The position numbers were made by a program, and so were the translations under genes. Positions 1-64,000 of a stretch of 64,000 nucleotides of DNA are shown here, piece by piece. This DNA comes from Devosia sp. (GTDB taxonomy: Bacteria; Pseudomonadota; Alphaproteobacteria; Rhizobiales; Devosiaceae). Positions within the stretch are counted from its first letter, which is position 1, and each line of letters opens with the position of its first letter. The stretch lies in NCBI GenBank assembly GCA_017794705.1, contig CP051235.1, positions 2,939,001 to 3,003,000 on the forward strand. The letters are read 5' to 3'. A model generated the notes under the pieces. That model made no database searches. It saw only the letters and a list, made by a program, of their open reading frames with translations, and was not told the DNA's origin.

Positions 1-618
1 GCCCGTCTCGAAATCAGTCAGGAATTTTTCGATCGAACCGTCCTTTTTGGCGAGAGCCCTCAGGGTCATTGGCATGTCGGGCAGATAGGCAATCTCAAAC
101 GCCATGTCGCCGGAAAGGCAGGCCGCGGCCGACCAGACATCGGCGTGCAGCAGGGCATGCACCATCGCGCCATAGCCGCCCGAGGACTTGCCAAAGACGC
201 CGCGGCGGCCGTCGCTACCGCAGCCGAACTGCCCTTCGACTGCAGGCAACATTTCTCCGATCAGATAGTCTTCCCACAGGCCGATCGCCGTCGAGTTGAC
301 ATACTGGTTGCCGCCCAACCGCGTGAAACAGTCCGGAAAGGCACACACCACGGGCGGCAATTCCCCGGATGCAATCAGCCGGTCCAGCCGCTGTGGCAGG
401 CTTTCGCCAAAATTCTTCCAGTTGGTGTGCGACAGGCCGGACCCGGTGTACCCGGCCAGGTCAACCAGAAGCGGCAGTCCCACGCCGTCATGCCCGTGCG
501 GCACATAAATGTCGACCTCGCGTTCTGCCGGATCGCCCAGCATATTGGACTTCAGTGCTTTCGAAGAGACAGTGATCCGGTGAACGGTGCCGCGCGGTGG
601 CGTTTGGGTATGATTCAT
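1..618 (-). CDS. Alpha/beta-hydrolase-fold esterase, 3' end cut by window edge
   Basis: Reading frame on the minus strand opens with ATG at 618 (MNHTQTPPRG) and runs without a stop to base 1, so about 206 N-terminal residues are visible and the C-terminus lies outside the window. The protein carries VDIYVPHGHDG, a PPVVCAFPDCFTRLGG stretch and the nucleophile-elbow motif GKSSGGYGAM, matching the GxSxG of the esterase D / putative esterase branch of the alpha/beta hydrolases. Such enzymes hydrolyse acyl or sugar esters in the cytoplasm or envelope; the substrate cannot be told. The catalytic Asp and His would be in the missing part. It is divergent from the small membrane gene at 713. Confidence 0.75.
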   Translation of the reverse strand, partial: MNHTQTPPRGTVHRITVSSKALKSNMLGDPAEREVDIYVPHGHDGVGLPLLVDLAGYTGSGLSHTNWKNFGESLPQRLDRLIASGELPPVVCAFPDCFTRLGGNQYVNSTAIGLWEDYLIGEMLPAVEGQFGCGSDGRRGVFGKSSGGYGAMVHALLHADVWSAAACLSGDMAFEIAYLPDMPMTLRALAKKDGSIEKFLTDFETG

Positions 619-712
619 GCTCAGCCTCCAACTCTTGTTGGTCGGTTAGCACACACAGCGGCGATTGACTTGGGTCAAGGCACGAAAAAAGCGCGTCTGC
701 CAGAAACTCCCC

Positions 713-1072
713 ATGTTGAAAGCTATGCAGATATCGGCACGCATTATAGGGATTGGCGCAATCCTTTTTGTTTCTGTGTTTGCGCTCGATGCCTTCGCCC
801 CGGATATTCCGCTTACCGAGGCGCTTATCGGCTTCGCCATTCACATCATTCCGAGCCTGGCACTGGCGGTACTACTTGCCATCGCTTGGCGCTTCGAATG
901 GATCGGCGGTGTCCTGCAGGCCATCGTGGGCGTCAGCGCATTCTGGCTGGTGCGCGGCTCATGGCCGGTCCAGCTGCTGCTTGGCGCCCCTTTCATGCTG
1001 AGCGGGCTGCTGTTCGTCCTGCACGGTTCGCTTTCGCGGCGCGACGCCGAACATTCCGCTGCACGCCGCTAG
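713..1072 (+). CDS. Small integral membrane protein of unknown function
   Basis: Encodes about 119 residues starting MLKAMQISARIIG. A second ATG at 725 is equally possible, and a longer frame back to 665 has no membrane character and is less likely. I see four hydrophobic segments (around IGIGAILFVSVFALDAF, LTEALIGFAIHIIPSLAL, VLQAIVGVSAFWLV and LLLGAPFMLSGLLFVLHG), so it is probably a four-helix inner-membrane protein. I do not recognise a named family with confidence. Its stop codon overlaps by 4 bp the end of the convergent regulator gene at 1069. Confidence 0.6.
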   Translation: MLKAMQISARIIGIGAILFVSVFALDAFAPDIPLTEALIGFAIHIIPSLALAVLLAIAWRFEWIGGVLQAIVGVSAFWLVRGSWPVQLLLGAPFMLSGLLFVLHGSLSRRDAEHSAARR

Positions 1073-2493
1073 ATTCGACCGTAAAGACTCTCCGCCCGTT
1101 CGCCATCTTCCAGCCGGAACCGGTGATCGGCGGGCGGATGCGCCCGCTGTTCGCATTCCATGCGGGGGCAAATGCGGCAGCCGACACCGATGGGCACAAT
1201 CTGGCTTTCGTTCCTGAGATCGAGCCCGTCCGAATAGATCATCCGCTTTGCCTGGCTGATATGACAGCCCAGTCCGATCGAGAAATGCCGGCGTGGCGCA
1301 TTGTGGCGGTGGCCGCCCTTTTCGAAACTGCGGGCGATGCAGAAATAGGTCTGCCCGTCGGGCATCTGGCTCAATTGCACATTGGTACGTCCGGGCGCCA
1401 GAAAAGCCGAATAGACATTCCAGCGTGGGCAAGCACCCGAGTGGCGCGGGATGTGAATGCCGGACAGCGAGAAGCGCTTGGATATGTTGCCGGCGATATC
1501 GGTGCGCACCAGATGCAGCGGAATACCTTGCATGCCGGGACGCTGCAGTGTCGTCAGGCGGTGACACACCTGTTCGAAACTGGCACCGAACTGCCGCGCC
1601 AGCCGGTCGATGTCGTAGCGGCTGTCCTCCGCCGCTCTGAAAAAGCGCGCGTAGGGCATGAGGAGCGCTGCCGCGAAATAGGCGGCCAGCACGTTCCGGG
1701 CCAGTGCCGGGGCATCCTGTCCGGGCAGGTTGGACTGATCGATGATCTCGTGGATCGCTCCATCTGCCGCGAGCAGGGCGATCTGGTGGGCTACCTGAAA
1801 CAGGGCCGTCTCCGGCGGCAGCAAGTCGGAGACTTCCAGCACTCGTCCGTCGCTGGACAGGCGCCGGGCTATGCCGCGCGGCAGCGAGGTCAGCCGGTAA
1901 TCCATGCCGAACACATTAAACATATAGGTTCTAATGCCCTGTTCGAATGTCTCCGATGCGCTGTCGACGTCGGCGCGCACTCGCTCGGCAGCTTGCTCGA
2001 GGGCGGGAAAATGATTGGCGTTTTCCTGCAGGAAGTCGGAGATGGCATCAGTGGCCCGATGATAGGGCGCCTCCGTCTCGGTGGGCCCGCCTTCGTCCGC
2101 GGTTTCGCGTGTCCCGCTTGCGGTGCGGGTCTGTTGATAGCTGTCGAACAGGCGCAACACAGCGCGGGCCACCACCGGATTGGAAAAGGCGAGGTCGCGG
2201 ATTTCCTGGTTGGTCAGGTCGCTGTCGGCAAACAGATCGTCACCAAACATTTCCATCAGGTCGCCGATCAGCCTTGCATCATCGGCGTCAGCCAGTTCGC
2301 CGGGCTCGATGCCGAAATAGCCGGACAGTTTGAACAGCAGCGGCACTGTGATCTTGCGGCGGTTGTGTTCGATCAGATTGAGATAGCTGGCCGAGATGCC
2401 TACCGCTTCGGCGAGGTCGGCCTGTGCCACGCGGCGCTGCCGTCGCAAACGTCTGATCCTGCCGCCGATTTGCGGGTCGTCCTGCGTGGTCAA
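1069..2493 (-). CDS. ScfR/RamB-type transcriptional regulator of the glyoxylate shunt
   Basis: 474 residues. An XRE-type helix-turn-helix occupies about residues 8-62 (RRQRRVAQADLAEAVGISAS then YLNLIEHNRRKITVPLLFKL). It is followed by an IrrE-like central part and the C-terminal domain of short-chain fatty acyl regulators, ending in a Cys-rich segment (CRICPRMECEQRAHPP). Proteins of this build (RamB in corynebacteria and relatives) sense acyl-CoA or acetate status and control isocitrate lyase. Here the gene is divergent from aceA, which supports the same role. The start is a TTG at 2493 preceded by a strong Shine-Dalgarno (AGGAGG, 5 nt spacing); no ATG fits. The target promoter region is annotated separately. 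Confidence 0.88.
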   Translation of the reverse strand: MTTQDDPQIGGRIRRLRRQRRVAQADLAEAVGISASYLNLIEHNRRKITVPLLFKLSGYFGIEPGELADADDARLIGDLMEMFGDDLFADSDLTNQEIRDLAFSNPVVARAVLRLFDSYQQTRTASGTRETADEGGPTETEAPYHRATDAISDFLQENANHFPALEQAAERVRADVDSASETFEQGIRTYMFNVFGMDYRLTSLPRGIARRLSSDGRVLEVSDLLPPETALFQVAHQIALLAADGAIHEIIDQSNLPGQDAPALARNVLAAYFAAALLMPYARFFRAAEDSRYDIDRLARQFGASFEQVCHRLTTLQRPGMQGIPLHLVRTDIAGNISKRFSLSGIHIPRHSGACPRWNVYSAFLAPGRTNVQLSQMPDGQTYFCIARSFEKGGHRHNAPRRHFSIGLGCHISQAKRMIYSDGLDLRNESQIVPIGVGCRICPRMECEQRAHPPADHRFRLEDGERAESLYGRI

Positions 2494-2656
2494 ATCACCC
2501 TCCTGATTGACTCACTTTACAAACCTCAACTGCAAACTTTTCCAGAGTTTACAGCTTAACATGCTGATATTGCGATTATTCTTGCTATTGATCAGCACTT
2601 GTCAAATCTTTACAGCATGGCAGTGCAAAGTGCAATTGCCGAATGAGGAGGATCCC
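2494..2656 (+). promoter_or_regulatory. Divergent regulatory region between the ScfR-like gene and aceA operon
   Basis: This AT-rich stretch holds three TTTACA boxes (2516, 2548, 2609; the last two extend to TTTACAGC) and two GCAAA-type motifs (TGCAAACTTT at 2531-2540, GTGCAAAGTGCAA at 2623-2635). The latter resemble the reverse complement of the published corynebacterial RamB site AAACTTTGCAAA. The boxes are direct observation; assignment to the adjacent regulator is inference. Confidence 0.5.
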
Positions 2657-2890
2657 ATGACTGCGATCAATCAGGCCGTCAGCGAGACGGAGGAATATGT
2701 CACCATCATCGCCCCGACGCTCAGCGGCGTGATGGGCCAGTTCAGGGCAAGGGGGCTTGCTGCTGCGGGTTATGCCATCACCGGACAAGCGGCCCGGCAC
2801 CATTTCGAGGTCGCCGACCCGGCCGGGAGCCGTGATCTGTTTGATGGCTCTGCGATGGTGGCCGCCACCTTCAGGCGCGCTGCCCGCTAG
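2657..2890 (+). CDS. Small conserved-looking protein upstream of aceA
   Basis: 77 residues, starting at the ATG at 2657 because GAGGAGG sits 6-7 nt upstream. An in-frame extension to 2507 would run through the regulatory region and is rejected. The sequence (MTAINQAVSETEEYVTIIAP... ATFRRAAR) has no signal peptide, membrane segment or motif I recognise. It lies 27 bp before aceA in the same direction, so it is very likely in the aceA transcript and may have a role in glyoxylate-shunt control or acetate growth; that role is inference from position only. Confidence 0.6.
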   Translation: MTAINQAVSETEEYVTIIAPTLSGVMGQFRARGLAAAGYAITGQAARHHFEVADPAGSRDLFDGSAMVAATFRRAAR

Positions 2891-2917
2891 TTTTAGTTCA
2901 AAACGAGGAAAAAGTTC

Positions 2918-4213
2918 ATGCTTGACCGCAAGTCGCCCAACCCGACCGAATTCGCCACGCCCGAATGGGCGCCTGACCGGTGGGACAATATTGCCCGCAC
3001 CTACACACCGGAGGATGTGGCGCGTTTGGCCGGTTCCCTGCCGCAAAAGTACACGCTCGCCGAAAATGGAGCCAAACGCCTTTGGCAGTTGCTTCATGAG
3101 GAAGATTTCGTGCCCACGCTCGGCACCTTCACCGGCAATCAGGCCGTGCAACAGGTCAAGGCGGGTCTGAAGGCAATCTATCTGAGTGGCTGGCAGGTGG
3201 CGGCCGACGCCAACAGCTCGGGCAACATGTATCCGGACCAGTCGCTTTATCCGGTCGACAGTGTCCCCAGCGTGGTCCGGCGCATCAACAAGGCGCTGCA
3301 GCGCGCCGACCAGATCCAGACGATGGAAAAGGCTGACGGGTTGGCGACGACCGACCATGATTTCTTTGTGCCGATCATCGCCGATGCAGAAGCCGGCTTT
3401 GGTGGGGCGCTTAACGTTTTCGAGCTGATGCGGGCGATGATCGAGGCCGGTGCCGCCGCGGTGCATTTTGAGGACCAGCTGGCTTCCGAAAAGAAGTGTG
3501 GGCACCTGGGCGGCAAGGTGTTGGTGCCGACCCGCACCTTCATCAAGACGCTGAATTCGGCCCGTCTCGCGGCCGACGTGATGGGCGTGCCGACCCTGAT
3601 CATGGCGCGGACGGATGCGGAAGCGGCGCAGTTGATCACCTCCGACGTCGACGAATATGACGCGCCGTTCATCACAGGTGAACGCACCGAAGAGGGTTTT
3701 TACCGGCTGAAAGGCGGGTTTGACTGCGCCATCGCACGCGGGCTGGCCTACGCGCCCTATGCGGATCTGATCTGGTGCGAAACGTCGACGCCCACTTTGT
3801 CGGACGCCAAGCGCTTTGCCGAAGCGATCCGGCGCGAGTATCCGGACCAGATGCTGGCCTACAATTGCTCGCCCTCGTTCAATTGGGCCAAGCACATGGG
3901 TGAGGCGGACCTGGCGGCATTCCAGCGGGATTTGGGGGCGATGGGCTACAAGTACCAGTTCATCACGCTCGCCGGGTTCCACAATCTGTCGCTGTCGACC
4001 TTCAACCTGGCGCGCACCTATGCGGCTGAAGGCATGAAGGGTTATTCGGCGCTGCAACAGGCGGAGTTCGCGGCCGAAAAGTACGGATTCTCGGCGACCC
4101 GGCATCAACGCGAAGTGGGCACTTCCTACTTCGATGCGGTCTCGATGGCGGTCAGCCAGGGTCAATCCTCCACGACTGCGATGTCCGGCTCCACCGAGGC
4201 GGCGCAATTTTAG
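2918..4213 (+). CDS. aceA: Isocitrate lyase
   Basis: 431 residues, typical length for bacterial isocitrate lyase. It splits isocitrate into glyoxylate and succinate, the first step of the glyoxylate shunt in the cytosol. The catalytic loop KKCGH is at residues 192-196, and the family signatures [20 protein letters not shown]-like metal site ([11 protein letters not shown], 154-163) and the C-terminal NCSPSFNW are present. An ATG at 2918 follows AACGAGGAAAAAG. It is preceded by a small gene and followed after 100 bp by malate synthase G, giving a complete shunt under the divergent ScfR-like regulator. Confidence 0.97.
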
Positions 4214-4315
4214 CGCTGTTTCGCTTGGCCTCATGCACATGAGCGGCTAACGTTCATGAGAGGACACTTGTGTCCGGCGGTTTCGGCTGCCGGACCAGTT
4301 ATTTTGGGGGTCGAG

Positions 4316-6481
4316 ATGGGTCAGTCCGTTGATCGCATGGGTCTTTTGGTCGATCAGCAGCTTGTTGATTTCATCGAGAATGAAGCGCTGCCGGACAGCG
4401 GTGTTGCCGCCGACAGGTTCTGGGGCGGGCTTGCCGGCATGGTCACCCAGTTCGCCGATCAGAACAGGAGGCTTCTGGCGACCCGTGACAGTCTGCAGGT
4501 GCGAATTGATGATTGGCACAAGACGCATGGTGCCATCGCCGGCCAGGAAATCGAGTATCAGGAGTTTCTGAGACAGATCGGTTATCTGGTCGACGAACCC
4601 GACGACTTCGAAATCGAACCGGGGCCAATGGACCCGGAAATCTCCACCATCTGCGGCCCGCAGCTGGTAGTGCCGGTGTCCAACGCCCGCTACGCACTGA
4701 ACGCTGCTAACGCCCGGTGGGGCAGCCTTTATGATGCGTTCTACGGCACCGATGTCATTTCTTCGGATGGCGATCTGGCGCCTGGCGCCAAGTACAATCC
4801 GACGCGGGGTGCAGCGGTTTTCCTTGAAGTCTCCAAGTTCCTTGATGAGCACTTCCCGCTGGCGACCGGCAGCCACGGCCACGTCATGGGGTATCGGGTC
4901 GAGGATCAACGCCTGCTCTGCAAGACGCGGGATGGCGAGGTGGGGCTGAAGGAGCCCGGCCAGTTTGTCGGTTATCGCAACGAGGAAAAGCGCGACGTCT
5001 TTGTGTTGCGTCACCACGGGCTTCACGTCGAACTGGTCAGCGATCCAAGTCATCCGGTCGGGGCCACACATCCCGCGAGCCTTGCGGATGTGGTGCTCGA
5101 AAGTGCGCTGACCACCATTCAGGACTGCGAGGATTCCGTCGCGGCGGTCGATGCCGAAGACAAGGTGGGGGTCTATCGCAACTGGCTGGGGCTGATGACC
5201 GGCACGTTGAAGGACACGTTTGAAAAGGGTGGCAAGACCATCACCCGCGAACTGGCGCCGGACCGGCGCTATTCCAGCCCGCGCGGAGCCGGGTTTGCCC
5301 TGAAAGGGCGTTCGCTGCTGCTGGTGCGCAATGTGGGCCACCTGATGACGACGCCGATGGTCAAGGACGCTCAGGGCAGGGAGGTCGGCGAGGGGCTGGT
5401 TGACGCGGCGGTGACGGTGCTCTGTGCCCTGCACGATCTCAACAAGTCTGCCGGCATGCGCAATTCTACGGCGGGCCGGGTCTATGTGGTCAAGCCCAAG
5501 ATGCACGGGCCTGAAGAAGTCCGCTTTGCCTGTGATATTTTCGGCGCCGTCGAGGAGTTTTTGGGCCTCGAACCCAATACGATCAAGATCGGCATCATGG
5601 ACGAGGAGCGCCGTACCTCGGCCAACCTCAAGGCCTGCATTCATGCGGCCCGTTTCAGGCTGTTCTTCATCAACACCGGCTTTCTTGATCGCACTGGCGA
5701 CGAGATCCACACCTCCATGTGGGCCGGGCCGGTGCCGCCGAAGGCCGAGATCAAGTCGGCCGACTGGATCACCGCCTACGAGGATCGCAATGTGATGATC
5801 GGGCTTGGCTGCGGCTTGAGCGGGGTGGCACAGATCGGCAAGGGCATGTGGGCCATGCCCGAAGAAATGAAGGCCATGCTCGAAAGCAAGGGCGGCCAAC
5901 CCAACCAGGGCGCCAATTGCGCCTGGGTGCCTTCGCCGACCGCGGCCACACTGCATGCCATCCACTATCACCAGGTCGATGTTTTCGCGGCGCAAAAGCG
6001 CCGCCATAACGAGGAGACGCCCGGTCTCGACCGGCTGTTTTCGATGCCGGTGGCAAACACCTCGGAACTGGCTGCGGATGCGATTGCCAAAGAGCTTGAG
6101 AACAATGCCCAGGGCATTCTGGGCTATGTGGTGCGCTGGATCGATCAGGGGGTTGGATGTTCGAAAGTGCCCGACATTCACGATGTGGGCCTGATGGAAG
6201 ACCGCGCCACGCTGCGCATTTCCTCCCAACACATCTCGAACTGGCTGGCGCACGGCGTGATCAGCCGCGCCCAGGTCGACGAAACATTCCAGCGCATGGC
6301 CGCGGTCGTCGACAAGCAGAACGAGGGTGACCCGCTCTATCAGCCGATGGCTGGCCACTTCGAGACATCGATCGCCTACAAGGCAGCGGTGGAACTTGCC
6401 GTGGAGGGCGTGAGCCAGCCTTCCGGCTATACCGAGCCAATCCTGCACCGGCGACGGGCGGAGCATAAGGCGGCGCGCTAG
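4316..6481 (+). CDS. glcB: Malate synthase G
   Basis: 721 residues, the normal size of the large monomeric malate synthase G. It condenses glyoxylate with acetyl-CoA to malate, completing the glyoxylate shunt begun by aceA just upstream. Recognisable segments include [38 protein letters not shown] (acid residues of the active site), [10 protein letters not shown] and [18 protein letters not shown] start at the ATG at 4316 ([10 protein letters not shown]), preceded by TTTGGGGG. An in-frame ATG at 4256 would add 20 residues that do not resemble the family and would cover hairpin-forming DNA. The 102 bp gap to aceA contains short hairpins but no clear terminator. Confidence 0.95.
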
Positions 6482-6838
6482 ATTGCAGTTCCCTTTGGCG
6501 CATTGTCTTGATCTTACAGGTGGCCGTACCGGGCTCGACTTGGGACCTCGGTTTGTGGGGCGAGGCCCCGCAACAGATGCCGATTTGGATTTGGCGCCGC
6601 ATCGCTTCTCTCTCCGGCGTCATACTCGGGCTTGACCCGAGTATCCATGCAGCGATGCAGCGCGATTGGGGTTCGTTACTTCACACGAACGACGGCGGCT
6701 TGTGCCGATTCATCATGGACCCTCGGGACATTCTTTTGCCTCGCGCCGGCGGGCTGGACCCCGAGGGTGACGCTGGAGGTTGGGGTGACTGACGGTGACA
6801 GCCATAGGGCCACAGCAGCAGTTTGTCGTCCGTGATGC
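6482..6838. repeat. Non-coding spacer with palindromic repeat elements
   Basis: A 357 bp gap between convergent genes. It contains a perfect inverted repeat at 6622-6644 (ATACTCGGG, 5 nt loop, CCCGAGTAT) within a segment reading CTCGGGCTTGACCCGAG, a form that recurs as an intergenic palindrome in many alphaproteobacteria. A second inverted repeat pairs 6719-6727 (ACCCTCGGG) with 6760-6768 (CCCGAGGGT). Open frames across it translate to low-quality sequence and are not credible genes. It may serve as a bidirectional terminator or be a REP-like element. Confidence 0.6.
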
Positions 6839-8479
6839 CTACAGCTCCGGTTCCCAGACCGGCAGGTCGAGGCGGGAGGGGTGGTCGGGGTCGTGGTGGA
6901 TTTGCTGGTCGGCGGGGATGAGGGTGGTGGCGTGGCCGAAGTCGCCGTTGGTGCCCATGTTGCGGGCGTAGCGGGGGTGGGCGCCGGACGAGACCTGCAG
7001 GCGTAGTGAATGGCCCTTGAGGAAGGTGTGGGCTGTGGCGTGCAGCTTGATGGTGATGGCCTTGACGCCGTCTTTTTCAGGCAAGACGCGGGCCGGGGTG
7101 AGGCGCAGGATGGCGTCGCAGATGTTGGTGGAGACCCCCTTGGGATCGACATCGCAGAGGCGGGCGAAGAAATCCGTGTATTCGAGCGAGGAGGTGACGT
7201 GCAGGTGCACTTCGACATTGCCGGCGATGGTGAGATCGTCTGCAAGCGGGTCAGCGGTGAAGGTGATGACGTCCTTTCGTTTTTCCAGTTCGGCATTGTC
7301 GCGCGGGCCGGCGCCGACAAAGGCGAAGATGGCGCCGCCGACGTTGGGGGTCGGGTCGGCCGGGTCGTAGCGATAGGTGGCCGGTTTGCTGTGCCGGGCG
7401 GGCCTGTCGGAGAGTTTGCCACCTGCGTGCAAGTGAAGGGATTGGGTTTTGACCGGCGGCGGGAACTGGTCGAGATCATGCCAACGGTTCTGGCCGGTGA
7501 CGTAGATGCGGACCGGGTCGGGGCGCAGAACGTCGGGTTTTTCCAGCAGGTAGTGATCCATCCAGCTGAGTGTCTGGCGCAGGCATTCGCCCTGCATCTC
7601 GTTGTCGGTGTGATACCAGGGGCCGACGGTCAAATAGGGCTTCTGGCCGGCGGCAACGAGGACCTGATAGTCGGCCAGATGCTGGTCGAGCATGAAATCG
7701 TACCAGCCGGAAACGAAAGTGTTGGGCGGGGTTTTGGCGCTGAGGCGCTTCTGGTGATTGCGTTTGTCCCAGAAGTCGGGATTGTCGATGGCGTTTTCGA
7801 ACCAGCCGCGCCAGAAGGGGATGCGCTTGCCGGTGGCGGCCTTGTCGGCATCGACCAGCGGCAGCGTCATGCCAATCTGCTCGGTGCGGCGTTCGACATC
7901 ACCGGTCATCATGCGCAGGGTCATGCCGAAAAGCTGGGTGTCGAGCCCGTGCACGGTCTGCAGCCAGCTGAGCCAGAGTTGCAGATGGAACGCGCCACCC
8001 GGGAAGACGATCTGTTCGAAATCGGCGGCGGTGCACTTGGCGGAAATCACCGCGCCTTCCGGCAGGGCGTCGCAGATCGCCCATTGGGCGTACCCCAGGT
8101 AGGATGGGCCGTTGAGGCCGAGGCGGCCATCAAACCAGTCCTGCTTTTTGATCCAGTCGAGGGTGGCGAGCCCGTCGTCGCGTTCGTTGATCAGCGGGTC
8201 GAACGTGCCGCCGGACCCGTCCGTGCCGCGGCAGGCCTGAAGCAGCAAGCGATAGCCGCGCTCAGCGTAGATTTCGGCAACCATGGCGAAGCCGCGCCGG
8301 CCATAGGGCGTCCGCATCAGGAGCGTGGGGAAGGGGCCTTTGCCGCGGGGCTCGTAGATGTCGGTGAGAAGGCTTATGCCGTCCCCGGCCTTGATCCTGA
8401 TGTTTTTGGTGGATTTTGAACGGAAGCTGCCGGCGGGCAACTCGTACATGCGGGCGATGAACTGGCTGGCGATGCTCAT
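6839..8479 (-). CDS. CocE/NonD family hydrolase (X-Pro dipeptidyl-peptidase / cocaine-esterase type)
   Basis: 546 residues. The N-terminal alpha/beta hydrolase carries the nucleophile elbow GPSYLG (Ser about 126) after QACRGTDGSGGTFDP, typical of the CocE/XPDPP group. The C-terminal half is the jelly-roll domain (LTIAGNVEVHLHVTSS, ending PVWEPEL). Family members cleave Xaa-Pro dipeptides, cocaine, glutaryl-7-ACA or other esters/amides, so the substrate here is open. The start lies 4 bp from the end of the adenine deaminase gene, so the two are probably co-transcribed, although no metabolic link is obvious. Confidence 0.88.
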   Translation of the reverse strand: MSIASQFIARMYELPAGSFRSKSTKNIRIKAGDGISLLTDIYEPRGKGPFPTLLMRTPYGRRGFAMVAEIYAERGYRLLLQACRGTDGSGGTFDPLINERDDGLATLDWIKKQDWFDGRLGLNGPSYLGYAQWAICDALPEGAVISAKCTAADFEQIVFPGGAFHLQLWLSWLQTVHGLDTQLFGMTLRMMTGDVERRTEQIGMTLPLVDADKAATGKRIPFWRGWFENAIDNPDFWDKRNHQKRLSAKTPPNTFVSGWYDFMLDQHLADYQVLVAAGQKPYLTVGPWYHTDNEMQGECLRQTLSWMDHYLLEKPDVLRPDPVRIYVTGQNRWHDLDQFPPPVKTQSLHLHAGGKLSDRPARHSKPATYRYDPADPTPNVGGAIFAFVGAGPRDNAELEKRKDVITFTADPLADDLTIAGNVEVHLHVTSSLEYTDFFARLCDVDPKGVSTNICDAILRLTPARVLPEKDGVKAITIKLHATAHTFLKGHSLRLQVSSGAHPRYARNMGTNGDFGHATTLIPADQQIHHDPDHPSRLDLPVWEPEL

Positions 8480-8483
8480 GGTG

Positions 8484-10199
8484 TCACTTCACGAAATCAA
8501 ACTTGTCGACATCGAAAAGGCCGCGGTCGGTCATCTTGAGATGCGGGATGACGGGGAGGGCAAGGAAGGCAACCTGCAGGAAGGGTTCGGGCAGGGTGCA
8601 GCCGAGATCATGAGCGGCATCGCGCAGATGTTCGAGGGCGTGCGCGACCGTTTCGAAGGGTTCCAGGCTCATCAGGCCGGCGAGCGGCAGGGCGAGTTCA
8701 GCGCGGACTTCGCCGTTGTTGACGACGACGAAGCCGCCCTTGAGCTCGATTAGCCGGTTGACGGCGACGGCCATGTCACTGTCCGAGGCGCCGATGACAG
8801 TGATGTTGTGGCTGTCGTGGCCGACCGAGGAGGCGATGGCGCCGGTCTTGAGGCCGAAGCCGGTGACAAAGCTGAGGCCGATATTGTTGTTGATGCCGTG
8901 GCGTTCGACGACGGCGACCTTGATGACATCCTTGTCGAGATCGGGCTCGAGGCCATTTGGGCCGGTGCTGAGGCTGGCACTTTCCCTGAAGGTGATGATG
9001 AGGCCGGGTTTGACGCCGATGACCGGCACTTCGTTGCGGCCCGGATCGGGGGCGATGGCGAAGGCGGGGGCGGCGACCTTTTGCGCTTTCATCGAGGTGA
9101 GACCGACCGGCGAGACGGGTTCGCGGGTTGCGAACAGCGCCGGGGTGACGGGGCGGCCAGCGCTGATGACCTGGTCGACGGTGCATTGTTCGACATCGCT
9201 CAGAAGGGCGATGTCGGCACGCCAGCCGGGGGCGATGTGACCGCGGTCCTTGAGGCCGAAGATGCGGGCGGCGGAAGTTGAGGCAGCGCGGTAGGCGAGG
9301 TGCGGCGAGATGTCCTTGCTGATCAGGCGGCGGATCAGGGCATCGAGGTGGCCTTCTACGGCGATGTCGAGCGGGTTGCGGTCGTCGGTGCACAGGGCGA
9401 CAAAGCTGGCGCTGTCGGCGTCAAGGATTTCGGCGAGGGCGTCGAGATCCTTTGAAACTGACCCCTCGCGAATGAGGATGGCCATGCCCTTGGCGAGTTT
9501 CTCGCGCGCTTCTTTTGCGCTGGTGGCTTCATGGTCGGTGCGGATGCCGGCGGCGAGATAGGCATTGAGGTCGAGGCCCGACAGGAGCGGGGCGTGGCCA
9601 TCCATGTGGCCGTCCTGAAAGGCCAAAAGCTTGGCCATGATGCCCGGATCGCGGTGGATGACGCCGGGAAAGTTCATCATTTCGGCGAGGCCGATGACTT
9701 TTGGATGATCGCGATAGGGCAGCAGATCGTCGATTTCGAGTTTTGCCCCGGACGTCTCGAACTGCGTTGCTGGGACGCAGGAACTGAGATTGATGCGCAC
9801 ATCCATGATGGTGCGCTCGGCGCTTTGAAGGAAATATTCGATGCCTTCGGCGCCCAGCACATTGGCGATCTCGTGGGGGTCGCAGATGACGGTTGTGACG
9901 CCGTGGGGCAGCACGCAGCGGTCGAACTCGAGCGGAGTGACCAGCGAAGATTCAATGTGCAGGTGGGTGTCGATGAAACCGGGCACCGCGGTGAGGCCGG
10001 TGCCATCGATTTCGCTGTTGCCGGAATAGGTTTCGTGGGTGCCCACGATCCGGTCGGCGACGATGGCGATGTCGGTTACGGTGCGGGCGCCGGTGATCAC
10101 GTCCAGAAGGGCGACATTTTTGATGGTGAGATCGGCAGGTTCTTCGCCGCGGCCGGCTTTGATCATGCGTTCGAGGGTGGCCAGGTCGGGTCCGGACAA
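8484..10199 (-). CDS. ade: Adenine deaminase
   Basis: 571 residues, matching the two-domain bacterial Ade family of amidohydrolases. It converts adenine to hypoxanthine and ammonia in purine salvage. The metal-binding HxH lies in [11 protein letters not shown] (His79, His81), followed by [18 protein letters not shown] and [12 protein letters not shown]. The C-terminal domain includes [16 protein letters not shown]. The frame opens with TTG at 10199, where an in-frame stop lies just upstream. An ATG at 10166 ([10 protein letters not shown]) is an alternative but would cut conserved N-terminal residues. It is divergent from the dehydrogenase operon at 10299. Confidence 0.93.
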
Positions 10200-10298
10200 T
10201 ATCTTGTTCCCGCTTCAAATCGGTTCGGCGATGGTGCAGCATGCGCCGGGCGGTTGAGCAGTTCAAGCGCCGTGAATGTGGGAAGCCGGAGAGTTGAA

Positions 10299-11342
10299 GT
10301 GACCGCCGCCAGAGCGCTTGTGCTTGAAAAGAAGATGGAATTGTCGCTGAGGGAGATTGACCTGCCGCTCGATGTGGGGCCGGGGAAGGTCAAGATCGCG
10401 GTGCACACGGTGGGCGTTTGCGGGTCGGACGTGCACTATTACACGCACGGCAAGATCGGGCCGTTTGTGGTGGAAAAGCCGATGGTGCTGGGGCATGAGG
10501 CGGCGGGCACGGTGACCGAAGTGGGCGCGGGGGTGACGCATCTGAAGGTGGGGGACCGGGTGTGCATGGAACCTGGCGTGCCGGACCCGAATTCGCGGGC
10601 CAGCCAGTTGGGGCTCTATAATGTCGATCCGGCCGTGACCTTCTGGGCGACGCCACCGGACCACGGCTGTCTGACGCCGCATGTGGTGCATCCGGCGCAA
10701 TATACGTTCAGGCTGCCGGACAATGTGAGCTTTGCCGAGGGGGCCATGGTCGAGCCGTTCGCGGTGGGGCTGCAGGCGGCGAGCAAGGCGCATATTCAGC
10801 CGGGGGACCTGGGCGTGGTGATCGGCGCCGGGCCGATCGGGACCATGGTGGCGCTGGCGGCGCTGGCCGGGGGCTGCGCGCAGGTGATCGTCGCCGACCT
10901 GATGCAGGAAAAGCTGGATATCGCGGCGCGCTATTCGGGCATCGTGCCGGTAAACATTCGCGAGGAGCCGCTCGTCGATGCGGTCAACCGGATTTCGGAG
11001 GGCTGGGGGGCGGATGTGGTATTTGAGGCTTCTGGCGCACCGAAAGCATTCGAAACGCTGATGCAACTTCCGCGGCCCGGCGGGCGTTGTGTGCTGGTCG
11101 GCATGCCGGTGGACCCGGTACCGTTCGATGTGTCGGCGGCGGCGGTGCGCGAGATCAGTTTTGCGACCGTTTTCCGCTATGCGCATCAATATCCGCGGGC
11201 GATCGCCATGTTCGCGTCGGGCAAGGTGGATCTGAAGCCGCTGATCACCGAGACGTTTGGCTTCGAGCAGTCCATTGCGGCGTTCGAGCGGGCAGCGGAA
11301 GGGCGGCCGGCGGACGTGAAACTGCAGATCAGGATGGAGTGA
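10299..11342 (+). CDS. Zinc-dependent xylitol/polyol dehydrogenase (D-xylulose reductase type)
   Basis: 347 residues from a GTG at 10299, which has GGAGAG upstream; longer in-frame readings are antisense to ade and rejected. Catalytic-zinc ligands are Cys41 (VCGSDVHYY) and His66-Glu67 (LGHEAAG). The Rossmann motif GAGPIGTM follows near residue 180. It most resembles rhizobial xylitol dehydrogenases, which oxidise xylitol to xylulose with NAD. The CxxCxxC cluster that binds structural zinc in many relatives is absent here: the segment reads [15 protein letters not shown]. It leads an operon with an MgtC-like gene (4 bp gap) and an SDR. Sorbitol or L-idonate are alternative substrates. Confidence 0.85.
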
Positions 11343-11346
11343 GTCT

Positions 11347-11850
11347 TTGGATTTCCTGCAAGCGATCGGATTTGAACCGACCCAGACCTCGACGCTGGCG
11401 CTGGTGTCGCGAATTCTGATTGCCGCCATTCTGGGCGGCATCATCGGCTTTGAGCGGGAAGTGCATCACCGGGCAGCCGGGTTCCGGACGCATATTCTGG
11501 TCGCGGGGGCGGCCTGCCTGTTCACGTTGCTGGGCTATGAATTGTTCGACTTGATGCAGGAACAGCAGGGGATCGCGCGCGCGGACATGATCCGGGTCAT
11601 CGAGGCGGTGACGGCGGGCGTGGCGTTTCTGGGCGCGGGGACGATCTTTGTGTCCAAGGGCAGTGTGCGCGGGCTGACAACCGGGGCCGGCATGTGGCTG
11701 GCCGGGGCCGTGGGTGTCGCGTGTGGACTGGGGCATTACATCCTGGCGGGTGTCGCGGCGCTGATCGCGGTGGTGGCGCTGGCGCTGCTGGCGCCGGTGT
11801 CCGATGTCGTGACCCACGAGACGGATCACAAGGAAAAGAAGGGCGACTAG
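11347..11850 (+). CDS. MgtC/SapB family membrane protein
   Basis: 167 residues, TTG start at 11347 (MDFLQAIGFEP), 4 bp after the dehydrogenase gene. Several hydrophobic helices and the family core GGIIGFEREVHHRAAGFRTHILV, then VTAGVAFLGAGTIF and GLTTGAGMWLAGAVGVACGLG, identify the MgtC/SapB family. MgtC proteins are inner-membrane factors linked to magnesium limitation and, in pathogens, F-ATPase modulation and intramacrophage survival; free-living bacteria carry homologues of less certain role. Its place inside a sugar-alcohol dehydrogenase operon is unusual. The C-terminal tail is short and charged (HETDHKEKKGD), without the extra cytoplasmic domain of longer MgtC. Confidence 0.88.
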   Translation: MDFLQAIGFEPTQTSTLALVSRILIAAILGGIIGFEREVHHRAAGFRTHILVAGAACLFTLLGYELFDLMQEQQGIARADMIRVIEAVTAGVAFLGAGTIFVSKGSVRGLTTGAGMWLAGAVGVACGLGHYILAGVAALIAVVALALLAPVSDVVTHETDHKEKKGD

Positions 11851-11853
11851 GCA

Positions 11854-12636
11854 ATGGATCTGGGATTGCGGGGCAAGATCGCGGTCGTTACCGGGGGCAG
11901 CATCGGGATCGGATTGGCGGTGGCCGAAGGGCTGGCGGCGGAAGGCTGCGATGTGGTGATCGCGGCGCGTGACAAGGCCCGGGCCGACGCGGCTGCGGCT
12001 GATGTGGCCGGGGCGCACGGGGTGCGGACGTTGGCCGTCGGGTGTGATGTGGCGACGGCGGAAGGGTGCCAGCACCTTGTCGAGGCGACAGCGGCGTTCG
12101 GCGGCGCGGATATTTTGATCAACAACGCCGGGACGGGGTCGAACGAAACCATCCAGGATGCCGAGGATGCACGCTGGCAGTACTACTGGGACCTGCATGT
12201 GATGGCGGCGGTGCGGCTGGCGCGCGGACTGGTGCCGCAAATGAAGGGCAAGGGGGGAGGCGTGATCTTGCACAATGCCTCGATCTGCGCGGTGCAGCCG
12301 CTTTATTACGAGCCGATCTACAACACGACCAAGGCGGCGCTGATGATGTTTTCGAAGAACCTCGCCGAAGAGGTCGTGGGCGACAATATCCGGGTCAACT
12401 GCATCAATCCCGGGCTGATCCTGACCGGCGACTGGATCAAGACGGCCAAGCAACTGGCCGGTGCGGACGGTTATCAAGCGCACCTTCAGGGTGTGGCCGA
12501 CGAGGTGGGCGGCATGAAGCGGTTCGCCACGCCGGCAGAGCTGGCGAACACGTTTGTGTTCCTGTGCTCGGACAAGGCCAGCTACACGACCGGCTCGGCT
12601 TATTTTGTCGACGGCGGATGGCTGAAGACAGTTTAG
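11854..12636 (+). CDS. SDR family oxidoreductase
   Basis: 260 residues, a classical short-chain dehydrogenase. The cofactor motif GGSIGIG is near residue 13, NNAG is present, and the catalytic Tyr-Lys lie in YNTTKAAL. The C-terminal FVDGGWL ends the fold. It follows the MgtC-like gene by 3 bp and is the third gene of the polyol dehydrogenase operon, so it may act on a related sugar or sugar-acid substrate; that is inference. The last 4 bp overlap the convergent SDR gene at 12633. Confidence 0.88.
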   Translation: MDLGLRGKIAVVTGGSIGIGLAVAEGLAAEGCDVVIAARDKARADAAAADVAGAHGVRTLAVGCDVATAEGCQHLVEATAAFGGADILINNAGTGSNETIQDAEDARWQYYWDLHVMAAVRLARGLVPQMKGKGGGVILHNASICAVQPLYYEPIYNTTKAALMMFSKNLAEEVVGDNIRVNCINPGLILTGDWIKTAKQLAGADGYQAHLQGVADEVGGMKRFATPAELANTFVFLCSDKASYTTGSAYFVDGGWLKTV

Positions 12637-13337
12637 CTGAGAAGCCAGCCGCCATCGACGTCGACGGTGGTGCCGGTGACGAAATCATTCTCGATCAGAA
12701 AGATTATGGCCGAGGCGGCTTCGTCGGGGGTGCCGGCGCGGGGGATGAGATTGTTTTTCGTCATGTTGGCGAGGCGGTCGGCGCGGTCCGCGTCGTCGGC
12801 GCCGAACATGGCTGTGGCGATGATGCCGGGGGACACCACATTGATGCGGCGTGGCTTGATCTCTTTGGAGACCGTGCGGGCGAAGGCCTCGACCGCGCCG
12901 CCGACAGAAGCAAGGGCGATCTGCCCGTCACGGGCGCGGCGGGCCGGGGCGCCGCTGACGAGTACGATGGCGCCGTTTTCGGCGAGATGTCTGGTGCCGT
13001 AGCGCACGACATTGGTGTAGCCCCAGAGCTTGGCGAAGGATGCCTGATAGGTGTCCATGTCCATATCGAGGAACGGGCCGGCGGCGCGGGCACCGCCGGT
13101 GGCAGCGCTGACCAGGATGTCGAACGGGCCTTCTGCAGCGAAGAGGGCTTCAAGGGCCAGGGCGTCGCGCACATCGCAGGATTTGAAGGTCACGTTGGGG
13201 CCGGGCGCGCCGGCTTTTGACGGATCACGGCTGAGCGCGACGACCTTGGCTCCTTTCGCTGCCAGTTGATTCGCAGCCGCGAGGCCGATTCCCGAGGTGC
13301 CGCCGAAGACGAGGGCTTTTTTGCCTTGAATTTCCAT
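12633..13337 (-). CDS. Degenerate SDR-family protein lacking the YxxxK catalytic pair
   Basis: 234 residues with the dinucleotide motif GGTSGIG near residue 12 and the terminal VDGGWLL of the SDR fold. Where classical members have YxxxK before the AVEAF helix, this protein reads ALASVGGAVEAF: by alignment on that helix, Tyr is replaced by Leu and Lys by Gly. The Ser of the triad may remain in LVSGAPA. It may be a non-catalytic NAD(P)-binding protein or use different residues. GGAGGAA lies 3-10 nt before the ATG at 13337. The gene is convergent with, and 4 bp into, the upstream operon. Confidence 0.8.
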   Translation of the reverse strand: MEIQGKKALVFGGTSGIGLAAANQLAAKGAKVVALSRDPSKAGAPGPNVTFKSCDVRDALALEALFAAEGPFDILVSAATGGARAAGPFLDMDMDTYQASFAKLWGYTNVVRYGTRHLAENGAIVLVSGAPARRARDGQIALASVGGAVEAFARTVSKEIKPRRINVVSPGIIATAMFGADDADRADRLANMTKNNLIPRAGTPDEAASAIIFLIENDFVTGTTVDVDGGWLLS

Positions 13338-13435
13338 GAGTTCCTCCGCTTTTGGACCGTTTTAGACGGCAATTGACCAAGCTGCCAGCGGTGCGCTGGG
13401 GAAAATTAATTTCGCTTTGCAGATCAGATGTTTGC

Positions 13436-13460
13436 GGAACCATAATCCTCGGCGCGCGTT
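13436..13460 (+). promoter_or_regulatory. EcfG-type general stress promoter
   Basis: GGAAC at 13436-13440, a 16 nt spacer, and CGTT at 13457-13460 match the alphaproteobacterial EcfG (PhyR-NepR-EcfG) consensus GGAAC-N16/17-CGTT. It lies about 93 bp before the first DUF3008 gene. The same arrangement recurs before the second one. Confidence 0.7.
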
Positions 13461-13552
13461 TTTGTCACGATCCAACCAAATTTGGGTCTAGACTTCAAAG
13501 TGTGAGCCACTCGATGCGTCGATGGGCGCATCCATGGAAAGGAGGTTTTCCC

Positions 13553-13750
13553 ATGTCGGCAAACTTCATGACCAAAGAGCATGCAGCTGGCGTCGCGCTG
13601 GCCGCCAAACGCGGTCAGATCAAGCCCTCGGAACTCGAAGGCGCTGCCAAGAGCATGCATGACAATCTCTCGGCGGGTGAGTTGGAAGAATTTGCGCAGG
13701 CGAGCCTGCACAAGTTGCGCCCGCGCAAGCAGAGCGACAAACACGCCTGA
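13553..13750 (+). CDS. DUF3008-related small protein, copy 1
   Basis: 65 residues, starting MSANFMTKEHAAGVALAAKR and ending KLRPRKQSDKHA. It shares the pattern AAGVALAAKRGQ...L.GAAKSMHDNLSAGELEEFA with the neighbouring DUF3008 protein, so the two look like diverged duplicates. The ATG at 13553 follows a strong GGAGG (7 nt). DUF3008 proteins are small, soluble and charged, and are often general-stress genes; no biochemical role is established. The EcfG-type promoter upstream fits that. Confidence 0.75.
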   Translation: MSANFMTKEHAAGVALAAKRGQIKPSELEGAAKSMHDNLSAGELEEFAQASLHKLRPRKQSDKHA

Positions 13751-13859
13751 ACCGGCGGGATTTCGCGCACTCCTGAATTACGCCGCACCCCGGCCCGCTG
13801 CCGGGATGCGGTTTTGTGTGTCTGTGTTCGAAGCCGAATGGAAATTCCAGCGGCGGTTC

Positions 13860-13885
13860 GGAACAAAGGCGCGCGACACCGCGTT
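13860..13885 (+). promoter_or_regulatory. Second EcfG-type promoter
   Basis: GGAAC at 13860-13864, a 17 nt spacer and CGTT at 13882-13885, about 34 bp before the start of the second DUF3008 gene. Two independent matches before two paralogous genes make chance less likely. Confidence 0.7.
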
Positions 13886-13918
13886 TTGCGTGCAGTGACA
13901 CCAGAAGGAGTGAAAGAC

Positions 13919-14107
13919 ATGCCCGCAAAATCAAAGGCCCAGCAACGGGCGGCCGGTGCCGCGCTTTCAGCAAAGCGTGGTGAAACCAGAGTCAGAGAAC
14001 TGCAGGGTGCCTCGCGACAGATGTACGATTCCATGACCGAGGACGAGCTTGAAGAGCTTGCTGAGACCGATCGCAAGGGGTTGCCGGAGACGGTCGAGGA
14101 CGATTGA
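13919..14107 (+). CDS. DUF3008 family protein, copy 2
   Basis: 62 residues with the standard family opening MPAKSKAQQRAAGAALSAKR, then YDSMTEDELEELAETDRKG and an acidic end VEDD. Family length is about 60 residues. AGAAGGAG lies 8-15 nt before the ATG. Function is unknown; family members are repeatedly found with stress and salt genes in alphaproteobacteria (general knowledge). It stands 168 bp after its paralogue and has its own EcfG-type promoter. Confidence 0.88.
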   Translation: MPAKSKAQQRAAGAALSAKRGETRVRELQGASRQMYDSMTEDELEELAETDRKGLPETVEDD

Positions 14108-14130
14108 GGTCCGGCTGGCGCAGCATCAGC

Positions 14131-14397
14131 TTATTCGCTGATTGCTAGAGCGATTTCGGTTCCTTCCGGGTTCCACGCCTGAACTATCGAACATTCGATC
14201 AGCCAGTCTGAAATACAGGCGACCGCGGCGGCGGCTTCGGCCTGCGCGCGGGTTTGCCAGCCGCAGAGATAGGTGTGCCAGTGCAGGCCCTCCTGATGCT
14301 GCATGAAGATATCCACAGACCAGCCGGCAGGGCTGCACACGGCGTTCAACTGACAATCCTCGGGCCCCAGACCTGATTCAGTCATGCATTCATTCAT
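14131..14397 (-). CDS. Small hypothetical protein, partner of the secreted peptide gene
   Basis: 88 residues if started at 14397 (MNECMTESGLGPEDC); an ATG at 14385 (MTESGLG) is an alternative. It contains CGWQTRAQAEAAAAVACISDW and several Cys and Trp residues, without a signal peptide or membrane segment. I do not recognise a family. Its start lies inside an ATGA tetranucleotide repeat that also contains the stop of the upstream secreted-peptide gene (8 bp overlap), so translation is probably coupled. Plausible as a real gene but unconfirmed. Confidence 0.5.
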   Translation of the reverse strand: MNECMTESGLGPEDCQLNAVCSPAGWSVDIFMQHQEGLHWHTYLCGWQTRAQAEAAAAVACISDWLIECSIVQAWNPEGTEIALAISE

Positions 14398-14554
14398 TCA
14401 TTGCGCAGGTGATCGCTGCATCGACGCCGCGCTCAACGCATATGCCGGCACCGGCTTCAGGAGCCTGAACGGCGGCGAAGGCGGGCGGGCCCTCTTGGGC
14501 CAATGCGCTGGCGGGCACGAAGACCATCAGAAGAGCCAACAGCAGGCGGACCAT
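14390..14554 (-). CDS. Small secreted peptide with N-terminal signal sequence
   Basis: 54 residues from the ATG at 14554, chosen because GGGGAGG lies 5 nt upstream. A longer in-frame reading to 14770 would cover repeat DNA and is rejected. Residues 1-20 (MVRLLLALLMVFVPASALAQ) are a clean Sec signal peptide with an ALA-Q cleavage site, leaving about 34 residues that include two Cys (ICVERGVDAAITCAMNE) which could form a disulfide. Function is unknown. It overlaps the next minus-strand gene by 8 bp, forming a two-gene micro-operon. Confidence 0.55.
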   Translation of the reverse strand: MVRLLLALLMVFVPASALAQEGPPAFAAVQAPEAGAGICVERGVDAAITCAMNE

Positions 14555-14595
14555 GCAAACCTCCCCGGGTGCGTGATCCATGACTATTGCAGGCA

Positions 14596-14743
14596 CCGGC
14601 GGTTCCGGCCAGCGCGGTCTGATCAATTTTCTGGAGCGAGGTGGGAGGGAAATGATCCGGACGCGGTGCCGCAAGCAGGAAGTCTTGCACGCCAGGGTTT
14701 CCCTCCCGGGGGGAGCAGAGGGAGGACGCAAAATCCGCTCCCC
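14596..14743. repeat. Multi-hairpin repeat element, unit A
   Basis: Three inverted repeats in order. H3-like: CCGG 14596-14599 with CCGG 14605-14608. H1: GGGAGGGAAA 14643-14652 with TTTCCCTCCC 14698-14707, enclosing a sub-hairpin GCAAG/CTTGC. H2: about 14710-14719 with 14734-14743, one mismatch, around a loop containing GGAGGACGCAAAA. The order and the AGGACGC loop match units B and C, while the stem sequences differ. Confidence 0.7.
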
Positions 14744-14753
14744 GTTCTCGTGG

Positions 14754-14869
14754 CCCGGATCTCCGGGCAATGAATTGGGGAGGAATGCCAGGGAACGCAG
14801 CGTCTCTGCCGAAGCAAAAACTGGGCATTCCTCCCCACAAAGAGCAACAGAGGACGCGAAGTTGCTCTT
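14754..14869. repeat. Multi-hairpin repeat element, unit B
   Basis: H3: CCCGG 14754-14758 with CCGGG 14763-14767. H1: a perfect 13 bp stem, GGGGAGGAATGCC 14777-14789 with GGCATTCCTCCCC 14824-14836; the loop starts AGGGAACGCAGCG and ends GCAAAAACTG. H2: a perfect 9 bp stem, AAGAGCAAC 14840-14848 with GTTGCTCTT 14861-14869; the 12 nt loop is AGAGGACGCGAA. Confidence 0.75.
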
Positions 14870-14879
14870 ATTCTTTCAA

Positions 14880-14994
14880 CCCGGTTGCCCGGGCAAACTG
14901 GTGGAGAGGGACACCAGGGAACGCAGCGTTTCTGCCGAGGCAAAAACTGGGTGTCCCTCTCCGATAGAGAGCAGCAGAGGACGCGAAGCTACTC
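14880..14994. repeat. Multi-hairpin repeat element, unit C
   Basis: H3: CCCGG 14880-14884 with CCGGG 14889-14893. H1: a perfect 13 bp stem, GGAGAGGGACACC 14903-14915 with GGTGTCCCTCTCC 14950-14962. Its stem bases differ from unit B at several pairs, but the loop is nearly identical to B. H2: GAGCAGC 14969-14975 with GCTACTC 14988-14994 (one mismatch), around the same 12 nt loop AGAGGACGCGAA. The period from B to C is about 126 bp. Confidence 0.75.
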
Positions 14995-15534
14995 CCTAAA
15001 CTGCTGTGCGGATTGAGCCGAGACAAAGCGGCACGCCGGCCAAAGCCGGGGCGGTACCCTGAACATGTGTCCTGGTGTAGCGACCGTCTGCGAATGACAG
15101 GGCCGGCCAGTATAAGCCGGGTGCCCAAACGAGATCAGCAGCTCTTCAATCCAGTCAAACTGCGGTCAATATCCACAGGCTCGACTCTCAGCCTTACGGC
15201 CGGTGCGAAATGGCATAAATCCTTGAATACTTGCCACGCCGATGGTCACTGCTGCGTGGCTTAAACCCTGACGAAACCGGCTGAGAATGGCTGATCACCC
15301 GGCCCGTCTTTGTTGGCGCGGTGGTATGGCAGATCAGGGATATTGTCAATGCGTTTTTTATTCAGGGTAAAAAAATCGTTCGGTATTTTTTAAGGGCCTG
15401 AAAATGCAGACAAATTTAATCCACAGCGCGGTTTCTGCCGGAAATCCGGGCCGTTTGAGCGGAATATTTTATGATTTTTTCCGGCGTGATTCGGCGATTT
15501 TCGTGGGACGCAGGGCTGATATGCAGATTTAGAC

Positions 15535-15633
15535 GGGGAGGAGTGTCAGGGAATGCAAATGCGCGGGATCCAAGGATCCGCGCAAACACTCCTCCCCTGG
15601 GAAAGGCAGCTGAGGACGCATAGCCACCTTCCC
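15535..15633. repeat. Multi-hairpin repeat element, unit D (dispersed copy)
   Basis: H1: a perfect 12 bp stem, GGGGAGGAGTGT 15535-15546 with ACACTCCTCCCC 15586-15597. Its loop begins CAGGGAATGCA and carries an inner hairpin (TGCGCGGGATCC 15560-15571 with GGATCCGCGCA 15574-15584). H2: 15599-15610 with 15623-15633 (bulged), loop TGAGGACGCATA. It lies about 540 bp from unit C, past the AT-rich core. Confidence 0.7.
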
Positions 15634-15956
15634 TTTACAGACCAGAACCAACGCCAGACGACTCACGCGGGCCCATTGGGGCCGGCTGGATCAGCGAATA
15701 TGTTCCGGGATAAATGCGGGCCGGTTGAACTCCTGCTCCGCGGTGTCTCTATGCTGTCAGGTCCCGCTTTTTGTTGATCTTGTTTGGGCGACTGATCGAC
15801 TGTCGTATGTGATTCCACCAAACACAAGATTGACGTAAACGTCGTTGGGTTACGTTTGCGCAAGGCGGGTGTTGTCTAACCAAGCTGTTTGCTACTGTCC
15901 TGAGCCAAACTGTCGCAGAGGTGCATTTTTTTACCTCGGCTAAAATGGAGAGTGTG

Positions 15957-16589
15957 ATGCGCTTATTCAAGTCCTTTCTAATATGTGGGCTGTTTCTTGC
16001 GCTGACTGGCGCAGGCTCGGCGCAACCCTACAATCTCGAGCCAGGCTATTACGCGGTATCAGGCGTTAGCGCCGATGACGTGCTCAACATCCGGGCGGAA
16101 CCTGACGCAAGCGCCCAGATCGTGGGGAGTTTTGCCCCTGACGCGGCTCCGGTGGAAGTGCTGTTGGAACAGGACGGCTGGGGCTATGTGAGCAGCGGCG
16201 AGGGCATGGGCTGGACCTCGATGGCGTTTCTCAAACCGGTAGAGGTGCCGCGGATCGGGCAAAGCGCCATTCCCGACGGGATGACCTGCGGGGGCACGGA
16301 GCCGTTTTGGGGCGCTGAAATCTCCGAGTCAGGCATCAGTTTTGCCAGCATGGACTCGGCAGAAGAGGAGTTCGGGTTCATCGCGGCCGAGAATTTCGGT
16401 GGCGCGGGTCCGCTGAGAAACCTGTTGATAGGCGGCAATGCGATCCTCACCGTGACGGCGGTGGTCAGTTCCGAAATTTGTTCGGACGGGATGAGCGATC
16501 GGGATTACCCGCGCCGAATCGACATGGTGTTCAACGGTGAGGGCGGACCGTTCGGATATGCCGGCTGCTGCTCGATGCCGCTGAACTAG
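15957..16589 (+). CDS. Secreted SH3-domain protein with C-terminal COG3650-like domain
   Basis: 210 residues from the ATG at 15957, preceded by GGAGAGTG. Residues 1-21 ([22 protein letters not shown]) are a signal peptide. Residues about 30-90 form a bacterial SH3 domain ([19 protein letters not shown] ... [19 protein letters not shown]), a fold that often binds peptidoglycan or peptides. The remaining part ([15 protein letters not shown]... [18 protein letters not shown]) resembles the COG3650-type extracellular domain with conserved Cys residues. Likely periplasmic or lipoprotein-like in envelope upkeep; exact role unknown. Its stop overlaps the convergent clpP-like gene by 4 bp. Confidence 0.8.
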
Positions 16590-17200
16590 CTGGCGGGCGC
16601 CGCGATCTCGCGGCGGGACATGACTTCATCAATCAATCCCCAATCGCGGGCTTCCTCGGCGTTGAAGAATGTGTCGCGGTCGAGCGTGCGTTCGACCGTG
16701 GCTTCGTCCTGGCCGCAGTGCCGGGCGTAAAGCTCGATGGTGCGCTTCTTGATGCGCAGGGTTTCCTCGGCGTGGATGGCGATGTCGGAGGCCTGGCCCT
16801 GAAAACCGCCGATCGGCTGGTGGACATGGATGGAAGCGTTGGGCAGGGCGCGGCGGCGGCCCGGTTCGCCGCCCATCAGAAGGAACGACCCCATTGATCG
16901 CGCGGTGCCCATGCACAGGGTTTCAACCGGTGAGGAGATGAACTGCATTGTGTCGTAGATGGCAAAGCCCGCCGTCATCACCCCGCCGTAGGAATTGATG
17001 TAGAGCGAAATGGGTTTCTTAGGGTTTTCGGATTCAAGGAACAGCAGTTGCGCGGTGACGAGGGCGGCTGAATCGTCGTTGACCTCGCCATTGAGATAGA
17101 CGACCCGCTCGCGCAGCAGGCGGGAGAAAATGTCGAACGAACGTTCGCCGCGGGTGGATTGTTCAACGACCATGGGGACGAGTTGCATCGTGTCGCGCAT
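16586..17200 (-). CDS. ClpP-family serine protease subunit (paralogue type)
   Basis: 204 residues. The full ClpP triad is visible: Ser102 in ARSMGSF, His127 in HVHQPIGG and Asp176 in [16 protein letters not shown] and [30 protein letters not shown] are family signatures. It should form the barrel protease used with a Clp ATPase, but no clpX, clpA or tig is adjacent, so it is probably a second ClpP rather than the housekeeping copy. It lies 36 bp after the SRPBCC gene in the same direction and is probably transcribed with the ArsR-type regulator, which is an unusual setting for a Clp protease. Confidence 0.9.
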
Positions 17201-17236
17201 GGCGACCTCCTCTCAAATCTGCTGGCGGGGAAGGGG

Positions 17237-17605
17237 CTAGGCGGCGCGCATGAGCGGCGCGTTGCTGTTTGCCGCTACGAGGCCGGCGGGTGTTGCCTCG
17301 GCGGGGGTCAGCCGATGGGTGATGCGCAGCGTGGTGCCACCATCGTGGCGGGCGCGCAGGTCAAACACCACAAACGTGTCGAACTCGGGCAGGCCGATGT
17401 CGTGCCAGCGGTAGTGGATTTCCTCACCTTCCTCGGTGAAGACCGGCTCAGCGCTGACAGCAGGCGTTTCGCCTTCGGGGGCGGCCAGTTCGGGCAGCCA
17501 CTTGGCCAGAAGTTCAGGATCGGAAATGGCGCGCCAGACCTTTTCGGGCGCTTCGTCCAGTTCGGCGGAGAATTCGAGCTGCGCGTCGTTCAGCTGTTCA
17601 GTCAT
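17237..17605 (-). CDS. SRPBCC (AHSA1-like) domain protein
   Basis: 122 residues. The opening LEFSAELDEAPEKVWRAISDPELLAKWLPE and later DIGLPEFDTFVVFDLRA plus TTLRITHRL are characteristic of the START-like SRPBCC/AHSA1 fold, which holds hydrophobic ligands or binds partner proteins. The start ATG lies inside the end of the ArsR-type gene (8 bp overlap). ArsR-SRPBCC pairs are common and often treated as ligand-sensing or stress modules; the ligand is unknown. Confidence 0.85.
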   Translation of the reverse strand: MTEQLNDAQLEFSAELDEAPEKVWRAISDPELLAKWLPELAAPEGETPAVSAEPVFTEEGEEIHYRWHDIGLPEFDTFVVFDLRARHDGGTTLRITHRLTPAEATPAGLVAANSNAPLMRAA

Positions 17606-17915
17606 CGTCCATTTCCTTCAGCAAGAGTTTGAGATTGTCGATCTTTTGCGGCCAGAAGGCGCGGTATCTGGAAAGCCAGCGGCTGATTTCGGCGAGGCCA
17701 TCGGGGTTGATCGTGTAGTTGACGGTGCGTCCCTGTTTGCTGGCGGAGACGAGGCCCGCCTCTTTCAGCACGGCCAGATGCTGCGACATGGCGGGCTGGG
17801 TGATGTCCAACCCCTCGCGCAACTGGCTGGCATTGAATGACCCCTCGCTCAGTTTGGAGAAGACGAGGTGGCGGGTCGGGTCGGCCAGGGCCTTGAAGAT
17901 GTGCAGTTCGCTCAT
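17598..17915 (-). CDS. ArsR-family winged-helix regulator
   Basis: 105 residues from the ATG at 17915 (MSELHIFKALADPTR). An ATG at 17927 lies inside the operator palindrome and is less likely, and a frame back to 18020 is rejected. FKALADPTRHLVFSKL, ITQPAMSQHLAVLKEAGLV and KQGRTVNYTI are the winged-helix signatures. The metal-binding ELCVCDL motif is absent, as usual for the SRPBCC-linked subgroup, so it probably senses something other than metals. It heads an operon with the SRPBCC and ClpP-like genes and is divergent from pccB. Confidence 0.9.
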   Translation of the reverse strand: MSELHIFKALADPTRHLVFSKLSEGSFNASQLREGLDITQPAMSQHLAVLKEAGLVSASKQGRTVNYTINPDGLAEISRWLSRYRAFWPQKIDNLKLLLKEMDDD

Positions 17916-17922
17916 GGAATCA

Positions 17923-17951
17923 AACATAAGTCTAGACTTATGCGTTGGCAA
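17923..17951 (-). promoter_or_regulatory. Promoter with 18 bp palindromic operator for the arsR-type operon
   Basis: On the minus strand TTGCCA (17951-17946), a 17 nt spacer and TATGTT (17928-17923) form a plausible housekeeping promoter. A perfect 18 bp palindrome CATAAGTCTAGACTTATG at 17925-17942 sits over the spacer and -10 box, the classic position for an autorepressor. The predicted start site falls at or next to the ATG at 17915, suggesting a leaderless transcript. Confidence 0.65.
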
Positions 17952-18034
17952 GGGCTGATCTGAATCAAGGATTGAAGTCTCGCCTTGCCGCACTAGGCTG
18001 GTTAAGTTGGCAAAAAACAAACCCGGGGCGGGGC

Positions 18035-19567
18035 ATGCAGGACATTATCGAGGCGCTGGAAGCTAAGCGGGCGCACGCGCGGCTGGGCGGTGGCGAGAAG
18101 CGGATCGAGACACAGCATGCCAAGGGCAAGCTGACGGCGCGCGAGCGGCTGGACGTGCTGCTCGACCCGGGCAGTTTTGAAGAATACGGGATGTTCGTTG
18201 CCCATCGGTCTCATGATTTCGGGATGGAAAAGCAGATCATTCCCGGCGACGGGGTAGTGACCGGGTGGGGCACGATCAACGGGCGGCAGGTCTATGTGTT
18301 TTCGCAGGACTTCACCGTGTTTGGCGGGTCGCTTTCGGAAACCCACGCGCAGAAAATCTGCAAGATCATGGACCTGGCGGTGCAGAACGGCGCGCCGATC
18401 ATCGGGCTGAACGACAGCGGCGGCGCGCGCATCCAGGAAGGGGTGGCGTCGCTGGGCGGCTATGCGGAAGTGTTCTGGCGCAATGCACGGGCGTCCGGCG
18501 CGGTGCCGCAGATCTCGGTTATCATGGGGCCGTGTGCGGGCGGAGCCGTCTATTCGCCTGCGATGACCGACTTCATCTACATGGTGCGCGACACGAGCTA
18601 CATGTTCGTGACCGGGCCGGACGTGGTCAAGACGGTGACAAACGAAGTGGTAACGGCGGAAGAGCTGGGCGGGGCGACGACGCATACGCAGAAAAGTTCG
18701 GTCGCCGATGCGGCGTTCGACAATGATATCGAAACGCTGATGGAAGTGCGGCGGCTGGTGGACTTCCTGCCGCTGAGCGCGACGGCGGAGCTGCCGAACC
18801 TGCCGACCGACGATGCGTTTGACCGGCGCGAGGATTCGCTCGACACGATCATTCCGGACAGTGCCAACGTGCCCTATGACATGCACGAGATCGTCACCAA
18901 GCTGGCCGACGATGGCGAGTTTCTGGAAATCCAGCGCGAACATGCGGGCAATATCCTGACCGGGTTCGTGCGGCTGGACGGGGACACGGTGGGCGTGGTG
19001 GCCAACCAGCCTATGGTGCTCGCCGGGTGCCTCGACATTGCCTCCTCGAAAAAGGCGGCGCGGTTCGTGCGCTTCTGCGATGCGTTCAATATCCCGATCC
19101 TGACGTTGGTTGATGTGCCTGGGTTCCTGCCAGGGGTGGCGCAGGAATATGGCGGGATCATCAAGCACGGGGCGAAACTGCTGTTCGCCTATGCGCAGGC
19201 GACGGTGCCGAAGGTGACGGTGATCACCCGCAAGGCCTATGGCGGCGCCTATGACGTGATGGCTTCAAAGCACATCCGGGCCGACGTGAACTATGCCTGG
19301 CCGAGCGCGGAAATCGCGGTGATGGGGGCCAAGGGCGCGGCGGAGATTTTGTATCGCTCGGAGCTCGGCGATGCGGAAAAGATCGCGCAGCGCACCAAGG
19401 ACTATGAAGACCGGTTCGCCAATCCATTTGTGGCGGCGGAGCGCGGCTTCATCGACGATGTGATTATGCCGCACAACACCCGCCGCCGGGTGATCCGGGC
19501 GTTCTCGACGCTGAAGAACAAGCGCGCGCAGGTGCCGGTGAAAAAGCACGATAATATTCCGTTGTGA
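18035..19567 (+). CDS. pccB: Propionyl-CoA carboxylase beta subunit (carboxyltransferase)
   Basis: 510 residues from the ATG at 18035, with CGGGGCGGGGC upstream; a longer frame to 17945 overlaps the operator region. [61 protein letters not shown] and [34 protein letters not shown] identify the acyl-CoA carboxylase beta family. It transfers the carboxyl from biotin to propionyl-CoA, giving (S)-methylmalonyl-CoA. Its partner pccA lies 1.9 kb downstream in the same direction, separated by inserted genes. Confidence 0.95.
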
Positions 19568-19577
19568 GGGGGTGGGG

Positions 19578-19970
19578 ATGAGTAAGGAAAGAATCGAGGC
19601 TTGGCTCAGGCACGAATTGTCGCTCGCCAACTACTCAATCGGCGCAGGGGCGGGTCTGTTTGTGTTCCTCTTCGCGAACGTAGAGAAACTGGCGAGACTG
19701 CCAGATTGGTCGCTGGGGTTCACAATCTTCAACTTGATTCTGGTCGGCATGGGTATCTGGGTAGCGGTTGTGCTCAGAGTTGTTGCGGCCAACGGAATTT
19801 CTGGCATCTACATCGCTGCGAGTTCGCCGGGAGCATTCGTGCGGTTCCCATTCAGCAATCGAACTTTCTCAAACACAAATTCACTTGCAATGTTGCTTAT
19901 CGTTGTCGGCGCAATTGGGCTGATCGGAACTGTCGTTGTTCCAGTGCTACTTTCGGAGATGAGTTCATGA
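19578..19970 (+). CDS. Small membrane protein inserted between pccB and ridA-like gene
   Basis: 130 residues (MSKERIEAWLRHELSLANYS). Two or more hydrophobic stretches are clear: YSIGAGAGLFVFLFANVEKL..., FTIFNLILVGMGIWVAVVLRVVAANG and MLLIVVGAIGLIGTVVVPVLL. The start is the ATG at 19578 with GGGGGTGGGG before it. Third positions are visibly less GC-rich than in pccB or pccA, hinting at later arrival. The stop overlaps the start of the next gene (ATGA), so translation is coupled. No family recognised. Confidence 0.6.
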   Translation: MSKERIEAWLRHELSLANYSIGAGAGLFVFLFANVEKLARLPDWSLGFTIFNLILVGMGIWVAVVLRVVAANGISGIYIAASSPGAFVRFPFSNRTFSNTNSLAMLLIVVGAIGLIGTVVVPVLLSEMSS

Positions 19971-20365
19971 CTGACCCCCTGTTCCACATGATCTCCGATG
20001 GCCCGCGGCCCGTGGCACCGTTCTCGCATGCAGTCGAAACCAACGGCTTTGTGTTCGTCACCGGGCAGATGCCTACTGATCCGAAGGCGCCGGATGCGCC
20101 TTTGCCGGAGGGGGTTGTGGCGCAGACGCATCGGGTGATCGAGAACCTGAAGATTGTGCTCGGCGGGATCGGGTTGGACCTCAGCCATATCGTGATGGCG
20201 CGGATTTATCTGACGGATTTTTACGGGGACTATGCCGCCTTCAACGAGGTCTGGCAGAGCTATTTTCCCGAGGACCGGCGGCCGGCGCGGACGACCGTGG
20301 GCGTCAACGGGCTGGCGCTGCATGCCCTGGTGGAAATCGATCTCGTGTGCAAGCGGCCGGAGTGA
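19967..20365 (+). CDS. RidA family enamine/imine deaminase
   Basis: 132 residues from the ATG at 19967, which overlaps the preceding stop. VAPFSHAVETNGFVFVTGQMPTDP, VVAQTHRVIENLKIVLGGIGLDLSHIV, IYLTDFYGDYAAFNEVWQSYF and PARTTVGVNGLA are typical of RidA/YjgF proteins, including the Arg of the active site. RidA hydrolyses reactive enamine/imine intermediates from PLP enzymes. Its presence in a propionyl-CoA locus may relate to threonine- or isoleucine-derived propionyl units; inference. Confidence 0.9.
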   Translation: MTDPLFHMISDGPRPVAPFSHAVETNGFVFVTGQMPTDPKAPDAPLPEGVVAQTHRVIENLKIVLGGIGLDLSHIVMARIYLTDFYGDYAAFNEVWQSYFPEDRRPARTTVGVNGLALHALVEIDLVCKRPE

Positions 20366-20375
20366 GGGGGCCCGC

Positions 20376-20412
20376 AAAAAAACGGGCGGGCCTTCGGAAA
20401 AGGCACCGCCCG
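20376..20412 (-). terminator. Intrinsic terminator of the Asn/Gly-rich protein gene
   Basis: On the minus strand a GC-rich stem (CGGGCGG-T-GCCT paired with AGGCCCGCCCG, one bulge, loop about 7 nt) is followed directly by seven T residues. It starts 22 bp after the stop of the minus-strand gene at 20434. Confidence 0.85.
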
Positions 20413-20433
20413 CTTGTTGGGTCCACGTCTGCC

Positions 20434-21282
20434 CTATTCGGCGGCCAGATAGTCCGCGAGGGTTTCTTCGAGCTGCATCTTCGCCCAGTCGAACTCTTCC
20501 TGTCCGACGGTGCGGTTGGGGTTGGCAGCCGACTGAAGGGCGGCCAGCAGGGTTTCGTCGCTGGTGGCGCCCTCAAGGGTGGTGACGGTTTCGCCGGCGG
20601 TCTGCAAAATGCCTGCGGCATTGGTCAGGTCGGTCCATTCAGTGCCACCATTGATCGTGGTCAGCGCATCCTGAAGCGTGGTCTGGGCAGCGAGCAGATC
20701 CGGGTTGGTCGGGTCACCGACCAGTGCCGCGTTGACAGCATCCAGTTCGCCCTGCAGGCCGGTCGGGGACGTGTCGGCATAACCACCAACACCGAGGGAG
20801 TTGACCAGCGTGCTGTAGGTAGCCGCCGCGGTGTCGTAATTGGTCTGGGCGGTGACGAGCGCCGCCTGGGCGTCGACAAGATCAGCACCCGCCTGAACAA
20901 ACTGGCGAATCTCGACCATGCGGGGATCGCTGGAATTCATGAGGCCGTTGACGTTGCGGTTGAGCGAATTGAGACCGCCAAGCTGGGCGTGCAGATTGCC
21001 ACCGCCGGAATTGCCGTTGCCGCCAAATTCAGCGTTTCCGCCGTTTCCGTTGCCATTGCCGTTGTTCGACGAATTGCTGTTGGACGAGCGGTTGGAATTG
21101 CCGTTGCCGCGGTTTCCGTTGTTCGACTTTTCCTTGTTGTTGCCGTTGCCGTTTCCGGCGGCGAAGGCTTGATCCATTCCGATCAACGGCAGCTGCGGCG
21201 ACATCAGAACGGGGGCCGAAATGATGGCGAAGAGGCCGGCTGCAGCGATCAGGCTTGCGTGTCGCGAAGGCTTGAGATTCAT
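20434..21282 (-). CDS. Secreted Asn/Gly/Ser-rich low-complexity protein
   Basis: 282 residues from the ATG at 21282; a 16-residue upstream extension has no signal features. Residues about 1-42 (MNLKPSRHASLIAAAGLFAI ... AFAAG) form a signal peptide ending AFA-A. Next comes a low-complexity tract of about 50 residues built from GN, NG and SN repeats (GNGNGNNKEKSNNGNRGNGN). The rest is helical and Ala/Thr-rich (VDAQAALVTAQTNYDTAAAT), ending LADYLAAE. It may be an exported surface or matrix protein. It is on the strand opposite to the flanking pcc genes, thus an insertion. Family not recognised. Confidence 0.7.
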   Translation of the reverse strand: MNLKPSRHASLIAAAGLFAIISAPVLMSPQLPLIGMDQAFAAGNGNGNNKEKSNNGNRGNGNSNRSSNSNSSNNGNGNGNGGNAEFGGNGNSGGGNLHAQLGGLNSLNRNVNGLMNSSDPRMVEIRQFVQAGADLVDAQAALVTAQTNYDTAAATYSTLVNSLGVGGYADTSPTGLQGELDAVNAALVGDPTNPDLLAAQTTLQDALTTINGGTEWTDLTNAAGILQTAGETVTTLEGATSDETLLAALQSAANPNRTVGQEEFDWAKMQLEETLADYLAAE

Positions 21283-21451
21283 TGGACGCGGTCCTTTTTG
21301 TTCGTCGTTCAGGGTTGGCGCATGCCGCAAATTACGAATCGCAGGCTAAGGCGCTGTAAGTGGGGTCTCGCCGAATTGTCTCAAAATTTAGCCGATGGCA
21401 GGGCCATTTCGTGGGCTCCCCGGCTTTTCGCCGCAGCGTGAGGTGCGTTTG

Positions 21452-23500
21452 ATGTTCAAGAAAATCCTCATAGCCAATCGCGGGGAGATTGCCTGCCGGG
21501 TGATCAAGACGGCGCGGAAGATGGGTATTGCCACCGTTGCGGTTTATTCGGATGCGGACCGGAATGCGCTGCATGTGCGGATGGCGGATGAGGCGGCGCA
21601 TATCGGGGCGGGGCCGGCCAATCAGTCTTATTTGCTGGGCGACAAGATCATTGCGGCCTGCAAGGAGACAGGGGCCGAGGCGGTGCATCCGGGGTACGGA
21701 TTTTTGTCGGAGAATGCCGCGTTCTGCCAGAAGCTGACTGACGCGGGGATAAAGTTCATCGGGCCGGGGCCGAAGGCCATCGAGGCGATGGGGGACAAGA
21801 TCACCTCCAAGAAGATCGCCGCAGAGGCTGGTGTTTCGACGGTGCCGGGGCACATGGGGCTGATCGCCGATGCGGACGAGGCGATCAGGATTGCGACCGA
21901 AATCGGCTATCCGGTGATGATCAAGGCGTCGGCGGGTGGCGGCGGCAAGGGCATGCGGATTGCCTGGAATGATGCTGAGGCCAAGGAAGGGTTCGAGCGG
22001 TCAAAATCCGAGGCGGCATCGTCGTTCGGGGATGACCGGATTTTCATCGAAAAATTCGTGACCGACCCGCGCCATGTCGAAATCCAGGTGCTGGCGGATT
22101 CTCATGGGAATTGCCTGTACCTCGGGGAGCGGGAATGTTCGATCCAGCGGCGCAACCAGAAGGTGATCGAAGAGGCGCCTTCGCCGTTTCTCGACGAAAA
22201 GACGCGCAAGGCCATGGGAGAACAGGCGGTCGCCCTGGCCCAGGCCGTGGGGTATGAAAGTGCGGGGACGGTGGAATTCATCGTCGATGGCGCAAAAAAT
22301 TTCTATTTCCTCGAGATGAACACCCGATTGCAGGTGGAGCATCCGGTGACCGAATTGATCACCGGACTGGACCTGGTGGAGCAGATGCTGCTGGTCGCCG
22401 CGGGGGAAAAGCTAAAGCTGAAACAGGCGGATGTGAAGCTGGATGGCTGGGCCATCGAAAGCCGTATCTATGCCGAAGACCCCTATCGCAATTTCCTGCC
22501 GTCGACGGGGCGGCTGACGCGCTACCGGCCGCCGGAAGAGGGCGAGGCGGATGAGGGGATCGTGCGTAACGACACGGGCGTATTCGAGGGCGGCGAGATT
22601 TCTACCTTCTATGATCCGATGATTGCCAAGCTTTGCACCTGGGGGCGCAATCGCGAGCAGGCGATCGCGGCGATGGCCGAGGCGCTGGATGAGTTCGAAC
22701 TGGAAGGGGTCGGGCACAATATCCCGTTCCTTTCAGCAGTGTTGGGTCAGGAACGGTTCCGCGAGGGACGGCTGACTACGGGCTATATCGCAGAGGAGTT
22801 CCCGGACGGATTTGCCGGTGTGGAACTTGGCCACGCGGAGCTGGAGCAGATCGCGGTGTTTGCTGCTGCCATGCGTTATTGCGACCTGATTGTGCCGCTG
22901 GTGAGCCCGGAATGGGCAGAGCGGATTGAGCGGGAGGAAGTGGGCCTGCTGGACCCCGCCCATGCAAGGCAGGCGGTGCTGATCGGGGATGAGCGGTTTG
23001 ACGTGACACTGGTGGGCGCGGCACCGGATTCGCCGATCGGGGCGTTCGTCGGGCAGGAGGTAGACGGCGAGCCCACGCACCGATTCGGCATGGATTATCT
23101 GCCGGGGCAGAAGCTGGTCTATGCGCTCGACACGCATGATTTCACCTGGGGGCTGAAGGTCAACCGGCGCACAATGGGCTATCGTGTCAGGACGCGCGGG
23201 GCGGACCTGGATGTAAAAGTGCTGCCGCCGCACGTGGCCGACCTGATGCCGCTGATGCCGGTGAAAACACCCCCCGATCTCTCCAGGATGCTGTTGTGCC
23301 CCATGCCCGGGCAGGTGGTGCGGCTGGATGTGACCGAGGGCGACGTGGTGGAAGACGGCCAGGCGCTGGCGATTGTCGAGGCCATGAAAATGGAAAACGT
23401 GCTGCGGGCGACCAAGCGGGCACGGGTATCGGTGGTCCACGCCGAGGTAGGCGACAATCTGGCGGTGGATGCGGTGATCCTGGAGTTTGAGGACGTATGA
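21452..23500 (+). CDS. pccA: Propionyl-CoA carboxylase alpha subunit (biotin carboxylase + biotin carrier)
   Basis: 682 residues from the ATG at 21452 ([17 protein letters not shown]). The biotin carboxylase domain spans about 1-450, with ATP-grasp motif [11 protein letters not shown] and the [14 protein letters not shown] signature. A middle BT domain follows, and the C-terminal biotinyl domain carries EAMKM with the biotinylated Lys at about 646. It carboxylates its own biotin with ATP and bicarbonate for PccB. The stop overlaps the start of the mutase gene (ATGA), so the two are translationally coupled. Confidence 0.95.
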
Positions 23501-25638
23501 AAATCAATCGCGCCACATACGAGGAATGGGCCGCGCGGGCGAGCAAGGAGCTTGGGAACAAGCCGCTTGACGGGTTGATGCAGGATTATGGGGGGCTCAG
23601 CGTGAAGCCGGCCTATTTTGCCGGCGACCTGCCGGAAGAGGCGGCGGGGGAGACGCCGGGGGTGGCGCCGTTTACGCGCGGGGTGCGGGCGACGATGTAT
23701 GCCAACCGGCCGTGGACGATCCGGCAATATGCCGGGTTTGCAACGGCGCGGGAGAGCAATGATTTTTACCGGCGGAACCTGGCGGCGGGGCAGAAGGGCG
23801 TTTCAGTGGCGTTCGATCTGGCGACGCACCGGGGCTATGACAGCGACCATCCGCGGGTGGTGGGCGATGTTGGCAAGGCCGGGGTGGCGATCGACAGTAT
23901 CGAGGACATGAAGGTGCTGTTCGAGGGCATCCCGCTCGACCAAATGTCGGTGTCGATGACCATGAACGGCGCGGTGATCCCGGTGATGGCCATGTTCATC
24001 GCGGCGGGCGAGGAGCAGGGGGTGCCGGTCGAAAAACTCAGCGGGACCATCCAGAACGACATCCTCAAGGAATTCATGGTGCGGAACACCTATATTTATC
24101 CGCCCGAACCCTCGATGCGGATCGTGGGCGACATCATCGCCTACACGGCCGATCACATGCCGAAATTCAATTCGATCTCGATCTCGGGCTATCACATGCA
24201 CGAGGCCGGGGCGACGGCGGTGCAGGAACTGGCGTTCACGCTCGCGGACGGGATGGAATATGTGCGGGCGGCGATGCGGCAGGGGCTGGATGTGGACCGG
24301 TTCGCCGGGCGGTTGAGCTTTTTCTTCGGCATCGGCATGAACTTTTTTGTCGAGGTCGCCAAGTTGCGGGCGGCGCGGCAGCTTTGGGCCGGGATCATGA
24401 AGGATTTTGGCGCCAAGGACCCGCGCTCGATGATGATGCGGACACATTGCCAGACCTCTGGCGTGTCGCTGACCGAGCAGGACCCAACCAACAATGTCGT
24501 GCGGACGGCCTATGAGGCGCTGGCCTCGGTGCTGGGCGGGACCCAGAGCCTGCACACCAATTCTTTTGACGAGGCGATTGCGCTGCCGACGGATTTTTCG
24601 GCGCGAATTGCGCGGAATACGCAGCTGATTTTGCAGCACGAGACGCGGGTCACCGATGTGGTCGACCCGCTGGGGGGCTCATATTACGTCGAGGCGTTGA
24701 CCAGCCAATTGGTGGCGGAGGCCGGGGCGCTGATCCAGGAGATGGAGGAAGCGGGCGGCATGACCATGGCGGTGCAGCAGGGCATCCCCAAGGAACGGAT
24801 CGAGGAGGCGGCGGCGCTGCGCCAGACGCGGGTGGATCGGGGCGAGGATGTGATCGTCGGCGTCAACCGCTATCGGGTCGAGGAGGCCGAGCATGTCGAC
24901 GCGCGCCAGATCGACAATATGAAGGTGCGCGAGGAACAGATCGCGCAGTTGAAGCGGATCAGGGAAACGCGGGACCAGGCGCGGGTGGATTCGGCGCTGG
25001 CGGCACTGACCGAATGCGCGGCGATGGATGAGGGCAACCTGCTGGCGGCAGCGGTGGAGGCGGCGAAAGCGCGGGCCACGCTGGGCGAAATTTCCGATGC
25101 GATGGAGCAGGTGTTCTCGCGCTATTCGGGCGTGACGCGGGTGATCTCAGGTATCTACGACAAGGCCTATGAGGCAGACCCGGAATACAAGGCGCTCGGC
25201 GCGCGAATTGCGGATTATGCGTCGAAGCACGGTCGGGCGCCGTCAATCTTCATCGCCAAGATGGGGCAGGACGGGCATGACCGCGGCGCGAAGGTGATCG
25301 CCACGGCGTTCGCCGACATGGGGTTCACGGTGCATTTCGGAGCGCTGTTCGAGACGGCCGAGGAGGTGGCGAAGCACGTCGAGGAGATGGGCGTCGATGC
25401 AGTCGGCGTGTCGTCGCTGGCGGCGGGGCACAAGACACTGGTGCCCGAACTGATCGGGCTGATGAAGGCCAAGGGGCTCGAAGACGTTCCGGTGATCGTC
25501 GGCGGGGTGATCCCGGAAGCGGACTATGCGTTCCTGCATGAGGCGGGGGTCGCCGAGATTTTCGGACCGGGTACCAACGTGCTGGAAGCGGCATTCCAGG
25601 TGCTCGACCGCATCGAGGGGAGGTTGTCGAACCGATGA
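23497..25638 (+). CDS. mcm: Methylmalonyl-CoA mutase
   Basis: 713 residues, the full-length B12-dependent enzyme in one chain. The N-terminal substrate barrel includes [10 protein letters not shown]-like [40 protein letters not shown] and [19 protein letters not shown]. The C-terminal cobalamin domain has DGHDRG at about residues 591-596, then SSLAAGH and VIVGGVIP. It converts (R)-methylmalonyl-CoA to succinyl-CoA, feeding propionyl units into the TCA cycle. It overlaps pccA by 4 bp; the epimerase that supplies the R isomer is 1.4 kb from its start, after an inserted lipoprotein gene. Confidence 0.96.
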
Positions 25639-25660
25639 AATGGTTTGGGTCCAGGACATC

Positions 25661-26065
25661 ATGCGGTTGGTAGCTCCAATGATTGCCCTAGCATTCGTGA
25701 TGCTGAATCTTGCGGCTTGCGTAAGCAGGCGGCCGGACCCTCCGATTTTGCTACAAGTTGTCGAAATAATGAACGAGTTTGGTGGGCACAACGGTCATAC
25801 CGTCAGTTTGGATGATGGCGTTGTTTGTGAAGCACTAGATTTCGATGCGCTAAGCACGCTTGAAGATGGCAGCTATGAATCCCTCTCGGTAGATTCCTCC
25901 TCCGTCGCCGACTCGAAGTTGGATTTTGAGCCCGATGGAGCTATCCACTGGACTTTTAGGCGTCGATCAAGTTGGAGCTCATTCCAGGACCAGTATCTGT
26001 GGGTACAACGTCGGGCCGACTCCAGCTATTGCGCGGCGCAGATCGACCGTCGTTCGTGGTTCTAG
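25661..26065 (+). CDS. Small predicted lipoprotein inserted before the epimerase gene
   Basis: 134 residues from the ATG at 25661. Residues 1-20 (MRLVAPMIALAFVMLNLAAC) form a lipoprotein signal with lipobox LAAC, so the mature protein would be lipid-anchored at the Cys. The rest has no motif I recognise (DGVVCEALDFDALSTLEDGS, HWTFRRRSSWSSF). Codon third positions are visibly AT-richer than in the flanking mutase and epimerase genes, suggesting acquisition. The stop is 1 bp before the epimerase start. Confidence 0.6.
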   Translation: MRLVAPMIALAFVMLNLAACVSRRPDPPILLQVVEIMNEFGGHNGHTVSLDDGVVCEALDFDALSTLEDGSYESLSVDSSSVADSKLDFEPDGAIHWTFRRRSSWSSFQDQYLWVQRRADSSYCAAQIDRRSWF

Positions 26066-26066
26066 A

Positions 26067-26498
26067 ATGTCGATGATCGGGCGGCTCAATCATGTGGCGA
26101 TCGCGGTGCCGGATCTGGCGGTCGCGGCGGCGAAATACCGGGACCTGCTGGGCGCGCGGGTGACGGCGCCGGTGGACCTGCCGGAGCACGGGGTGACGGT
26201 GGTTTTTGTTGAGCTGGACAACACCAAAGTGGAGCTTTTGGCGCCTCTGGGAGGCAACTCTCCGGTTGCCGGTTTCATGGCCAAGAACCCGGGGGGTGGG
26301 GTCCACCATATATGCTATGAAGTCAATGACTTACGGGCGGCAGCGGAAAAGTTGATTCTGGGTGGGGCGCGTGTGCTTGGGGACGGCAAACCGAAGATTG
26401 GTGCGCACGGGCTGCCGGTGCTGTTTTTGCACCCCAAGGATTTTGACGGAACGCTGATCGAACTGGAAGAAGTGGCGGCGCCGGGGGGCAGTTCCTAA
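26067..26498 (+). CDS. mce: Methylmalonyl-CoA epimerase
   Basis: 143 residues from the ATG at 26067; a second ATG at 26073 is possible. LNHVAIAVPDLAVAAAKYRD, VFVELDNTKVELLAPLGG, GGGVHHICYEVNDL and FLHPKDFDGTLIELEE give the vicinal-oxygen-chelate fold with metal ligands His (NHVAI, HHICYE) and Glu (LIELEE). It interconverts (S)- and (R)-methylmalonyl-CoA between PCC and the mutase encoded just upstream. Confidence 0.93.
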   Translation: MSMIGRLNHVAIAVPDLAVAAAKYRDLLGARVTAPVDLPEHGVTVVFVELDNTKVELLAPLGGNSPVAGFMAKNPGGGVHHICYEVNDLRAAAEKLILGGARVLGDGKPKIGAHGLPVLFLHPKDFDGTLIELEEVAAPGGSS

Positions 26499-26534
26499 TC
26501 GAATCTTAATCGATTTGGACTAGCCTAAACCCTC

Positions 26535-26840
26535 ATGGCGTTCCCGGGGTTCGGCATGGCTTCCATCGGTATTCAATATTCATTTGGTCGGCGCAAACCG
26601 ATGAACGCGTTTCAGCGGTTCGAGGTGTGGCGGAACTTCCGGCGCACTCAAGTCCTGCGCGCGCAGCAGGCCACTCAAAGCTTTTCAACGGCGTTCTGGC
26701 AGCAGCAACAACGCAAGGCCGAGGATGCCTCCATCGTCGCGGCGCAAGCGGCGCTCAACCGGATCGTCAACGAAAGCCGGTCGAAACTGACGACCTCCAT
26801 GCAGGGTCAATTGAAGCAGTTGATCGACAAGAAGGTGTGA
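26535..26840 (+). CDS. Small basic coiled-coil-like protein, unknown
   Basis: 101 residues (MAFPGFGMASIGIQYSFG), with an alternative ATG at 26556. It is rich in Gln, Arg and Ala (RRTQVLRAQQATQSFSTAFW, QQQQRKAEDASIVAAQAALN), consistent with a helical or coiled-coil protein. There is no signal peptide. I do not recognise a family. A CtrA-like half-site pair lies about 26-40 bp upstream. It ends 3 bp before the convergent murD2 gene. Confidence 0.6.
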   Translation: MAFPGFGMASIGIQYSFGRRKPMNAFQRFEVWRNFRRTQVLRAQQATQSFSTAFWQQQQRKAEDASIVAAQAALNRIVNESRSKLTTSMQGQLKQLIDKKV

Positions 26841-26843
26841 GGC

Positions 26844-28130
26844 TCAGCCGAAATGTTTCTGGGCGAGTTCCAGGAACCTGTGGCCACGTTCCTCGAAATT
26901 GTTGAACTGATTGTAGGAGGGGGCGCCCGGCGACAGGATGAGGGCGTCAAAGGTTTCCGGTGATTTGATGACTTGTTCGAAAAGCTCATCGAGCGAGCTC
27001 ACGCGGGTGGCCGGATAGGGCAGCGCCTCGATGTTGAGCGCATCGGCGATGCGGTGGCCGGTATCGGGCAACAGCCACAGGTGGGTGAGCGGCGCGGCGG
27101 GCAGGCGGGCGATGAGATCGTCATAGTTCTGGCCGCGGTCGAAGCCGCCGACGATGAGTGCCACCTTGCCATGCGGGTAGGCGGCCATGGCGGCCTTGGT
27201 GGCCTCGGGGTTGGTCGAGATTGAATCGTTGACGAAGGCCTTGCCGCCGTGACGCACTTCCTGCAGCCGGTGCGGCAGGGGCTCGAACCGGGCGATGCCT
27301 TCGACGATGGCATCTTCTGTGGCGCCTGCATCAAGGGCGATGCGGGCCATGACGCCAGCGTTGGCGAGGTTATGGGCGCCAATGAGGGCGGAGCGTTTGG
27401 CGGCTTCGGCCATGCGGACCGACAAGGTGAAGGGCAACAGCGGGAGTTGCCGGTTCTGTTTCAGATTGAGTTTTTTGAGTTTCGGATGGGCGGCGGCCTG
27501 GGCGCTCAGCGCATAGGTGACGGGCTTGTCGCGGACCAGCAGGTTGAGCTTGTCGCGGAAGTAATTGTCCTCGCCTTCGTGCCAATCGAGGTGCTCGGGA
27601 TAAAGGCTGACGACGGCGCAATAGTCTGGTTGCAGTTCAAGATCGGAGCATTGGTAGGACGAAAGCTCGAGCACCTGCCAGTCGTGCGCGTTGAGATCCA
27701 GCGGGGGCAGGCCAATGTTGCCGCCCAGGCCCGCGTCAAAACCGGCGGCAACCAGCATTGTGTGCAACAGTTTGGCGGAGGTAGACTTGCCCTTGGTGCC
27801 GGTGACGGCGATCACCTTTGCGTCGCCGCGCTGGAAACGGGACCAGAGATTGATGTTGGTGGTCACGGAGATGCCGGCTTCGCGGGCGGCGATCAGCGTG
27901 GGCTTGTAAATCGAGACGCCGGCGGAGCGCACGATCAGCTTGAACTTTTTGTCGGTGATGGCCTGGGGCAGGTCGGCGATCGGCAGAACTTGTGTGTCCG
28001 TGATCTCGGCATCGTCCTTGTCGGAGGTGACAAAGACCTCGAGGTCAGGCGCGGTCGAGGCAAGGAAGCGGCGGGTAGACTTGCCTTCGCGTCCGCCGCC
28101 GTAGAGCAGGACCGGTCCTTCAAGCTGCAT
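26844..28130 (-). CDS. murD2: UDP-MurNAc-L-alanine:glutamate ligase, MurD2-type
   Basis: 428 residues, slightly short for classical MurD. Mur-ligase features: VTGTKGKSTSAKLLHT (ATP loop, 109-124), ELSSYQ and YPEHLDWHEGEDNYFRDKLN. Near the C-terminus is ALILSPGAPSYNQFNNFEERGHRF. The gene overlaps murL by 11 bp. In Xanthomonas, MurD2 adds L-Glu rather than D-Glu and MurL then epimerises the terminal residue (established knowledge). The linkage here argues for the same pair, so I assign MurD2 rather than housekeeping MurD; L-Glu specificity is inference. Confidence 0.85.
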   Translation of the reverse strand: MQLEGPVLLYGGGREGKSTRRFLASTAPDLEVFVTSDKDDAEITDTQVLPIADLPQAITDKKFKLIVRSAGVSIYKPTLIAAREAGISVTTNINLWSRFQRGDAKVIAVTGTKGKSTSAKLLHTMLVAAGFDAGLGGNIGLPPLDLNAHDWQVLELSSYQCSDLELQPDYCAVVSLYPEHLDWHEGEDNYFRDKLNLLVRDKPVTYALSAQAAAHPKLKKLNLKQNRQLPLLPFTLSVRMAEAAKRSALIGAHNLANAGVMARIALDAGATEDAIVEGIARFEPLPHRLQEVRHGGKAFVNDSISTNPEATKAAMAAYPHGKVALIVGGFDRGQNYDDLIARLPAAPLTHLWLLPDTGHRIADALNIEALPYPATRVSSLDELFEQVIKSPETFDALILSPGAPSYNQFNNFEERGHRFLELAQKHFG

Positions 28131-29439
28131 TTTTGGCGACCTTTGCGGCCAGTTGATCCGGCACCAGATGAGTATCGCTGTCGCGCATCAGGTCCGTCCA
28201 TGCCGATTCCAGCTTTTGCGCACCATATTGTTTGAGCAGTTCGTCGTGGAGGGTTTTGACGATTGCGGTGCCGGACCAGGCGGGGGCGCTGGTCAGGCGA
28301 TAAAGGCTGGCGGCGGCTTCGAGTATTTCCCCGACACATTCCCAGGGTTTCTGGCCGGCGAGACCGGCCAGTTCGCGGTACGCGTCAAGGTGCCGGGACT
28401 GGTCGAGCAGGTTCTGACCGAAAATGGCGTTGAGCCGTTCGGAGGCCATGAAGGGGGCGAGGATCAAAAAGACGAAGTGGCACTTCGGACAGTCGCCGCA
28501 CCACAGTTCGCCTTCGTGCCCGGCGAGGCGGAAATTGCGATTGCAGCTGGAAAAGACCCGGTCGAAGCGGGTTTCCTCGGCAAACAGGCTGGCAATGCGG
28601 GTTTCGGAATAGGGGCGCAGCAGGGAGAAATAGGTGAGGGCGCCGCCGGTGGTTTCGGCAAGCGCGGCAGCGATCAGGCGCTCGGCGTCGAGCGACTTGG
28701 AATGCTGGTGGTTGACCTCGCGGCCGTCGTGGACCTGATTGCCCTCGCTGGCGGAGCGCTCGTTGGACAGGATGATCGTGCCGTAGCCGAACAAGAGCGC
28801 AGTCAGCCCGGCGATCATGGAATTGATGGCGGTAACCGGCACGTGGCCGTCGAAATAGCCGGGCTGCTTGGCCAGCCGGATCATTTCGGGGTCGAGTGTG
28901 CGGGTGATGTATAGTGGTGGTTTGCCGATCCTGTCGACTGAAGTCAGGATCGGGCCCTTCGGATTGACGGCGAAAGGGGTGAAATCGGCATTGGCATGCT
29001 CGAGCAGTTGCACGGAAACGAGTGAATCCTTGCCGCCGCCGATGGGGAGCAAAATGCGGGTGCCGAGGGAAGGTGCTGAAGCGGGCGTGGCTTCGGCGAA
29101 GTCAAACCCGATCTTGCCGAAACGGCTGAGCTGGTTGCGGGCGTAGAATTCGCCAAGCCCGTTCTCGTAGACGTCGCGGACAAGGGATTGCTGGGCCGGG
29201 GTGAGGGCAACGCCATCGCCCTTGATCTGTTCAGGGGCCGTGAGCTTGAAATAGCTGGTGCCGAGGACGGCGGCGGCGAGGTCGAGCAGCAGCGCGAAAC
29301 TGGCGGTTTCTGCTGCTTCCGCTTCAAAACCTGACGGGAACCTGAGCGTCTCTGCGAACTGGAGTTCGTCGAGCCTGTAGGAGAAACGGACGGTGCCGGT
29401 GGCGGGGTCGAACTGAGGTTTTTCGATGACGAAGGTCAT
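28120..29439 (-). CDS. murL: UDP-MurNAc-L-Ala-L-Glu epimerase, MurL-type
   Basis: 439 residues. The ATP-pyrophosphatase-like loop LPIGGGKDSLVS spans 131-142, and a Cys cluster ELWCGDCPKCHFVFL lies in the C-terminal half, as in MurL. SNERSASEGNQVHDGREVNHQHSKS is another family-like signature. MurL uses ATP to invert the terminal L-Glu of UDP-MurNAc-L-Ala-L-Glu, an alternative to glutamate racemase. It is followed by murD2 (11 bp overlap) and preceded by a phosphoesterase gene with an 8 bp gap, all on the minus strand. Confidence 0.85.
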   Translation of the reverse strand: MTFVIEKPQFDPATGTVRFSYRLDELQFAETLRFPSGFEAEAAETASFALLLDLAAAVLGTSYFKLTAPEQIKGDGVALTPAQQSLVRDVYENGLGEFYARNQLSRFGKIGFDFAEATPASAPSLGTRILLPIGGGKDSLVSVQLLEHANADFTPFAVNPKGPILTSVDRIGKPPLYITRTLDPEMIRLAKQPGYFDGHVPVTAINSMIAGLTALLFGYGTIILSNERSASEGNQVHDGREVNHQHSKSLDAERLIAAALAETTGGALTYFSLLRPYSETRIASLFAEETRFDRVFSSCNRNFRLAGHEGELWCGDCPKCHFVFLILAPFMASERLNAIFGQNLLDQSRHLDAYRELAGLAGQKPWECVGEILEAAASLYRLTSAPAWSGTAIVKTLHDELLKQYGAQKLESAWTDLMRDSDTHLVPDQLAAKVAKNAA

Positions 29440-29447
29440 GCGGCCGC

Positions 29448-30332
29448 CTAGATGATGCGCACTTGCAGGCGCTGAACGATGTCATCGCCTATGCGCTGAT
29501 ACCCGAATTCGCGCATGGTGCAAGACCAGCCTGAATGGGCACGCTGAATCTGGAACAGGTTATAGCGGGCGGGGGCCTCGAGATTGCCCGGCGCGGTGGA
29601 AGCGGCGGTGACACCGACGACAGGCACGGGTTTTGCGCCGCCTTCGATGGAATTGAGGCTGGAGTGGTGGGTGTGGCCGTGCAGGACCAGTTCGGCACCA
29701 TGCTCGATCACGGTGTTGCGGAAGCGGTTGATGCCGTAGAGGCGCTTGCGTTGGCCCAGACCCTGTACCGGCGGGTGATGGATCATGATGATGCGGAAGA
29801 AACCGGCGTCTTCCAGGACCTTGAGAACCCGGCCGAGGGCATCGGCCTGTGTCTGCGAAAAGCTGCCTGCCGAAATGAAAGGGGGCGTGGTGACGGCACT
29901 GGAGCAGCCGACGATGGCCACATCACCGACCCGGCGAACGTAGGGGAATGGATCTTCGTCCAGGGTTTCGCCGCTGGCATAGGCGCCGTAGGCCTGCATC
30001 GCGCGATCGACACCGTCGCGGACATAGGCGTCATGATTGCCGGGAATGAAGCCCACGCGCTCGGCGGGACCGAGGCGCTTCAGCCACTGCGCGGCGTACT
30101 GGATTTCCTCGGGCAGGGCGAGATTGACCAGGTCGCCGGTCACGGCGGTGAAATCAGGCCGTTGCTGGCGCAGGTGATGAGCGAGTTGATTGAGCGAATC
30201 GAGGCTCATCTGGCCGGTACGCCGCAGGCGCCAGTTGAGCCAGCCGGTGAGGCGCTTGTTCATGATATCGCGCGGTGCCACCTCCGGCATGACCGGGATA
30301 TGGACATCCGAGATGTGCGCGATTGTGTTCAT
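29448..30332 (-). CDS. Calcineurin-like metallophosphoesterase
   Basis: 294 residues from the ATG at 30332 (MNTIAHISDVHI); an ATG at 30344 is possible. Metal-binding signatures are present in order: DVHIP (DxH), GDLVN, GNHDA (GNHD), HHPP and GHTHHS (GHxH). These enzymes hydrolyse phosphodiesters or phosphomonoesters with a dinuclear metal site; the nucleotide or lipid substrate is unknown. It is the first gene of the minus-strand group with murL and murD2, raising a possible envelope-precursor role (inference). Confidence 0.88.
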   Translation of the reverse strand: MNTIAHISDVHIPVMPEVAPRDIMNKRLTGWLNWRLRRTGQMSLDSLNQLAHHLRQQRPDFTAVTGDLVNLALPEEIQYAAQWLKRLGPAERVGFIPGNHDAYVRDGVDRAMQAYGAYASGETLDEDPFPYVRRVGDVAIVGCSSAVTTPPFISAGSFSQTQADALGRVLKVLEDAGFFRIIMIHHPPVQGLGQRKRLYGINRFRNTVIEHGAELVLHGHTHHSSLNSIEGGAKPVPVVGVTAASTAPGNLEAPARYNLFQIQRAHSGWSCTMREFGYQRIGDDIVQRLQVRII

Positions 30333-30405
30333 GCAAGGTCTCATGCCACAAATCGGCGGCCAAACAAATCTGGGGGACCCGTTCTGCCAGACCGGCGGCG
30401 AAATT

Positions 30406-30897
30406 ATGTCCGAAATCCCGGGAAACATCCGATTCATGCCCAATTGGGAATTGCTGCGCGCCCGCGCCTTCTTGTTTGTATTCGGCAGCCTTCGGCGAAT
30501 GACGATGGGAGTGCGCGCGGCGATGGTGGATGGCGACAAGGTGTTCCTGGCGCGGCACGCCTATATTTCGGGCTGGCATCTGCCCGGTGGCGGCATTGAG
30601 GCGGGGGAGCCGGCGGCCTTGAGCCTTGAGCGCGAAGTGCTGGAGGAGACAGGGCATCAGCTGACCGGTCCGGGAGAATTGCACGCGATTTATCTCAATA
30701 CGCAGGCTTCAAGGCGGGACCATGTGCTGGTCTATGTGTGCCGGGACTTCGAGTTTGCATTCGAACGTAGGCCGGACCATGAAATAGCTGATCTGGGCTG
30801 GTTTGACCGGCATGAATTGCCCGACGGGACCACAGACGGCACGCGGCGGCGGCTGGAAGAGATTTTTGAAGGCATACGCCCGACGGACGAATGGTGA
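30406..30897 (+). CDS. Nudix domain hydrolase
   Basis: 163 residues from the ATG at 30406 (MSEIPGNIRFMPNWELL), with ATG at 30436 as an alternative. The Nudix box GGGIEAGEPAALSLEREVLEETGHQL is complete, including the REVLEETG metal-binding core. Flanking sequence (GWHLPGGG, DLGWFDRHELPDGT) suits a nucleoside-diphosphate-X hydrolase; the substrate is not predictable. It is divergent from the phosphoesterase gene. Confidence 0.88.
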   Translation: MSEIPGNIRFMPNWELLRARAFLFVFGSLRRMTMGVRAAMVDGDKVFLARHAYISGWHLPGGGIEAGEPAALSLEREVLEETGHQLTGPGELHAIYLNTQASRRDHVLVYVCRDFEFAFERRPDHEIADLGWFDRHELPDGTTDGTRRRLEEIFEGIRPTDEW

Positions 30898-30951
30898 GGT
30901 GCAGCAAGTGGACGGGTGGGCGAACCCGTGCTAATCAGCGCTTTCCACAAG

Positions 30952-30977
30952 GGAACTTCCGCATGACCGGAACGGTT
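30952..30977 (+). promoter_or_regulatory. Possible EcfG-type promoter before the GNAT gene
   Basis: GGAAC at 30952-30956, a 17 nt spacer and GGTT at 30974-30977. The -10 box fits GTT but not the preferred CGTT, so this is weaker than the two DUF3008 promoters. It lies 92 bp before the GNAT start. Confidence 0.3.
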
Positions 30978-31068
30978 GCACATACACGACGAGGCCGATG
31001 AGGCTCATCTCGCGGGTCGAAAATGATCCGCTTCTGCACGTGTTCAACCCTGTTCCGGAATTTGCCTG

Positions 31069-31629
31069 ATGACTGCCACTTCTGACAGCCACCCGACGCC
31101 CATCCCCTCTCCACCTCCATTTGCTGCCGCGCAGCCCGTTGCGCGCGCTGAAACGCGGGAAGATGCGGACTGGATCGCGCATCTGCATGAGCTGGCATTC
31201 GGGCCGGGCCGTTTCGCGCGGGCGGCTTTCCGGGTGCGTGAGCGGTTCGACATTGACCCCGACCTGTCGATGGTGGCCGAGATCGACGGCAAGCCGGTCA
31301 GTTCGGTATGGATGACGCCAATTTCGCTGAAAGGGGAAAACGGCTATCTGCTGGGCCCGCTGGCAACGGACCCCGCCTACCGGTCGAAGGGCGCCGGCAA
31401 GCTTTTGGTGCGGCTGGTGACCGAACGGGCACTGGCGCGGAACAATGGGGATTTCGTGCTGCTGGTGGGTGATCCACCCTATTACATGCCGCTCGGGTTC
31501 GATCCGACGACACCGGGCGCGATCATTTTTCCGGGGCCGGTCGATCCGACGCGAATACTGGCGCATTGCCGGGATCGTGATCATGCCCTCAAACTCAGCG
31601 GCACTCTGGCACCTTTTCGATCAGCATGA
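31069..31629 (+). CDS. GNAT family N-acetyltransferase
   Basis: 186 residues. After a Pro-rich N-terminus the GNAT fold shows LLGPLATDPAYRSKGAGKLLVRLV (acetyl-CoA loop, R/Q-x-x-G-x-G/A type) and FVLLVGDPPYYMPLGFDP. It resembles the YhbS-type subgroup of uncharacterised acetyltransferases. The ATG at 31069 gives the only full-length frame. It is followed 20 bp later by a second Nudix gene and cca, probably one transcript. Confidence 0.88.
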   Translation: MTATSDSHPTPIPSPPPFAAAQPVARAETREDADWIAHLHELAFGPGRFARAAFRVRERFDIDPDLSMVAEIDGKPVSSVWMTPISLKGENGYLLGPLATDPAYRSKGAGKLLVRLVTERALARNNGDFVLLVGDPPYYMPLGFDPTTPGAIIFPGPVDPTRILAHCRDRDHALKLSGTLAPFRSA

Positions 31630-31649
31630 ATCGGGGCTAATTTGCGCAG

Positions 31650-32270
31650 ATGGACGAAATGCAGATTCTGCGCATCAGGGACCGGCTGCTCCGGGAGCCG
31701 GACAGTCTTGAGAATGCGCATCAATTGACGCCGGAATGGATGCCCGATGTGCCGTTCAACGACGCGCCGGTGCCGGCGGCTGTGCTCATTGCGCTGGTGG
31801 TGCGCGATGAGGGCCCGACCATTGTCTATACGGAACGGTCGAGTTCGTTGCGCAAACACTCCGGCCAGATCGCCTTTCCAGGTGGACGGGTCGACGAGAC
31901 CGACGAGAATGTCGCCGCAGCGGCGCTGCGTGAGGCGCAAGAAGAAATCGCGCTCGATCCAGAGGATGCCGAGGTGATCGGGTACATGCCGCCGATGTTC
32001 ACCGGCACGAATTTTCTGATCACGCCGGTGGTGGCGGTGGCGCGGCCACGAAATGCCTTTGTGGCGAACCCGGCCGAGGTGAATGACGTGTTCGAGGTGC
32101 CTTTGGCTACCGTGGCGGACGTCAGGAGCTACAGCAAGTTCACTGTCAAACACCGCGGGCAGGAACACTGGACCTGGCAGCTGGACCACGAAAGGCATCA
32201 TATCTGGGGGATCACCGCCAACCTGACCCATCAGTTCCGCGAACTGGCGCTGGACGAGGTGGCGGCATGA
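31650..32270 (+). CDS. CoA pyrophosphatase (Nudix)
   Basis: 206 residues. LRKHSGQIAFPGGRVDETDENV is the combined NuCoA motif and start of the Nudix box; AALREAQEEIAL completes it. This pattern marks CoA/acyl-CoA diphosphatases that release 4'-phosphopantetheine and 3',5'-ADP. C-terminal HRGQEHWTWQLDHERHHIWGITANL is typical of the same group. The stop overlaps the start of cca by 4 bp. Confidence 0.9.
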   Translation: MDEMQILRIRDRLLREPDSLENAHQLTPEWMPDVPFNDAPVPAAVLIALVVRDEGPTIVYTERSSSLRKHSGQIAFPGGRVDETDENVAAAALREAQEEIALDPEDAEVIGYMPPMFTGTNFLITPVVAVARPRNAFVANPAEVNDVFEVPLATVADVRSYSKFTVKHRGQEHWTWQLDHERHHIWGITANLTHQFRELALDEVAA

Positions 32271-33481
32271 TCGCCCGGCACGATGCGATTGTGCGGCTTC
32301 GGGCGGCGCGCTGGGTGCGCGACCCGGACACGCAGGAAATCTTCAAGGTGCTGGATGGGCTGTCCGACCGGACACGGGCGGTTGGCGGGGTGGTGCGCGA
32401 CACGATCCTGGGGCGTTATTCGATGCGGACCGACATGGACCTTGCGACCGAACTGCCGCCCAAGGAGGTGATGGCGCGGGCGCAGGCGGCGGGCATGTCA
32501 TGCTATCCAACGGGCATCGCGCACGGCACGGTGACGGTGCGCAACAAACAGGCGACGGTGGAAGTCACGACGTTGAGGCAGGACGTCAAGACTGACGGAC
32601 GGCATGCGATCGTCAGCTTCGGCAAGGACTGGACCGAGGATGCACGCCGGCGCGACTTCACCATCAACGCGCTTTACTCAAGCATGAATGGCGGTCTGCA
32701 TGATCCGCTGGGGGGACTGGAGGACCTGCTGGCGGGGCGCGTGCGGTTCATCGGCGATCCGGACCAGCGGCTGGCCGAGGATTATCTCAGGGTCTACCGG
32801 TTTTTCCGCTTCACGGCTGGATATGGCGGGGTGCGCTGCGATCCGGACGGGCTGGCGGCCTGTGCGCGGGCGGCCAACAAGCTGGGGCAATTGTCGGCGG
32901 AACGGGTCGGCACCGAAATGATGAAGATGCTGTCGCTGCAGACCGTGGCGGCGGCGCTGGCGCAGATGACCAAGTCGGGCATCATGAGCTTTTCAATCAA
33001 GGTACTGCGGGCGCTGTCGCATTATGAGGACATGACCTCGTCGCCGGTGTCGCTGGCCCGGCTGGCCATCCTGTTCCAGCAGAAAAAGCCCGAGGAATGG
33101 CAGGCGGCCTGGCGCCTGTCGAACGCGGCGGTGAGCGAGGCCGCGGAGATTTGCGCCGGTGCTGATCTGGCCGTGGCGGGGGACTTTTACGGGCTGGCGT
33201 ACCGACACGGGCGATTGGGTGCGGTGGCGTTGACCGTCGCGGCGGCGGTCGATGACTGGACGCTCAGGCAATATCAGAAAGCGGTGGAAACCTACCGCTC
33301 GATCAGCGTGCCGCGCTTTCCGATCAACGGCGATGATCTTGTGGAACTGGGGCTGGCGCAGGGACCGCAACTGGGCAAGGCGCTGCGCCGGATCGAAAAG
33401 GACTGGGTGCAATCCGGATTTGCCATGGACCGCGAGGATCTGCTCAACCGGCTTCGGGACTATTACTCGCTGCCGATTTGA
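32267..33481 (+). CDS. cca: CCA tRNA nucleotidyltransferase
   Basis: 404 residues. GGVVRDTILG (nucleotide-binding), DMDLATELPP (metal-binding DxD), ATVEVTTLRQD, and RRDFTINALYSS are the class II CCA-enzyme signatures. It adds or repairs the 3' CCA end of tRNA. Its ATG overlaps the CoA pyrophosphatase stop. It is convergent with hemF, with only 4 bp between stops. Confidence 0.94.
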   Translation: MIARHDAIVRLRAARWVRDPDTQEIFKVLDGLSDRTRAVGGVVRDTILGRYSMRTDMDLATELPPKEVMARAQAAGMSCYPTGIAHGTVTVRNKQATVEVTTLRQDVKTDGRHAIVSFGKDWTEDARRRDFTINALYSSMNGGLHDPLGGLEDLLAGRVRFIGDPDQRLAEDYLRVYRFFRFTAGYGGVRCDPDGLAACARAANKLGQLSAERVGTEMMKMLSLQTVAAALAQMTKSGIMSFSIKVLRALSHYEDMTSSPVSLARLAILFQQKKPEEWQAAWRLSNAAVSEAAEICAGADLAVAGDFYGLAYRHGRLGAVALTVAAAVDDWTLRQYQKAVETYRSISVPRFPINGDDLVELGLAQGPQLGKALRRIEKDWVQSGFAMDREDLLNRLRDYYSLPI

Positions 33482-33485
33482 TGGC

Positions 33486-34367
33486 TCAGGGCCATTTGAC
33501 GGCAGGCGGCATGGAGCTGAGGATCGATTTCACGTTGCCGCCGGTCTTGAGGCCAAACATGGTGCCGCGATCGTAGAGCAGGTTGAATTCGACATAGCGG
33601 CCGCGGCGGATGAGCTGCTCGTCACGGTCTTCGGGCGTCCAGTCGGTTTCAAAATTGCGCCGGACCAGTTGCGGATAGACATCCCTGAAGCTGGTGCCGA
33701 CATCTTTTGTGAAGGCGAAATCAGCGTCCCAGTCGCCTGAACTGTGGCGGTCGTAGAAGATACCACCGATGCCACGCGGCTCGTTGCGGTGGGCGAGGTG
33801 GAAATATTCGTCGCACCAGACCTTGTAGCGCTGATAGTCGACGCCGGGATGGGGAACACAGGCGGCCTGCATGGCGGCGTGGAAATCCTGGCTGTCCGGG
33901 TCGATTTGGGTGCGGCGGCGGTCGAGGACCGGGGTGAGATCAGCACCGCCGCCGAACCAGCATTCTGAAGTGACGATCATGCGGGTGTTCATATGCACGG
34001 CGGGGACGTTTGGGTTCCAGGGGTGGGCGATGAGCGAAATGCCGGCGGCCCAGAATTCCGCGCCGTTTTCGGTGCCCGGCATCTGTTTGGCGAATTCGGG
34101 AGAGAACTGGCCGTGGACGACCGAAATGTGAACGCCGGCCTTTTCGAAGACTCGGCCATGCAGCATGCCCATTTCGCCACCACCGCCCGGGGCGCCGGTG
34201 TGATCGGTGCGGTCCCAGGGTTCGATCTCGAACTTGCCGACGGGTTCGCTGCTGCTGGTCAGCTCTGACTCAAGCGTTTCAAACTCGGCGCAAATCTGGT
34301 CGCGAAGGGTGCGAAACCATTGGGCGGCCGTCTGTTTTTTGGTCTCGATGTCAGCAGGCAGGGTCAT
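33486..34367 (-). CDS. hemF: Oxygen-dependent coproporphyrinogen III oxidase
   Basis: 293 residues, normal HemF length. [53 protein letters not shown] and [24 protein letters not shown] are family signatures, with the conserved His and Asp ligands. It oxidatively decarboxylates coproporphyrinogen III to protoporphyrinogen IX in aerobic heme synthesis. The start overlaps the end of trmL by 4 bp. Confidence 0.95.
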
Positions 34368-34834
34368 TGCAGTCCTTGAAATTGATGTGTATGGCGCATG
34401 GCTTCCGCCAGCACCACCGCGGCGGACAGGGCGACGTTGATCGAGCGCAGTTCGGGCCGCATGGGAATGCGGACTTTCGCCGCACAGCGGGCCGCGACCT
34501 CGTCGGGAACACCGGCACTTTCGCGGCCGACCATGAGCACATCGCCGGGCTGATATGCAGATTCATAGGCGGAGGCATCCGTCTTGGTTGTCAGGAGCAC
34601 CAGCCGCCGGTCTTCAGCGGCGCACCAGTCTTCAAACTGTGCAAAACTGGCGTGCTCGCTGTACGCGGCGAATTCGGCATAGTCCATGGCGGCGCGCCTG
34701 AAATTCCTGTCACTGAATCCGAACCCGGTGGGGTGAATGATGTGGGCGTGGACGCCCCAGCAGGCGCCAAGACGCAGTAGCGTTCCGGTGTTCTGGGGGA
34801 TGTCGGGCTGATAGAGCGCGAGGTCGATGGTCAT
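34364..34834 (-). CDS. trmL: tRNA (cytidine/uridine-34-2'-O)-methyltransferase
   Basis: 156 residues from the ATG at 34834 ([20 protein letters not shown]); longer frames are rejected. [31 protein letters not shown] and [23 protein letters not shown] are SPOUT knot-fold signatures. It methylates the wobble ribose of tRNALeu isoacceptors using SAM. It leads a two-gene unit with hemF. Confidence 0.92.
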
Positions 34835-35079
34835 GGGGCTCGGAACGCGGGGAACGGGATGGATGTGCCGCCCCGAATTTGCCGGTTGCCGCACAAATGA
34901 GGGTATAGTGTCGCATGCGGGCTTTGTCACCGTTGCCAAGGCTGGACAAGCGCTGGTGACAGTGCAAAAAGACGCGCAAACCGTCCGTTCAGGCGTTCGG
35001 TGGGCCGATTCGCATGTGTCGCTCTGAGACTGGCGAAATCGGGGGGTTAGAGACACTATTTCGGGCAGGGATTGATACT

Positions 35080-35604
35080 GTGGCGAGTGAAGCAACAACC
35101 GAAACGACCAAGCGCGACTTTTTGTTCGTCGCAACGGGCGCCGTTGGCGCGGTCGCTGTAGCGGGGGCTGTGTGGCCCCTGATTGACCAGATGAACCCGG
35201 ACGCATCCGTCCTGGCGCTGGCTTCCATCGAATATGATCTCAGCTCTATCGAGGTGGGCCAGTCCGTGACGATCAAGTGGCGCGGGCTTCCGGTGTTCAT
35301 CCGGCATCGCACGCAGGCCGAGATTGACGAAGCGCGGGCGGTTCCCTTGAGCGAGCTGAAGGATCCGGCAACGGACGAAGAGCGCACCAAACCGGGACAT
35401 GAGCAGTGGCTGATCATGATCGCCAACTGTACGCATCTTGGTTGCGTGCCGGTGGGTGAAGCAGGTGACTTTGATGGCTGGTTCTGCCCCTGCCACGGGT
35501 CGCACTATGATACGGCGGGCCGTATCCGCAGGGGTCCTGCGCCGGCCAACCTGGTGCTGCCAGACTATGAATTCGTGAGCGATACGCTCGTTCAGATCGG
35601 TTAA
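35080..35604 (+). CDS. petA: Ubiquinol-cytochrome c reductase iron-sulfur (Rieske) subunit
   Basis: 174 residues from a GTG at 35080 preceded by GGGCAGGG; a longer frame to 35014 adds non-homologous residues. A twin-Arg-like [11 protein letters not shown] leads into a single membrane anchor. The Rieske cluster ligands lie in [10 protein letters not shown] and [10 protein letters not shown]. It carries electrons from quinol to cytochrome c1 in the bc1 complex. First gene of petABC. Confidence 0.95.
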
Positions 35605-35618
35605 CAGGGGGCTTTCCG

Positions 35619-36869
35619 ATGGCTGGTAACAGCACTTACAACCCGACCAATCCGGTCGAGAAGTGGCTCGATGATCGGTTGCCGCTGGTCAGGTTCTCCA
35701 AAGAGCACCTGATGGACTTTCCGACACCGAAGAACCTCAACTACTGGTGGACCTTCGGTGCCATCCTGGTCATGTGCCTGGGCATCCAGATCGTGACCGG
35801 TATCGTTCTGGCGATGCATTACACGCCGGAAGCCACGATGGCCTTCAATTCGGTGGAGCATATCCGCCGCGACGTGAACTTCGGCCGGATCATTCAGGGC
35901 ACGCATGCTGTGGGCGCCTCGATGTTCTTTGCCGCCGTCTACATCCACATTTTCCGCGGGCTTTACTACGGCTCGTACAAGGAGCCGCGCGAAGTGCTGT
36001 GGATCCTGGGCGTCATCATGTTCGTTCTGATGATGGCCACCGCCTTCATGGGCTACGTGCTGCCGTGGGGCCAGATGAGCTTCTGGGCCGCCACCGTGAT
36101 CACCAACATCTTCGCGGCCATTCCAATTGTGGGTGAGCCGATCCTGCAGTTGCTGCGTGGCGGCTTTGCCGTCGACAATGCGACGCTGAACCGGTTCTTC
36201 TCGCTGCATTATCTGCTGCCGTTCGTACTGGCTGCGGTTGTGGCGCTGCATATCTGGGCGCTGCATGTGCCGGGGAACAACAACCCGGTGGGCGTCGAGG
36301 TGAAGTCCGAACGCGATACGCTGGCCTTCCATCCGTACTATACGATGAAGGACATGTTCGCGATGGTGGTGTTCCTCATCCCGTTCGCCTGGTTCGTGTT
36401 CTTTGCGCCGGACATTCTGGGGCACCCGGACAACTACATCATGGCCGACCCGCAGGTGACGCCGCCGCATATCGTGCCGGAATGGTACTTCCTGCCGTTC
36501 TACGCCATCCTTCGGGCGATCGACTTCAACATCCTGTTCATCGATTCCAAGCTGGGCGGCGTGATCTTCTTTGCGGGCTCGATCCTGGTGCTGTTCTTTG
36601 TGCCGTGGCTTGACCGGTCCAAGGTCCGCTCCGGTTCGTTCCGGCCGCTGTTCAAGCCGTTCTACTGGGTGTTCGTGTTGAACTTCATCATGCTGACCTA
36701 TCTAGGCGCGCAGGCAGCCGAAGGCATCTACGTCGTCCTGTCCAAGATCGGCACGGCCTACTATTTCGCCTATTTCCTGATCATTCTTCCGGTGCTCTCG
36801 CGCATCGAAACGCCGGCACCGCTTCCGACGAGTATTTCGGAAAGCGTGTTGAGCAAGTCGGCATCGTGA
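35619..36869 (+). CDS. petB: Cytochrome b of the bc1 complex
   Basis: 416 residues. ATG at 35619 with ACAGGGGGC upstream. Characteristic segments: [28 protein letters not shown], heme-ligand histidines in [11 protein letters not shown] and [13 protein letters not shown] and [20 protein letters not shown], and the quinol-oxidation motif [14 protein letters not shown]. Eight membrane helices are expected. It lies 14 bp after petA. Confidence 0.96.
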
Positions 36870-36883
36870 GCGGGGAGAAGACC

Positions 36884-37720
36884 ATGAAATTCACACAAAA
36901 ACTCGCCGCTGCTGCCGTTCTTGTCCTTTCGATGGGCATGGGTGGCTCGGCTGCGCTGGCCGCCGAAGAGGGCGGCCACGCAGAACAGCAGAACTGGACC
37001 TTTGCGGGTCTGTTCGGCACCTATGACGAACACCAGCTGCAGCGCGGCTTCCAGATTTTCCGGGAAGTCTGCTCAAACTGCCACAGCGCCAATCTGCTGG
37101 CGTTCCGCAACCTTTCCGAAGAGGGCGGGCCGGGCTTTTCCGAAGAGCAGGTCAAGGCGCTGGCCGAGACCTACACGATCGAAGATGCCGAGGCAGAAGG
37201 TGGGGAGCGTTCGGGCGTTGCCGCCGACCGCTGGCCGGCGCCTTTCGCTTCCGATCAGGACGCGCGTGATGCCAATGGTGGTGCCCTGCCGCCCGATTTC
37301 TCGGTGCTGGCCAAGGCCCGGGGCATTCACCAGCCGTTCCCGTTCTGGGTGTTCAACTATTTCACCGCCTACCAGGAAGGTGGCGCTGACTACATCTACA
37401 ACCTGCTGGTGAACTATCACGAAGCGCCGGAAGGCGTGGAAGTGCCGCCGGGGCAATATTACAATTCGTTCCTTGGCGGGACGCTGGCGATGGGCCCTCC
37501 GCTGGATGACGGGTTTGTGACCTATGAAGCCGGCGAAGGCGAGGCGGTTCCGGAGACACTGGAACAGTATTCGAAGGACATTTCTGCCTTCATGTACTGG
37601 ATGGCAGATCCGCATCTGGCCGAACGCAAGGCGACCGGCTTCCGGGTGCTGATCTTCCTCATCGTGTTTGCCGCGCTGATGTATCTGGTCAAGCGCCGCC
37701 TGTGGGCCAACGCACACTAG
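36884..37720 (+). CDS. petC: Cytochrome c1
   Basis: 278 residues from the ATG at 36884, with GGGGAGAAG upstream. A signal peptide (KLAAAAVLVLSMGMGGSAALA) is followed by the heme-binding CSNCH, and a C-terminal membrane anchor FRVLIFLIVFAALMYLVKRRLW. The axial Met is probably in GGTLAMGPPL. It passes electrons from Rieske to soluble cytochrome c. It ends the pet operon and is followed by a strong terminator. Confidence 0.95.
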   Translation: MKFTQKLAAAAVLVLSMGMGGSAALAAEEGGHAEQQNWTFAGLFGTYDEHQLQRGFQIFREVCSNCHSANLLAFRNLSEEGGPGFSEEQVKALAETYTIEDAEAEGGERSGVAADRWPAPFASDQDARDANGGALPPDFSVLAKARGIHQPFPFWVFNYFTAYQEGGADYIYNLLVNYHEAPEGVEVPPGQYYNSFLGGTLAMGPPLDDGFVTYEAGEGEAVPETLEQYSKDISAFMYWMADPHLAERKATGFRVLIFLIVFAALMYLVKRRLWANAH

Positions 37721-37747
37721 GCACGGTTGCACTGAACAAATGAACAA

Positions 37748-37771
37748 GGGCTCCTTCGGGAGCCCTTTTTT
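37748..37771 (+). terminator. pet operon terminator
   Basis: GGGCTCC (37748-37754), UUCG tetraloop, GGAGCCC (37759-37765), followed by six T. A textbook intrinsic terminator 27 bp after petC. Confidence 0.95.
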
Positions 37772-37820
37772 GTTGGACAGAGGCTAGCCGCGGCGCGCCC
37801 GGGTTGTTAAATTCCAGTGC

Positions 37821-37848
37821 AAGGCGACCCTTTGCGGTCGCCTTTTTT
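37821..37848 (+). terminator. Second terminator or attenuator just before apt
   Basis: AAGGCGACC (37821-37829), 6 nt loop, GGTCGCCTT (37836-37844), then TTTTTT. It lies about 50 bp past the pet terminator and only 34 bp before the apt start codon, leaving little room for a promoter between it and apt. A leader terminator for apt is possible. Confidence 0.75.
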
Positions 37849-37882
37849 GGTGGCCGGTCCGATCCAAGTTCAGGGGGAGAAG

Positions 37883-38416
37883 ATGACAATCGAACTCAAA
37901 GCACTGGTGCGCACCATTCCGGACTACCCCAAGAAGGGTATCCTGTTTCGCGACATCACCACGCTGATCGAGCATCCCGAAGGGTTCAAGGAGAGTGTTG
38001 AACGCATGGCCTCGGCTTGCCGCGGCCTGGGGATCACCCATGTGGCGGGGATCGAGGCCCGCGGCTTCATCTTTGGCGCGGGTGTGGCGATTTCACTGGG
38101 TGTCGGTTTCGTACCGGTGCGCAAGTCGGGCAAGCTGCCGGGCGAGACCATCGGGCAGAACTATGCGCTTGAGTACGGTGTCGATACGATTGAGATCCAT
38201 GCCGACGTTGTGGGGCCGGATGACAAGGTGCTGCTGGTCGATGATCTGATCGCGACCGGGGGGACGGCGCATGCCGCGGTCAACCTGTTGCGGCGGACTG
38301 GCGCGACGGTGGATCACGCGGCGTTTGTGATCGACCTGCCCGACCTGCATGGAGCGGACAAGCTGCGGGCCGAGAATGTGGACGTTAGCGCGCTGATTTC
38401 ATTCGAAGGGCACTGA
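37883..38416 (+). CDS. apt: Adenine phosphoribosyltransferase
   Basis: 177 residues from the ATG at 37883, with CAGGGGGAGAAG upstream. IPDYPKKGILFRDITTLI, GIEARGFIFGAGVA and the PRPP loop VLLVDDLIATGGTA are Apt signatures. It makes AMP from adenine and PRPP. The window also encodes adenine deaminase and PRPP synthetase, so several steps of adenine salvage are present. Confidence 0.95.
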   Translation: MTIELKALVRTIPDYPKKGILFRDITTLIEHPEGFKESVERMASACRGLGITHVAGIEARGFIFGAGVAISLGVGFVPVRKSGKLPGETIGQNYALEYGVDTIEIHADVVGPDDKVLLVDDLIATGGTAHAAVNLLRRTGATVDHAAFVIDLPDLHGADKLRAENVDVSALISFEGH

Positions 38417-38422
38417 ACCCGG

Positions 38423-38857
38423 TCAGTCGATGGCCAGCCTCTCGGCATTCAGATCGTTCTCGGCGAACCACTCGCGGGTCCGGCGAACGAGCACGAGATT
38501 TACCCCATAGGTGGCAATCAAGCCGGCCACGATGGTGATGCCGAAGGCCTGCACGCCGTTTTCGGCGCCGATGAAGATTGCGGCGACGAGGGTCATGGCA
38601 CCGGCGGTAAGCAGGATCATGGTGCGGCGGTGCTGTTCGGCCTGCAGTTTGCGCGCGGCCGAGGTGAGGATGTCACCGAGTTCGGTATCGGTCATTTCCT
38701 CATATTGGGGCGGCTCTTTCGTGCGGCGGATGGTCTGGCGGTAGGCTTCGACCCGCTCCTCAATGCGGGATTTGATCCGGTTCTCCGAGTTTCGGCTGAA
38801 CAGGATCGCGACCGCGAACAGAGTCAGTATGACGACTGCAATCATGGCCCAGATCAT
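38423..38857 (-). CDS. Membrane protein of unknown function
   Basis: 144 residues from the ATG at 38857, favoured by GAGGAGG 6-7 nt upstream. Hydrophobic segments are MIWAMIAVVILTLFAVAILF at the N-terminus and two later (MILLTAGAMTLVAAIFIGA, GITIVAGLIATYGVNLVLV). Between them is a charged stretch (RIEERVEAYRQTIRRTKEPP). Probably an inner-membrane protein with a cytoplasmic helix. No family recognised. It is convergent with apt. Confidence 0.65.
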   Translation of the reverse strand: MIWAMIAVVILTLFAVAILFSRNSENRIKSRIEERVEAYRQTIRRTKEPPQYEEMTDTELGDILTSAARKLQAEQHRRTMILLTAGAMTLVAAIFIGAENGVQAFGITIVAGLIATYGVNLVLVRRTREWFAENDLNAERLAID

Positions 38858-38964
38858 GCGGTGCCTCCTCAATTCCGACTGTCAGATAGATGGGCACCCT
38901 GACCTGAGGTTCAAGACGCCACCCGGACGCGTGTTGGCCCGGGTGACGAATTTGTTGACAGGAA

Positions 38965-39129
38965 TCAGCGCTTTGGGGCGTGATTGCCGTCTGTCTTGAG
39001 CGTATCCGGGCCCGGCTTGGCCGCCTTGGGCAAGACCGGTGGCTTGCGGTTCTGGCCCGGAATTTGACCCGCTCTGCCGGATGTCTGGCGTTTGACCGGT
39101 GCCGGTCGTTGAAAGATCTGTTTTGGCAT
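38965..39129 (-). CDS. Short Pro/Lys-rich protein
   Basis: 54 residues from the ATG at 39129 (MPKQIFQRPAPVKRQTSGRA), chosen because GGAGACAACC precedes it. The composition is basic and proline-rich with no hydrophobic stretch (NRKPPVLPKAAKPGPDTLKT). Possibly a real small protein or a chance frame. The surrounding 38858-39420 otherwise holds no clear gene. Confidence 0.4.
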   Translation of the reverse strand: MPKQIFQRPAPVKRQTSGRAGQIPGQNRKPPVLPKAAKPGPDTLKTDGNHAPKR

Positions 39130-39420
39130 CTGGTTGTCTCCACGATCCCGCGCAATGAGACTGGCGGCGGGATGTTGCGATGCGCAGCGGCAGAACCACT
39201 GCGGTTTATCGGGATTTTTGGGGACGCTGGTCAGCCGCCGATTTGGGCAAACTGGACTCCAACAAGCAATACGACGTGCCAACCGTCCGGGTCCGCACCG
39301 GCAGTGGCCGGGACGGTCAGATCAAGGCGTCCGTAATGCTTATGAATCCATTTGGCTCGAGACCTCGCAAAAGAGTTGCGCGACGAAAATAGCGCGGGCG
39401 CGCGCATTTGCAAGGGGGGA

Positions 39421-39972
39421 TCAGCGTGAGAGCAATCGTTTCAGCACCGGGACCGTGCGGGCCCACAGGGCGAGGCGCAGGCCGAGCGAGGGTTTGAAGT
39501 CGCGCAGCTTGGAGAAGCCGACGAGTTCGGCGCGGTATACGAGTTCGCCGTTCTGGTTTGTGGCTTCCAGATGATTGAACAGCAGTCCCCAGCCGGGAAG
39601 CGAATTGGAAGGGCGCTTTGCCGAGACAGAGAGTGTGTAGTTGACGGTGTCGCCCGGGCGGACAGGCGCCTTGAACACCATTTCGTTGACCCCGGGAGAC
39701 GGGCCGGAGACGCCGGGTTCCTCGCCAAGGCCTCGCAACCGTTCCTCTTCGGCGAACAGGGCATCGACCATCTTGCGGTGACCGATACACACAGTGTGCC
39801 AGCCTGAGGCTACGAGACCGCCGAACTCGGACTGCGGCGCGAGCTCCGGCGCGGTGTGGAAGTATTGCGGATCGTAAAGCTGGCCGAAGCGGATGATCTC
39901 TTCGGCAGTGAAGATATGGCTTCCGAGATCAAAGACCTCGTCGATGGTGATGTCTTCGAACCAGCGGGTCAA
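39421..39972 (-). CDS. MaoC-like dehydratase, copy 1
   Basis: 183 residues. Hot-dog fold hydratase features: FTAEEIIRFGQLYDPQYFHT, then GGLVASGWHTVCIGHR and VRPGDTVNYTLSVSAKRPS. The Asp-His active-site pair is visible in FGQLYDPQYFH. Such proteins hydrate enoyl-CoA or act as thioesterase-like domains; the substrate is unknown. It follows a second MaoC gene on the same strand by 37 bp. Confidence 0.85.
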   Translation of the reverse strand: MTRWFEDITIDEVFDLGSHIFTAEEIIRFGQLYDPQYFHTAPELAPQSEFGGLVASGWHTVCIGHRKMVDALFAEEERLRGLGEEPGVSGPSPGVNEMVFKAPVRPGDTVNYTLSVSAKRPSNSLPGWGLLFNHLEATNQNGELVYRAELVGFSKLRDFKPSLGLRLALWARTVPVLKRLLSR

Positions 39973-40009
39973 AGCCGGTTCTCCCGAACAGTCAGCCAGG
40001 CGGGTTCAG

Positions 40010-40495
40010 TCATGCCGCGCTCTTGTTTTTGGGGTTGGCGACGCCGACGAGATTGGCCAGCGACATGGTCATGACTGGCTCGTCGCGCTGGTTCCGGATG
40101 TCAAATTCGAGGGTCATGATCGCCCATTCGGGATGGCTTTCGGACTGGCGCAGGTCGGTGAGGGTGACCGTGCCGGTAATGGAATCGTTGACCATAACCG
40201 GCCGTTTCCATTTCAGATCGGAAAAGCCGAGGCCACCGCGCGAATCGACCTTAGAGAGGAACGCATCTACCAACAGGCGTAAGCTGAGGCCGGCCGTTTG
40301 CCAGCCTGACGCAGCGAGGCCGCCGAGCAGGGATTTTTTCGCCGCCTGTTCATCGAGGTGGAAGGGAAATGGGTCGAACTCGGTGGCAAACTCGATGATC
40401 ATCTGTTTGGTCACCCGGGTGATGCCCAACTGGATGACGAGCCCAGGTTCGAGATCTTCGTAATGCTTGAGGCTGTCGGATATCTTGTCGGTCAT
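40010..40495 (-). CDS. MaoC-like dehydratase, copy 2
   Basis: 161 residues. FATEFDPFPFHLDEQAAKKS holds the hydratase Asp and His, followed by GGLAASGWQTAGLSLRLLVDAF and RRPVMVNDSITGTV-like KRPVMVNDSITGTVTLTDLR. The two neighbours share the GLxASGWxT core, pointing to duplication, and may act as a heteromeric hydratase. A terminator hairpin in the same direction stands about 75 bp upstream. Confidence 0.85.
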   Translation of the reverse strand: MTDKISDSLKHYEDLEPGLVIQLGITRVTKQMIIEFATEFDPFPFHLDEQAAKKSLLGGLAASGWQTAGLSLRLLVDAFLSKVDSRGGLGFSDLKWKRPVMVNDSITGTVTLTDLRQSESHPEWAIMTLEFDIRNQRDEPVMTMSLANLVGVANPKNKSAA

Positions 40496-40570
40496 GGGTT
40501 GCCCTATACGTCAACCCACTATGTCCCGATTGATGGTCAGAGACAAGCTCGCATGACCTGACGGTGGGGC

Positions 40571-40601
40571 AAAATAAAAGGGAAGCCTTTGGCTTCCCTT
40601 T
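40571..40601 (-). terminator. Minus-strand intrinsic terminator
   Basis: AAAGGGAAGCC/GGCTTCCCTTT, an 11 bp stem with a 3 nt loop. On the minus strand it is followed by TTTTATTTT, a good U-tract. No minus-strand protein gene ends here, which points to a small RNA or leader. Confidence 0.75.
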
Positions 40602-40755
40602 CAGGACCGGAACCCGAATTCATGAGGACGCACTAAATCAGGCCCCAATGACTTTGGGCAGTCATGCCCAGAAGGACCGGCTGCCACAGACTGACGGTTC
40701 GCTGTTGGCCCAACTCAATTGTGGGAACGCTTGAGGACCAACGGTGCCGCCATTT
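40571..40755 (-). ncRNA. Candidate small RNA upstream of the MaoC genes
   Basis: On the minus strand TTTTCA (40790-40785), a 17 nt spacer and CATAAT (40767-40762) make a plausible promoter, and a strong terminator lies about 185 nt downstream. Inside are two mutually exclusive hairpins, TGGGCA-TGAC-TGCCCA and ATGACT-GCCCAA-AGTCAT. No open frame is credible. It could instead be a long leader for maoC. Confidence 0.5.
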
Positions 40756-40863
40756 GCCCAGATTATGCCTCACCGCTAATGCCTTGAAAATTGTGACATA
40801 TTACATCGGAAAATTGCACATGGTGAGATTTGACCAAGTAAGAAATTGCAGTGTGAAAAATTT

Positions 40864-40898
40864 CATCGTAAGTTTTGCCATTGGGAAAATTTACGATG
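40864..40898. repeat. Inverted repeat in the LuxR-type gene leader
   Basis: CATCGTAAGTTTT (40864-40876) and AAAATTTACGATG (40886-40898) pair over 13 bp with one mismatch, 9 nt apart. The region is strikingly AT-rich relative to the window. A likely operator for an autoregulator or another factor. Confidence 0.5.
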
Positions 40899-40965
40899 CG
40901 GTAGCGCCGGGCCGGGGCACGCTGTAGACGAGACCCCAATGAGTACCCGGGGGGGGGGTTCTGGC

Positions 40966-41664
40966 ATGCTGGAACTGGTCGAGACCTATCTGGCGCGCAT
41001 TCGTGGCGCCGAAGAGCCGCACGCCATCATCGACATACTCGGCGATCTAAGCCGGTCTCTTGGCTTTCGCAGTGGGATTCTGCTGGAATACACACCCGGG
41101 CAGACCGAGCTTGTCTACATCCTCGACAGCAATGCCGCGCGGGGCGAATGGTGGGAAGACTATGTCAAACGCGGGCTGCGGGACCGGGTTGCGATGTATT
41201 CCGAGGCATTGCGGGGGGAATCGCTGGTTCGGATGCGGGCCGACAGGTTCAGCGGGCCGGATGACCCGGTGCTGCTTTACCTCAAGGATTATGACCTGAT
41301 CGATTGCATTGCTGTGCCGGTGGTTCAGCAGGGTGAAGTGGTGGGCGCTGCCGTTTTCTCGGGCGATGCACCGCTCAACGACATGCAGCAGATGGCGCTG
41401 CAACTGATCGTCTACAACCTGTTCGCCCAGGTGCGGTCGATCAATGGACGAGGCATCATTGCGCCGAAGGCAAGCCTGACGCCACGCGAAAAACAGGTGT
41501 TGAACCTTGTGGCAGAGGGCATGACGTCTGCAGCGATTGCTACGGATCTTGGCTTGTCGGCGCGCACGGTGAACCAGCACATTGAAAATGTGGCGACCAA
41601 GCTGGGCACCAGAAACCGGGTGCAAACAGCGGCGGAAGCAATCCGGTTCGGGCTGCTGAAATAG
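40966..41664 (+). CDS. LuxR-family transcriptional regulator
   Basis: 232 residues from the ATG at 40966; an in-frame ATG at 40939 would add MSTRGGGSG encoded by a run of ten G. The N-terminal half (LVETYLARIRGAEEPHAIID ... VVGAAVFSGDAPLNDMQQMA) is an autoinducer-binding/GAF-like sensor. The C-terminal HTH is LTPREKQVLNLVAEGMTSAAIATDLGLSARTVNQHIENVATKL. No luxI-type synthase is in the window, so it may be an orphan or respond to another ligand. The G tract before or within the start could change expression by slippage. Confidence 0.88.
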   Translation: MLELVETYLARIRGAEEPHAIIDILGDLSRSLGFRSGILLEYTPGQTELVYILDSNAARGEWWEDYVKRGLRDRVAMYSEALRGESLVRMRADRFSGPDDPVLLYLKDYDLIDCIAVPVVQQGEVVGAAVFSGDAPLNDMQQMALQLIVYNLFAQVRSINGRGIIAPKASLTPREKQVLNLVAEGMTSAAIATDLGLSARTVNQHIENVATKLGTRNRVQTAAEAIRFGLLK

Positions 41665-41670
41665 GCGGTC

Positions 41671-42768
41671 CTAGCTTGAGAACCTGAACAGCATCACATC
41701 ACCATCCTTGACGACATAGTCTTTGCCTTCGTCACGCGCTTTTCCGGCTTCCTTGGCCGGAACTTCGCCTCCGAGCGTGACATAGTCGTCGTAGGCGATG
41801 GTCTGGGCACGGATGAAGCCCTTTTCGAAATCGGTGTGGATGACGCCGGCAGCCTGGGGCGCGCGGGCACCCTTGCGGATGGTCCAGGCGCGGGTTTCCT
41901 TGGGGCCGGCGGTGAAGTACGTCTGCAGACCCAGGAGCTTGTAGCCTTCGGCGATCAGCCGATTCAGGCCGGGTTCGGCGAGGCCGAGCGTTTCGAGATA
42001 TTCGGCCTGTTCGGCGTCATCGAGTTGCGCCAGTTCGGCTTCGATCTTGGCGGAAATGACGACTGAGGCGGCGCCGTTGGCGGCGGCGTATTCAGCGACC
42101 TTGCGGGTCATTTCATTGCCGTCGGCCGCGGAGTCTTCGTCGACATTGCAGACGTAAAGGACCGGTTTGGCGGTGAGCAGCATCAGTTCGCGGAAGGGCT
42201 TTTCCTCGTCGGCGGTGCGGGTGACATGGCGGGCGGGTTTGCCTTCGCCAAGGATTGCGATGGCGCGCTGGATGAGGTCGAGAGTGAGTTTGGCGTCCTT
42301 GTCGCCGCCGCGGGCGCGCTTTTCGAGACCGGCGCTGCGTTTCTCGAGGCTTTCAAGGTCGGCCAGCATCAATTCGGTTTCCACCACTTCGGCGTCGGCA
42401 AGCGGGTCGACGCGTCCGGCGACGTGAACGACATCATCATCCTCGAAACAGCGCAGCACGTAGGCGATGGCATCGACTTCGCGGATGTTGGCAAGGAACT
42501 GGTTGCCAAGGCCCTCGCCCTTGGAGGCACCTTTGACGAGTCCCGCGATGTCCACAAAGCTGAGGCGGGCCGGAATGACTTCCTTTGAGCCGGCGATTTC
42601 GGCAAGCTTGGCGAGACGGGCATCGGGAACGGAGACTTCACCGACATTTGGCTCGATGGTGCAGAAGGGGAAATTGGCCGCCTGGGCGGCGGCGGTGCGG
42701 GTCAGAGCGTTGAAAAGGGTCGACTTGCCGACGTTCGGCAGGCCGACGATGCCGCATTTGAATCCCAT
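41671..42768 (-). CDS. ychF: Redox-regulated Obg-like ATPase YchF
   Basis: 365 residues from the ATG at 42768 ([20 protein letters not shown]). P-loop [29 protein letters not shown] and the C-terminal TGS-like domain (TWTIRKG-like [37 protein letters not shown]) identify YchF. It is a ribosome-associated ATPase linked to oxidative stress. It ends 7 bp from the convergent LuxR gene. Confidence 0.95.
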
Positions 42769-42876
42769 CTTGAGCTCCGGAATGGTTTGGGCAGCGCGCT
42801 GCCGCAAGGTTTGCCGGTTGGGATATGGGCGCGGGTGGCAAAGGTCAAGTGCCCCGATGGGGCGGGGCACCTGCCG

Positions 42877-43524
42877 CTACTTGACGATCTTGATGTTGAA
42901 GTTGGCGCCACCCGCAGGTCCCATCAGCCGGACCCAGAGAGGCAGATAGTGCTCGGTGCCGCGAGCGGTGGTGATATCGCCAAGATCAACGGGATCGGGC
43001 CAGCCGAATTGTTTGAGCAGATCGATGGTCTGCGCTTTGGCGTCCGCATCATTGCCGCTGACAAATATGTCGCCGGGCTCGGAGAGGCGCTGCGGGTCTA
43101 CCATGATGGCGGCGTTGACCGTGTTCAGCGTCTTGACCACGCGCGCCTTTGGGTGGGCGGCCTGCACTGCTTCAGCAAGCGAAGACTGCGTGTAGGCGGG
43201 CAGGAGAGTGGGCGGAAAACCGTTGGAGAAATCGAGCGGATTGGTGACGTCGATCAGGATCTTGCCGGCAAGGTTTTCGGCGCCCGCAAGTGCAAGCGCG
43301 TCGAGCGTTGCCGCGCCATGGGTGCACACGATCACGATGTCGGCTATGGCGGCGGCTTCGGCGAAAGTGCCCGTCGTGGCAAGGCCGCCGGCTTCGTTGA
43401 CGAAGGCGGCCGCCTTTTCATTGTCGGCGCTGCGGGAGCCCATGATGGCGGCATAGCCAAGGTCAACCAGTTTTCGGGCGAGAGTCTGGCCAACGCTGCC
43501 CGTGCCCAGGACGGCAAATTTCAT
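42877..43524 (-). CDS. NADPH-dependent F420 reductase-like / Rossmann oxidoreductase
   Basis: 215 residues from the ATG at 43524 ([19 protein letters not shown]). GTGSVG is the NAD(P) loop, and [21 protein letters not shown] and [11 protein letters not shown] match the F420-dependent NADP reductase-like family (COG2085). No other F420 genes are present, so it probably uses NADPH with an unknown partner. It sits between pth and ychF, which are usually adjacent. Confidence 0.85.
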
Positions 43525-43596
43525 GTGAGGTCCTCCGGGTTTGTGGGCAGGATAGCGGGGGACCCTGCCGAACGACAAAGGAATTCTGGAAGTGGC

Positions 43597-44292
43597 TCAG
43601 TCGCGGCCGAAAAGTTTCTTCAGCATGCCCGCCATGGGGCCATCGTTTGGCGAATCGGGCTTTTCGGGGACGGGAGCGGCCGGTGACTGTTCTGGCTGAA
43701 CGGCAGGCGCAACCCGGGCGGCACCTGCGCTTGTGGCCAGGGCAACCCGGTTCATGAAATTGCTGGCATCGCGTTTGGCGAGGAGCGCGGCATTGTCCGC
43801 CACTGCGCACAGCAGGGGCTCGAGCCAGTCCTGGTCGGCCTTTGCGAAATCGTTGAGGACCCAGCGGCTGACCAGATCCTTGTGACCGGGATGGCCGATG
43901 CCAAGGCGGACGCGCTGATAGTCGGGACCGATCTGCGGATCAATGGAGCGCAGACCGTTGTGGCCGCCGGTGCCGCCGCCTGTCTTGACGCGCAACTTGC
44001 CGGGAGCGAGATCGAGTTCGTCGTAGATGACGGTGATGTCGCCGGTGTCGAGCTTGTAGAACTTGGCGGCCGCGGCAACGCTGTCGCCCGAGCGGTTCAT
44101 GAAGGTTTCAGGCTTGAGCAGCAGCACGCGTTCGCCGTCGACCGTGCCGTCGGCGATCAGGCCCTGAAACTTGCTCCTGAACGGGGAGAAGCCATGACGG
44201 CGGGCGATCTCGTCCACGGCCATGGCTCCGATATTGTGCCGGTTTCCGGCATAGTCTCTGCCGGGATTGCCCAAGCCCACAATCATGTGCAT
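43597..44292 (-). CDS. pth: Peptidyl-tRNA hydrolase
   Basis: 231 residues. [21 protein letters not shown] with catalytic His, [43 protein letters not shown] and [10 protein letters not shown] are Pth signatures. A Pro-rich C-terminal extension (about 40 residues beyond E. coli Pth) ends [10 protein letters not shown]. It rescues tRNA from prematurely released peptides. It lies 50 bp after rplY, the normal alphaproteobacterial order. Confidence 0.95.
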
Positions 44293-44342
44293 TGGCGTTC
44301 TCCGGTCAACCGGGCGGCGGACCGCCCGATTTCAGTCAAAGA

Positions 44343-44981
44343 TTACTCTTCGTCTTCTTCGGTCTCGTCTTCTTCAGCTTCCTCGGCCTCATCAGCGGCT
44401 TCGGATTCTTCAGAACGCAGCGCCGACGGGGCGGCGATGGTGGCGATGGTGAAGTCGCGATCGGTGATGGTCGGCTTCACGTTGGCCGGCATGGTTATCG
44501 CGGAGACGTGCAGGCTGTCGCCCACATCGACGCCGGTGAGATCGATGGTGAAGCTCTCCGGAATGGCCGAGGCCGGGCAGTGCACTTCCACCGTGTGACG
44601 CACGATGTTGAGCACGCCGCCGCGCTTGAGGCCTGGGCTGGCTTCTTCGTTCTCGAAGTGAACGGGCACTTCAACGGTCAGGCGGGTATTGGCGCCGACG
44701 CGCAGGAAGTCGACATGGACCAGCTTGTCCTTGACGGGATCGAGCTGGTAGTCGCGCGGAATGACCCGGTGTCCTTCACCGTCAACTTCAACGGTGATGA
44801 CGTGCGACAGGAAGCCGCCGGCATGGATCGCGCGGGTGGTGTCCTTGCTGGAAAGAGCAATCGACAGGGGAGATTTCTTTTCGCCGTAAATCACGGCGGG
44901 GACTAGACCTTCACGGCGCAGTTCACGAGCGGCCCCCTTGCCCACCCGATCCCGCACCGAAGCCTTGAGCGGTTCGCTCAT
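44343..44981 (-). CDS. rplY: 50S ribosomal protein L25 (CTC-type)
   Basis: 212 residues. [27 protein letters not shown] is the 5S-rRNA-binding L25 domain and the remainder is the CTC extension, ending in an acidic tail of Glu/Asp ([13 protein letters not shown]). This longer form is usual in alphaproteobacteria. ATG at 44981 with AGTACGCT upstream. Followed by pth. Confidence 0.94.
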
Positions 44982-45095
44982 AGCGTACTCCGATTGGGTT
45001 GGTGCTACTCACTTTTGATGAGCGGCGCACCCATCCTCCAGGGGTGATGGGCGCTTCATGGGCGCGGTCATAGTGGAGAAGCGCGTGAAACGCAA

Positions 45096-45437
45096 CTACT
45101 TGCTGCGATCTTCAGTGCGCGGTTCGAGTGCTTCTTTCAGGATGAAGATGTCGAGGGGCAAAATCGAACGGCCGAACAGAGAGTTGGCGAAGTCGTGGCG
45201 GGCCCGTGTTTCGAAATAGGTGGTGAGTGCGAGCACGGTTGCCACGTAATTCATGGCGATGATGGAGAACAGGATGCCGACGCCGGTGACGGCGTTCCAC
45301 ATGGGTACGCTGCCCAGCAACAGCGTGGAGACAAAGGTCACGATCGCTGCAAAGCCGCAGGCAACGTAAATCCGCGGCCAACTGGCTATGGAGTGGGCAC
45401 GCAGGTCAGCGAGATGATCGGGATCGAGTTCGGGCAT
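45096..45437 (-). CDS. Two-helix membrane protein, unknown
   Basis: 113 residues. Two strong membrane helices: IYVACGFAAIVTFVSTLLLG and VTGVGILFSIIAMNYVATVLALTTYF, with a soluble C-terminus (LPLDIFILKEALEPRTEDRS). No family recognised. It lies between prs and rplY on the same strand. Confidence 0.6.
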   Translation of the reverse strand: MPELDPDHLADLRAHSIASWPRIYVACGFAAIVTFVSTLLLGSVPMWNAVTGVGILFSIIAMNYVATVLALTTYFETRARHDFANSLFGRSILPLDIFILKEALEPRTEDRSK

Positions 45438-45505
45438 CGCGTCCGCCGGACAATGGTTTGTTGCAGCGGGATAGCAGTCCTGCCGAAATCCGGCAACGCG
45501 TCCGC

Positions 45506-46438
45506 TCAGTCGAACAGGCTTGAAACGGACTGTTCGGAAGCGGTGCGGGCGATGGCTTCGCCCATCAAGGTGGCGGTGGACAGCAGGCGGATATTTCTGG
45601 CGGCGCGGACCTCGTCGGTCTCGGCGATGGAATCGGAGATGACCAGTTCCTTGAGCTTGGAGCCGGCAACGCGATTGGCGGCATCTCCGGAGAGCACACC
45701 ATGGGTGATGTAGGCGGAGACTTCGGTGGCGCCGGCTTCGAGCAGGGCCTCCGCTGCATTGACCAGGGTGCCGCCGGAATCGACGATGTCGTCGATCATG
45801 ATGCAGCTCTGGCCCTTCACGTCACCGATGATGTTCATCACTTCGGAGACGCCGGCGCGGGGACGGCGCTTGTCGACGATGGCGAGCGGCGCGCCGATGC
45901 GCGAAGCAACGTTGCGGGCACGGACCACGCCGCCGACATCGGGGGAGACAATGGTGATCTTCTTGGTGTCGTAGTGATCGACAAGGTCGCGCACGATGAC
46001 CGGCGCGAAATAGAGATTGTCGGTCGGGATGTCGAAAAAGCCCTGGATCTGGCCGGCATGCAAGTCGAGGGTGAGGATGCGGTTGACGCCGCTTTCAACG
46101 ATCAGGTTAGCGACCAACTTGGCCGAGATGGGCGTGCGAGGCGCGGACTTCCGGTCCTGCCTGGCGTAACCGAAATAGGGCATGACGGCGGTGATGCGAC
46201 GGGCCGAGGAGCGCCGCAGCGCATCGGCCAGGATCAGCATTTCCATCAGATTGTCGTTGGCGGGATATGAGGTGGACTGGAGGATGAACACATCCTCGCC
46301 GCGTACGTTCTCATTGATCTCTACGAAGATTTCCTTGTCGGCAAAACGCTGGACCTTGCAGTTGGTCAGCTTGCGGCCGAGGTATTTTGAAACAGCTTCC
46401 GCCAGGGCCAGATTGGAATTACCTGCCACAAGTTTCAT
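45506..46438 (-). CDS. prs: Ribose-phosphate pyrophosphokinase
   Basis: 310 residues. [69 protein letters not shown] and the PRPP loop [12 protein letters not shown] are Prs signatures. It makes PRPP for purine, pyrimidine, His and NAD synthesis and for Apt in this window. Confidence 0.96.
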
Positions 46439-46554
46439 GCCGAAAACCCGTCTGATTGCCGGCCAAGCGTGCCAGCCGATGCCCCAATGCGGCGTGGTTT
46501 AGACGGTCTGGGTCAGAGTCGCAACAGGGCTGGCGCAGAATCCTTAACGAGACC

Positions 46555-48384
46555 TCAGGCGAGGGCGATGATTGAGATCTGGCGGCCAGTGTCGATCCCG
46601 TGGTGGGTGGCGTAGCGGTGCGAGAAATAAAGGTCCGGGCGGGCATAGGTGGACTGGCCGACCTGTTCGATATTGTTGATCCCTGCTGCTTTCAGCCGGT
46701 CGTGGACGAAGCCGGGCAGATCAAAATGCTCGCGGGCAGCGCCTTCGGGGACATAGAAGCGGGAGGCGGCGTCGGGATGGCGGGCGATGACATCGCGGGC
46801 AAAATCCGGACCGACTTCATAGTCCTCGGAGAAAATGACCGGGCCGATGGCGGCAGTGATATGCGCCGGATCGGCGCCCAGTTGCTGCATGGCGGCGACG
46901 GTGTTGGCGATGACGCCGTCGACGGCGCCGCGCCAGCCGGCGTGGCAGGCACCGATGACGCCGGCCCGGGGGTCGGCGAAAAGGATGGGCGTGCAGTCGG
47001 CGGTGAGGATGCCGAGGGCTTGCCCGGACTGGTTGGTGACCAGGCCGTCGGCCTCGATTGATCCTGTCTCCGTCGTGCCTTCCAGCGTGACCACTTTAGC
47101 CGAATGGACCTGTTTGACAGTGTGCAGCTGGTCCGTGGCCAGCGCCAGCGCCTGCATGGCCAAGGCGCGGTTGGCCGTGGCATTTTCAGGGCTGTCACCC
47201 GTTCTGAACGAGACATTCAGGCTGGCGAACGTGCCTTCCGAAACGCCGCCCTGTCGGCCGAAGAAACCGTGGCGGATTGTTTCGAGGTTTTCGAGGCTAC
47301 CGGCGGTTTCGAACGGCGCCGCTGCGGTTGCGCCAAACATGACCATGACCTTGAAGAGCTTGCCCATGGCATCCTCGCCGATCAACCGGTTGAGATCGGC
47401 CTTGATGCTTTCGGCGCGATCCGGGTTGGCCGCGGCCAGCTTTTGGGCGCGTTGGACAATGCCCAGTTCTGTGAGGACTTCCGCCTGTGTGCCGGCCAGA
47501 TGCGCAAGGGCGCCTTCTTCGCGGGCAGCGTTGATCAGCGCTTCGAAATCGACGTGCGCGGTGAGGTCGGCTTCGCCGGGGCTGGCGAACGGGTCGGCGT
47601 AGGCGTGGTTCCTGACGGCCTGAAAGGTGTCGCCGGTCTGGGTGCTGGCGTAGCCGTAATCAAAGGCGATCATGCCACCGCCGCGCTTGTTGAGCACCCG
47701 GGCGAGGTCGCGGATGGTGGACTGGGCCAGCGGGTTGACCTCGAGGATTTCGCCGTCTTTCGGGTTGGTGATCGACGCGGGGACGGCATCGTCGGGCAGT
47801 GGCGTTTCGCCGAGTCCCCACACCAGCCGGTCGCCATCAAGCCCAATCATGCGTTCATGCCAGCGGCGGTTGGCAAACTGAAATTGCTTGATCGGGAGCG
47901 CGTCGAAAAATTCGTTGGCAATGACAATCACCGGGCTGCCGCCGGAGGAAAGGTCGGCGATTTCAGTGATCCAACGAGGCTGCCAGTCAGCGAGTTTTTG
48001 CTTTTGCAGGTCCATCAAAGCGGGGCTGGTTTCCAGCAACACAGGCGTCAGCGCCGCTCTTGCTTCCGGATCGCGGGCGATGACGCGCAGGGCGTCTGCC
48101 AACAATGTCCCGCGACCCGGGCCGAGTTCGATAAGATCGTATTTCGGTGGCCTGCCCATGACGTGCCAGTGGGTCAGCGCCCAGGCACCGACCAGTTCAC
48201 CGAACATCTGGCTCACTTCCGGCGCGGTGACGAAATCGCCGCTGGCGCCTAGGGGGTCGCGGTTAATGTAATAGCCATCGCGCGGGTGAGTGAGGCAGAG
48301 GCGCATGTAGGTCGACAGGGACATGGGGCCCTGCGCGTGTATGTGAGTTCGTATCTGTTCAGCGAGGCTGAGTTCAGAACTCAT
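46555..48384 (-). CDS. Fusion: class I SAM-methyltransferase (MidA/NDUFAF7-like) + PgeF polyphenol-oxidase-like domain
   Basis: 609 residues from the ATG at 48384. Residues about 1-360 form the COG1565 methyltransferase (LIELGPGRGTLLADALRV, IVIANEFFDALPIKQFQF, IAFDYGYAS). Residues about 365-609 are a full YfiH/PgeF domain: TVKQVHSAKV, ILTADCTPILFADP, CHAGWRGAVDGV and DLYFSHRYATHHGIDTGRQI hold the metal/catalytic His and Cys. PgeF family members edit peptidoglycan precursors or act on purine nucleosides. In relatives these are usually two adjacent genes after lgt; here one continuous frame joins them. It overlaps lgt by 11 bp. Confidence 0.88.
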   Translation of the reverse strand: MSSELSLAEQIRTHIHAQGPMSLSTYMRLCLTHPRDGYYINRDPLGASGDFVTAPEVSQMFGELVGAWALTHWHVMGRPPKYDLIELGPGRGTLLADALRVIARDPEARAALTPVLLETSPALMDLQKQKLADWQPRWITEIADLSSGGSPVIVIANEFFDALPIKQFQFANRRWHERMIGLDGDRLVWGLGETPLPDDAVPASITNPKDGEILEVNPLAQSTIRDLARVLNKRGGGMIAFDYGYASTQTGDTFQAVRNHAYADPFASPGEADLTAHVDFEALINAAREEGALAHLAGTQAEVLTELGIVQRAQKLAAANPDRAESIKADLNRLIGEDAMGKLFKVMVMFGATAAAPFETAGSLENLETIRHGFFGRQGGVSEGTFASLNVSFRTGDSPENATANRALAMQALALATDQLHTVKQVHSAKVVTLEGTTETGSIEADGLVTNQSGQALGILTADCTPILFADPRAGVIGACHAGWRGAVDGVIANTVAAMQQLGADPAHITAAIGPVIFSEDYEVGPDFARDVIARHPDAASRFYVPEGAAREHFDLPGFVHDRLKAAGINNIEQVGQSTYARPDLYFSHRYATHHGIDTGRQISIIALA

Positions 48385-49186
48385 TGCGCCGCCTGAGGGC
48401 ATAGGCCATGAGCGCCAGTCCGCCCAACAACATGGGCAGCGACAGTATCATGCCCATGGTCAGCCAGCCGCCGAACAAGTAGCCCAGTTGGACATCAGGA
48501 ATGCGGACGAACTCCACCAGGATGCGCGACGAGGCGTACACAATGGCAAAGATGCTTGTTGCCAGTCCGGGACGGCGCAAACCGAACCAGACATGGGTTA
48601 CGAGGCGCAGGATGACGAACAGCAGAACGCCTTCCAGCGCGGCTTCGTAAAGCTGGCTGGGGTGGCGCGGAAGATCTCCTGCGCCTGGAAAAACCACGCC
48701 CCACGGCCAGGCGGTGACGCTGCCGTACAATTCGACGTTGATGAAATTGGAGACACGTCCAAGAAAGAGCCCGATCGGCACGACGCAGGCCAGTAGGTCC
48801 AGCGTGGTCAGAAAGTTTGCCCCCTTGGCGCGGCCGAAGATGTACATCACAAGTATCAGGCCGAGCATGCCGCCATGGAATGACATGCCGCCCTGCCAGA
48901 CCTGGAGGGCGTCAAGCGGATTGGCGGCGAAATAGGCGGGGTTGTAGAACAGGACGTAGCCGAGCCGGCCGCCGAGAATGATGCCGATGACGGACCAGAA
49001 GGCAAAGTCGATGAACTCGGCCGAGGTGAAGGGCGGCTTGTTGGCGGGCCAAAGGCTGGGCTTTGAAAGCAGCGACAGTCCATAGAGAAGGCCCAATGCA
49101 ACGCCGCCGAGATAGGCCAGCGCATACCAGCGGATGACCAAGGGGCCGATGGCGAAGGCAACCGGATCGATTTCGGGAAAGGGCAC
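48374..49186 (-). CDS. lgt: Prolipoprotein diacylglyceryl transferase
   Basis: 270 residues with seven membrane helices. YALAYLGGVALGLLYG at the start, then FHGGMLGLI and VPIGLFLGRVSNFINVELYGSVT are the Lgt signatures, including the conserved His-Gly-Gly and Arg-Asn. It transfers diacylglycerol to the lipobox Cys of preprolipoproteins; the window encodes at least one such candidate at 25661. Confidence 0.95.
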   Translation of the reverse strand: MPFPEIDPVAFAIGPLVIRWYALAYLGGVALGLLYGLSLLSKPSLWPANKPPFTSAEFIDFAFWSVIGIILGGRLGYVLFYNPAYFAANPLDALQVWQGGMSFHGGMLGLILVMYIFGRAKGANFLTTLDLLACVVPIGLFLGRVSNFINVELYGSVTAWPWGVVFPGAGDLPRHPSQLYEAALEGVLLFVILRLVTHVWFGLRRPGLATSIFAIVYASSRILVEFVRIPDVQLGYLFGGWLTMGMILSLPMLLGGLALMAYALRRRNEF

Positions 49187-49309
49187 GCGCGGCTCCGCTG
49201 TTGGACCTTGGTAAGCGAGGAGGGAACTTGCGCATCGTGCGCGCTCTGGTCAAGCGGGGCGAGGATACCTAAATAGGGGCAACATGAAAATGAAGGCGAG
49301 GGCCGAAAA

Positions 49310-49564
49310 ATGAGCAATCAGGGCAGCCGAATTCTCGACGATATCGGCCGTTTGATGAACGAAGCCGCGGGCGTCGCCGATGGCGTGCGCCGTGAGGTGG
49401 AAACCGTGGTGAAGTCGCAGATGGAGCGCGCGGTGGCCGATCTCGATCTGGTCAAACGAGAGGATTATGACGCGTTGCGCGAACTGGTGCAGGTGCAAAG
49501 CGAGGAATTGGCCCAGATGCGCAAGGAACTCGACGCGCTGAAACGGCGCAAGAAGACCAGTTAA
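49310..49564 (+). CDS. ubiK: Accessory factor UbiK family protein
   Basis: 84 residues. RILDDIGRLMNEAAGVADGVRREVETVVKSQMERAVADLDLVKREDYDALRELV is the typical amphipathic helix plus coiled coil (LVQVQSEELAQMRKELDAL). UbiK/YqiC helps assemble the aerobic ubiquinone complex. A 9-codon leader frame (MKMKARAEK) at 49284 ends exactly on its start codon. Confidence 0.88.
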   Translation: MSNQGSRILDDIGRLMNEAAGVADGVRREVETVVKSQMERAVADLDLVKREDYDALRELVQVQSEELAQMRKELDALKRRKKTS

Positions 49565-49604
49565 GGCTTTGCTTGTTGGCGGCGGCGCGGATTGCTGCTA
49601 GCCT

Positions 49605-49684
49605 TTTGATGTTCACGTGACTGGCGATTTCAGATGGGCTGACCATCGGGGAGCGTGAACATGTGAGCCGATCGCCTGGGCGGC
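49605..49684 (+). ncRNA. ZTP/ZMP riboswitch (pfl motif) controlling glyA
   Basis: The conserved pfl elements appear in order: CACGTGACTGGCG (from 49614), a CCATC/GATGG hairpin, CGGGGAGCGTGAAC (from 49647), and GCCGATCGCCTGGGC (from 49667). P1 pairs GGCGAT with ATCGCC; a second pairing is ATGTTCACG (49609-49617) with CGTGAACAT (49654-49662). Known ZTP aptamers sense ZMP/ZTP, rising when 10-formyl-THF is short, and control glyA, purH and folate genes, as here. GGGCGGC (49678-49684) can also pair with GCCGCCC (49717-49723) next to the start codon, a plausible expression switch. Confidence 0.9.
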
Positions 49685-49724
49685 GGGATATTCCCGTTCA
49701 ACTCCAAAAAAAGGGAGCCGCCCC

Positions 49725-50987
49725 ATGGACGCGCACCGACGGCTTTTGGCCGAATCCGATTCTGATATTTTTTCCCACATCCGGGCCGAAGAACAGCGCC
49801 AGACCGATGGTCTGGAACTGATTCCTTCCGAGAACTACACTTATCCCGAGGTGCTGGCGGCGCTTGGATCAGTGCTGACTAACAAGTATTCCGAGCGCTA
49901 TCCGGGCCGCCGCTACTATGGCGGGCAGGAACACACTGACGCGATCGAGACCATTGCGCGTGAGCGGGCGAAAGCGCTGTTTCGGGCCGAACATGCGAAT
50001 GTGCAGCCGCTCAGCGGGTCGCCGATGAACCAGGCGGTCTATTTCGCCTTTCTGCAGCCGGGTGACACGATCCTCGCCATGGACCTCAGCCACGGCGGGC
50101 ACCTGACGCATGGGGCGCCGGTGTCGCATATGGGCAAGGTGTTCAATTTCGTCCGCTACAAGACGGAAGCTGACGGATCGATCGATTTCGACAAGATGCG
50201 GGCGTTGGCCCTGGAACACCGGCCGCGCATGGTGCTGGCCGGGCATTCTTCCTATCCACGCGATCTGGATTATGCGGCGTTTCAAAGGATTGCGGACGAA
50301 GTGGAGGCGCTGAGTTTTGCCGACGTGTCGCACGTGGGCGGGCTCATCGCGGCGGACTGTCTCGCCAATCCGCTGGATGCCGGGTTCGACGTGATGACGA
50401 CAACGACGCACAAGAGCCTGCGCGGCCCGCGCGGCGGGTTGATCCTGTGCAAGGCGGAACATGCCAAGGCGATCGATGCCTCTGTGTTTCCCGGGCTGCA
50501 GGGCGGGCCGCATATGAACCAGGTCACGGCTTCAGCGATCACGTTCAGGAAGGCGGCAACGGAAGAGTTTCGGGCCTATTCACAGCAAGTGCTTGTGAAT
50601 GCGCGGGTGCTTGCTGACGAACTGAGCAATGCAGGGGCGCAGCTGATCACCGGTGGCACCAACAATCATCTGATGGTGATCGACACGATCAGGAGCTTCG
50701 GGCTCGACGGGCGGCGGGCCGAACAGGTGCTGGACCGGATCGGGATCACCACGAACAAGCAAGTGATCCCCGATGACCCCCTGCCGCCATTGCGGCCGAG
50801 CGGGGTGCGGCTGGGCACACCGGCCTGCACGACGCGGGGAATGAAAGAGGGCGACATGCGCCTGTTGGCCGGCTGGATGGATGAGGCGCTCAGATCGCCT
50901 GATGACGAGAGCCTGCTCGACAGGTTGGGGGAGCAGGTGCGGGCGCATTGCCGGCAGTTTCCGGTGCCCGGAATTGGAGCGGAATGA
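49725..50987 (+). CDS. glyA: Serine hydroxymethyltransferase
   Basis: 420 residues. LIPSENYTYPEVLAALGSVLTNKYSERYPGRRYYGG, SPMNQAVYFAFLQPGDT, FADVSHVGGLIAADC and the PLP-Lys loop TTTHKSLRGPRGG are SHMT features. It transfers the Ser hydroxymethyl to THF, giving Gly and methylene-THF. The N-terminal part (IPSENYTYPEVLAALG rather than IASENF) differs from the main rhizobial GlyA, so this may be a second paralogue. The upstream ZTP riboswitch ties it to purine/folate status. Confidence 0.94.
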   Translation: MDAHRRLLAESDSDIFSHIRAEEQRQTDGLELIPSENYTYPEVLAALGSVLTNKYSERYPGRRYYGGQEHTDAIETIARERAKALFRAEHANVQPLSGSPMNQAVYFAFLQPGDTILAMDLSHGGHLTHGAPVSHMGKVFNFVRYKTEADGSIDFDKMRALALEHRPRMVLAGHSSYPRDLDYAAFQRIADEVEALSFADVSHVGGLIAADCLANPLDAGFDVMTTTTHKSLRGPRGGLILCKAEHAKAIDASVFPGLQGGPHMNQVTASAITFRKAATEEFRAYSQQVLVNARVLADELSNAGAQLITGGTNNHLMVIDTIRSFGLDGRRAEQVLDRIGITTNKQVIPDDPLPPLRPSGVRLGTPACTTRGMKEGDMRLLAGWMDEALRSPDDESLLDRLGEQVRAHCRQFPVPGIGAE

Positions 50988-51008
50988 GCCTGTTGATAAG
51001 TGACATGG

Positions 51009-51024
51009 TTAACGGTGCGTTAAC
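51009..51024. promoter_or_regulatory. Candidate CtrA box
   Basis: TTAAC-GGTGCG-TTAAC gives TTAA-N7-TTAAC at 51009-51024, the CtrA recognition pattern, inside a perfect 12 bp inverted repeat (51003-51014 with 51018-51029). It lies 22 bp after glyA and about 200 bp before the ybjN-type gene. It could also be a glyA terminator stem, but there is no T-run. Confidence 0.45.
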
Positions 51025-51222
51025 CATGTCGGGCTGATCATCCACAAGAGAAATCCGGTTCTGAAGCCACCTCTGGTGTGTGGTCTTGGGTGCCGGTGTA
51101 GGTTTGCAGCGAACGGTCGATTCGAAGGTGCTGCCTCCCGGCATTCGATCGGTCCTCGATGCGAAAAAGGCGTCGCGGCACAAGCCGCGGCAGGTGCAAA
51201 CCTTACGTAAGGTCCTATTATC

Positions 51223-51726
51223 ATGGCACTTCTTCTCTCAACGGAACCCGATCGCACCGTCCACCCTGTCGATATCATCGAGCATATCGCCTCGATCAAC
51301 GACTGGATGTTTGAGCGTCAGGATGCTGACGAAATCTCCATTTCCGTGCGCGGCGGCTGGAGCGACTACCACGTGTCATTCAACTGGATGGACCATGTGG
51401 AATCGCTGCACCTGGCCAGCGCCTTCGACCTCAAGGTGCCCGAAGCGCGGCGCGCCGAAGTGCTGTCGCTGATCTCGCTGATCAACGAGCAAATGTGGAT
51501 CGGGCATTTCGACATCTGGAACAAGGAAGGCGTGGTGCTGTTCCGGCACTCGCATCTTCTGTCGGGTGGTGCGGAAGTGTCGCCCCAGCAATGCGAGGCA
51601 CTGCTGCGCACGGCGACGGATGCCTGTGACAATTACTATCAGGCGTTTCAGTTCGTGGTGTGGGCCGGCAAGTCGGCGCCCGAAGCGCTGAGCTTCGTCA
51701 TGTTCGAGACTGCCGGCGAAGCCTGA
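51223..51726 (+). CDS. YbjN domain-containing protein
   Basis: 167 residues. TVHPVDIIEHIASINDWMFERQDADEISISV and HVSFNWMDHVESLHLASAFD match the YbjN / type III secretion chaperone-like fold. Rhizobial homologues sit next to proC as here. The ATG at 51223 is the best start. Function is poorly defined (in E. coli linked to stress and motility). The stop overlaps the proC start by 1 bp. Confidence 0.88.
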   Translation: MALLLSTEPDRTVHPVDIIEHIASINDWMFERQDADEISISVRGGWSDYHVSFNWMDHVESLHLASAFDLKVPEARRAEVLSLISLINEQMWIGHFDIWNKEGVVLFRHSHLLSGGAEVSPQQCEALLRTATDACDNYYQAFQFVVWAGKSAPEALSFVMFETAGEA

Positions 51727-52541
51727 TGCTTTCATCTATCGGCAAGGTTGCGGTCGTTGGCCCGGGGAAAATGGCCATGGCGCTGGTGCGCGGCTGGCTG
51801 GCCTCCGGGTTTCCGGCCGACAATCTGGTGCTGGTGCATCCGTCTCCTTCAGAACGAACCCGCGAGTTTGCCGAGGATGTCGGTCTGCGGCTGACCGGGG
51901 AACTGGCAAAGGGTGAAGTGGACTTCATCATGCTTGCGGTGAAGCCGGCAATGATGATTGAGGTCATGCAGGGGCTGAAAGGCAAGATCACGCCGGAGAC
52001 GGTGGTGTTTTCCGTCGCAGCGGGGATTTCGCTGACCAGGATGCAGGGGACGTTGGGCACCGGCCGGGTGATCCGAACCATGCCGAACACGCCTTCGCAG
52101 GTTGGCAAGGGCGTTACCGGCGTTGTGCCGGGACCGGGTGTCAGCGACGAGGATTGCGAAGCGGTCGATGCGCTTCTTTCGGCATCCGGGCTGGTGGTCT
52201 GGCTGGATGACGAAAGCCTGATCGATGCGCTCACCTCGCTCAGCGGGTCGGGCCCTGCCTATGTGTTCCACATGGTCGAGGCGATGGCAGCCGCGGGAGT
52301 GGCGCAGGGTCTACCTGAAGAGGCGGCGATGGCGCTGGCGCGGCAGACGGTGATCGGGGCGGCGGGCCTGATGGAAGCCGATCCGAGTGACGCCGGCACC
52401 TTGCGGGAGAATGTCACCTCGCCCAAGGGTGTGACCTATGAAGCGCTCAAGATCCTGATGGACAAAGAGACGGGCATGACCCCGCTCTTGACCCGGGCGA
52501 TGTCGGCGGCCAAGAAGCGCTCAAAGGAATTGGGCGAATAG
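51726..52541 (+). CDS. proC: Pyrroline-5-carboxylate reductase
   Basis: 271 residues from the ATG at 51726. VAVVGPGKMAMALVRGWLASG (NADP loop), IRTMPNTPSQVGKGVTGV, SLSGSGPAYVFHMVEAM and ENVTSPKGVTYEAL are ProC signatures. It makes proline from pyrroline-5-carboxylate. Followed by a tRNA-binding protein. Confidence 0.94.
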   Translation: MLSSIGKVAVVGPGKMAMALVRGWLASGFPADNLVLVHPSPSERTREFAEDVGLRLTGELAKGEVDFIMLAVKPAMMIEVMQGLKGKITPETVVFSVAAGISLTRMQGTLGTGRVIRTMPNTPSQVGKGVTGVVPGPGVSDEDCEAVDALLSASGLVVWLDDESLIDALTSLSGSGPAYVFHMVEAMAAAGVAQGLPEEAAMALARQTVIGAAGLMEADPSDAGTLRENVTSPKGVTYEALKILMDKETGMTPLLTRAMSAAKKRSKELGE

Positions 52542-52556
52542 GTGGGGCCGCAGGCC

Positions 52557-52898
52557 ATGAGTGACACGATCAGCTTTGACGATTTTCTGGCGGTGGATAT
52601 CCGCGTCGGCACGATCGTGGAGGCGGCGCCGTTTCCTGAAGCGCGCAAGCCGGCGATCAAGATGATGATCGATTTTGGGGACGAGATCGGTGTCAAGAAA
52701 AGTTCGGCGCAGATCACAGTGCACTACACGCCCGAGGAACTGGTGGGGCGACAGGTAATGGCGGTGGTCAATTTCCCGCCGCGACAGATCGGGCCGGTCA
52801 GGTCCGAGGTGTTGACGCTGGGCTATGAAGACGAGAATGGCGCGATCGTGCTCGCGGCGATCGACAAGCCGGTGCCGAACGGGCGCAGGCTGATGTAA
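52557..52898 (+). CDS. csaA: CsaA-like tRNA-binding domain protein
   Basis: 113 residues from the ATG at 52557. DDFLAVDIRVGTIVEAAPFPEARKPAIKM and FPPRQIGPVRSEVLTLGYED are the EMAP/CsaA OB-fold motifs. CsaA is a dimeric chaperone-like protein that binds tRNA. It lies 15 bp after proC. Confidence 0.9.
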   Translation: MSDTISFDDFLAVDIRVGTIVEAAPFPEARKPAIKMMIDFGDEIGVKKSSAQITVHYTPEELVGRQVMAVVNFPPRQIGPVRSEVLTLGYEDENGAIVLAAIDKPVPNGRRLM

Positions 52899-52909
52899 CA
52901 GGCTCAGGC

Positions 52910-53440
52910 CTACTTGTTGCCATGCAGCTTCGAGGTCAGTGACAATTCGTCGAGGACCGGGCGGTCGGAGCTTTCCACCATTTCGACGAGGAACCTGCGA
53001 ACCTGATTTGCGGCTTCCGGCGGCAGTTTTTCAAGTGCGGCGTTGATGCGGCTGGCTTGGGTCTCGGAGAGAGTCTTGAAATATTCGCGGCCCTTGGCGG
53101 TGGCAACCAGCAGACGCTGGCGGCGGTCGCTGGGGCCGGTGTGCTGTTCGATATAACCGTCGTCGATCAGCTGGCGCAGGACCCGGGCGAGGCTCTGCTT
53201 GGTGATCTTGAGGATGGACAGCAGATCGGCCACCGGCATGCCGGGGCGGATGTTGACGAAATAGAGCACGCGGTGGTGCGCGCGGCCAAAGCCGCGGCGG
53301 GCCAGCAACGCATCGGCGTCACCCACAAAGTCCCGATATGCAAAGAAAAACAGGCCCATGACATCCAGGGGCATCTGCTCGGCACCGGCCGATTTTGAAT
53401 TTATGTCAGTGTTGTTGACATTTATTGGATTTGCTGTCAT
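52910..53440 (-). CDS. MarR-family regulator
   Basis: 176 residues from the ATG at 53440 (MTANPINVNN). GRAHHRVLYFVNIRPGMPVADLLSILKITKQSLARVLRQLIDDGYIEQHTGPSDRRQRLLVATAKG is the MarR winged helix and wing. It resembles PetP-type alphaproteobacterial regulators. It is divergent from ilvE; its target may be the shared intergenic region. Confidence 0.88.
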   Translation of the reverse strand: MTANPINVNNTDINSKSAGAEQMPLDVMGLFFFAYRDFVGDADALLARRGFGRAHHRVLYFVNIRPGMPVADLLSILKITKQSLARVLRQLIDDGYIEQHTGPSDRRQRLLVATAKGREYFKTLSETQASRINAALEKLPPEAANQVRRFLVEMVESSDRPVLDELSLTSKLHGNK

Positions 53441-53575
53441 CGTGCCTTCATCGGTCGTGCGCCGCAGCACTTATCCCAAAGCCTTCTGGATTTGCCAAGT
53501 GCGGTGCGGTAGGTCAGGATCAATTGGTGGGATGAATTCCGGACCGGTTGCCGGTTCTTGCGAGTGGAGATGGAA

Positions 53576-54466
53576 ATGGCTGGGCTAGCGATGGATCAGC
53601 GCGACGGTTGGATCTGGTACGATGGCGAATTCGTGCCCTGGAAGGACGCCAAGGTGCACGTTCTGACCCACGGTCTGCACTATGGGTCCTGCGTGTTCGA
53701 AGGCCAGCGCGCTTATGGCGGCGAGATTTTCAAGCTCACCGAACACAGCGAGCGGCTGATCAATTCCGGCAAGTTGCTGGATTTCAAGGTTCCCTATTCG
53801 GTTGAGGAACTGAACGCGGCCTGCCGCGAAGTTATTTCGCGCAACAATCTGGTTGATGCCTACATGCGGCCGGTGGCCTGGCGCGGTTCGGAAGAAATGG
53901 GCGTCCCGGCCCGCAATAATACGGTTCACGTGGCGATTGCTGCCTGGGAGTGGCCGAGCTACTTCACCCGTGAAGAGCGGCTGAAGGGCGCGCGGCTGAC
54001 GATTTCCGACTGGCGCCGCCCGGACCCGAAAACCATTCCCTGCAAGTCGAAGGCCGCGGGGCTCTATATGATCTGCACGCTTTCCAAGCACGCGGCGATG
54101 GACAAGGGCTACACGGACTCGCTGATGCTCGACTATCGCGGGCTGGTGGCCGAGGCGACTGGTGCGAACGTGTTCTTTTACCGCGACGGCGAACTGCATA
54201 CGCCGACCCCGGACTGTTTCCTCGACGGGATCACCCGGCGCACGATTATTGACCTGGCCAAAAAGCGCGGGATCAAGATCGTTGAACGGCAAATCAAGCC
54301 GGAAGAACTGGCTGAATTCGACGAGTGTTTCCTGACGGGCACGGCCGCCGAAGTGACCCCGGTGTCCGAGATCGACCAGTACAAGTTTACGCCGTCGACA
54401 ATTTGTCAGGCGATGGTCGATGACTATATGTCTGCGGTTCAACCCAAAAAGGTCGCGGCCGAGTAA
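53576..54466 (+). CDS. ilvE: Branched-chain amino-acid aminotransferase
   Basis: 296 residues from the ATG at 53576, preceded by GTGGAG; ATG at 53570 is possible. WYDGEFVPWKDAKVHVLTHGLHYGSCVFEG, the PLP-Lys region CKSKAAGLYMICTLSKHAAMDKGY and AEATGANVFFYRDGEL are class IV aminotransferase features. It transfers amino groups to and from Leu, Ile and Val keto acids. D-amino-acid aminotransferase is a less likely alternative. Confidence 0.93.
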   Translation: MAGLAMDQRDGWIWYDGEFVPWKDAKVHVLTHGLHYGSCVFEGQRAYGGEIFKLTEHSERLINSGKLLDFKVPYSVEELNAACREVISRNNLVDAYMRPVAWRGSEEMGVPARNNTVHVAIAAWEWPSYFTREERLKGARLTISDWRRPDPKTIPCKSKAAGLYMICTLSKHAAMDKGYTDSLMLDYRGLVAEATGANVFFYRDGELHTPTPDCFLDGITRRTIIDLAKKRGIKIVERQIKPEELAEFDECFLTGTAAEVTPVSEIDQYKFTPSTICQAMVDDYMSAVQPKKVAAE

Positions 54467-54493
54467 GTCCTCGCCGCTTCATTGGAGCGGCAA

Positions 54494-54922
54494 ATGGACT
54501 TTCAAATCCTTCGGATCACTGCTGAAAACACCGACGTCCTCGACGCCATTGCCGAGGACGTTTTTGACGATGTCATCCGGCCTCACCTGCTTTCGGTCTA
54601 TCTGGCCGACCCAAAGAATTTCTTCTTCGTAGCAATTGCTGACGGGGTGGTGATCGGGCAGGCGCGCGGCATGCATCATCTGCAACCGGATCGAGCGACT
54701 GAGCTCTACATCGACAATCTCGGGGTTACTCCGTCGCACCAGCGCAATGGCGTGGCGACGGCGTTGATGAAAGCGTTGATCGAGGCGGGTACAGGAGACG
54801 AGGTTGAGGATGTCTGGTTAGGCACCGAGCAGGACAATGATCAGGCGGTTGGGTTCTACCGGTCGATGGGGCTGCTTGAGACCAAAATGGTCATGTTCGC
54901 CAATTTCGTCGACGAGGACTGA
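54494..54922 (+). CDS. GNAT family N-acetyltransferase
   Basis: 142 residues from the ATG at 54494. LYIDNLGVTPSHQRNGVATALMKALIEAG is the acetyl-CoA site and GFYRSMGLLETKMVMF the C-terminal signature. Substrate unknown. It follows ilvE by 27 bp and ends 9 bp from the convergent VOC gene. Confidence 0.88.
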   Translation: MDFQILRITAENTDVLDAIAEDVFDDVIRPHLLSVYLADPKNFFFVAIADGVVIGQARGMHHLQPDRATELYIDNLGVTPSHQRNGVATALMKALIEAGTGDEVEDVWLGTEQDNDQAVGFYRSMGLLETKMVMFANFVDED

Positions 54923-54931
54923 GCCATAGCG

Positions 54932-55393
54932 TCAGATCAGCGGTGGGCCCTTGAGTTCGATGCGGAAACCCCATGGATCCAGAACGTAGGTCGCTTCGCC
55001 CATGCCGCGGGCGCCGCCGTGAATGGCTTCGCGTTCGATCTCGACGCCGTGCTTGGCGAAATGTTCGCGCAGTTGTTCGCGGGGGCAGTGCTGGATGTTG
55101 ATGCAGATGTGGTCGACATTGCGCCCGCCCTTGACCTCCGGGATCGCGTACTCCGCTTCGGGCTTTGAAATATCGATCAGCACCAGCAGTTCGCTGCCGG
55201 CAAAGACCTGTTCCATGGCGAGTTGCGGGTAGGAATAACCGGGGCGGCAGCCGAGCACCTGGGTGTAGAAATGCATGGCCTTTTCCATGTCGCCGACGAG
55301 GATCACCACATGGTCCAGTCCGACCATCTGGAACGGCACGTCCGGCGTTTCGGCGAGAATTTTCGCCGCCATCTCAGTCAGTTCGCCCGCCAT
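54932..55393 (-). CDS. VOC (glyoxalase/bleomycin-resistance fold) protein
   Basis: 153 residues. MVGLDHVVILVGDMEKAMHFYTQVLG and VDHICINIQHCPREQLREHF plus YVLDPWGFRIELKG give the vicinal-oxygen-chelate fold with metal ligands His (DHVVI, DHICI) and Glu (FRIELK). It could be a lyase, isomerase or thiol transferase. It abuts moaE with no gap. Confidence 0.88.
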   Translation of the reverse strand: MAGELTEMAAKILAETPDVPFQMVGLDHVVILVGDMEKAMHFYTQVLGCRPGYSYPQLAMEQVFAGSELLVLIDISKPEAEYAIPEVKGGRNVDHICINIQHCPREQLREHFAKHGVEIEREAIHGGARGMGEATYVLDPWGFRIELKGPPLI

Positions 55394-55849
55394 TCATTTC
55401 CTCCACTTTTCCTTTGCCGCATCATCGGCGGCGCGGGCTTCCACCCAGTTCTGACCTTCGGACGTTTCTTCCTTCTTCCAGAACGGCGCATCGGTCTTGA
55501 GCCAGTCCATGACGAAATTGGCCCCGTCGAACGCCGCCTGGCGATGTGCCGCGAGAGCCATGACCTGAACGATCGGTTCTCCCGGCAGCATGCGTCCGAA
55601 GCGATGAATAACGATAATATTGCGCAATTCAAAGCGTTTGATGGCTTGTTCGGCAAATCGTTCGATCTGCTTTTGAGCCAGGTCAGGATAATGTTCGAGA
55701 GTGAGGCTTTGCACGGGATCGCCGGGAGTTGAGCGGACCAACCCGGTGAAGGTCACGGCGGCGCCCATGCCCTCGGTGTCTGTCAGGAAGGCGTTGGTCT
55801 CGGCGCCGGGATCGAAGGGTTCTGCCTGCAGGCGGACGGTGACGGCCAT
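55394..55849 (-). CDS. moaE: Molybdopterin synthase catalytic subunit
   Basis: 151 residues. VTFTGLVRSTPGDPVQSLTLEHYP, IIVIHRFGRMLPGEPIVQVMALAAHRQAAFDG and LKTDAPFWKKEE match MoaE, including the active-site Lys. It inserts sulfur from MoaD into precursor Z during molybdopterin synthesis. Confidence 0.94.
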   Translation of the reverse strand: MAVTVRLQAEPFDPGAETNAFLTDTEGMGAAVTFTGLVRSTPGDPVQSLTLEHYPDLAQKQIERFAEQAIKRFELRNIIVIHRFGRMLPGEPIVQVMALAAHRQAAFDGANFVMDWLKTDAPFWKKEETSEGQNWVEARAADDAAKEKWRK

Positions 55850-55850
55850 A

Positions 55851-56102
55851 TCAGCCGCCGGTCATCGGCGGGAAAAAGGCGACGGTTTCCGCCCCGTCCA
55901 GCGAAGCGTCGTGATCGACGATTTCTGAATCGAGGGCGACCTTGATGAGGTCGCGTTTTTCGAAGGCGAGCGCAAATCCCTCATCGGCGCTGGCCATCCA
56001 GTCCATCAGGTCGGCAACGGTGGTGACTTCGGCGGGGGGAGACACGGTTTCTTCACCCCGGTTCAGGCGCTCGCGAAGCCAGGCGAAATACAGGACCTTC
56101 AT
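55851..56102 (-). CDS. moaD: Molybdopterin synthase sulfur carrier subunit
   Basis: 83 residues with a ubiquitin-like fold ending in VAFFPPMTGG, whose terminal Gly is thiocarboxylated. KVLYFAWLRERLNRGEE starts the protein. It donates sulfur to MoaE. It overlaps pgsA by 4 bp and is 1 bp from moaE. Confidence 0.94.
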   Translation of the reverse strand: MKVLYFAWLRERLNRGEETVSPPAEVTTVADLMDWMASADEGFALAFEKRDLIKVALDSEIVDHDASLDGAETVAFFPPMTGG

Positions 56103-56647
56103 CGCACGGCTCCCTGAAGATGCGGCCAGGCGCCCCGCAGATATTCAATACCAGTCCATACGGTGAGGACGGCTGCGAGCCACAAAAGGCCGCTTGCCGC
56201 CAGCGCGAGCGTCGGGATCACGGGTGCCAGAATGACAGCGCCGATGGCGATCAATTGGGTGGTCGTCTTGTACTTGGCGAGCGTGCTGACGTGAATGACG
56301 ATACCCTCGGACCCCAGATATTCGCGCAGGCCGGACACAAAGACCTCGCGGACGAGGATGGCGAGCGCCGGGGTGAGATCGAGCATCGACAGGCTGTGAT
56401 CGAACGCAAGCGCCACGATCAATGCCGCAATCAGCAGCTTGTCGGCAATCGGGTCGAGCATTCGGCCGAGAGGGGAAATGTCATTGCTGCGCCGCGCCAG
56501 CCAGCCGTCCAGAAAGTCGGTCACTGCCGCCAGCACGTAGAGCGCAAAAGCCCAATAGCGGGCCAGTTCGCTGCCGGATAGCAGCAGCCAGACGATGACC
56601 GGAATGGCCAGAATGCGCAGAATGGTGAGCAGGTTGGGCAAGGACAT
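56099..56647 (-). CDS. pgsA: CDP-diacylglycerol-glycerol-3-phosphate 3-phosphatidyltransferase
   Basis: 182 residues. The CDP-alcohol motif DFLDGWLARRSNDISPLGRMLDPIADK is intact. Several membrane helices surround it. It makes phosphatidylglycerolphosphate for PG and cardiolipin. It is first in the pgsA-moaD-moaE unit. Confidence 0.95.
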   Translation of the reverse strand: MSLPNLLTILRILAIPVIVWLLLSGSELARYWAFALYVLAAVTDFLDGWLARRSNDISPLGRMLDPIADKLLIAALIVALAFDHSLSMLDLTPALAILVREVFVSGLREYLGSEGIVIHVSTLAKYKTTTQLIAIGAVILAPVIPTLALAASGLLWLAAVLTVWTGIEYLRGAWPHLQGAVR

Positions 56648-56793
56648 GCGACCTATTTACGAGCGCGTGCGCGCAGGCGCAATGGCGGGCGGGCATGTTT
56701 CGTTCATTGGGGGTTTACCCTAAGCACACCTGCGACTGGATATTAACCGGCCTCGGTACATGGTGGCGCTTTGCTTACCGGCGGAGCGATTAG

Positions 56794-57351
56794 ATGTCGG
56801 GCTGGGATCGTTACGAAAACGTCGTGGGCTTCAGCCCGGCGCGTCGTTCGCGTCGCCGCACTTTCAGGTTTCGGACCGTACTGGTGCTCTGTGCTGTGGG
56901 CAGTTTCCTCGTGGTTTACGCCCTCAGTGCCACATCCATGTGGCAGACGGTGCGCAGCGCATTCGAAACACCGGCATTGAGCGGTCAGTCAGAGCAGGTG
57001 GCAGCGCAAATGTTTTTCAGCTGCGGTGGCGGGCGCATGCCGACCTGCGTCATCGATGGCGACACGATCCGCCTGAACGGCACCTCCATCCGCATTGCTG
57101 ACATCGACACGCCGGAAGTGTTCAGCCCGCAATGTTCTTCAGAACTGGAGCGGGGAAATCTGGCCACCCGGCGCATGGTGCAATTGCTGAGCGGCGGAGG
57201 TTTTGAGATGGTGCGCTACGATCATCGTGATGAAGATGTATATGGGCGCAAGTTGCGGGTGCTGGTGCGGGATGGCCAGTCGATCGGACAGATACTTGTC
57301 GCGGAGGGGCTCGCCCGGACGTGGGATGGCGCCCGCCACAGCTGGTGTTGA
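56794..57351 (+). CDS. Membrane-anchored thermonuclease-like (SNase) protein
   Basis: 185 residues. An N-terminal basic segment and one membrane helix (VLVLCAVGSFLVVYALSATS) are followed by the SNase fold: VIDGDTIRLNGTSIRIADIDTPEV, SELERGNLATRRMVQLL, DHRDEDVYGRKLRVLV. The catalytic DGDT, D-x-DTPE and RDYGR-like residues are present. Likely an anchored nuclease, or a structural SNase-fold protein. Confidence 0.88.
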   Translation: MSGWDRYENVVGFSPARRSRRRTFRFRTVLVLCAVGSFLVVYALSATSMWQTVRSAFETPALSGQSEQVAAQMFFSCGGGRMPTCVIDGDTIRLNGTSIRIADIDTPEVFSPQCSSELERGNLATRRMVQLLSGGGFEMVRYDHRDEDVYGRKLRVLVRDGQSIGQILVAEGLARTWDGARHSWC

Positions 57352-57354
57352 GCG

Positions 57355-58062
57355 TTACTTCTTCAGCAGGAAGTCCTTGGCCTCGTTGATGCGGGCGGCG
57401 AGATAGTTGGAACCGCCCTGATCCGGGTGCACCGCCTTGAGCAGGCGGTGGTAGGCGGCCTTGATTTCGGCGGCATTGGCGGTGGCACTGACGCCCAGGA
57501 TCTCGCGGGCCTGCTGCTCGTCCATAGTACGGGGGCCGGATGCGCCTGTGTGGTCTGACTGCTCACCGGTGGTACCGCCGAAATATTCGCGCCAGCCATA
57601 GCGGTTGGCGTCGAGCCATGCCTCCAGCAGGGACAGGCTGTCGGCATCGTGGCTGACCTCGTTCAGCAATTGTCCGGTCTCTTCCTGTCCGAGGTCCCAA
57701 AGGTCCTGACCACGGAAGCTGCCGGCGAGGATCTCGCCCGCGATGTCGCCATTGTCGTGGTCGAGTTCCATCTCGAAATAGTGGCTGCGCACCTTTGAGG
57801 TGGCGCCTTCGGAGGGTTGCATGGCGTTAAAGTCGATGGGGCCGAGGCGGCCGCGCGACAGGATCGCGCCCCCCGCCAGGCCAAGCATGCTTGCGACCCC
57901 GACGCGGCCGGACAGGCCGAGAATCACAGCGAGCGCCATTGCGCCGCCGCCAAGTATCCAGCGCAGCGAACGGATCAGCTGCGCGATGTTTCCATTGAGG
58001 AACAGGTTGAGCATGTAGATGCCGAGAACGGCAACTACGGCGAAGACCAGGAACCAGACCAT
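57355..58062 (-). CDS. DnaJ-domain membrane protein
   Basis: 235 residues. The N-terminal helix MVWFLVFAVVAVLGIYMLNLFL and a second (LAVILGLSGRVGVASMLGLAGGA) precede a C-terminal J domain: AREILGVSATANAAEIKAAYHRLLKAVHPDQGGS, with the HPD motif. It would recruit DnaK at the membrane. It follows the VWA gene by 1 bp. Confidence 0.9.
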   Translation of the reverse strand: MVWFLVFAVVAVLGIYMLNLFLNGNIAQLIRSLRWILGGGAMALAVILGLSGRVGVASMLGLAGGAILSRGRLGPIDFNAMQPSEGATSKVRSHYFEMELDHDNGDIAGEILAGSFRGQDLWDLGQEETGQLLNEVSHDADSLSLLEAWLDANRYGWREYFGGTTGEQSDHTGASGPRTMDEQQAREILGVSATANAAEIKAAYHRLLKAVHPDQGGSNYLAARINEAKDFLLKK

Positions 58063-58063
58063 A

Positions 58064-58780
58064 TCAGCGCAACTGCTCGAGCAGCATTCTGGCCGAGTTG
58101 CCAGGCTGCAGTTTGAGCGCCTCGCGACCCCCGCTGGCGTAGGCAGCGACGGCTTTCAAAAGGTCTGCCAACTGTTGCGGCGCGCGCGAGTCGAAGCGGG
58201 CATATGCGCCCTTGGTCAGCCGGGCAAATTCCCGGAAAGCGCGCTCGGCGCGGCCTTCATGACCCTCTTGAAAGATGAACATAGGGCAACCGAGCAGGCC
58301 GACTTCGCCGGCACGATGGGCAAGGCGGTCGACATCTTCTTCCATGGCGTCGCCGACATAGATGACCGCGTCGATCTTGCGCTTCTTCTGTTCCTTGCGG
58401 ATGTGGGCGAAGACCTTGGCGATCTGGGTCTGGCCGCCACGGCATTGAATGCCGGTCATCAGGTTGGCCATGGCTTTGGCGTCGGAGACCCATTTGGAGG
58501 CCTGGCATTCGCCAAAACCACGGAAGTAGAGCAGTTGCACGTCCAGACCGCCGGTCTTGGCGACGGTCTCAAACATCTGTGCCTGCAGCGAACAGGCCAG
58601 ATCCCAGGTGGGCTGGCGGCTCATGGTGGCGTCCAGCGCGAAGAGCAGGCGACCGCGACCGGAGCCATCGCGCTTGCCCATCTGTTTGACCTGCTTGACG
58701 AAGGCCGCAATGTCACCGCTCGATGAAGTCTCCTCCACCGGTGCATTGTCGGGCCGTGATTTCAGGTCCTTGCTGGTCAA
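58064..58780 (-). CDS. VWA domain-containing protein
   Basis: 238 residues. LLFALDATMSRQPTWDLA is a MIDAS-like DxTxS start of a von Willebrand A fold (D-A-T-M-S), continued by LQLLYFRGFGECQASKW and AVIYVGDAMEEDVDRL. Rhizobial homologues travel with the DnaJ-membrane gene. The role is not known; VWA proteins often bind partners in a metal-dependent way. Confidence 0.85.
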   Translation of the reverse strand: MTSKDLKSRPDNAPVEETSSSGDIAAFVKQVKQMGKRDGSGRGRLLFALDATMSRQPTWDLACSLQAQMFETVAKTGGLDVQLLYFRGFGECQASKWVSDAKAMANLMTGIQCRGGQTQIAKVFAHIRKEQKKRKIDAVIYVGDAMEEDVDRLAHRAGEVGLLGCPMFIFQEGHEGRAERAFREFARLTKGAYARFDSRAPQQLADLLKAVAAYASGGREALKLQPGNSARMLLEQLR

Positions 58781-58872
58781 GCCACCATCCTCTGCTCAAG
58801 CGAATATGTGATTTGGCGCGGTTGCCTGCAAGTGCGGCAGGTTCACATCAGCGGCATGTCCGGCGCGGGGGC

Positions 58873-60762
58873 TCAATCGGGGCGGTTGAAATGATCGTAG
58901 ATCAATTGCGCCATGGCGCCGGAAACGCCAGGAACGGCGCTGAGATCGGCGAGAGCCGCGCGTGAAACGGCCTTGGCCGAGCCGAAGTGGTTGAGCAGGG
59001 CGCGCTTGCGGGTGGGGCCGATGCCTGCAATCTCGTCGAGCGGGTTCTTGACCATGTCCTTCTTGCGGCGGGCGCGATGGGTGCCGATGGCGAAACGATG
59101 GGCTTCATCGCGCAGGCGCTGGACGTAGTAGAGCACGGGATCGCGGGCGGGGAGCATGAAGGGTTCGCGACCGGCCATGAAGAAGGTCTCGCGGCCGGCA
59201 TTGCGCTCCTCACCCTTGGCAATGCCGATGAGGGTGATGTCGCGGGGCAGGTCGAGTTCGTCCACCACGGCTTGGGCCGCGCTGAGCTGACCCTTGCCGC
59301 CGTCGATGAGCAGTACATCGGGCCATTCCGGCATGCCGCCAGCCTCGACCTGGGCGGCATCGGCGTCCGGATCGCTTTCTTTGGCCAACCGGGAGAGGCG
59401 GCGGGTCAGGACCTCGGTCATCATGCCGAAATCGTCGCCGGGCGTGAGGTCCTCGGATTTGATGTTGAAGGTGCGGTAGTGCTTCTTGCTCAGCCCGTCC
59501 GGTCCGGCAACGACCATGGCGCCCACAGCGTTGGTGCCCTGGATGTGGGAGTTGTCGAAGGTTTCGATGCGGCGGGGCGGGCTTTCCAGCCCGAAGGTCT
59601 CGGCCATGCCTTCAAGCAATTGTTTCTGGCTGGCGGTTTCGGCAAGTTGCCGGCCCAAAGCCTCGCGGGCGTTGGTGCGGGCGTGTTCGACCAGTTCACG
59701 CTTTTCGCCCCGCTGGGGCACCAGCACCTCCACCTTGCGGCCCAGCCGCGCTGAGAGGGCTTCAGCCACCAGTTCGCGGTCGTCGAAATCGTGCGAGATC
59801 AGCACCTGCCGGGGCGGCGTGCGGGCCTCGTAAAACTGGCTGAGGAAAGAGCCGAGCACTTCACCTTCGCTCAAAGAGGCGTCGGCGCGGGGGCGGAAGG
59901 CGTGGTTGCCCCAATTCTGATGGGCGCGGAAGAAGAATACCTGTACGCAGAACTGGCCCGCTTCCTGATGGACGGCAAAGACATCGGCTTCCTCGACAGT
60001 CTGGGCGACCATGTCACCCTGGCTCTGGATCAGAGCGAGTGCCCCCAGCCGGTCGCGCAGCATGGCGGCGCGTTCGAAATCCAGCGATTCTGCTGCAGCG
60101 TTCATTTCTTCCGAGAGATGCTTTTGAACGGCATTGGACTTGCCTGAGAGGAAGTCATGCGCTTCCTGGACCAGTTCCTGATAATCGGCGATCGAAATCT
60201 CGCCAGTGCAGGGCGCGGCGCAGCGCTTGATCTGGTGTTGCAGGCACGGTCGGGTGCGGGCGGCATAGAAGCTGTCTGTGCAGTTGCGCAAAAGAAAGGC
60301 TTTTTGCAGGGCGGCGATGGTGCGTTCGACGGCGGTGGCCGAGGCGAAAGGGCCGAAGTAGTGCCCCTGTTTGCGGCGGGTGCCGCGGTGTTTGAGGATT
60401 TGCGGCGCTTCGTGCTCTGTCGAAATCAGAATGTAGGGGAAGCTCTTGTCGTCACGCAGCAGCACGTTGTAGCGCGGCTTGAGACGCTTGATCAGATTGG
60501 CTTCCAGCAGCAGGGCTTCGGCTTCTGTCTCGGTTCGCACGAATTCCATGGTGTGCGTGGCCGCAATCATGCGCTGGATGCGGTAGGGATTGGCGTCGGG
60601 CCGGGTGTAGTTGGTGACGCGGGCCTTCAGATTCCGAGCTTTGCCGACATAGACCACGTTGCCGGCGGCATCGATCATCCGGTAGACGCCGGGCGCCGAG
60701 GGCAGGGTCCGCACGAATTTGCGGATTACCTCGTGGCCATGTTCGAGGGTGGTTTCACTCAT
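58873..60762 (-). CDS. uvrC: Excinuclease ABC subunit C
   Basis: 629 residues from the ATG at 60762. An N-terminal GIY-YIG domain ([30 protein letters not shown]), a UVR motif ([27 protein letters not shown]), the RNase H-like C-terminal nuclease and a terminal HhH ([20 protein letters not shown]) are in order. It makes the two incisions in nucleotide-excision repair. It starts 8 bp after the upstream SDR gene. Confidence 0.96.
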
Positions 60763-60770
60763 CGGGGCGG

Positions 60771-61529
60771 TCAGTCTTGTGCCGGCGTCAAGCCGCCGTG
60801 GCCGCGCCACTCAAGATGTTCGCCGCCGTCGAGCGCCAGCATCTGCCCGGTCATTGAAGGCGTGTCGAGGATGAAGCTGATGCCTTTTGCGATCTCATCC
60901 GGGCCGGCGTTGGTCTGAAGCGGCAAATCGTCGACGGACTTGTCGAATTCGGCCTGGCTCTGGCGACTGTTGGGCAAAACCGGGCCGGGGCCAATTGCGT
61001 TGACGCGAATGCGGGGGGCGAGGGATTGGGCCAACGTGCGGGTGGCCGTCCACAGGACGGATTTTGACAGGTTATAGGAAAAATAGGCCGGACGATCGCG
61101 CAGGACCCGCTCGTCGATCATGTTGATGATATTGCCCTTGCGGTCAGTTGGCAGTTGCCGGGCGAAATCGCGGGCGAGGAACATGGGTGCCTTGGCGTGC
61201 AGGGCGAAATGGGCGTCCCAGAGGTCCTCGTTCATGGTCTCGGCGCTGTCCGGCTCAAATATCGATGCGTTGTTGATTAGCACCGTCAGGGGTCCGAAAA
61301 TGGCAGCAGCCTCGGCGATGAGGTTCGCGCGGGCGGTGTTGTCCGTGAGGTTCGTCTGCACGGCGGCCGCCTGACCACCGTCAGCCGTGATTTGCCTGAC
61401 AAGTTCATTCGCGTCATCTGTGGACTGATTGTGATGCACAATCACTGCCGTGCCGTGCCGCGCCAGGTGGCGGGCCATGGCAGCGCCGATGCGGTTGGCC
61501 GCGCCTGTGATGAGGGCAATTTCAGTCAT
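60771..61529 (-). CDS. Pteridine-reductase-like SDR (FolM-type)
   Basis: 252 residues from the ATG at 61529. [54 protein letters not shown] (Tyr/Lys) and [12 protein letters not shown] resemble FolM/PTR1, which reduce dihydropteridines. It is encoded between the antiporter and uvrC on one strand. Pterin specificity is inferred from motif style. Confidence 0.85.
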
Positions 61530-61557
61530 GTCAGGACCCGGGTTTTGCGTCAGCACT

Positions 61558-62508
61558 TCAGCCCGGCAGTCCTCCGCCGAGCGCCACATAGAGGTAGCCA
61601 ATGTAGACGGCGCACAGCAAGACCCCCACCGGCCAGTAGAGCGGCTTGCGTGCGTAGGCAAAGATCGTGAGCAGCGCCGCCGCCGCGAGCATCAGCCACA
61701 TGTCGAGTGTGAAAAGGGCCGGGTCGATGGTCAGCGGTGTGATGACGGTGACGAGGCCCAGAATGCCCAGAATATTGAAAATGTTGGAGCCGATGATGTT
61801 GCCGATGGCGACCCCGGCGCTGCCGCGCACGCTGGCGGCGAGGGTAGCTGCGACTTCGGGAAGCGTGGTGCCGAGGGCAACGATGGTTGTGCCAACTGCG
61901 GTCTCTGCGAGGCCAAACATGCCCGCAATGGCAAGCGCGCCGTCAACCGTCAACTGGCCGCCAAAGAACAGGCCGCCGAGACCCAGGGCGAGGAAAATCA
62001 AGGCGCGCGGGACCGTCATGGTGCCGGCCGCGTCGTGATCGATGTGCGGAGCTTCGGCACGGCCCTGGCGGGCGGCGTTGAGCGAATAGAGAAGATAGAT
62101 CACCAAGAGGGCGAGGAAGACCAGGCCGTCGATCCAGTTGAGGGTGCCGTCCAGCGCCAGCAGAATCAGAATCAGCGTCATGCCGAGCATGAAGCTGGAG
62201 GACCGGCGGATGCCCGGTTCCGTCATCTGGACAGCCGCGAACAGGGCCGGCAGACCGAGCACCACCATGGCGTTGGCGATGTTGGACCCTACGACATTGC
62301 CGACCGAAATGTCGGAAGAGCCTTTGAGGGCGGCTTCAAGGGACACGAAGAGTTCGGGTGCAGAGGTGCCCATGGAAATGATGGTGAGACCCACCACGAT
62401 CTCGGGAACACCAAGTCGGCGGGCAATGGCCACGCCTCCACGCACCAAGGCGTCGCCTGCAACGGTCAGCAGGACCAGACCTGCGATGAGGGTGGCGAAG
62501 GCGAGCAT
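61558..62508 (-). CDS. Calcium/sodium antiporter (CaCA, YrbG-like)
   Basis: 316 residues with about ten helices in two inverted repeats. The alpha-repeat motifs are SMGTSAPELFVSLEAALKGSSDISVGNVVGSNIANA and ALGTTLPEVAATLAASVRGSAGVAIGNIIGSNIFN, with the two acidic ion-binding Glu residues. It exchanges Ca2+ for Na+ across the inner membrane. First gene of the unit with the SDR and uvrC. Confidence 0.93.
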   Translation of the reverse strand: MLAFATLIAGLVLLTVAGDALVRGGVAIARRLGVPEIVVGLTIISMGTSAPELFVSLEAALKGSSDISVGNVVGSNIANAMVVLGLPALFAAVQMTEPGIRRSSSFMLGMTLILILLALDGTLNWIDGLVFLALLVIYLLYSLNAARQGRAEAPHIDHDAAGTMTVPRALIFLALGLGGLFFGGQLTVDGALAIAGMFGLAETAVGTTIVALGTTLPEVAATLAASVRGSAGVAIGNIIGSNIFNILGILGLVTVITPLTIDPALFTLDMWLMLAAAALLTIFAYARKPLYWPVGVLLCAVYIGYLYVALGGGLPG

Positions 62509-62649
62509 GAGAACCTTTGGCTTTTGGACTTAAGTCGGTGAGGAACAAGCGAAATACAAGAGGTATCCGGTTATTGTTGTGATCCAATTTGCGCAAGTCG
62601 CTTTATCGGGGATTGGGGTGCGGATAGGCTTGATCAGGGAGAAGCGCCG

Positions 62650-63246
62650 ATGATGACCAACACGCACATGCTGGTGGCGGCGGCGGCTACGGGCCGGCCG
62701 CAGTTGCGGTGGTGGCATCTGACGCTGGCGTGGCTGGGCGGTATCGTTCCAGATCTCAATATTTTCGTGATGATCGCCTGGGCGCGGATATCCCGGTTCA
62801 CCGGCAACATGTGGCGGGAGCCGGAGGGCCTTTACTGGCAGCAGCCCTGGCAGACGTACTCGGCAATTCTCAATTCCATGCCGCTGTGGGCGGCGGGACT
62901 GGGCGTTGGATACTGGCTTTTCCGCGCTTCCGAGAAATTGAAGGAGTGGGGCCGTGGGCTGATGATCCTGTGCGGCGGGTGCCTTTTGCATGTGAAGATG
63001 GATTTCCCGGTGCACACCGATGACGCGCATGTGCATTTCTGGCCCCTCTCCGAATGGCGATTTCACGGGCCGGTTTCCTACTATCGCGGGTCTCAGTTTG
63101 GCGACGTTGTCGGCACGATTGAACTGGTCCTCGGGGTGGGGCTGGCGGCGTTCATCATATTCAGGTTTCCGCAGTGGCCAATGCGGCTGATGGCGCTGCT
63201 GCTCGTCGCGCCTTATTTCCTCCGGGTCGGGCGGCTGTTTTTCTAG
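62650..63246 (+). CDS. Predicted membrane-bound metal-dependent hydrolase-like protein
   Basis: 198 residues. TNTHMLVAAAATGRPQLRWWHLTLAWLGGIVPDLNIFVM and HVKMDFPVHTDDAHVHFWPLSEWRF carry the His/Asp pattern of the YdjM/DUF457-like membrane hydrolases (H, PDLN, DFPxHxDDAHxH). Homologues are often mis-named CobQ. Several membrane helices. Substrate unknown. Stop overlaps the convergent DUF1176 gene. Confidence 0.8.
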   Translation: MMTNTHMLVAAAATGRPQLRWWHLTLAWLGGIVPDLNIFVMIAWARISRFTGNMWREPEGLYWQQPWQTYSAILNSMPLWAAGLGVGYWLFRASEKLKEWGRGLMILCGGCLLHVKMDFPVHTDDAHVHFWPLSEWRFHGPVSYYRGSQFGDVVGTIELVLGVGLAAFIIFRFPQWPMRLMALLLVAPYFLRVGRLFF

Positions 63247-64000
63247 TCGCTTTCTTCCTTTGCCGAAAAGACGATCGGGAAAGTCTCGATCCCGCCCGCG
63301 GCGTCGCATTCGCCCTTGTAGGCATACTCGAGCATTTTGAAACTGTAGCCGGTCCATTGCCAGCGGCCGAAGCTGCCGCAATCGCCAATGCCCCGGCCCT
63401 TGTAGAAGGCGGTCAGCACCCCGGTTTGCGGGTCATAGTCGGGATTGACGAGGAAGGCGGTTCCAGACCAGCCGAGGGTGTCGGTGTACTCTGCAAAGAA
63501 GCGCTGGGACAGCCAGTCTTCCTGCTGTGTCCAGACCGTGTAGATGAAATTGTAGGCGCCAGCCGAGCAGGGCAGGAACCAGATCCTGCCGCTTTCGATT
63601 TCAGCCTCAATCACTTCGTCGGCATGCGGCAGGACTTCGAAGGGCTCGCATTCGCCGCCCGAGAGGTGCCGGCGCAGCAACTCAGCAGGAATGCTGGCGG
63701 GGTGTGAGGCGCTGACAGGGGTCAACCCGGCCGGTGCCGGACCGGTGACCCGCTCAGCGCCGACGCGGCGCTGCTGTTCGTCGATCCACAAAAGAGCCGC
63801 GGTGAGACCGCGCAGGGAAAACGTGGCCGTGCGGCTTTCCCCGGCCTCATCGGCGAACATGACGCGCAGGCTGTCGCCCGGCCCCATGGCGTCGAAAAGC
63901 GACTGGGCCGGATCGTTCATGAAGTAGAACTCATTGATCGAGCCGAAGGCGCCGGCTTCATAGGGCGGAGAGAAGCTGAATGGCGTGTTGTCGACGGTGA
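63243..64000 (-). CDS. DUF1176-type secreted protein, 5' end beyond the window
   Basis: The frame is open from the stop at 63243 to the window edge at 64000 (about 252 residues seen). The visible part TVDNTPFSFSPPYEAGAFGS ... FLPCSAGAYNFIYTVWTQQ, DYDPQTGVLTAFYKGRGIGDCG and WTGYSFKMLEYAYKGECDA is characteristic of DUF1176. An internal ATG at 63920 is not the true start. The missing N-terminus would hold the signal peptide. Confidence 0.8.
   Translation of the reverse strand, partial: TVDNTPFSFSPPYEAGAFGSINEFYFMNDPAQSLFDAMGPGDSLRVMFADEAGESRTATFSLRGLTAALLWIDEQQRRVGAERVTGPAPAGLTPVSASHPASIPAELLRRHLSGGECEPFEVLPHADEVIEAEIESGRIWFLPCSAGAYNFIYTVWTQQEDWLSQRFFAEYTDTLGWSGTAFLVNPDYDPQTGVLTAFYKGRGIGDCGSFGRWQWTGYSFKMLEYAYKGECDAAGGIETFPIVFSAKEESD

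Follow-up and report, generated by a model that had tools for sequence, protein, structure and literature searches.

Hairpin units clustered in a 64,000-nucleotide stretch of DNA (the window) belong to a new RNA family of a known functional kind. The conserved object is an RNA read from the minus strand; it has homologues that form one family, its seeds are conserved and unpaired, and in most relatives it occupies the 3' untranslated region (UTR) of a receiver-domain gene. On balance we think it probable that the units encode a Devosiaceae-specific small RNA that silences mRNAs through C/U-rich seeds, and that it is transcribed, processed and acts on mRNAs, and on which ones, is inferred.

The four units, A to D, are present at about the positions proposed in a first-pass annotation of the window, each with two hairpins, H2' and H1' in the sense of the RNA, and all on the minus strand. 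Unit D, the first copy in that sense (15533-15636; H2' 15600-15611/15622-15633, H1' 15535-15546/15586-15597), carries an H2' loop around GCGUCCUC and UUCCCU on the 3' side of H1', and scores 89.2 and 74.5 bits (cmsearch) with covariance models R1 and R2 and 65.9 bits, on the minus strand, with model R3. Next come unit C (14901-15001; H2' 14965-14975/14988-14998, H1' 14903-14915/14950-14962; R3 56.7 bits), unit B (14775-14874; H2' 14840-14848/14861-14869, H1' 14776-14789/14824-14837; R3 56.1 bits) and unit A (14641-14746; H2' 14710-14719/14734-14743, H1' 14643-14652/14698-14707; R3 34.0 bits, E 5.3e-5), the furthest diverged of the four, each again matched on the minus strand. On both strands, the folds of units B, C and D are more stable than those of shuffled sequences (z from -2.9 to -6.0); unit A shows no clear excess (z +1.1 on the plus strand, -0.9 on the minus). 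As had been described, the H1 stems are perfect and built of differing bases, at 13 bp in C and, rather than the 13 proposed, 14 bp in B, and the H2 stems differ around one loop, AGAGGACGCGAA in B and C with near versions in A and D. The third hairpin assigned to units A-C fared less well, being in C and B a spacer palindrome, at 14880-14893 between units C and B (a short GC stem without the C/U-rich loop) and at 14754-14767 between B and A (a short hairpin fold), and in A doubtful.

Selection on the fold, rather than on the sequence of the stems, is borne out by covariation. In an alignment of A-D with both stems written in, 88.6% of cells pair, and the pair score collapses when the partner is shifted by 1-3 columns. 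Both sides have changed in 15 of the 22 stem pairs, against a mean of 6.5 over 500 shuffles, none of which reaches 15; among 26 sequences from several genera the figure rises to 21 of 22, a count that may be favoured by the trimming of seeds and the omission of poorly aligning copies. The earlier view that only paired double changes occur does not hold, as reading the minus strand reveals 44 single-side changes of the G.U type in those 26 sequences. On the plus strand, from which the units had been read, such G.U intermediates look like mismatches, which is why only the double changes had been seen.

The strand itself is set by the imperfect pairs. In the DNA, an RNA G.U pair shows up as G.T when the strand with the sense of the RNA is read, and as A.C when its complement is. 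In plus orientation a first count, with a scoring that treats the two alike, gave 152 A.C and 26 G.T, and a stricter recount gave 138 against 22. A.C exceeds G.T in all eight genera (6:0, 13:3, 1:0, 3:0, 4:0, 29:9, 78:9 and 4:1), leads in 57 of the 63 sequences with unequal counts, and remains ahead, 77 to 20, once within-genus repeats are collapsed; because the sequences are related, a sign test overstates the significance (p 1.6e-11). The imperfect pairs are thus G.U on the minus strand, which is the strand of the RNA, and the test, which does not use the R3 alignment, is unaffected by seed trimming. Since structure at the DNA level would give no such asymmetry, the bias argues against selection on DNA structure, and with it against the single-stranded DNA that the first-pass annotation had allowed for; of the three readings offered there, an RNA repeat is the one supported, as a structured RNA of the minus strand.

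Read in this direction, a unit is about 95-105 nt long and runs 5'-H2', 2-5 nt, H1'. H2' is a stem of 9-13 bp with the loop GCGUCC(U/A/C), which takes the form GCGUCCUC in the window's genome, GCGUCCAC in Devosia, where the hairpin can be drawn as CCUG-CGUCCA-CAGG, and GCGUCCCC in genus g16. H1' is a long hairpin with a 5' arm GRGGARG..., a variable inner hairpin and a 3' arm ...CCUCCCC, a single-stranded AUUCCCA(A/G) lying on its 3' side before the 3' arm. Across the 26 sequences the CGUCC loop core is invariant and the UUCC bulge nearly so, while the stems vary. Further hairpins accompany the unit in some genera: 33 of 39 Devosia loci have one with an ACCUCCC loop (median stem 10 bp, some 195 nt beyond the element start), 35 of 39 have a GUCCCUC stem-loop, usually 3' of the former, and in g16 genomes hairpins with CCCUCCC loops lodge between copies; the spacers within the window are simple GC hairpins. 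At one further locus (L080, genome G126) three consecutive hairpins with CUCUCCCUCCC, CUUCCCUCC and ACCCUCCCUG loops lie about 150-420 nt past the element in the RNA sense, a row that we read as a putative larger array of anti-Shine-Dalgarno hairpins.

Three covariance models were used to follow the family. R1, built from the four window copies, detects it in other genera of Devosiaceae, and R2 in many Devosiaceae genomes; R3 was built from the 26 minus-strand sequences, some of them trimmed by a few linker or outer-stem bases so that MAFFT aligned the stems, with poorly aligning copies, window A, B and C among them, left out. The search with a covariance model that the first-pass annotation had proposed did yield further copies: R3 matches 99 of the 136 Devosiaceae genomes, in most cases with E < 1e-7 (E-values that rest on short calibrations), and given the strict filters of the presence test this is a lower bound. 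Most genomes hold one locus with 1-4 clustered copies, and two loci occur in some genomes of Devosia and g11; among the 37 genomes without a match are every g12 genome listed and a number of small or incomplete assemblies. Beyond the family, covariance-model searches of 398 genomes sampled from the order Hyphomicrobiales and 385 from the class Alphaproteobacteria (about 380 other Hyphomicrobiales and about 380 other Alphaproteobacteria) gave no convincing match, each of the six best outsiders that were read lacking one motif or a proper stem, and no exact copies occur in GTDB contigs, plasmids, phages or viral contigs. Matches to named species, D. limi, D. soli and D. marina among them, identify genus g15 as Devosia, and the RNA, by these sequence searches, appears to be carried by most Devosia species and restricted to Devosiaceae.

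Some candidate matches were set aside. R1 matches in four genomes (G005, G010, G014 and G017) proved, judged by sequence, to be other GC-rich CCCTCCCC/GGGGAGGG repeats, and a short H2-loop pattern was insufficiently specific as a search probe. Dispersed REP-like CCCTCCCC...GGGGAGGG repeats at six loci in three of these genomes (L011, L012, L013, L019, L022 and L025, in G010, G005 and G014) are unrelated to the family and give weak false matches.

The genomic setting is most regular on the upstream side. At most Devosia and g16 loci a co-oriented receiver-domain gene (Pfam Response_reg, at 30.6 bits for one protein and below cutoff for two diverged ones) precedes the element, its stop codon ending at element position 11-14, the 5' arm of H2' thereby doubling as the end of the reading frame. 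At loci L069, L078 and L098 the element follows the end of a LuxR-type gene by 6-14 nt, and in g9 a gene that we take to be acs, from reading its protein sequence, stops 4-27 nt before one copy. Copies standing alone, without the receiver gene, occur in g9 and in the window's genome, where the units lack it as a neighbour and no clear orthologue of it was found (25% identity, E 0.007). No recognisable promoter was seen at the element, nor a U-tract terminator directly after H1'. In the window, reading along the minus strand, unit D comes before C-B-A and is divergent from an SH3-domain gene; near the units, as near one Devosia copy, are what we presume, from reading the sequences, to be MgtC-like and SDR genes, a neighbourhood consistent with vertical descent from a single locus. 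Two adjacent small DUF3008 (PF11450) genes (13559-14107, plus strand) also lie upstream of the units, and just downstream of unit A in the RNA sense a small frame (14390-14554, minus strand) has a signal-peptide-like start and a ribosome-binding site.

Because the receiver stop codon lies in H2', the RNA is probably cut out of the receiver mRNA as its 3' UTR at these loci; stand-alone units, as in the window, would probably have a promoter of their own. Stable stems would keep the C/U-rich seeds open, the seeds would pair with the ribosome-binding regions of trans-encoded mRNAs and so block translation, and tandem copies may raise the dose or broaden the set of targets. Counting against silencing, the GCGUCC seed is anti-Shine-Dalgarno only in part. 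In eight genomes of five genera, GAGGACGC stands shortly before the ATG of 73 candidate frames of at least 60 aa; targets of the H2' loop shared between genera amount to one clear orthologous pair and one short ABC-type match, about what chance would give by a level estimated by hand. Among the eight Devosiaceae genomes, in those that are GC-rich, GAGGACGC shortly before ATG is several-fold commoner than the reversed pattern, a weak control, since GAGGA is itself a ribosome-binding sequence. More tentatively, the 3' end of the receiver gene, a stand-alone receiver-domain gene, may hold a regulatory array, specific to this lineage, of successive hairpins with different seeds (GCGUCC, UUCCC, ACCUCCC and GUCCCUC); from one signalling transcript would then come a response regulator together with several small RNAs that differ in the targets they reach.

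Some of these features would also suit an element acting in cis in the 3' UTR, one that shields the receiver mRNA against 3' exonucleases or serves Rho-dependent or bidirectional termination, with no targets in trans: it is placed right behind the receiver stop codon, its stems are very stable, and at many loci there is a convergent or neighbouring gene. We consider this unlikely, because fixed loops and bulge amid drifting stems are the opposite of what a stability element needs, and because the element has no U-tract, stands alone without the gene in g9 and in the window's genome, and comes in up to four tandem copies. The repetition of single-stranded motifs, identically placed in several copies, invites another thought, that the loops are sites for an RNA-binding protein, either titrated by the array or processing it; the CcaF1-like proteins that act on CcsR RNAs are a precedent (PMC10253847). 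We hold this to be quite unlikely, its best-known case, a CsrB/RsmZ-type sponge for CsrA, being excluded: there is no PF02599 match (genome 93% complete), and the GGA loops belong to the strand opposite to the RNA.

That the element is a leader or riboswitch-like regulator in cis of the downstream minus-strand gene is very unlikely, since that gene varies by genus (MgtC-like, otsB-type phosphatase, GGDEF and others) and the conserved neighbour is the upstream one. Even so, units C-B-A precede the small secreted-protein frame, with its ribosome-binding site at about 14554 (minus strand), and could belong to its leader, and in g9 a GGDEF gene follows one copy. Least credible, to the point of being barely conceivable, is a mobile or recombinogenic DNA element such as the REPIN, MITE or integron-type site first suggested; the units are repeated, hairpin-forming and intergenic, and a few Devosia genomes have two loci, but genomes as a rule hold about one conserved locus, often next to the same gene, G.U pairing is restricted to one strand, and no plasmid, phage or viral match was found.

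The family, which we prefer to read as a silencing small RNA, adds to Devosiaceae a well-defined RNA that is absent from Rfam, and a literature search found no publication that mentions Devosia alongside small RNAs and Hfq. It also provides a second form of the cuckoo-RNA design, a variable stem with a fixed C-rich loop, at a separate locus and with other seeds in the same genomes. In Devosia limi, D. soli and D. marina it offers a connection between a receiver protein and a 3'-UTR RNA that lends itself to direct testing.

Against known RNAs, the element matches no named family in Rfam: at gathering scores the only match in the window is elsewhere, and a permissive scan of the unit region gave nothing credible. 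That other match is a ZMP/ZTP riboswitch (RF01750; 49607-49688, plus strand, 63.8 bits). Sub-threshold matches to whalefall-1 (20.3 bits, cutoff 37) and, downstream of one homologue, to Atu_C4 were rejected. Listeria LhrC-type multicopy small RNAs likewise have several near-identical tandem copies and UCCC seeds, in unrelated bacteria. AbcR1/AbcR2 (alpha-r15) are also tandem small RNAs with unpaired CU-rich anti-Shine-Dalgarno motifs (PMC7143759), but have three stem-loops and independent promoters, and the units have no Rfam match to alpha-r15. The CIN1 locus of Rhodobacter (RF02791) likewise places tandem hairpin RNAs, CcsR1-4, behind a small protein gene, ccaF1, with which they are co-transcribed before maturation by RNase E (PMC10253847); there, however, the partner is a DUF1127 protein, whereas that of our family is a receiver-domain protein, and the seeds differ. 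No co-oriented DUF1127 gene was found upstream of the element, the upstream genes being receiver-domain, LuxR-type or acs.

In its proposed working the RNA resembles alpha-r14/NfeR1 (RF02344), of the cuckoo family in Alphaproteobacteria, in which variable stems with fixed unpaired anti-Shine-Dalgarno loops are established (PMC7143759, PMC10746234). There, too, hypervariable stems surround a fixed C/U-rich unpaired motif, often in tandem copies, and the units share with the alpha-r14/cuckoo/CcsR RNAs their several hairpins of hypervariable stem and fixed loop. The defining CCUCCUCCC, however, is absent from the loops of A-D, which are instead of the GCGUCC and AUUCCCA types, ACCUCCC or CCCUCCC hairpins adjoining the unit in some relatives; unlike alpha-r14, the units have no terminator hairpin with a U-tract, and seeds and locus are other. 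Neither RF02344 nor RF02791 matches the window region or most homologues, the one exception being weak (21.2 bits, L072). The same genome has a separate alpha-r14/CcsR-like locus about 95 kb from the units (L220; G000:C1:3048863-3049199, minus strand), in which CCUCCUCCC occurs four times alongside a U-tract terminator hairpin and which scores 44.9 bits for alpha-r14 (cutoff 58.8) and 32.7 bits for CcsR1, both below the curated cutoffs; both loci are likewise present, and apart, in genomes G003, G009, G015 and G022. The lack of CCUCCUCCC and of any Rfam match, together with this separate locus, leads us to reject membership of alpha-r14 and to call the units a new family, whose resemblance to the cuckoo RNAs is a matter of design.
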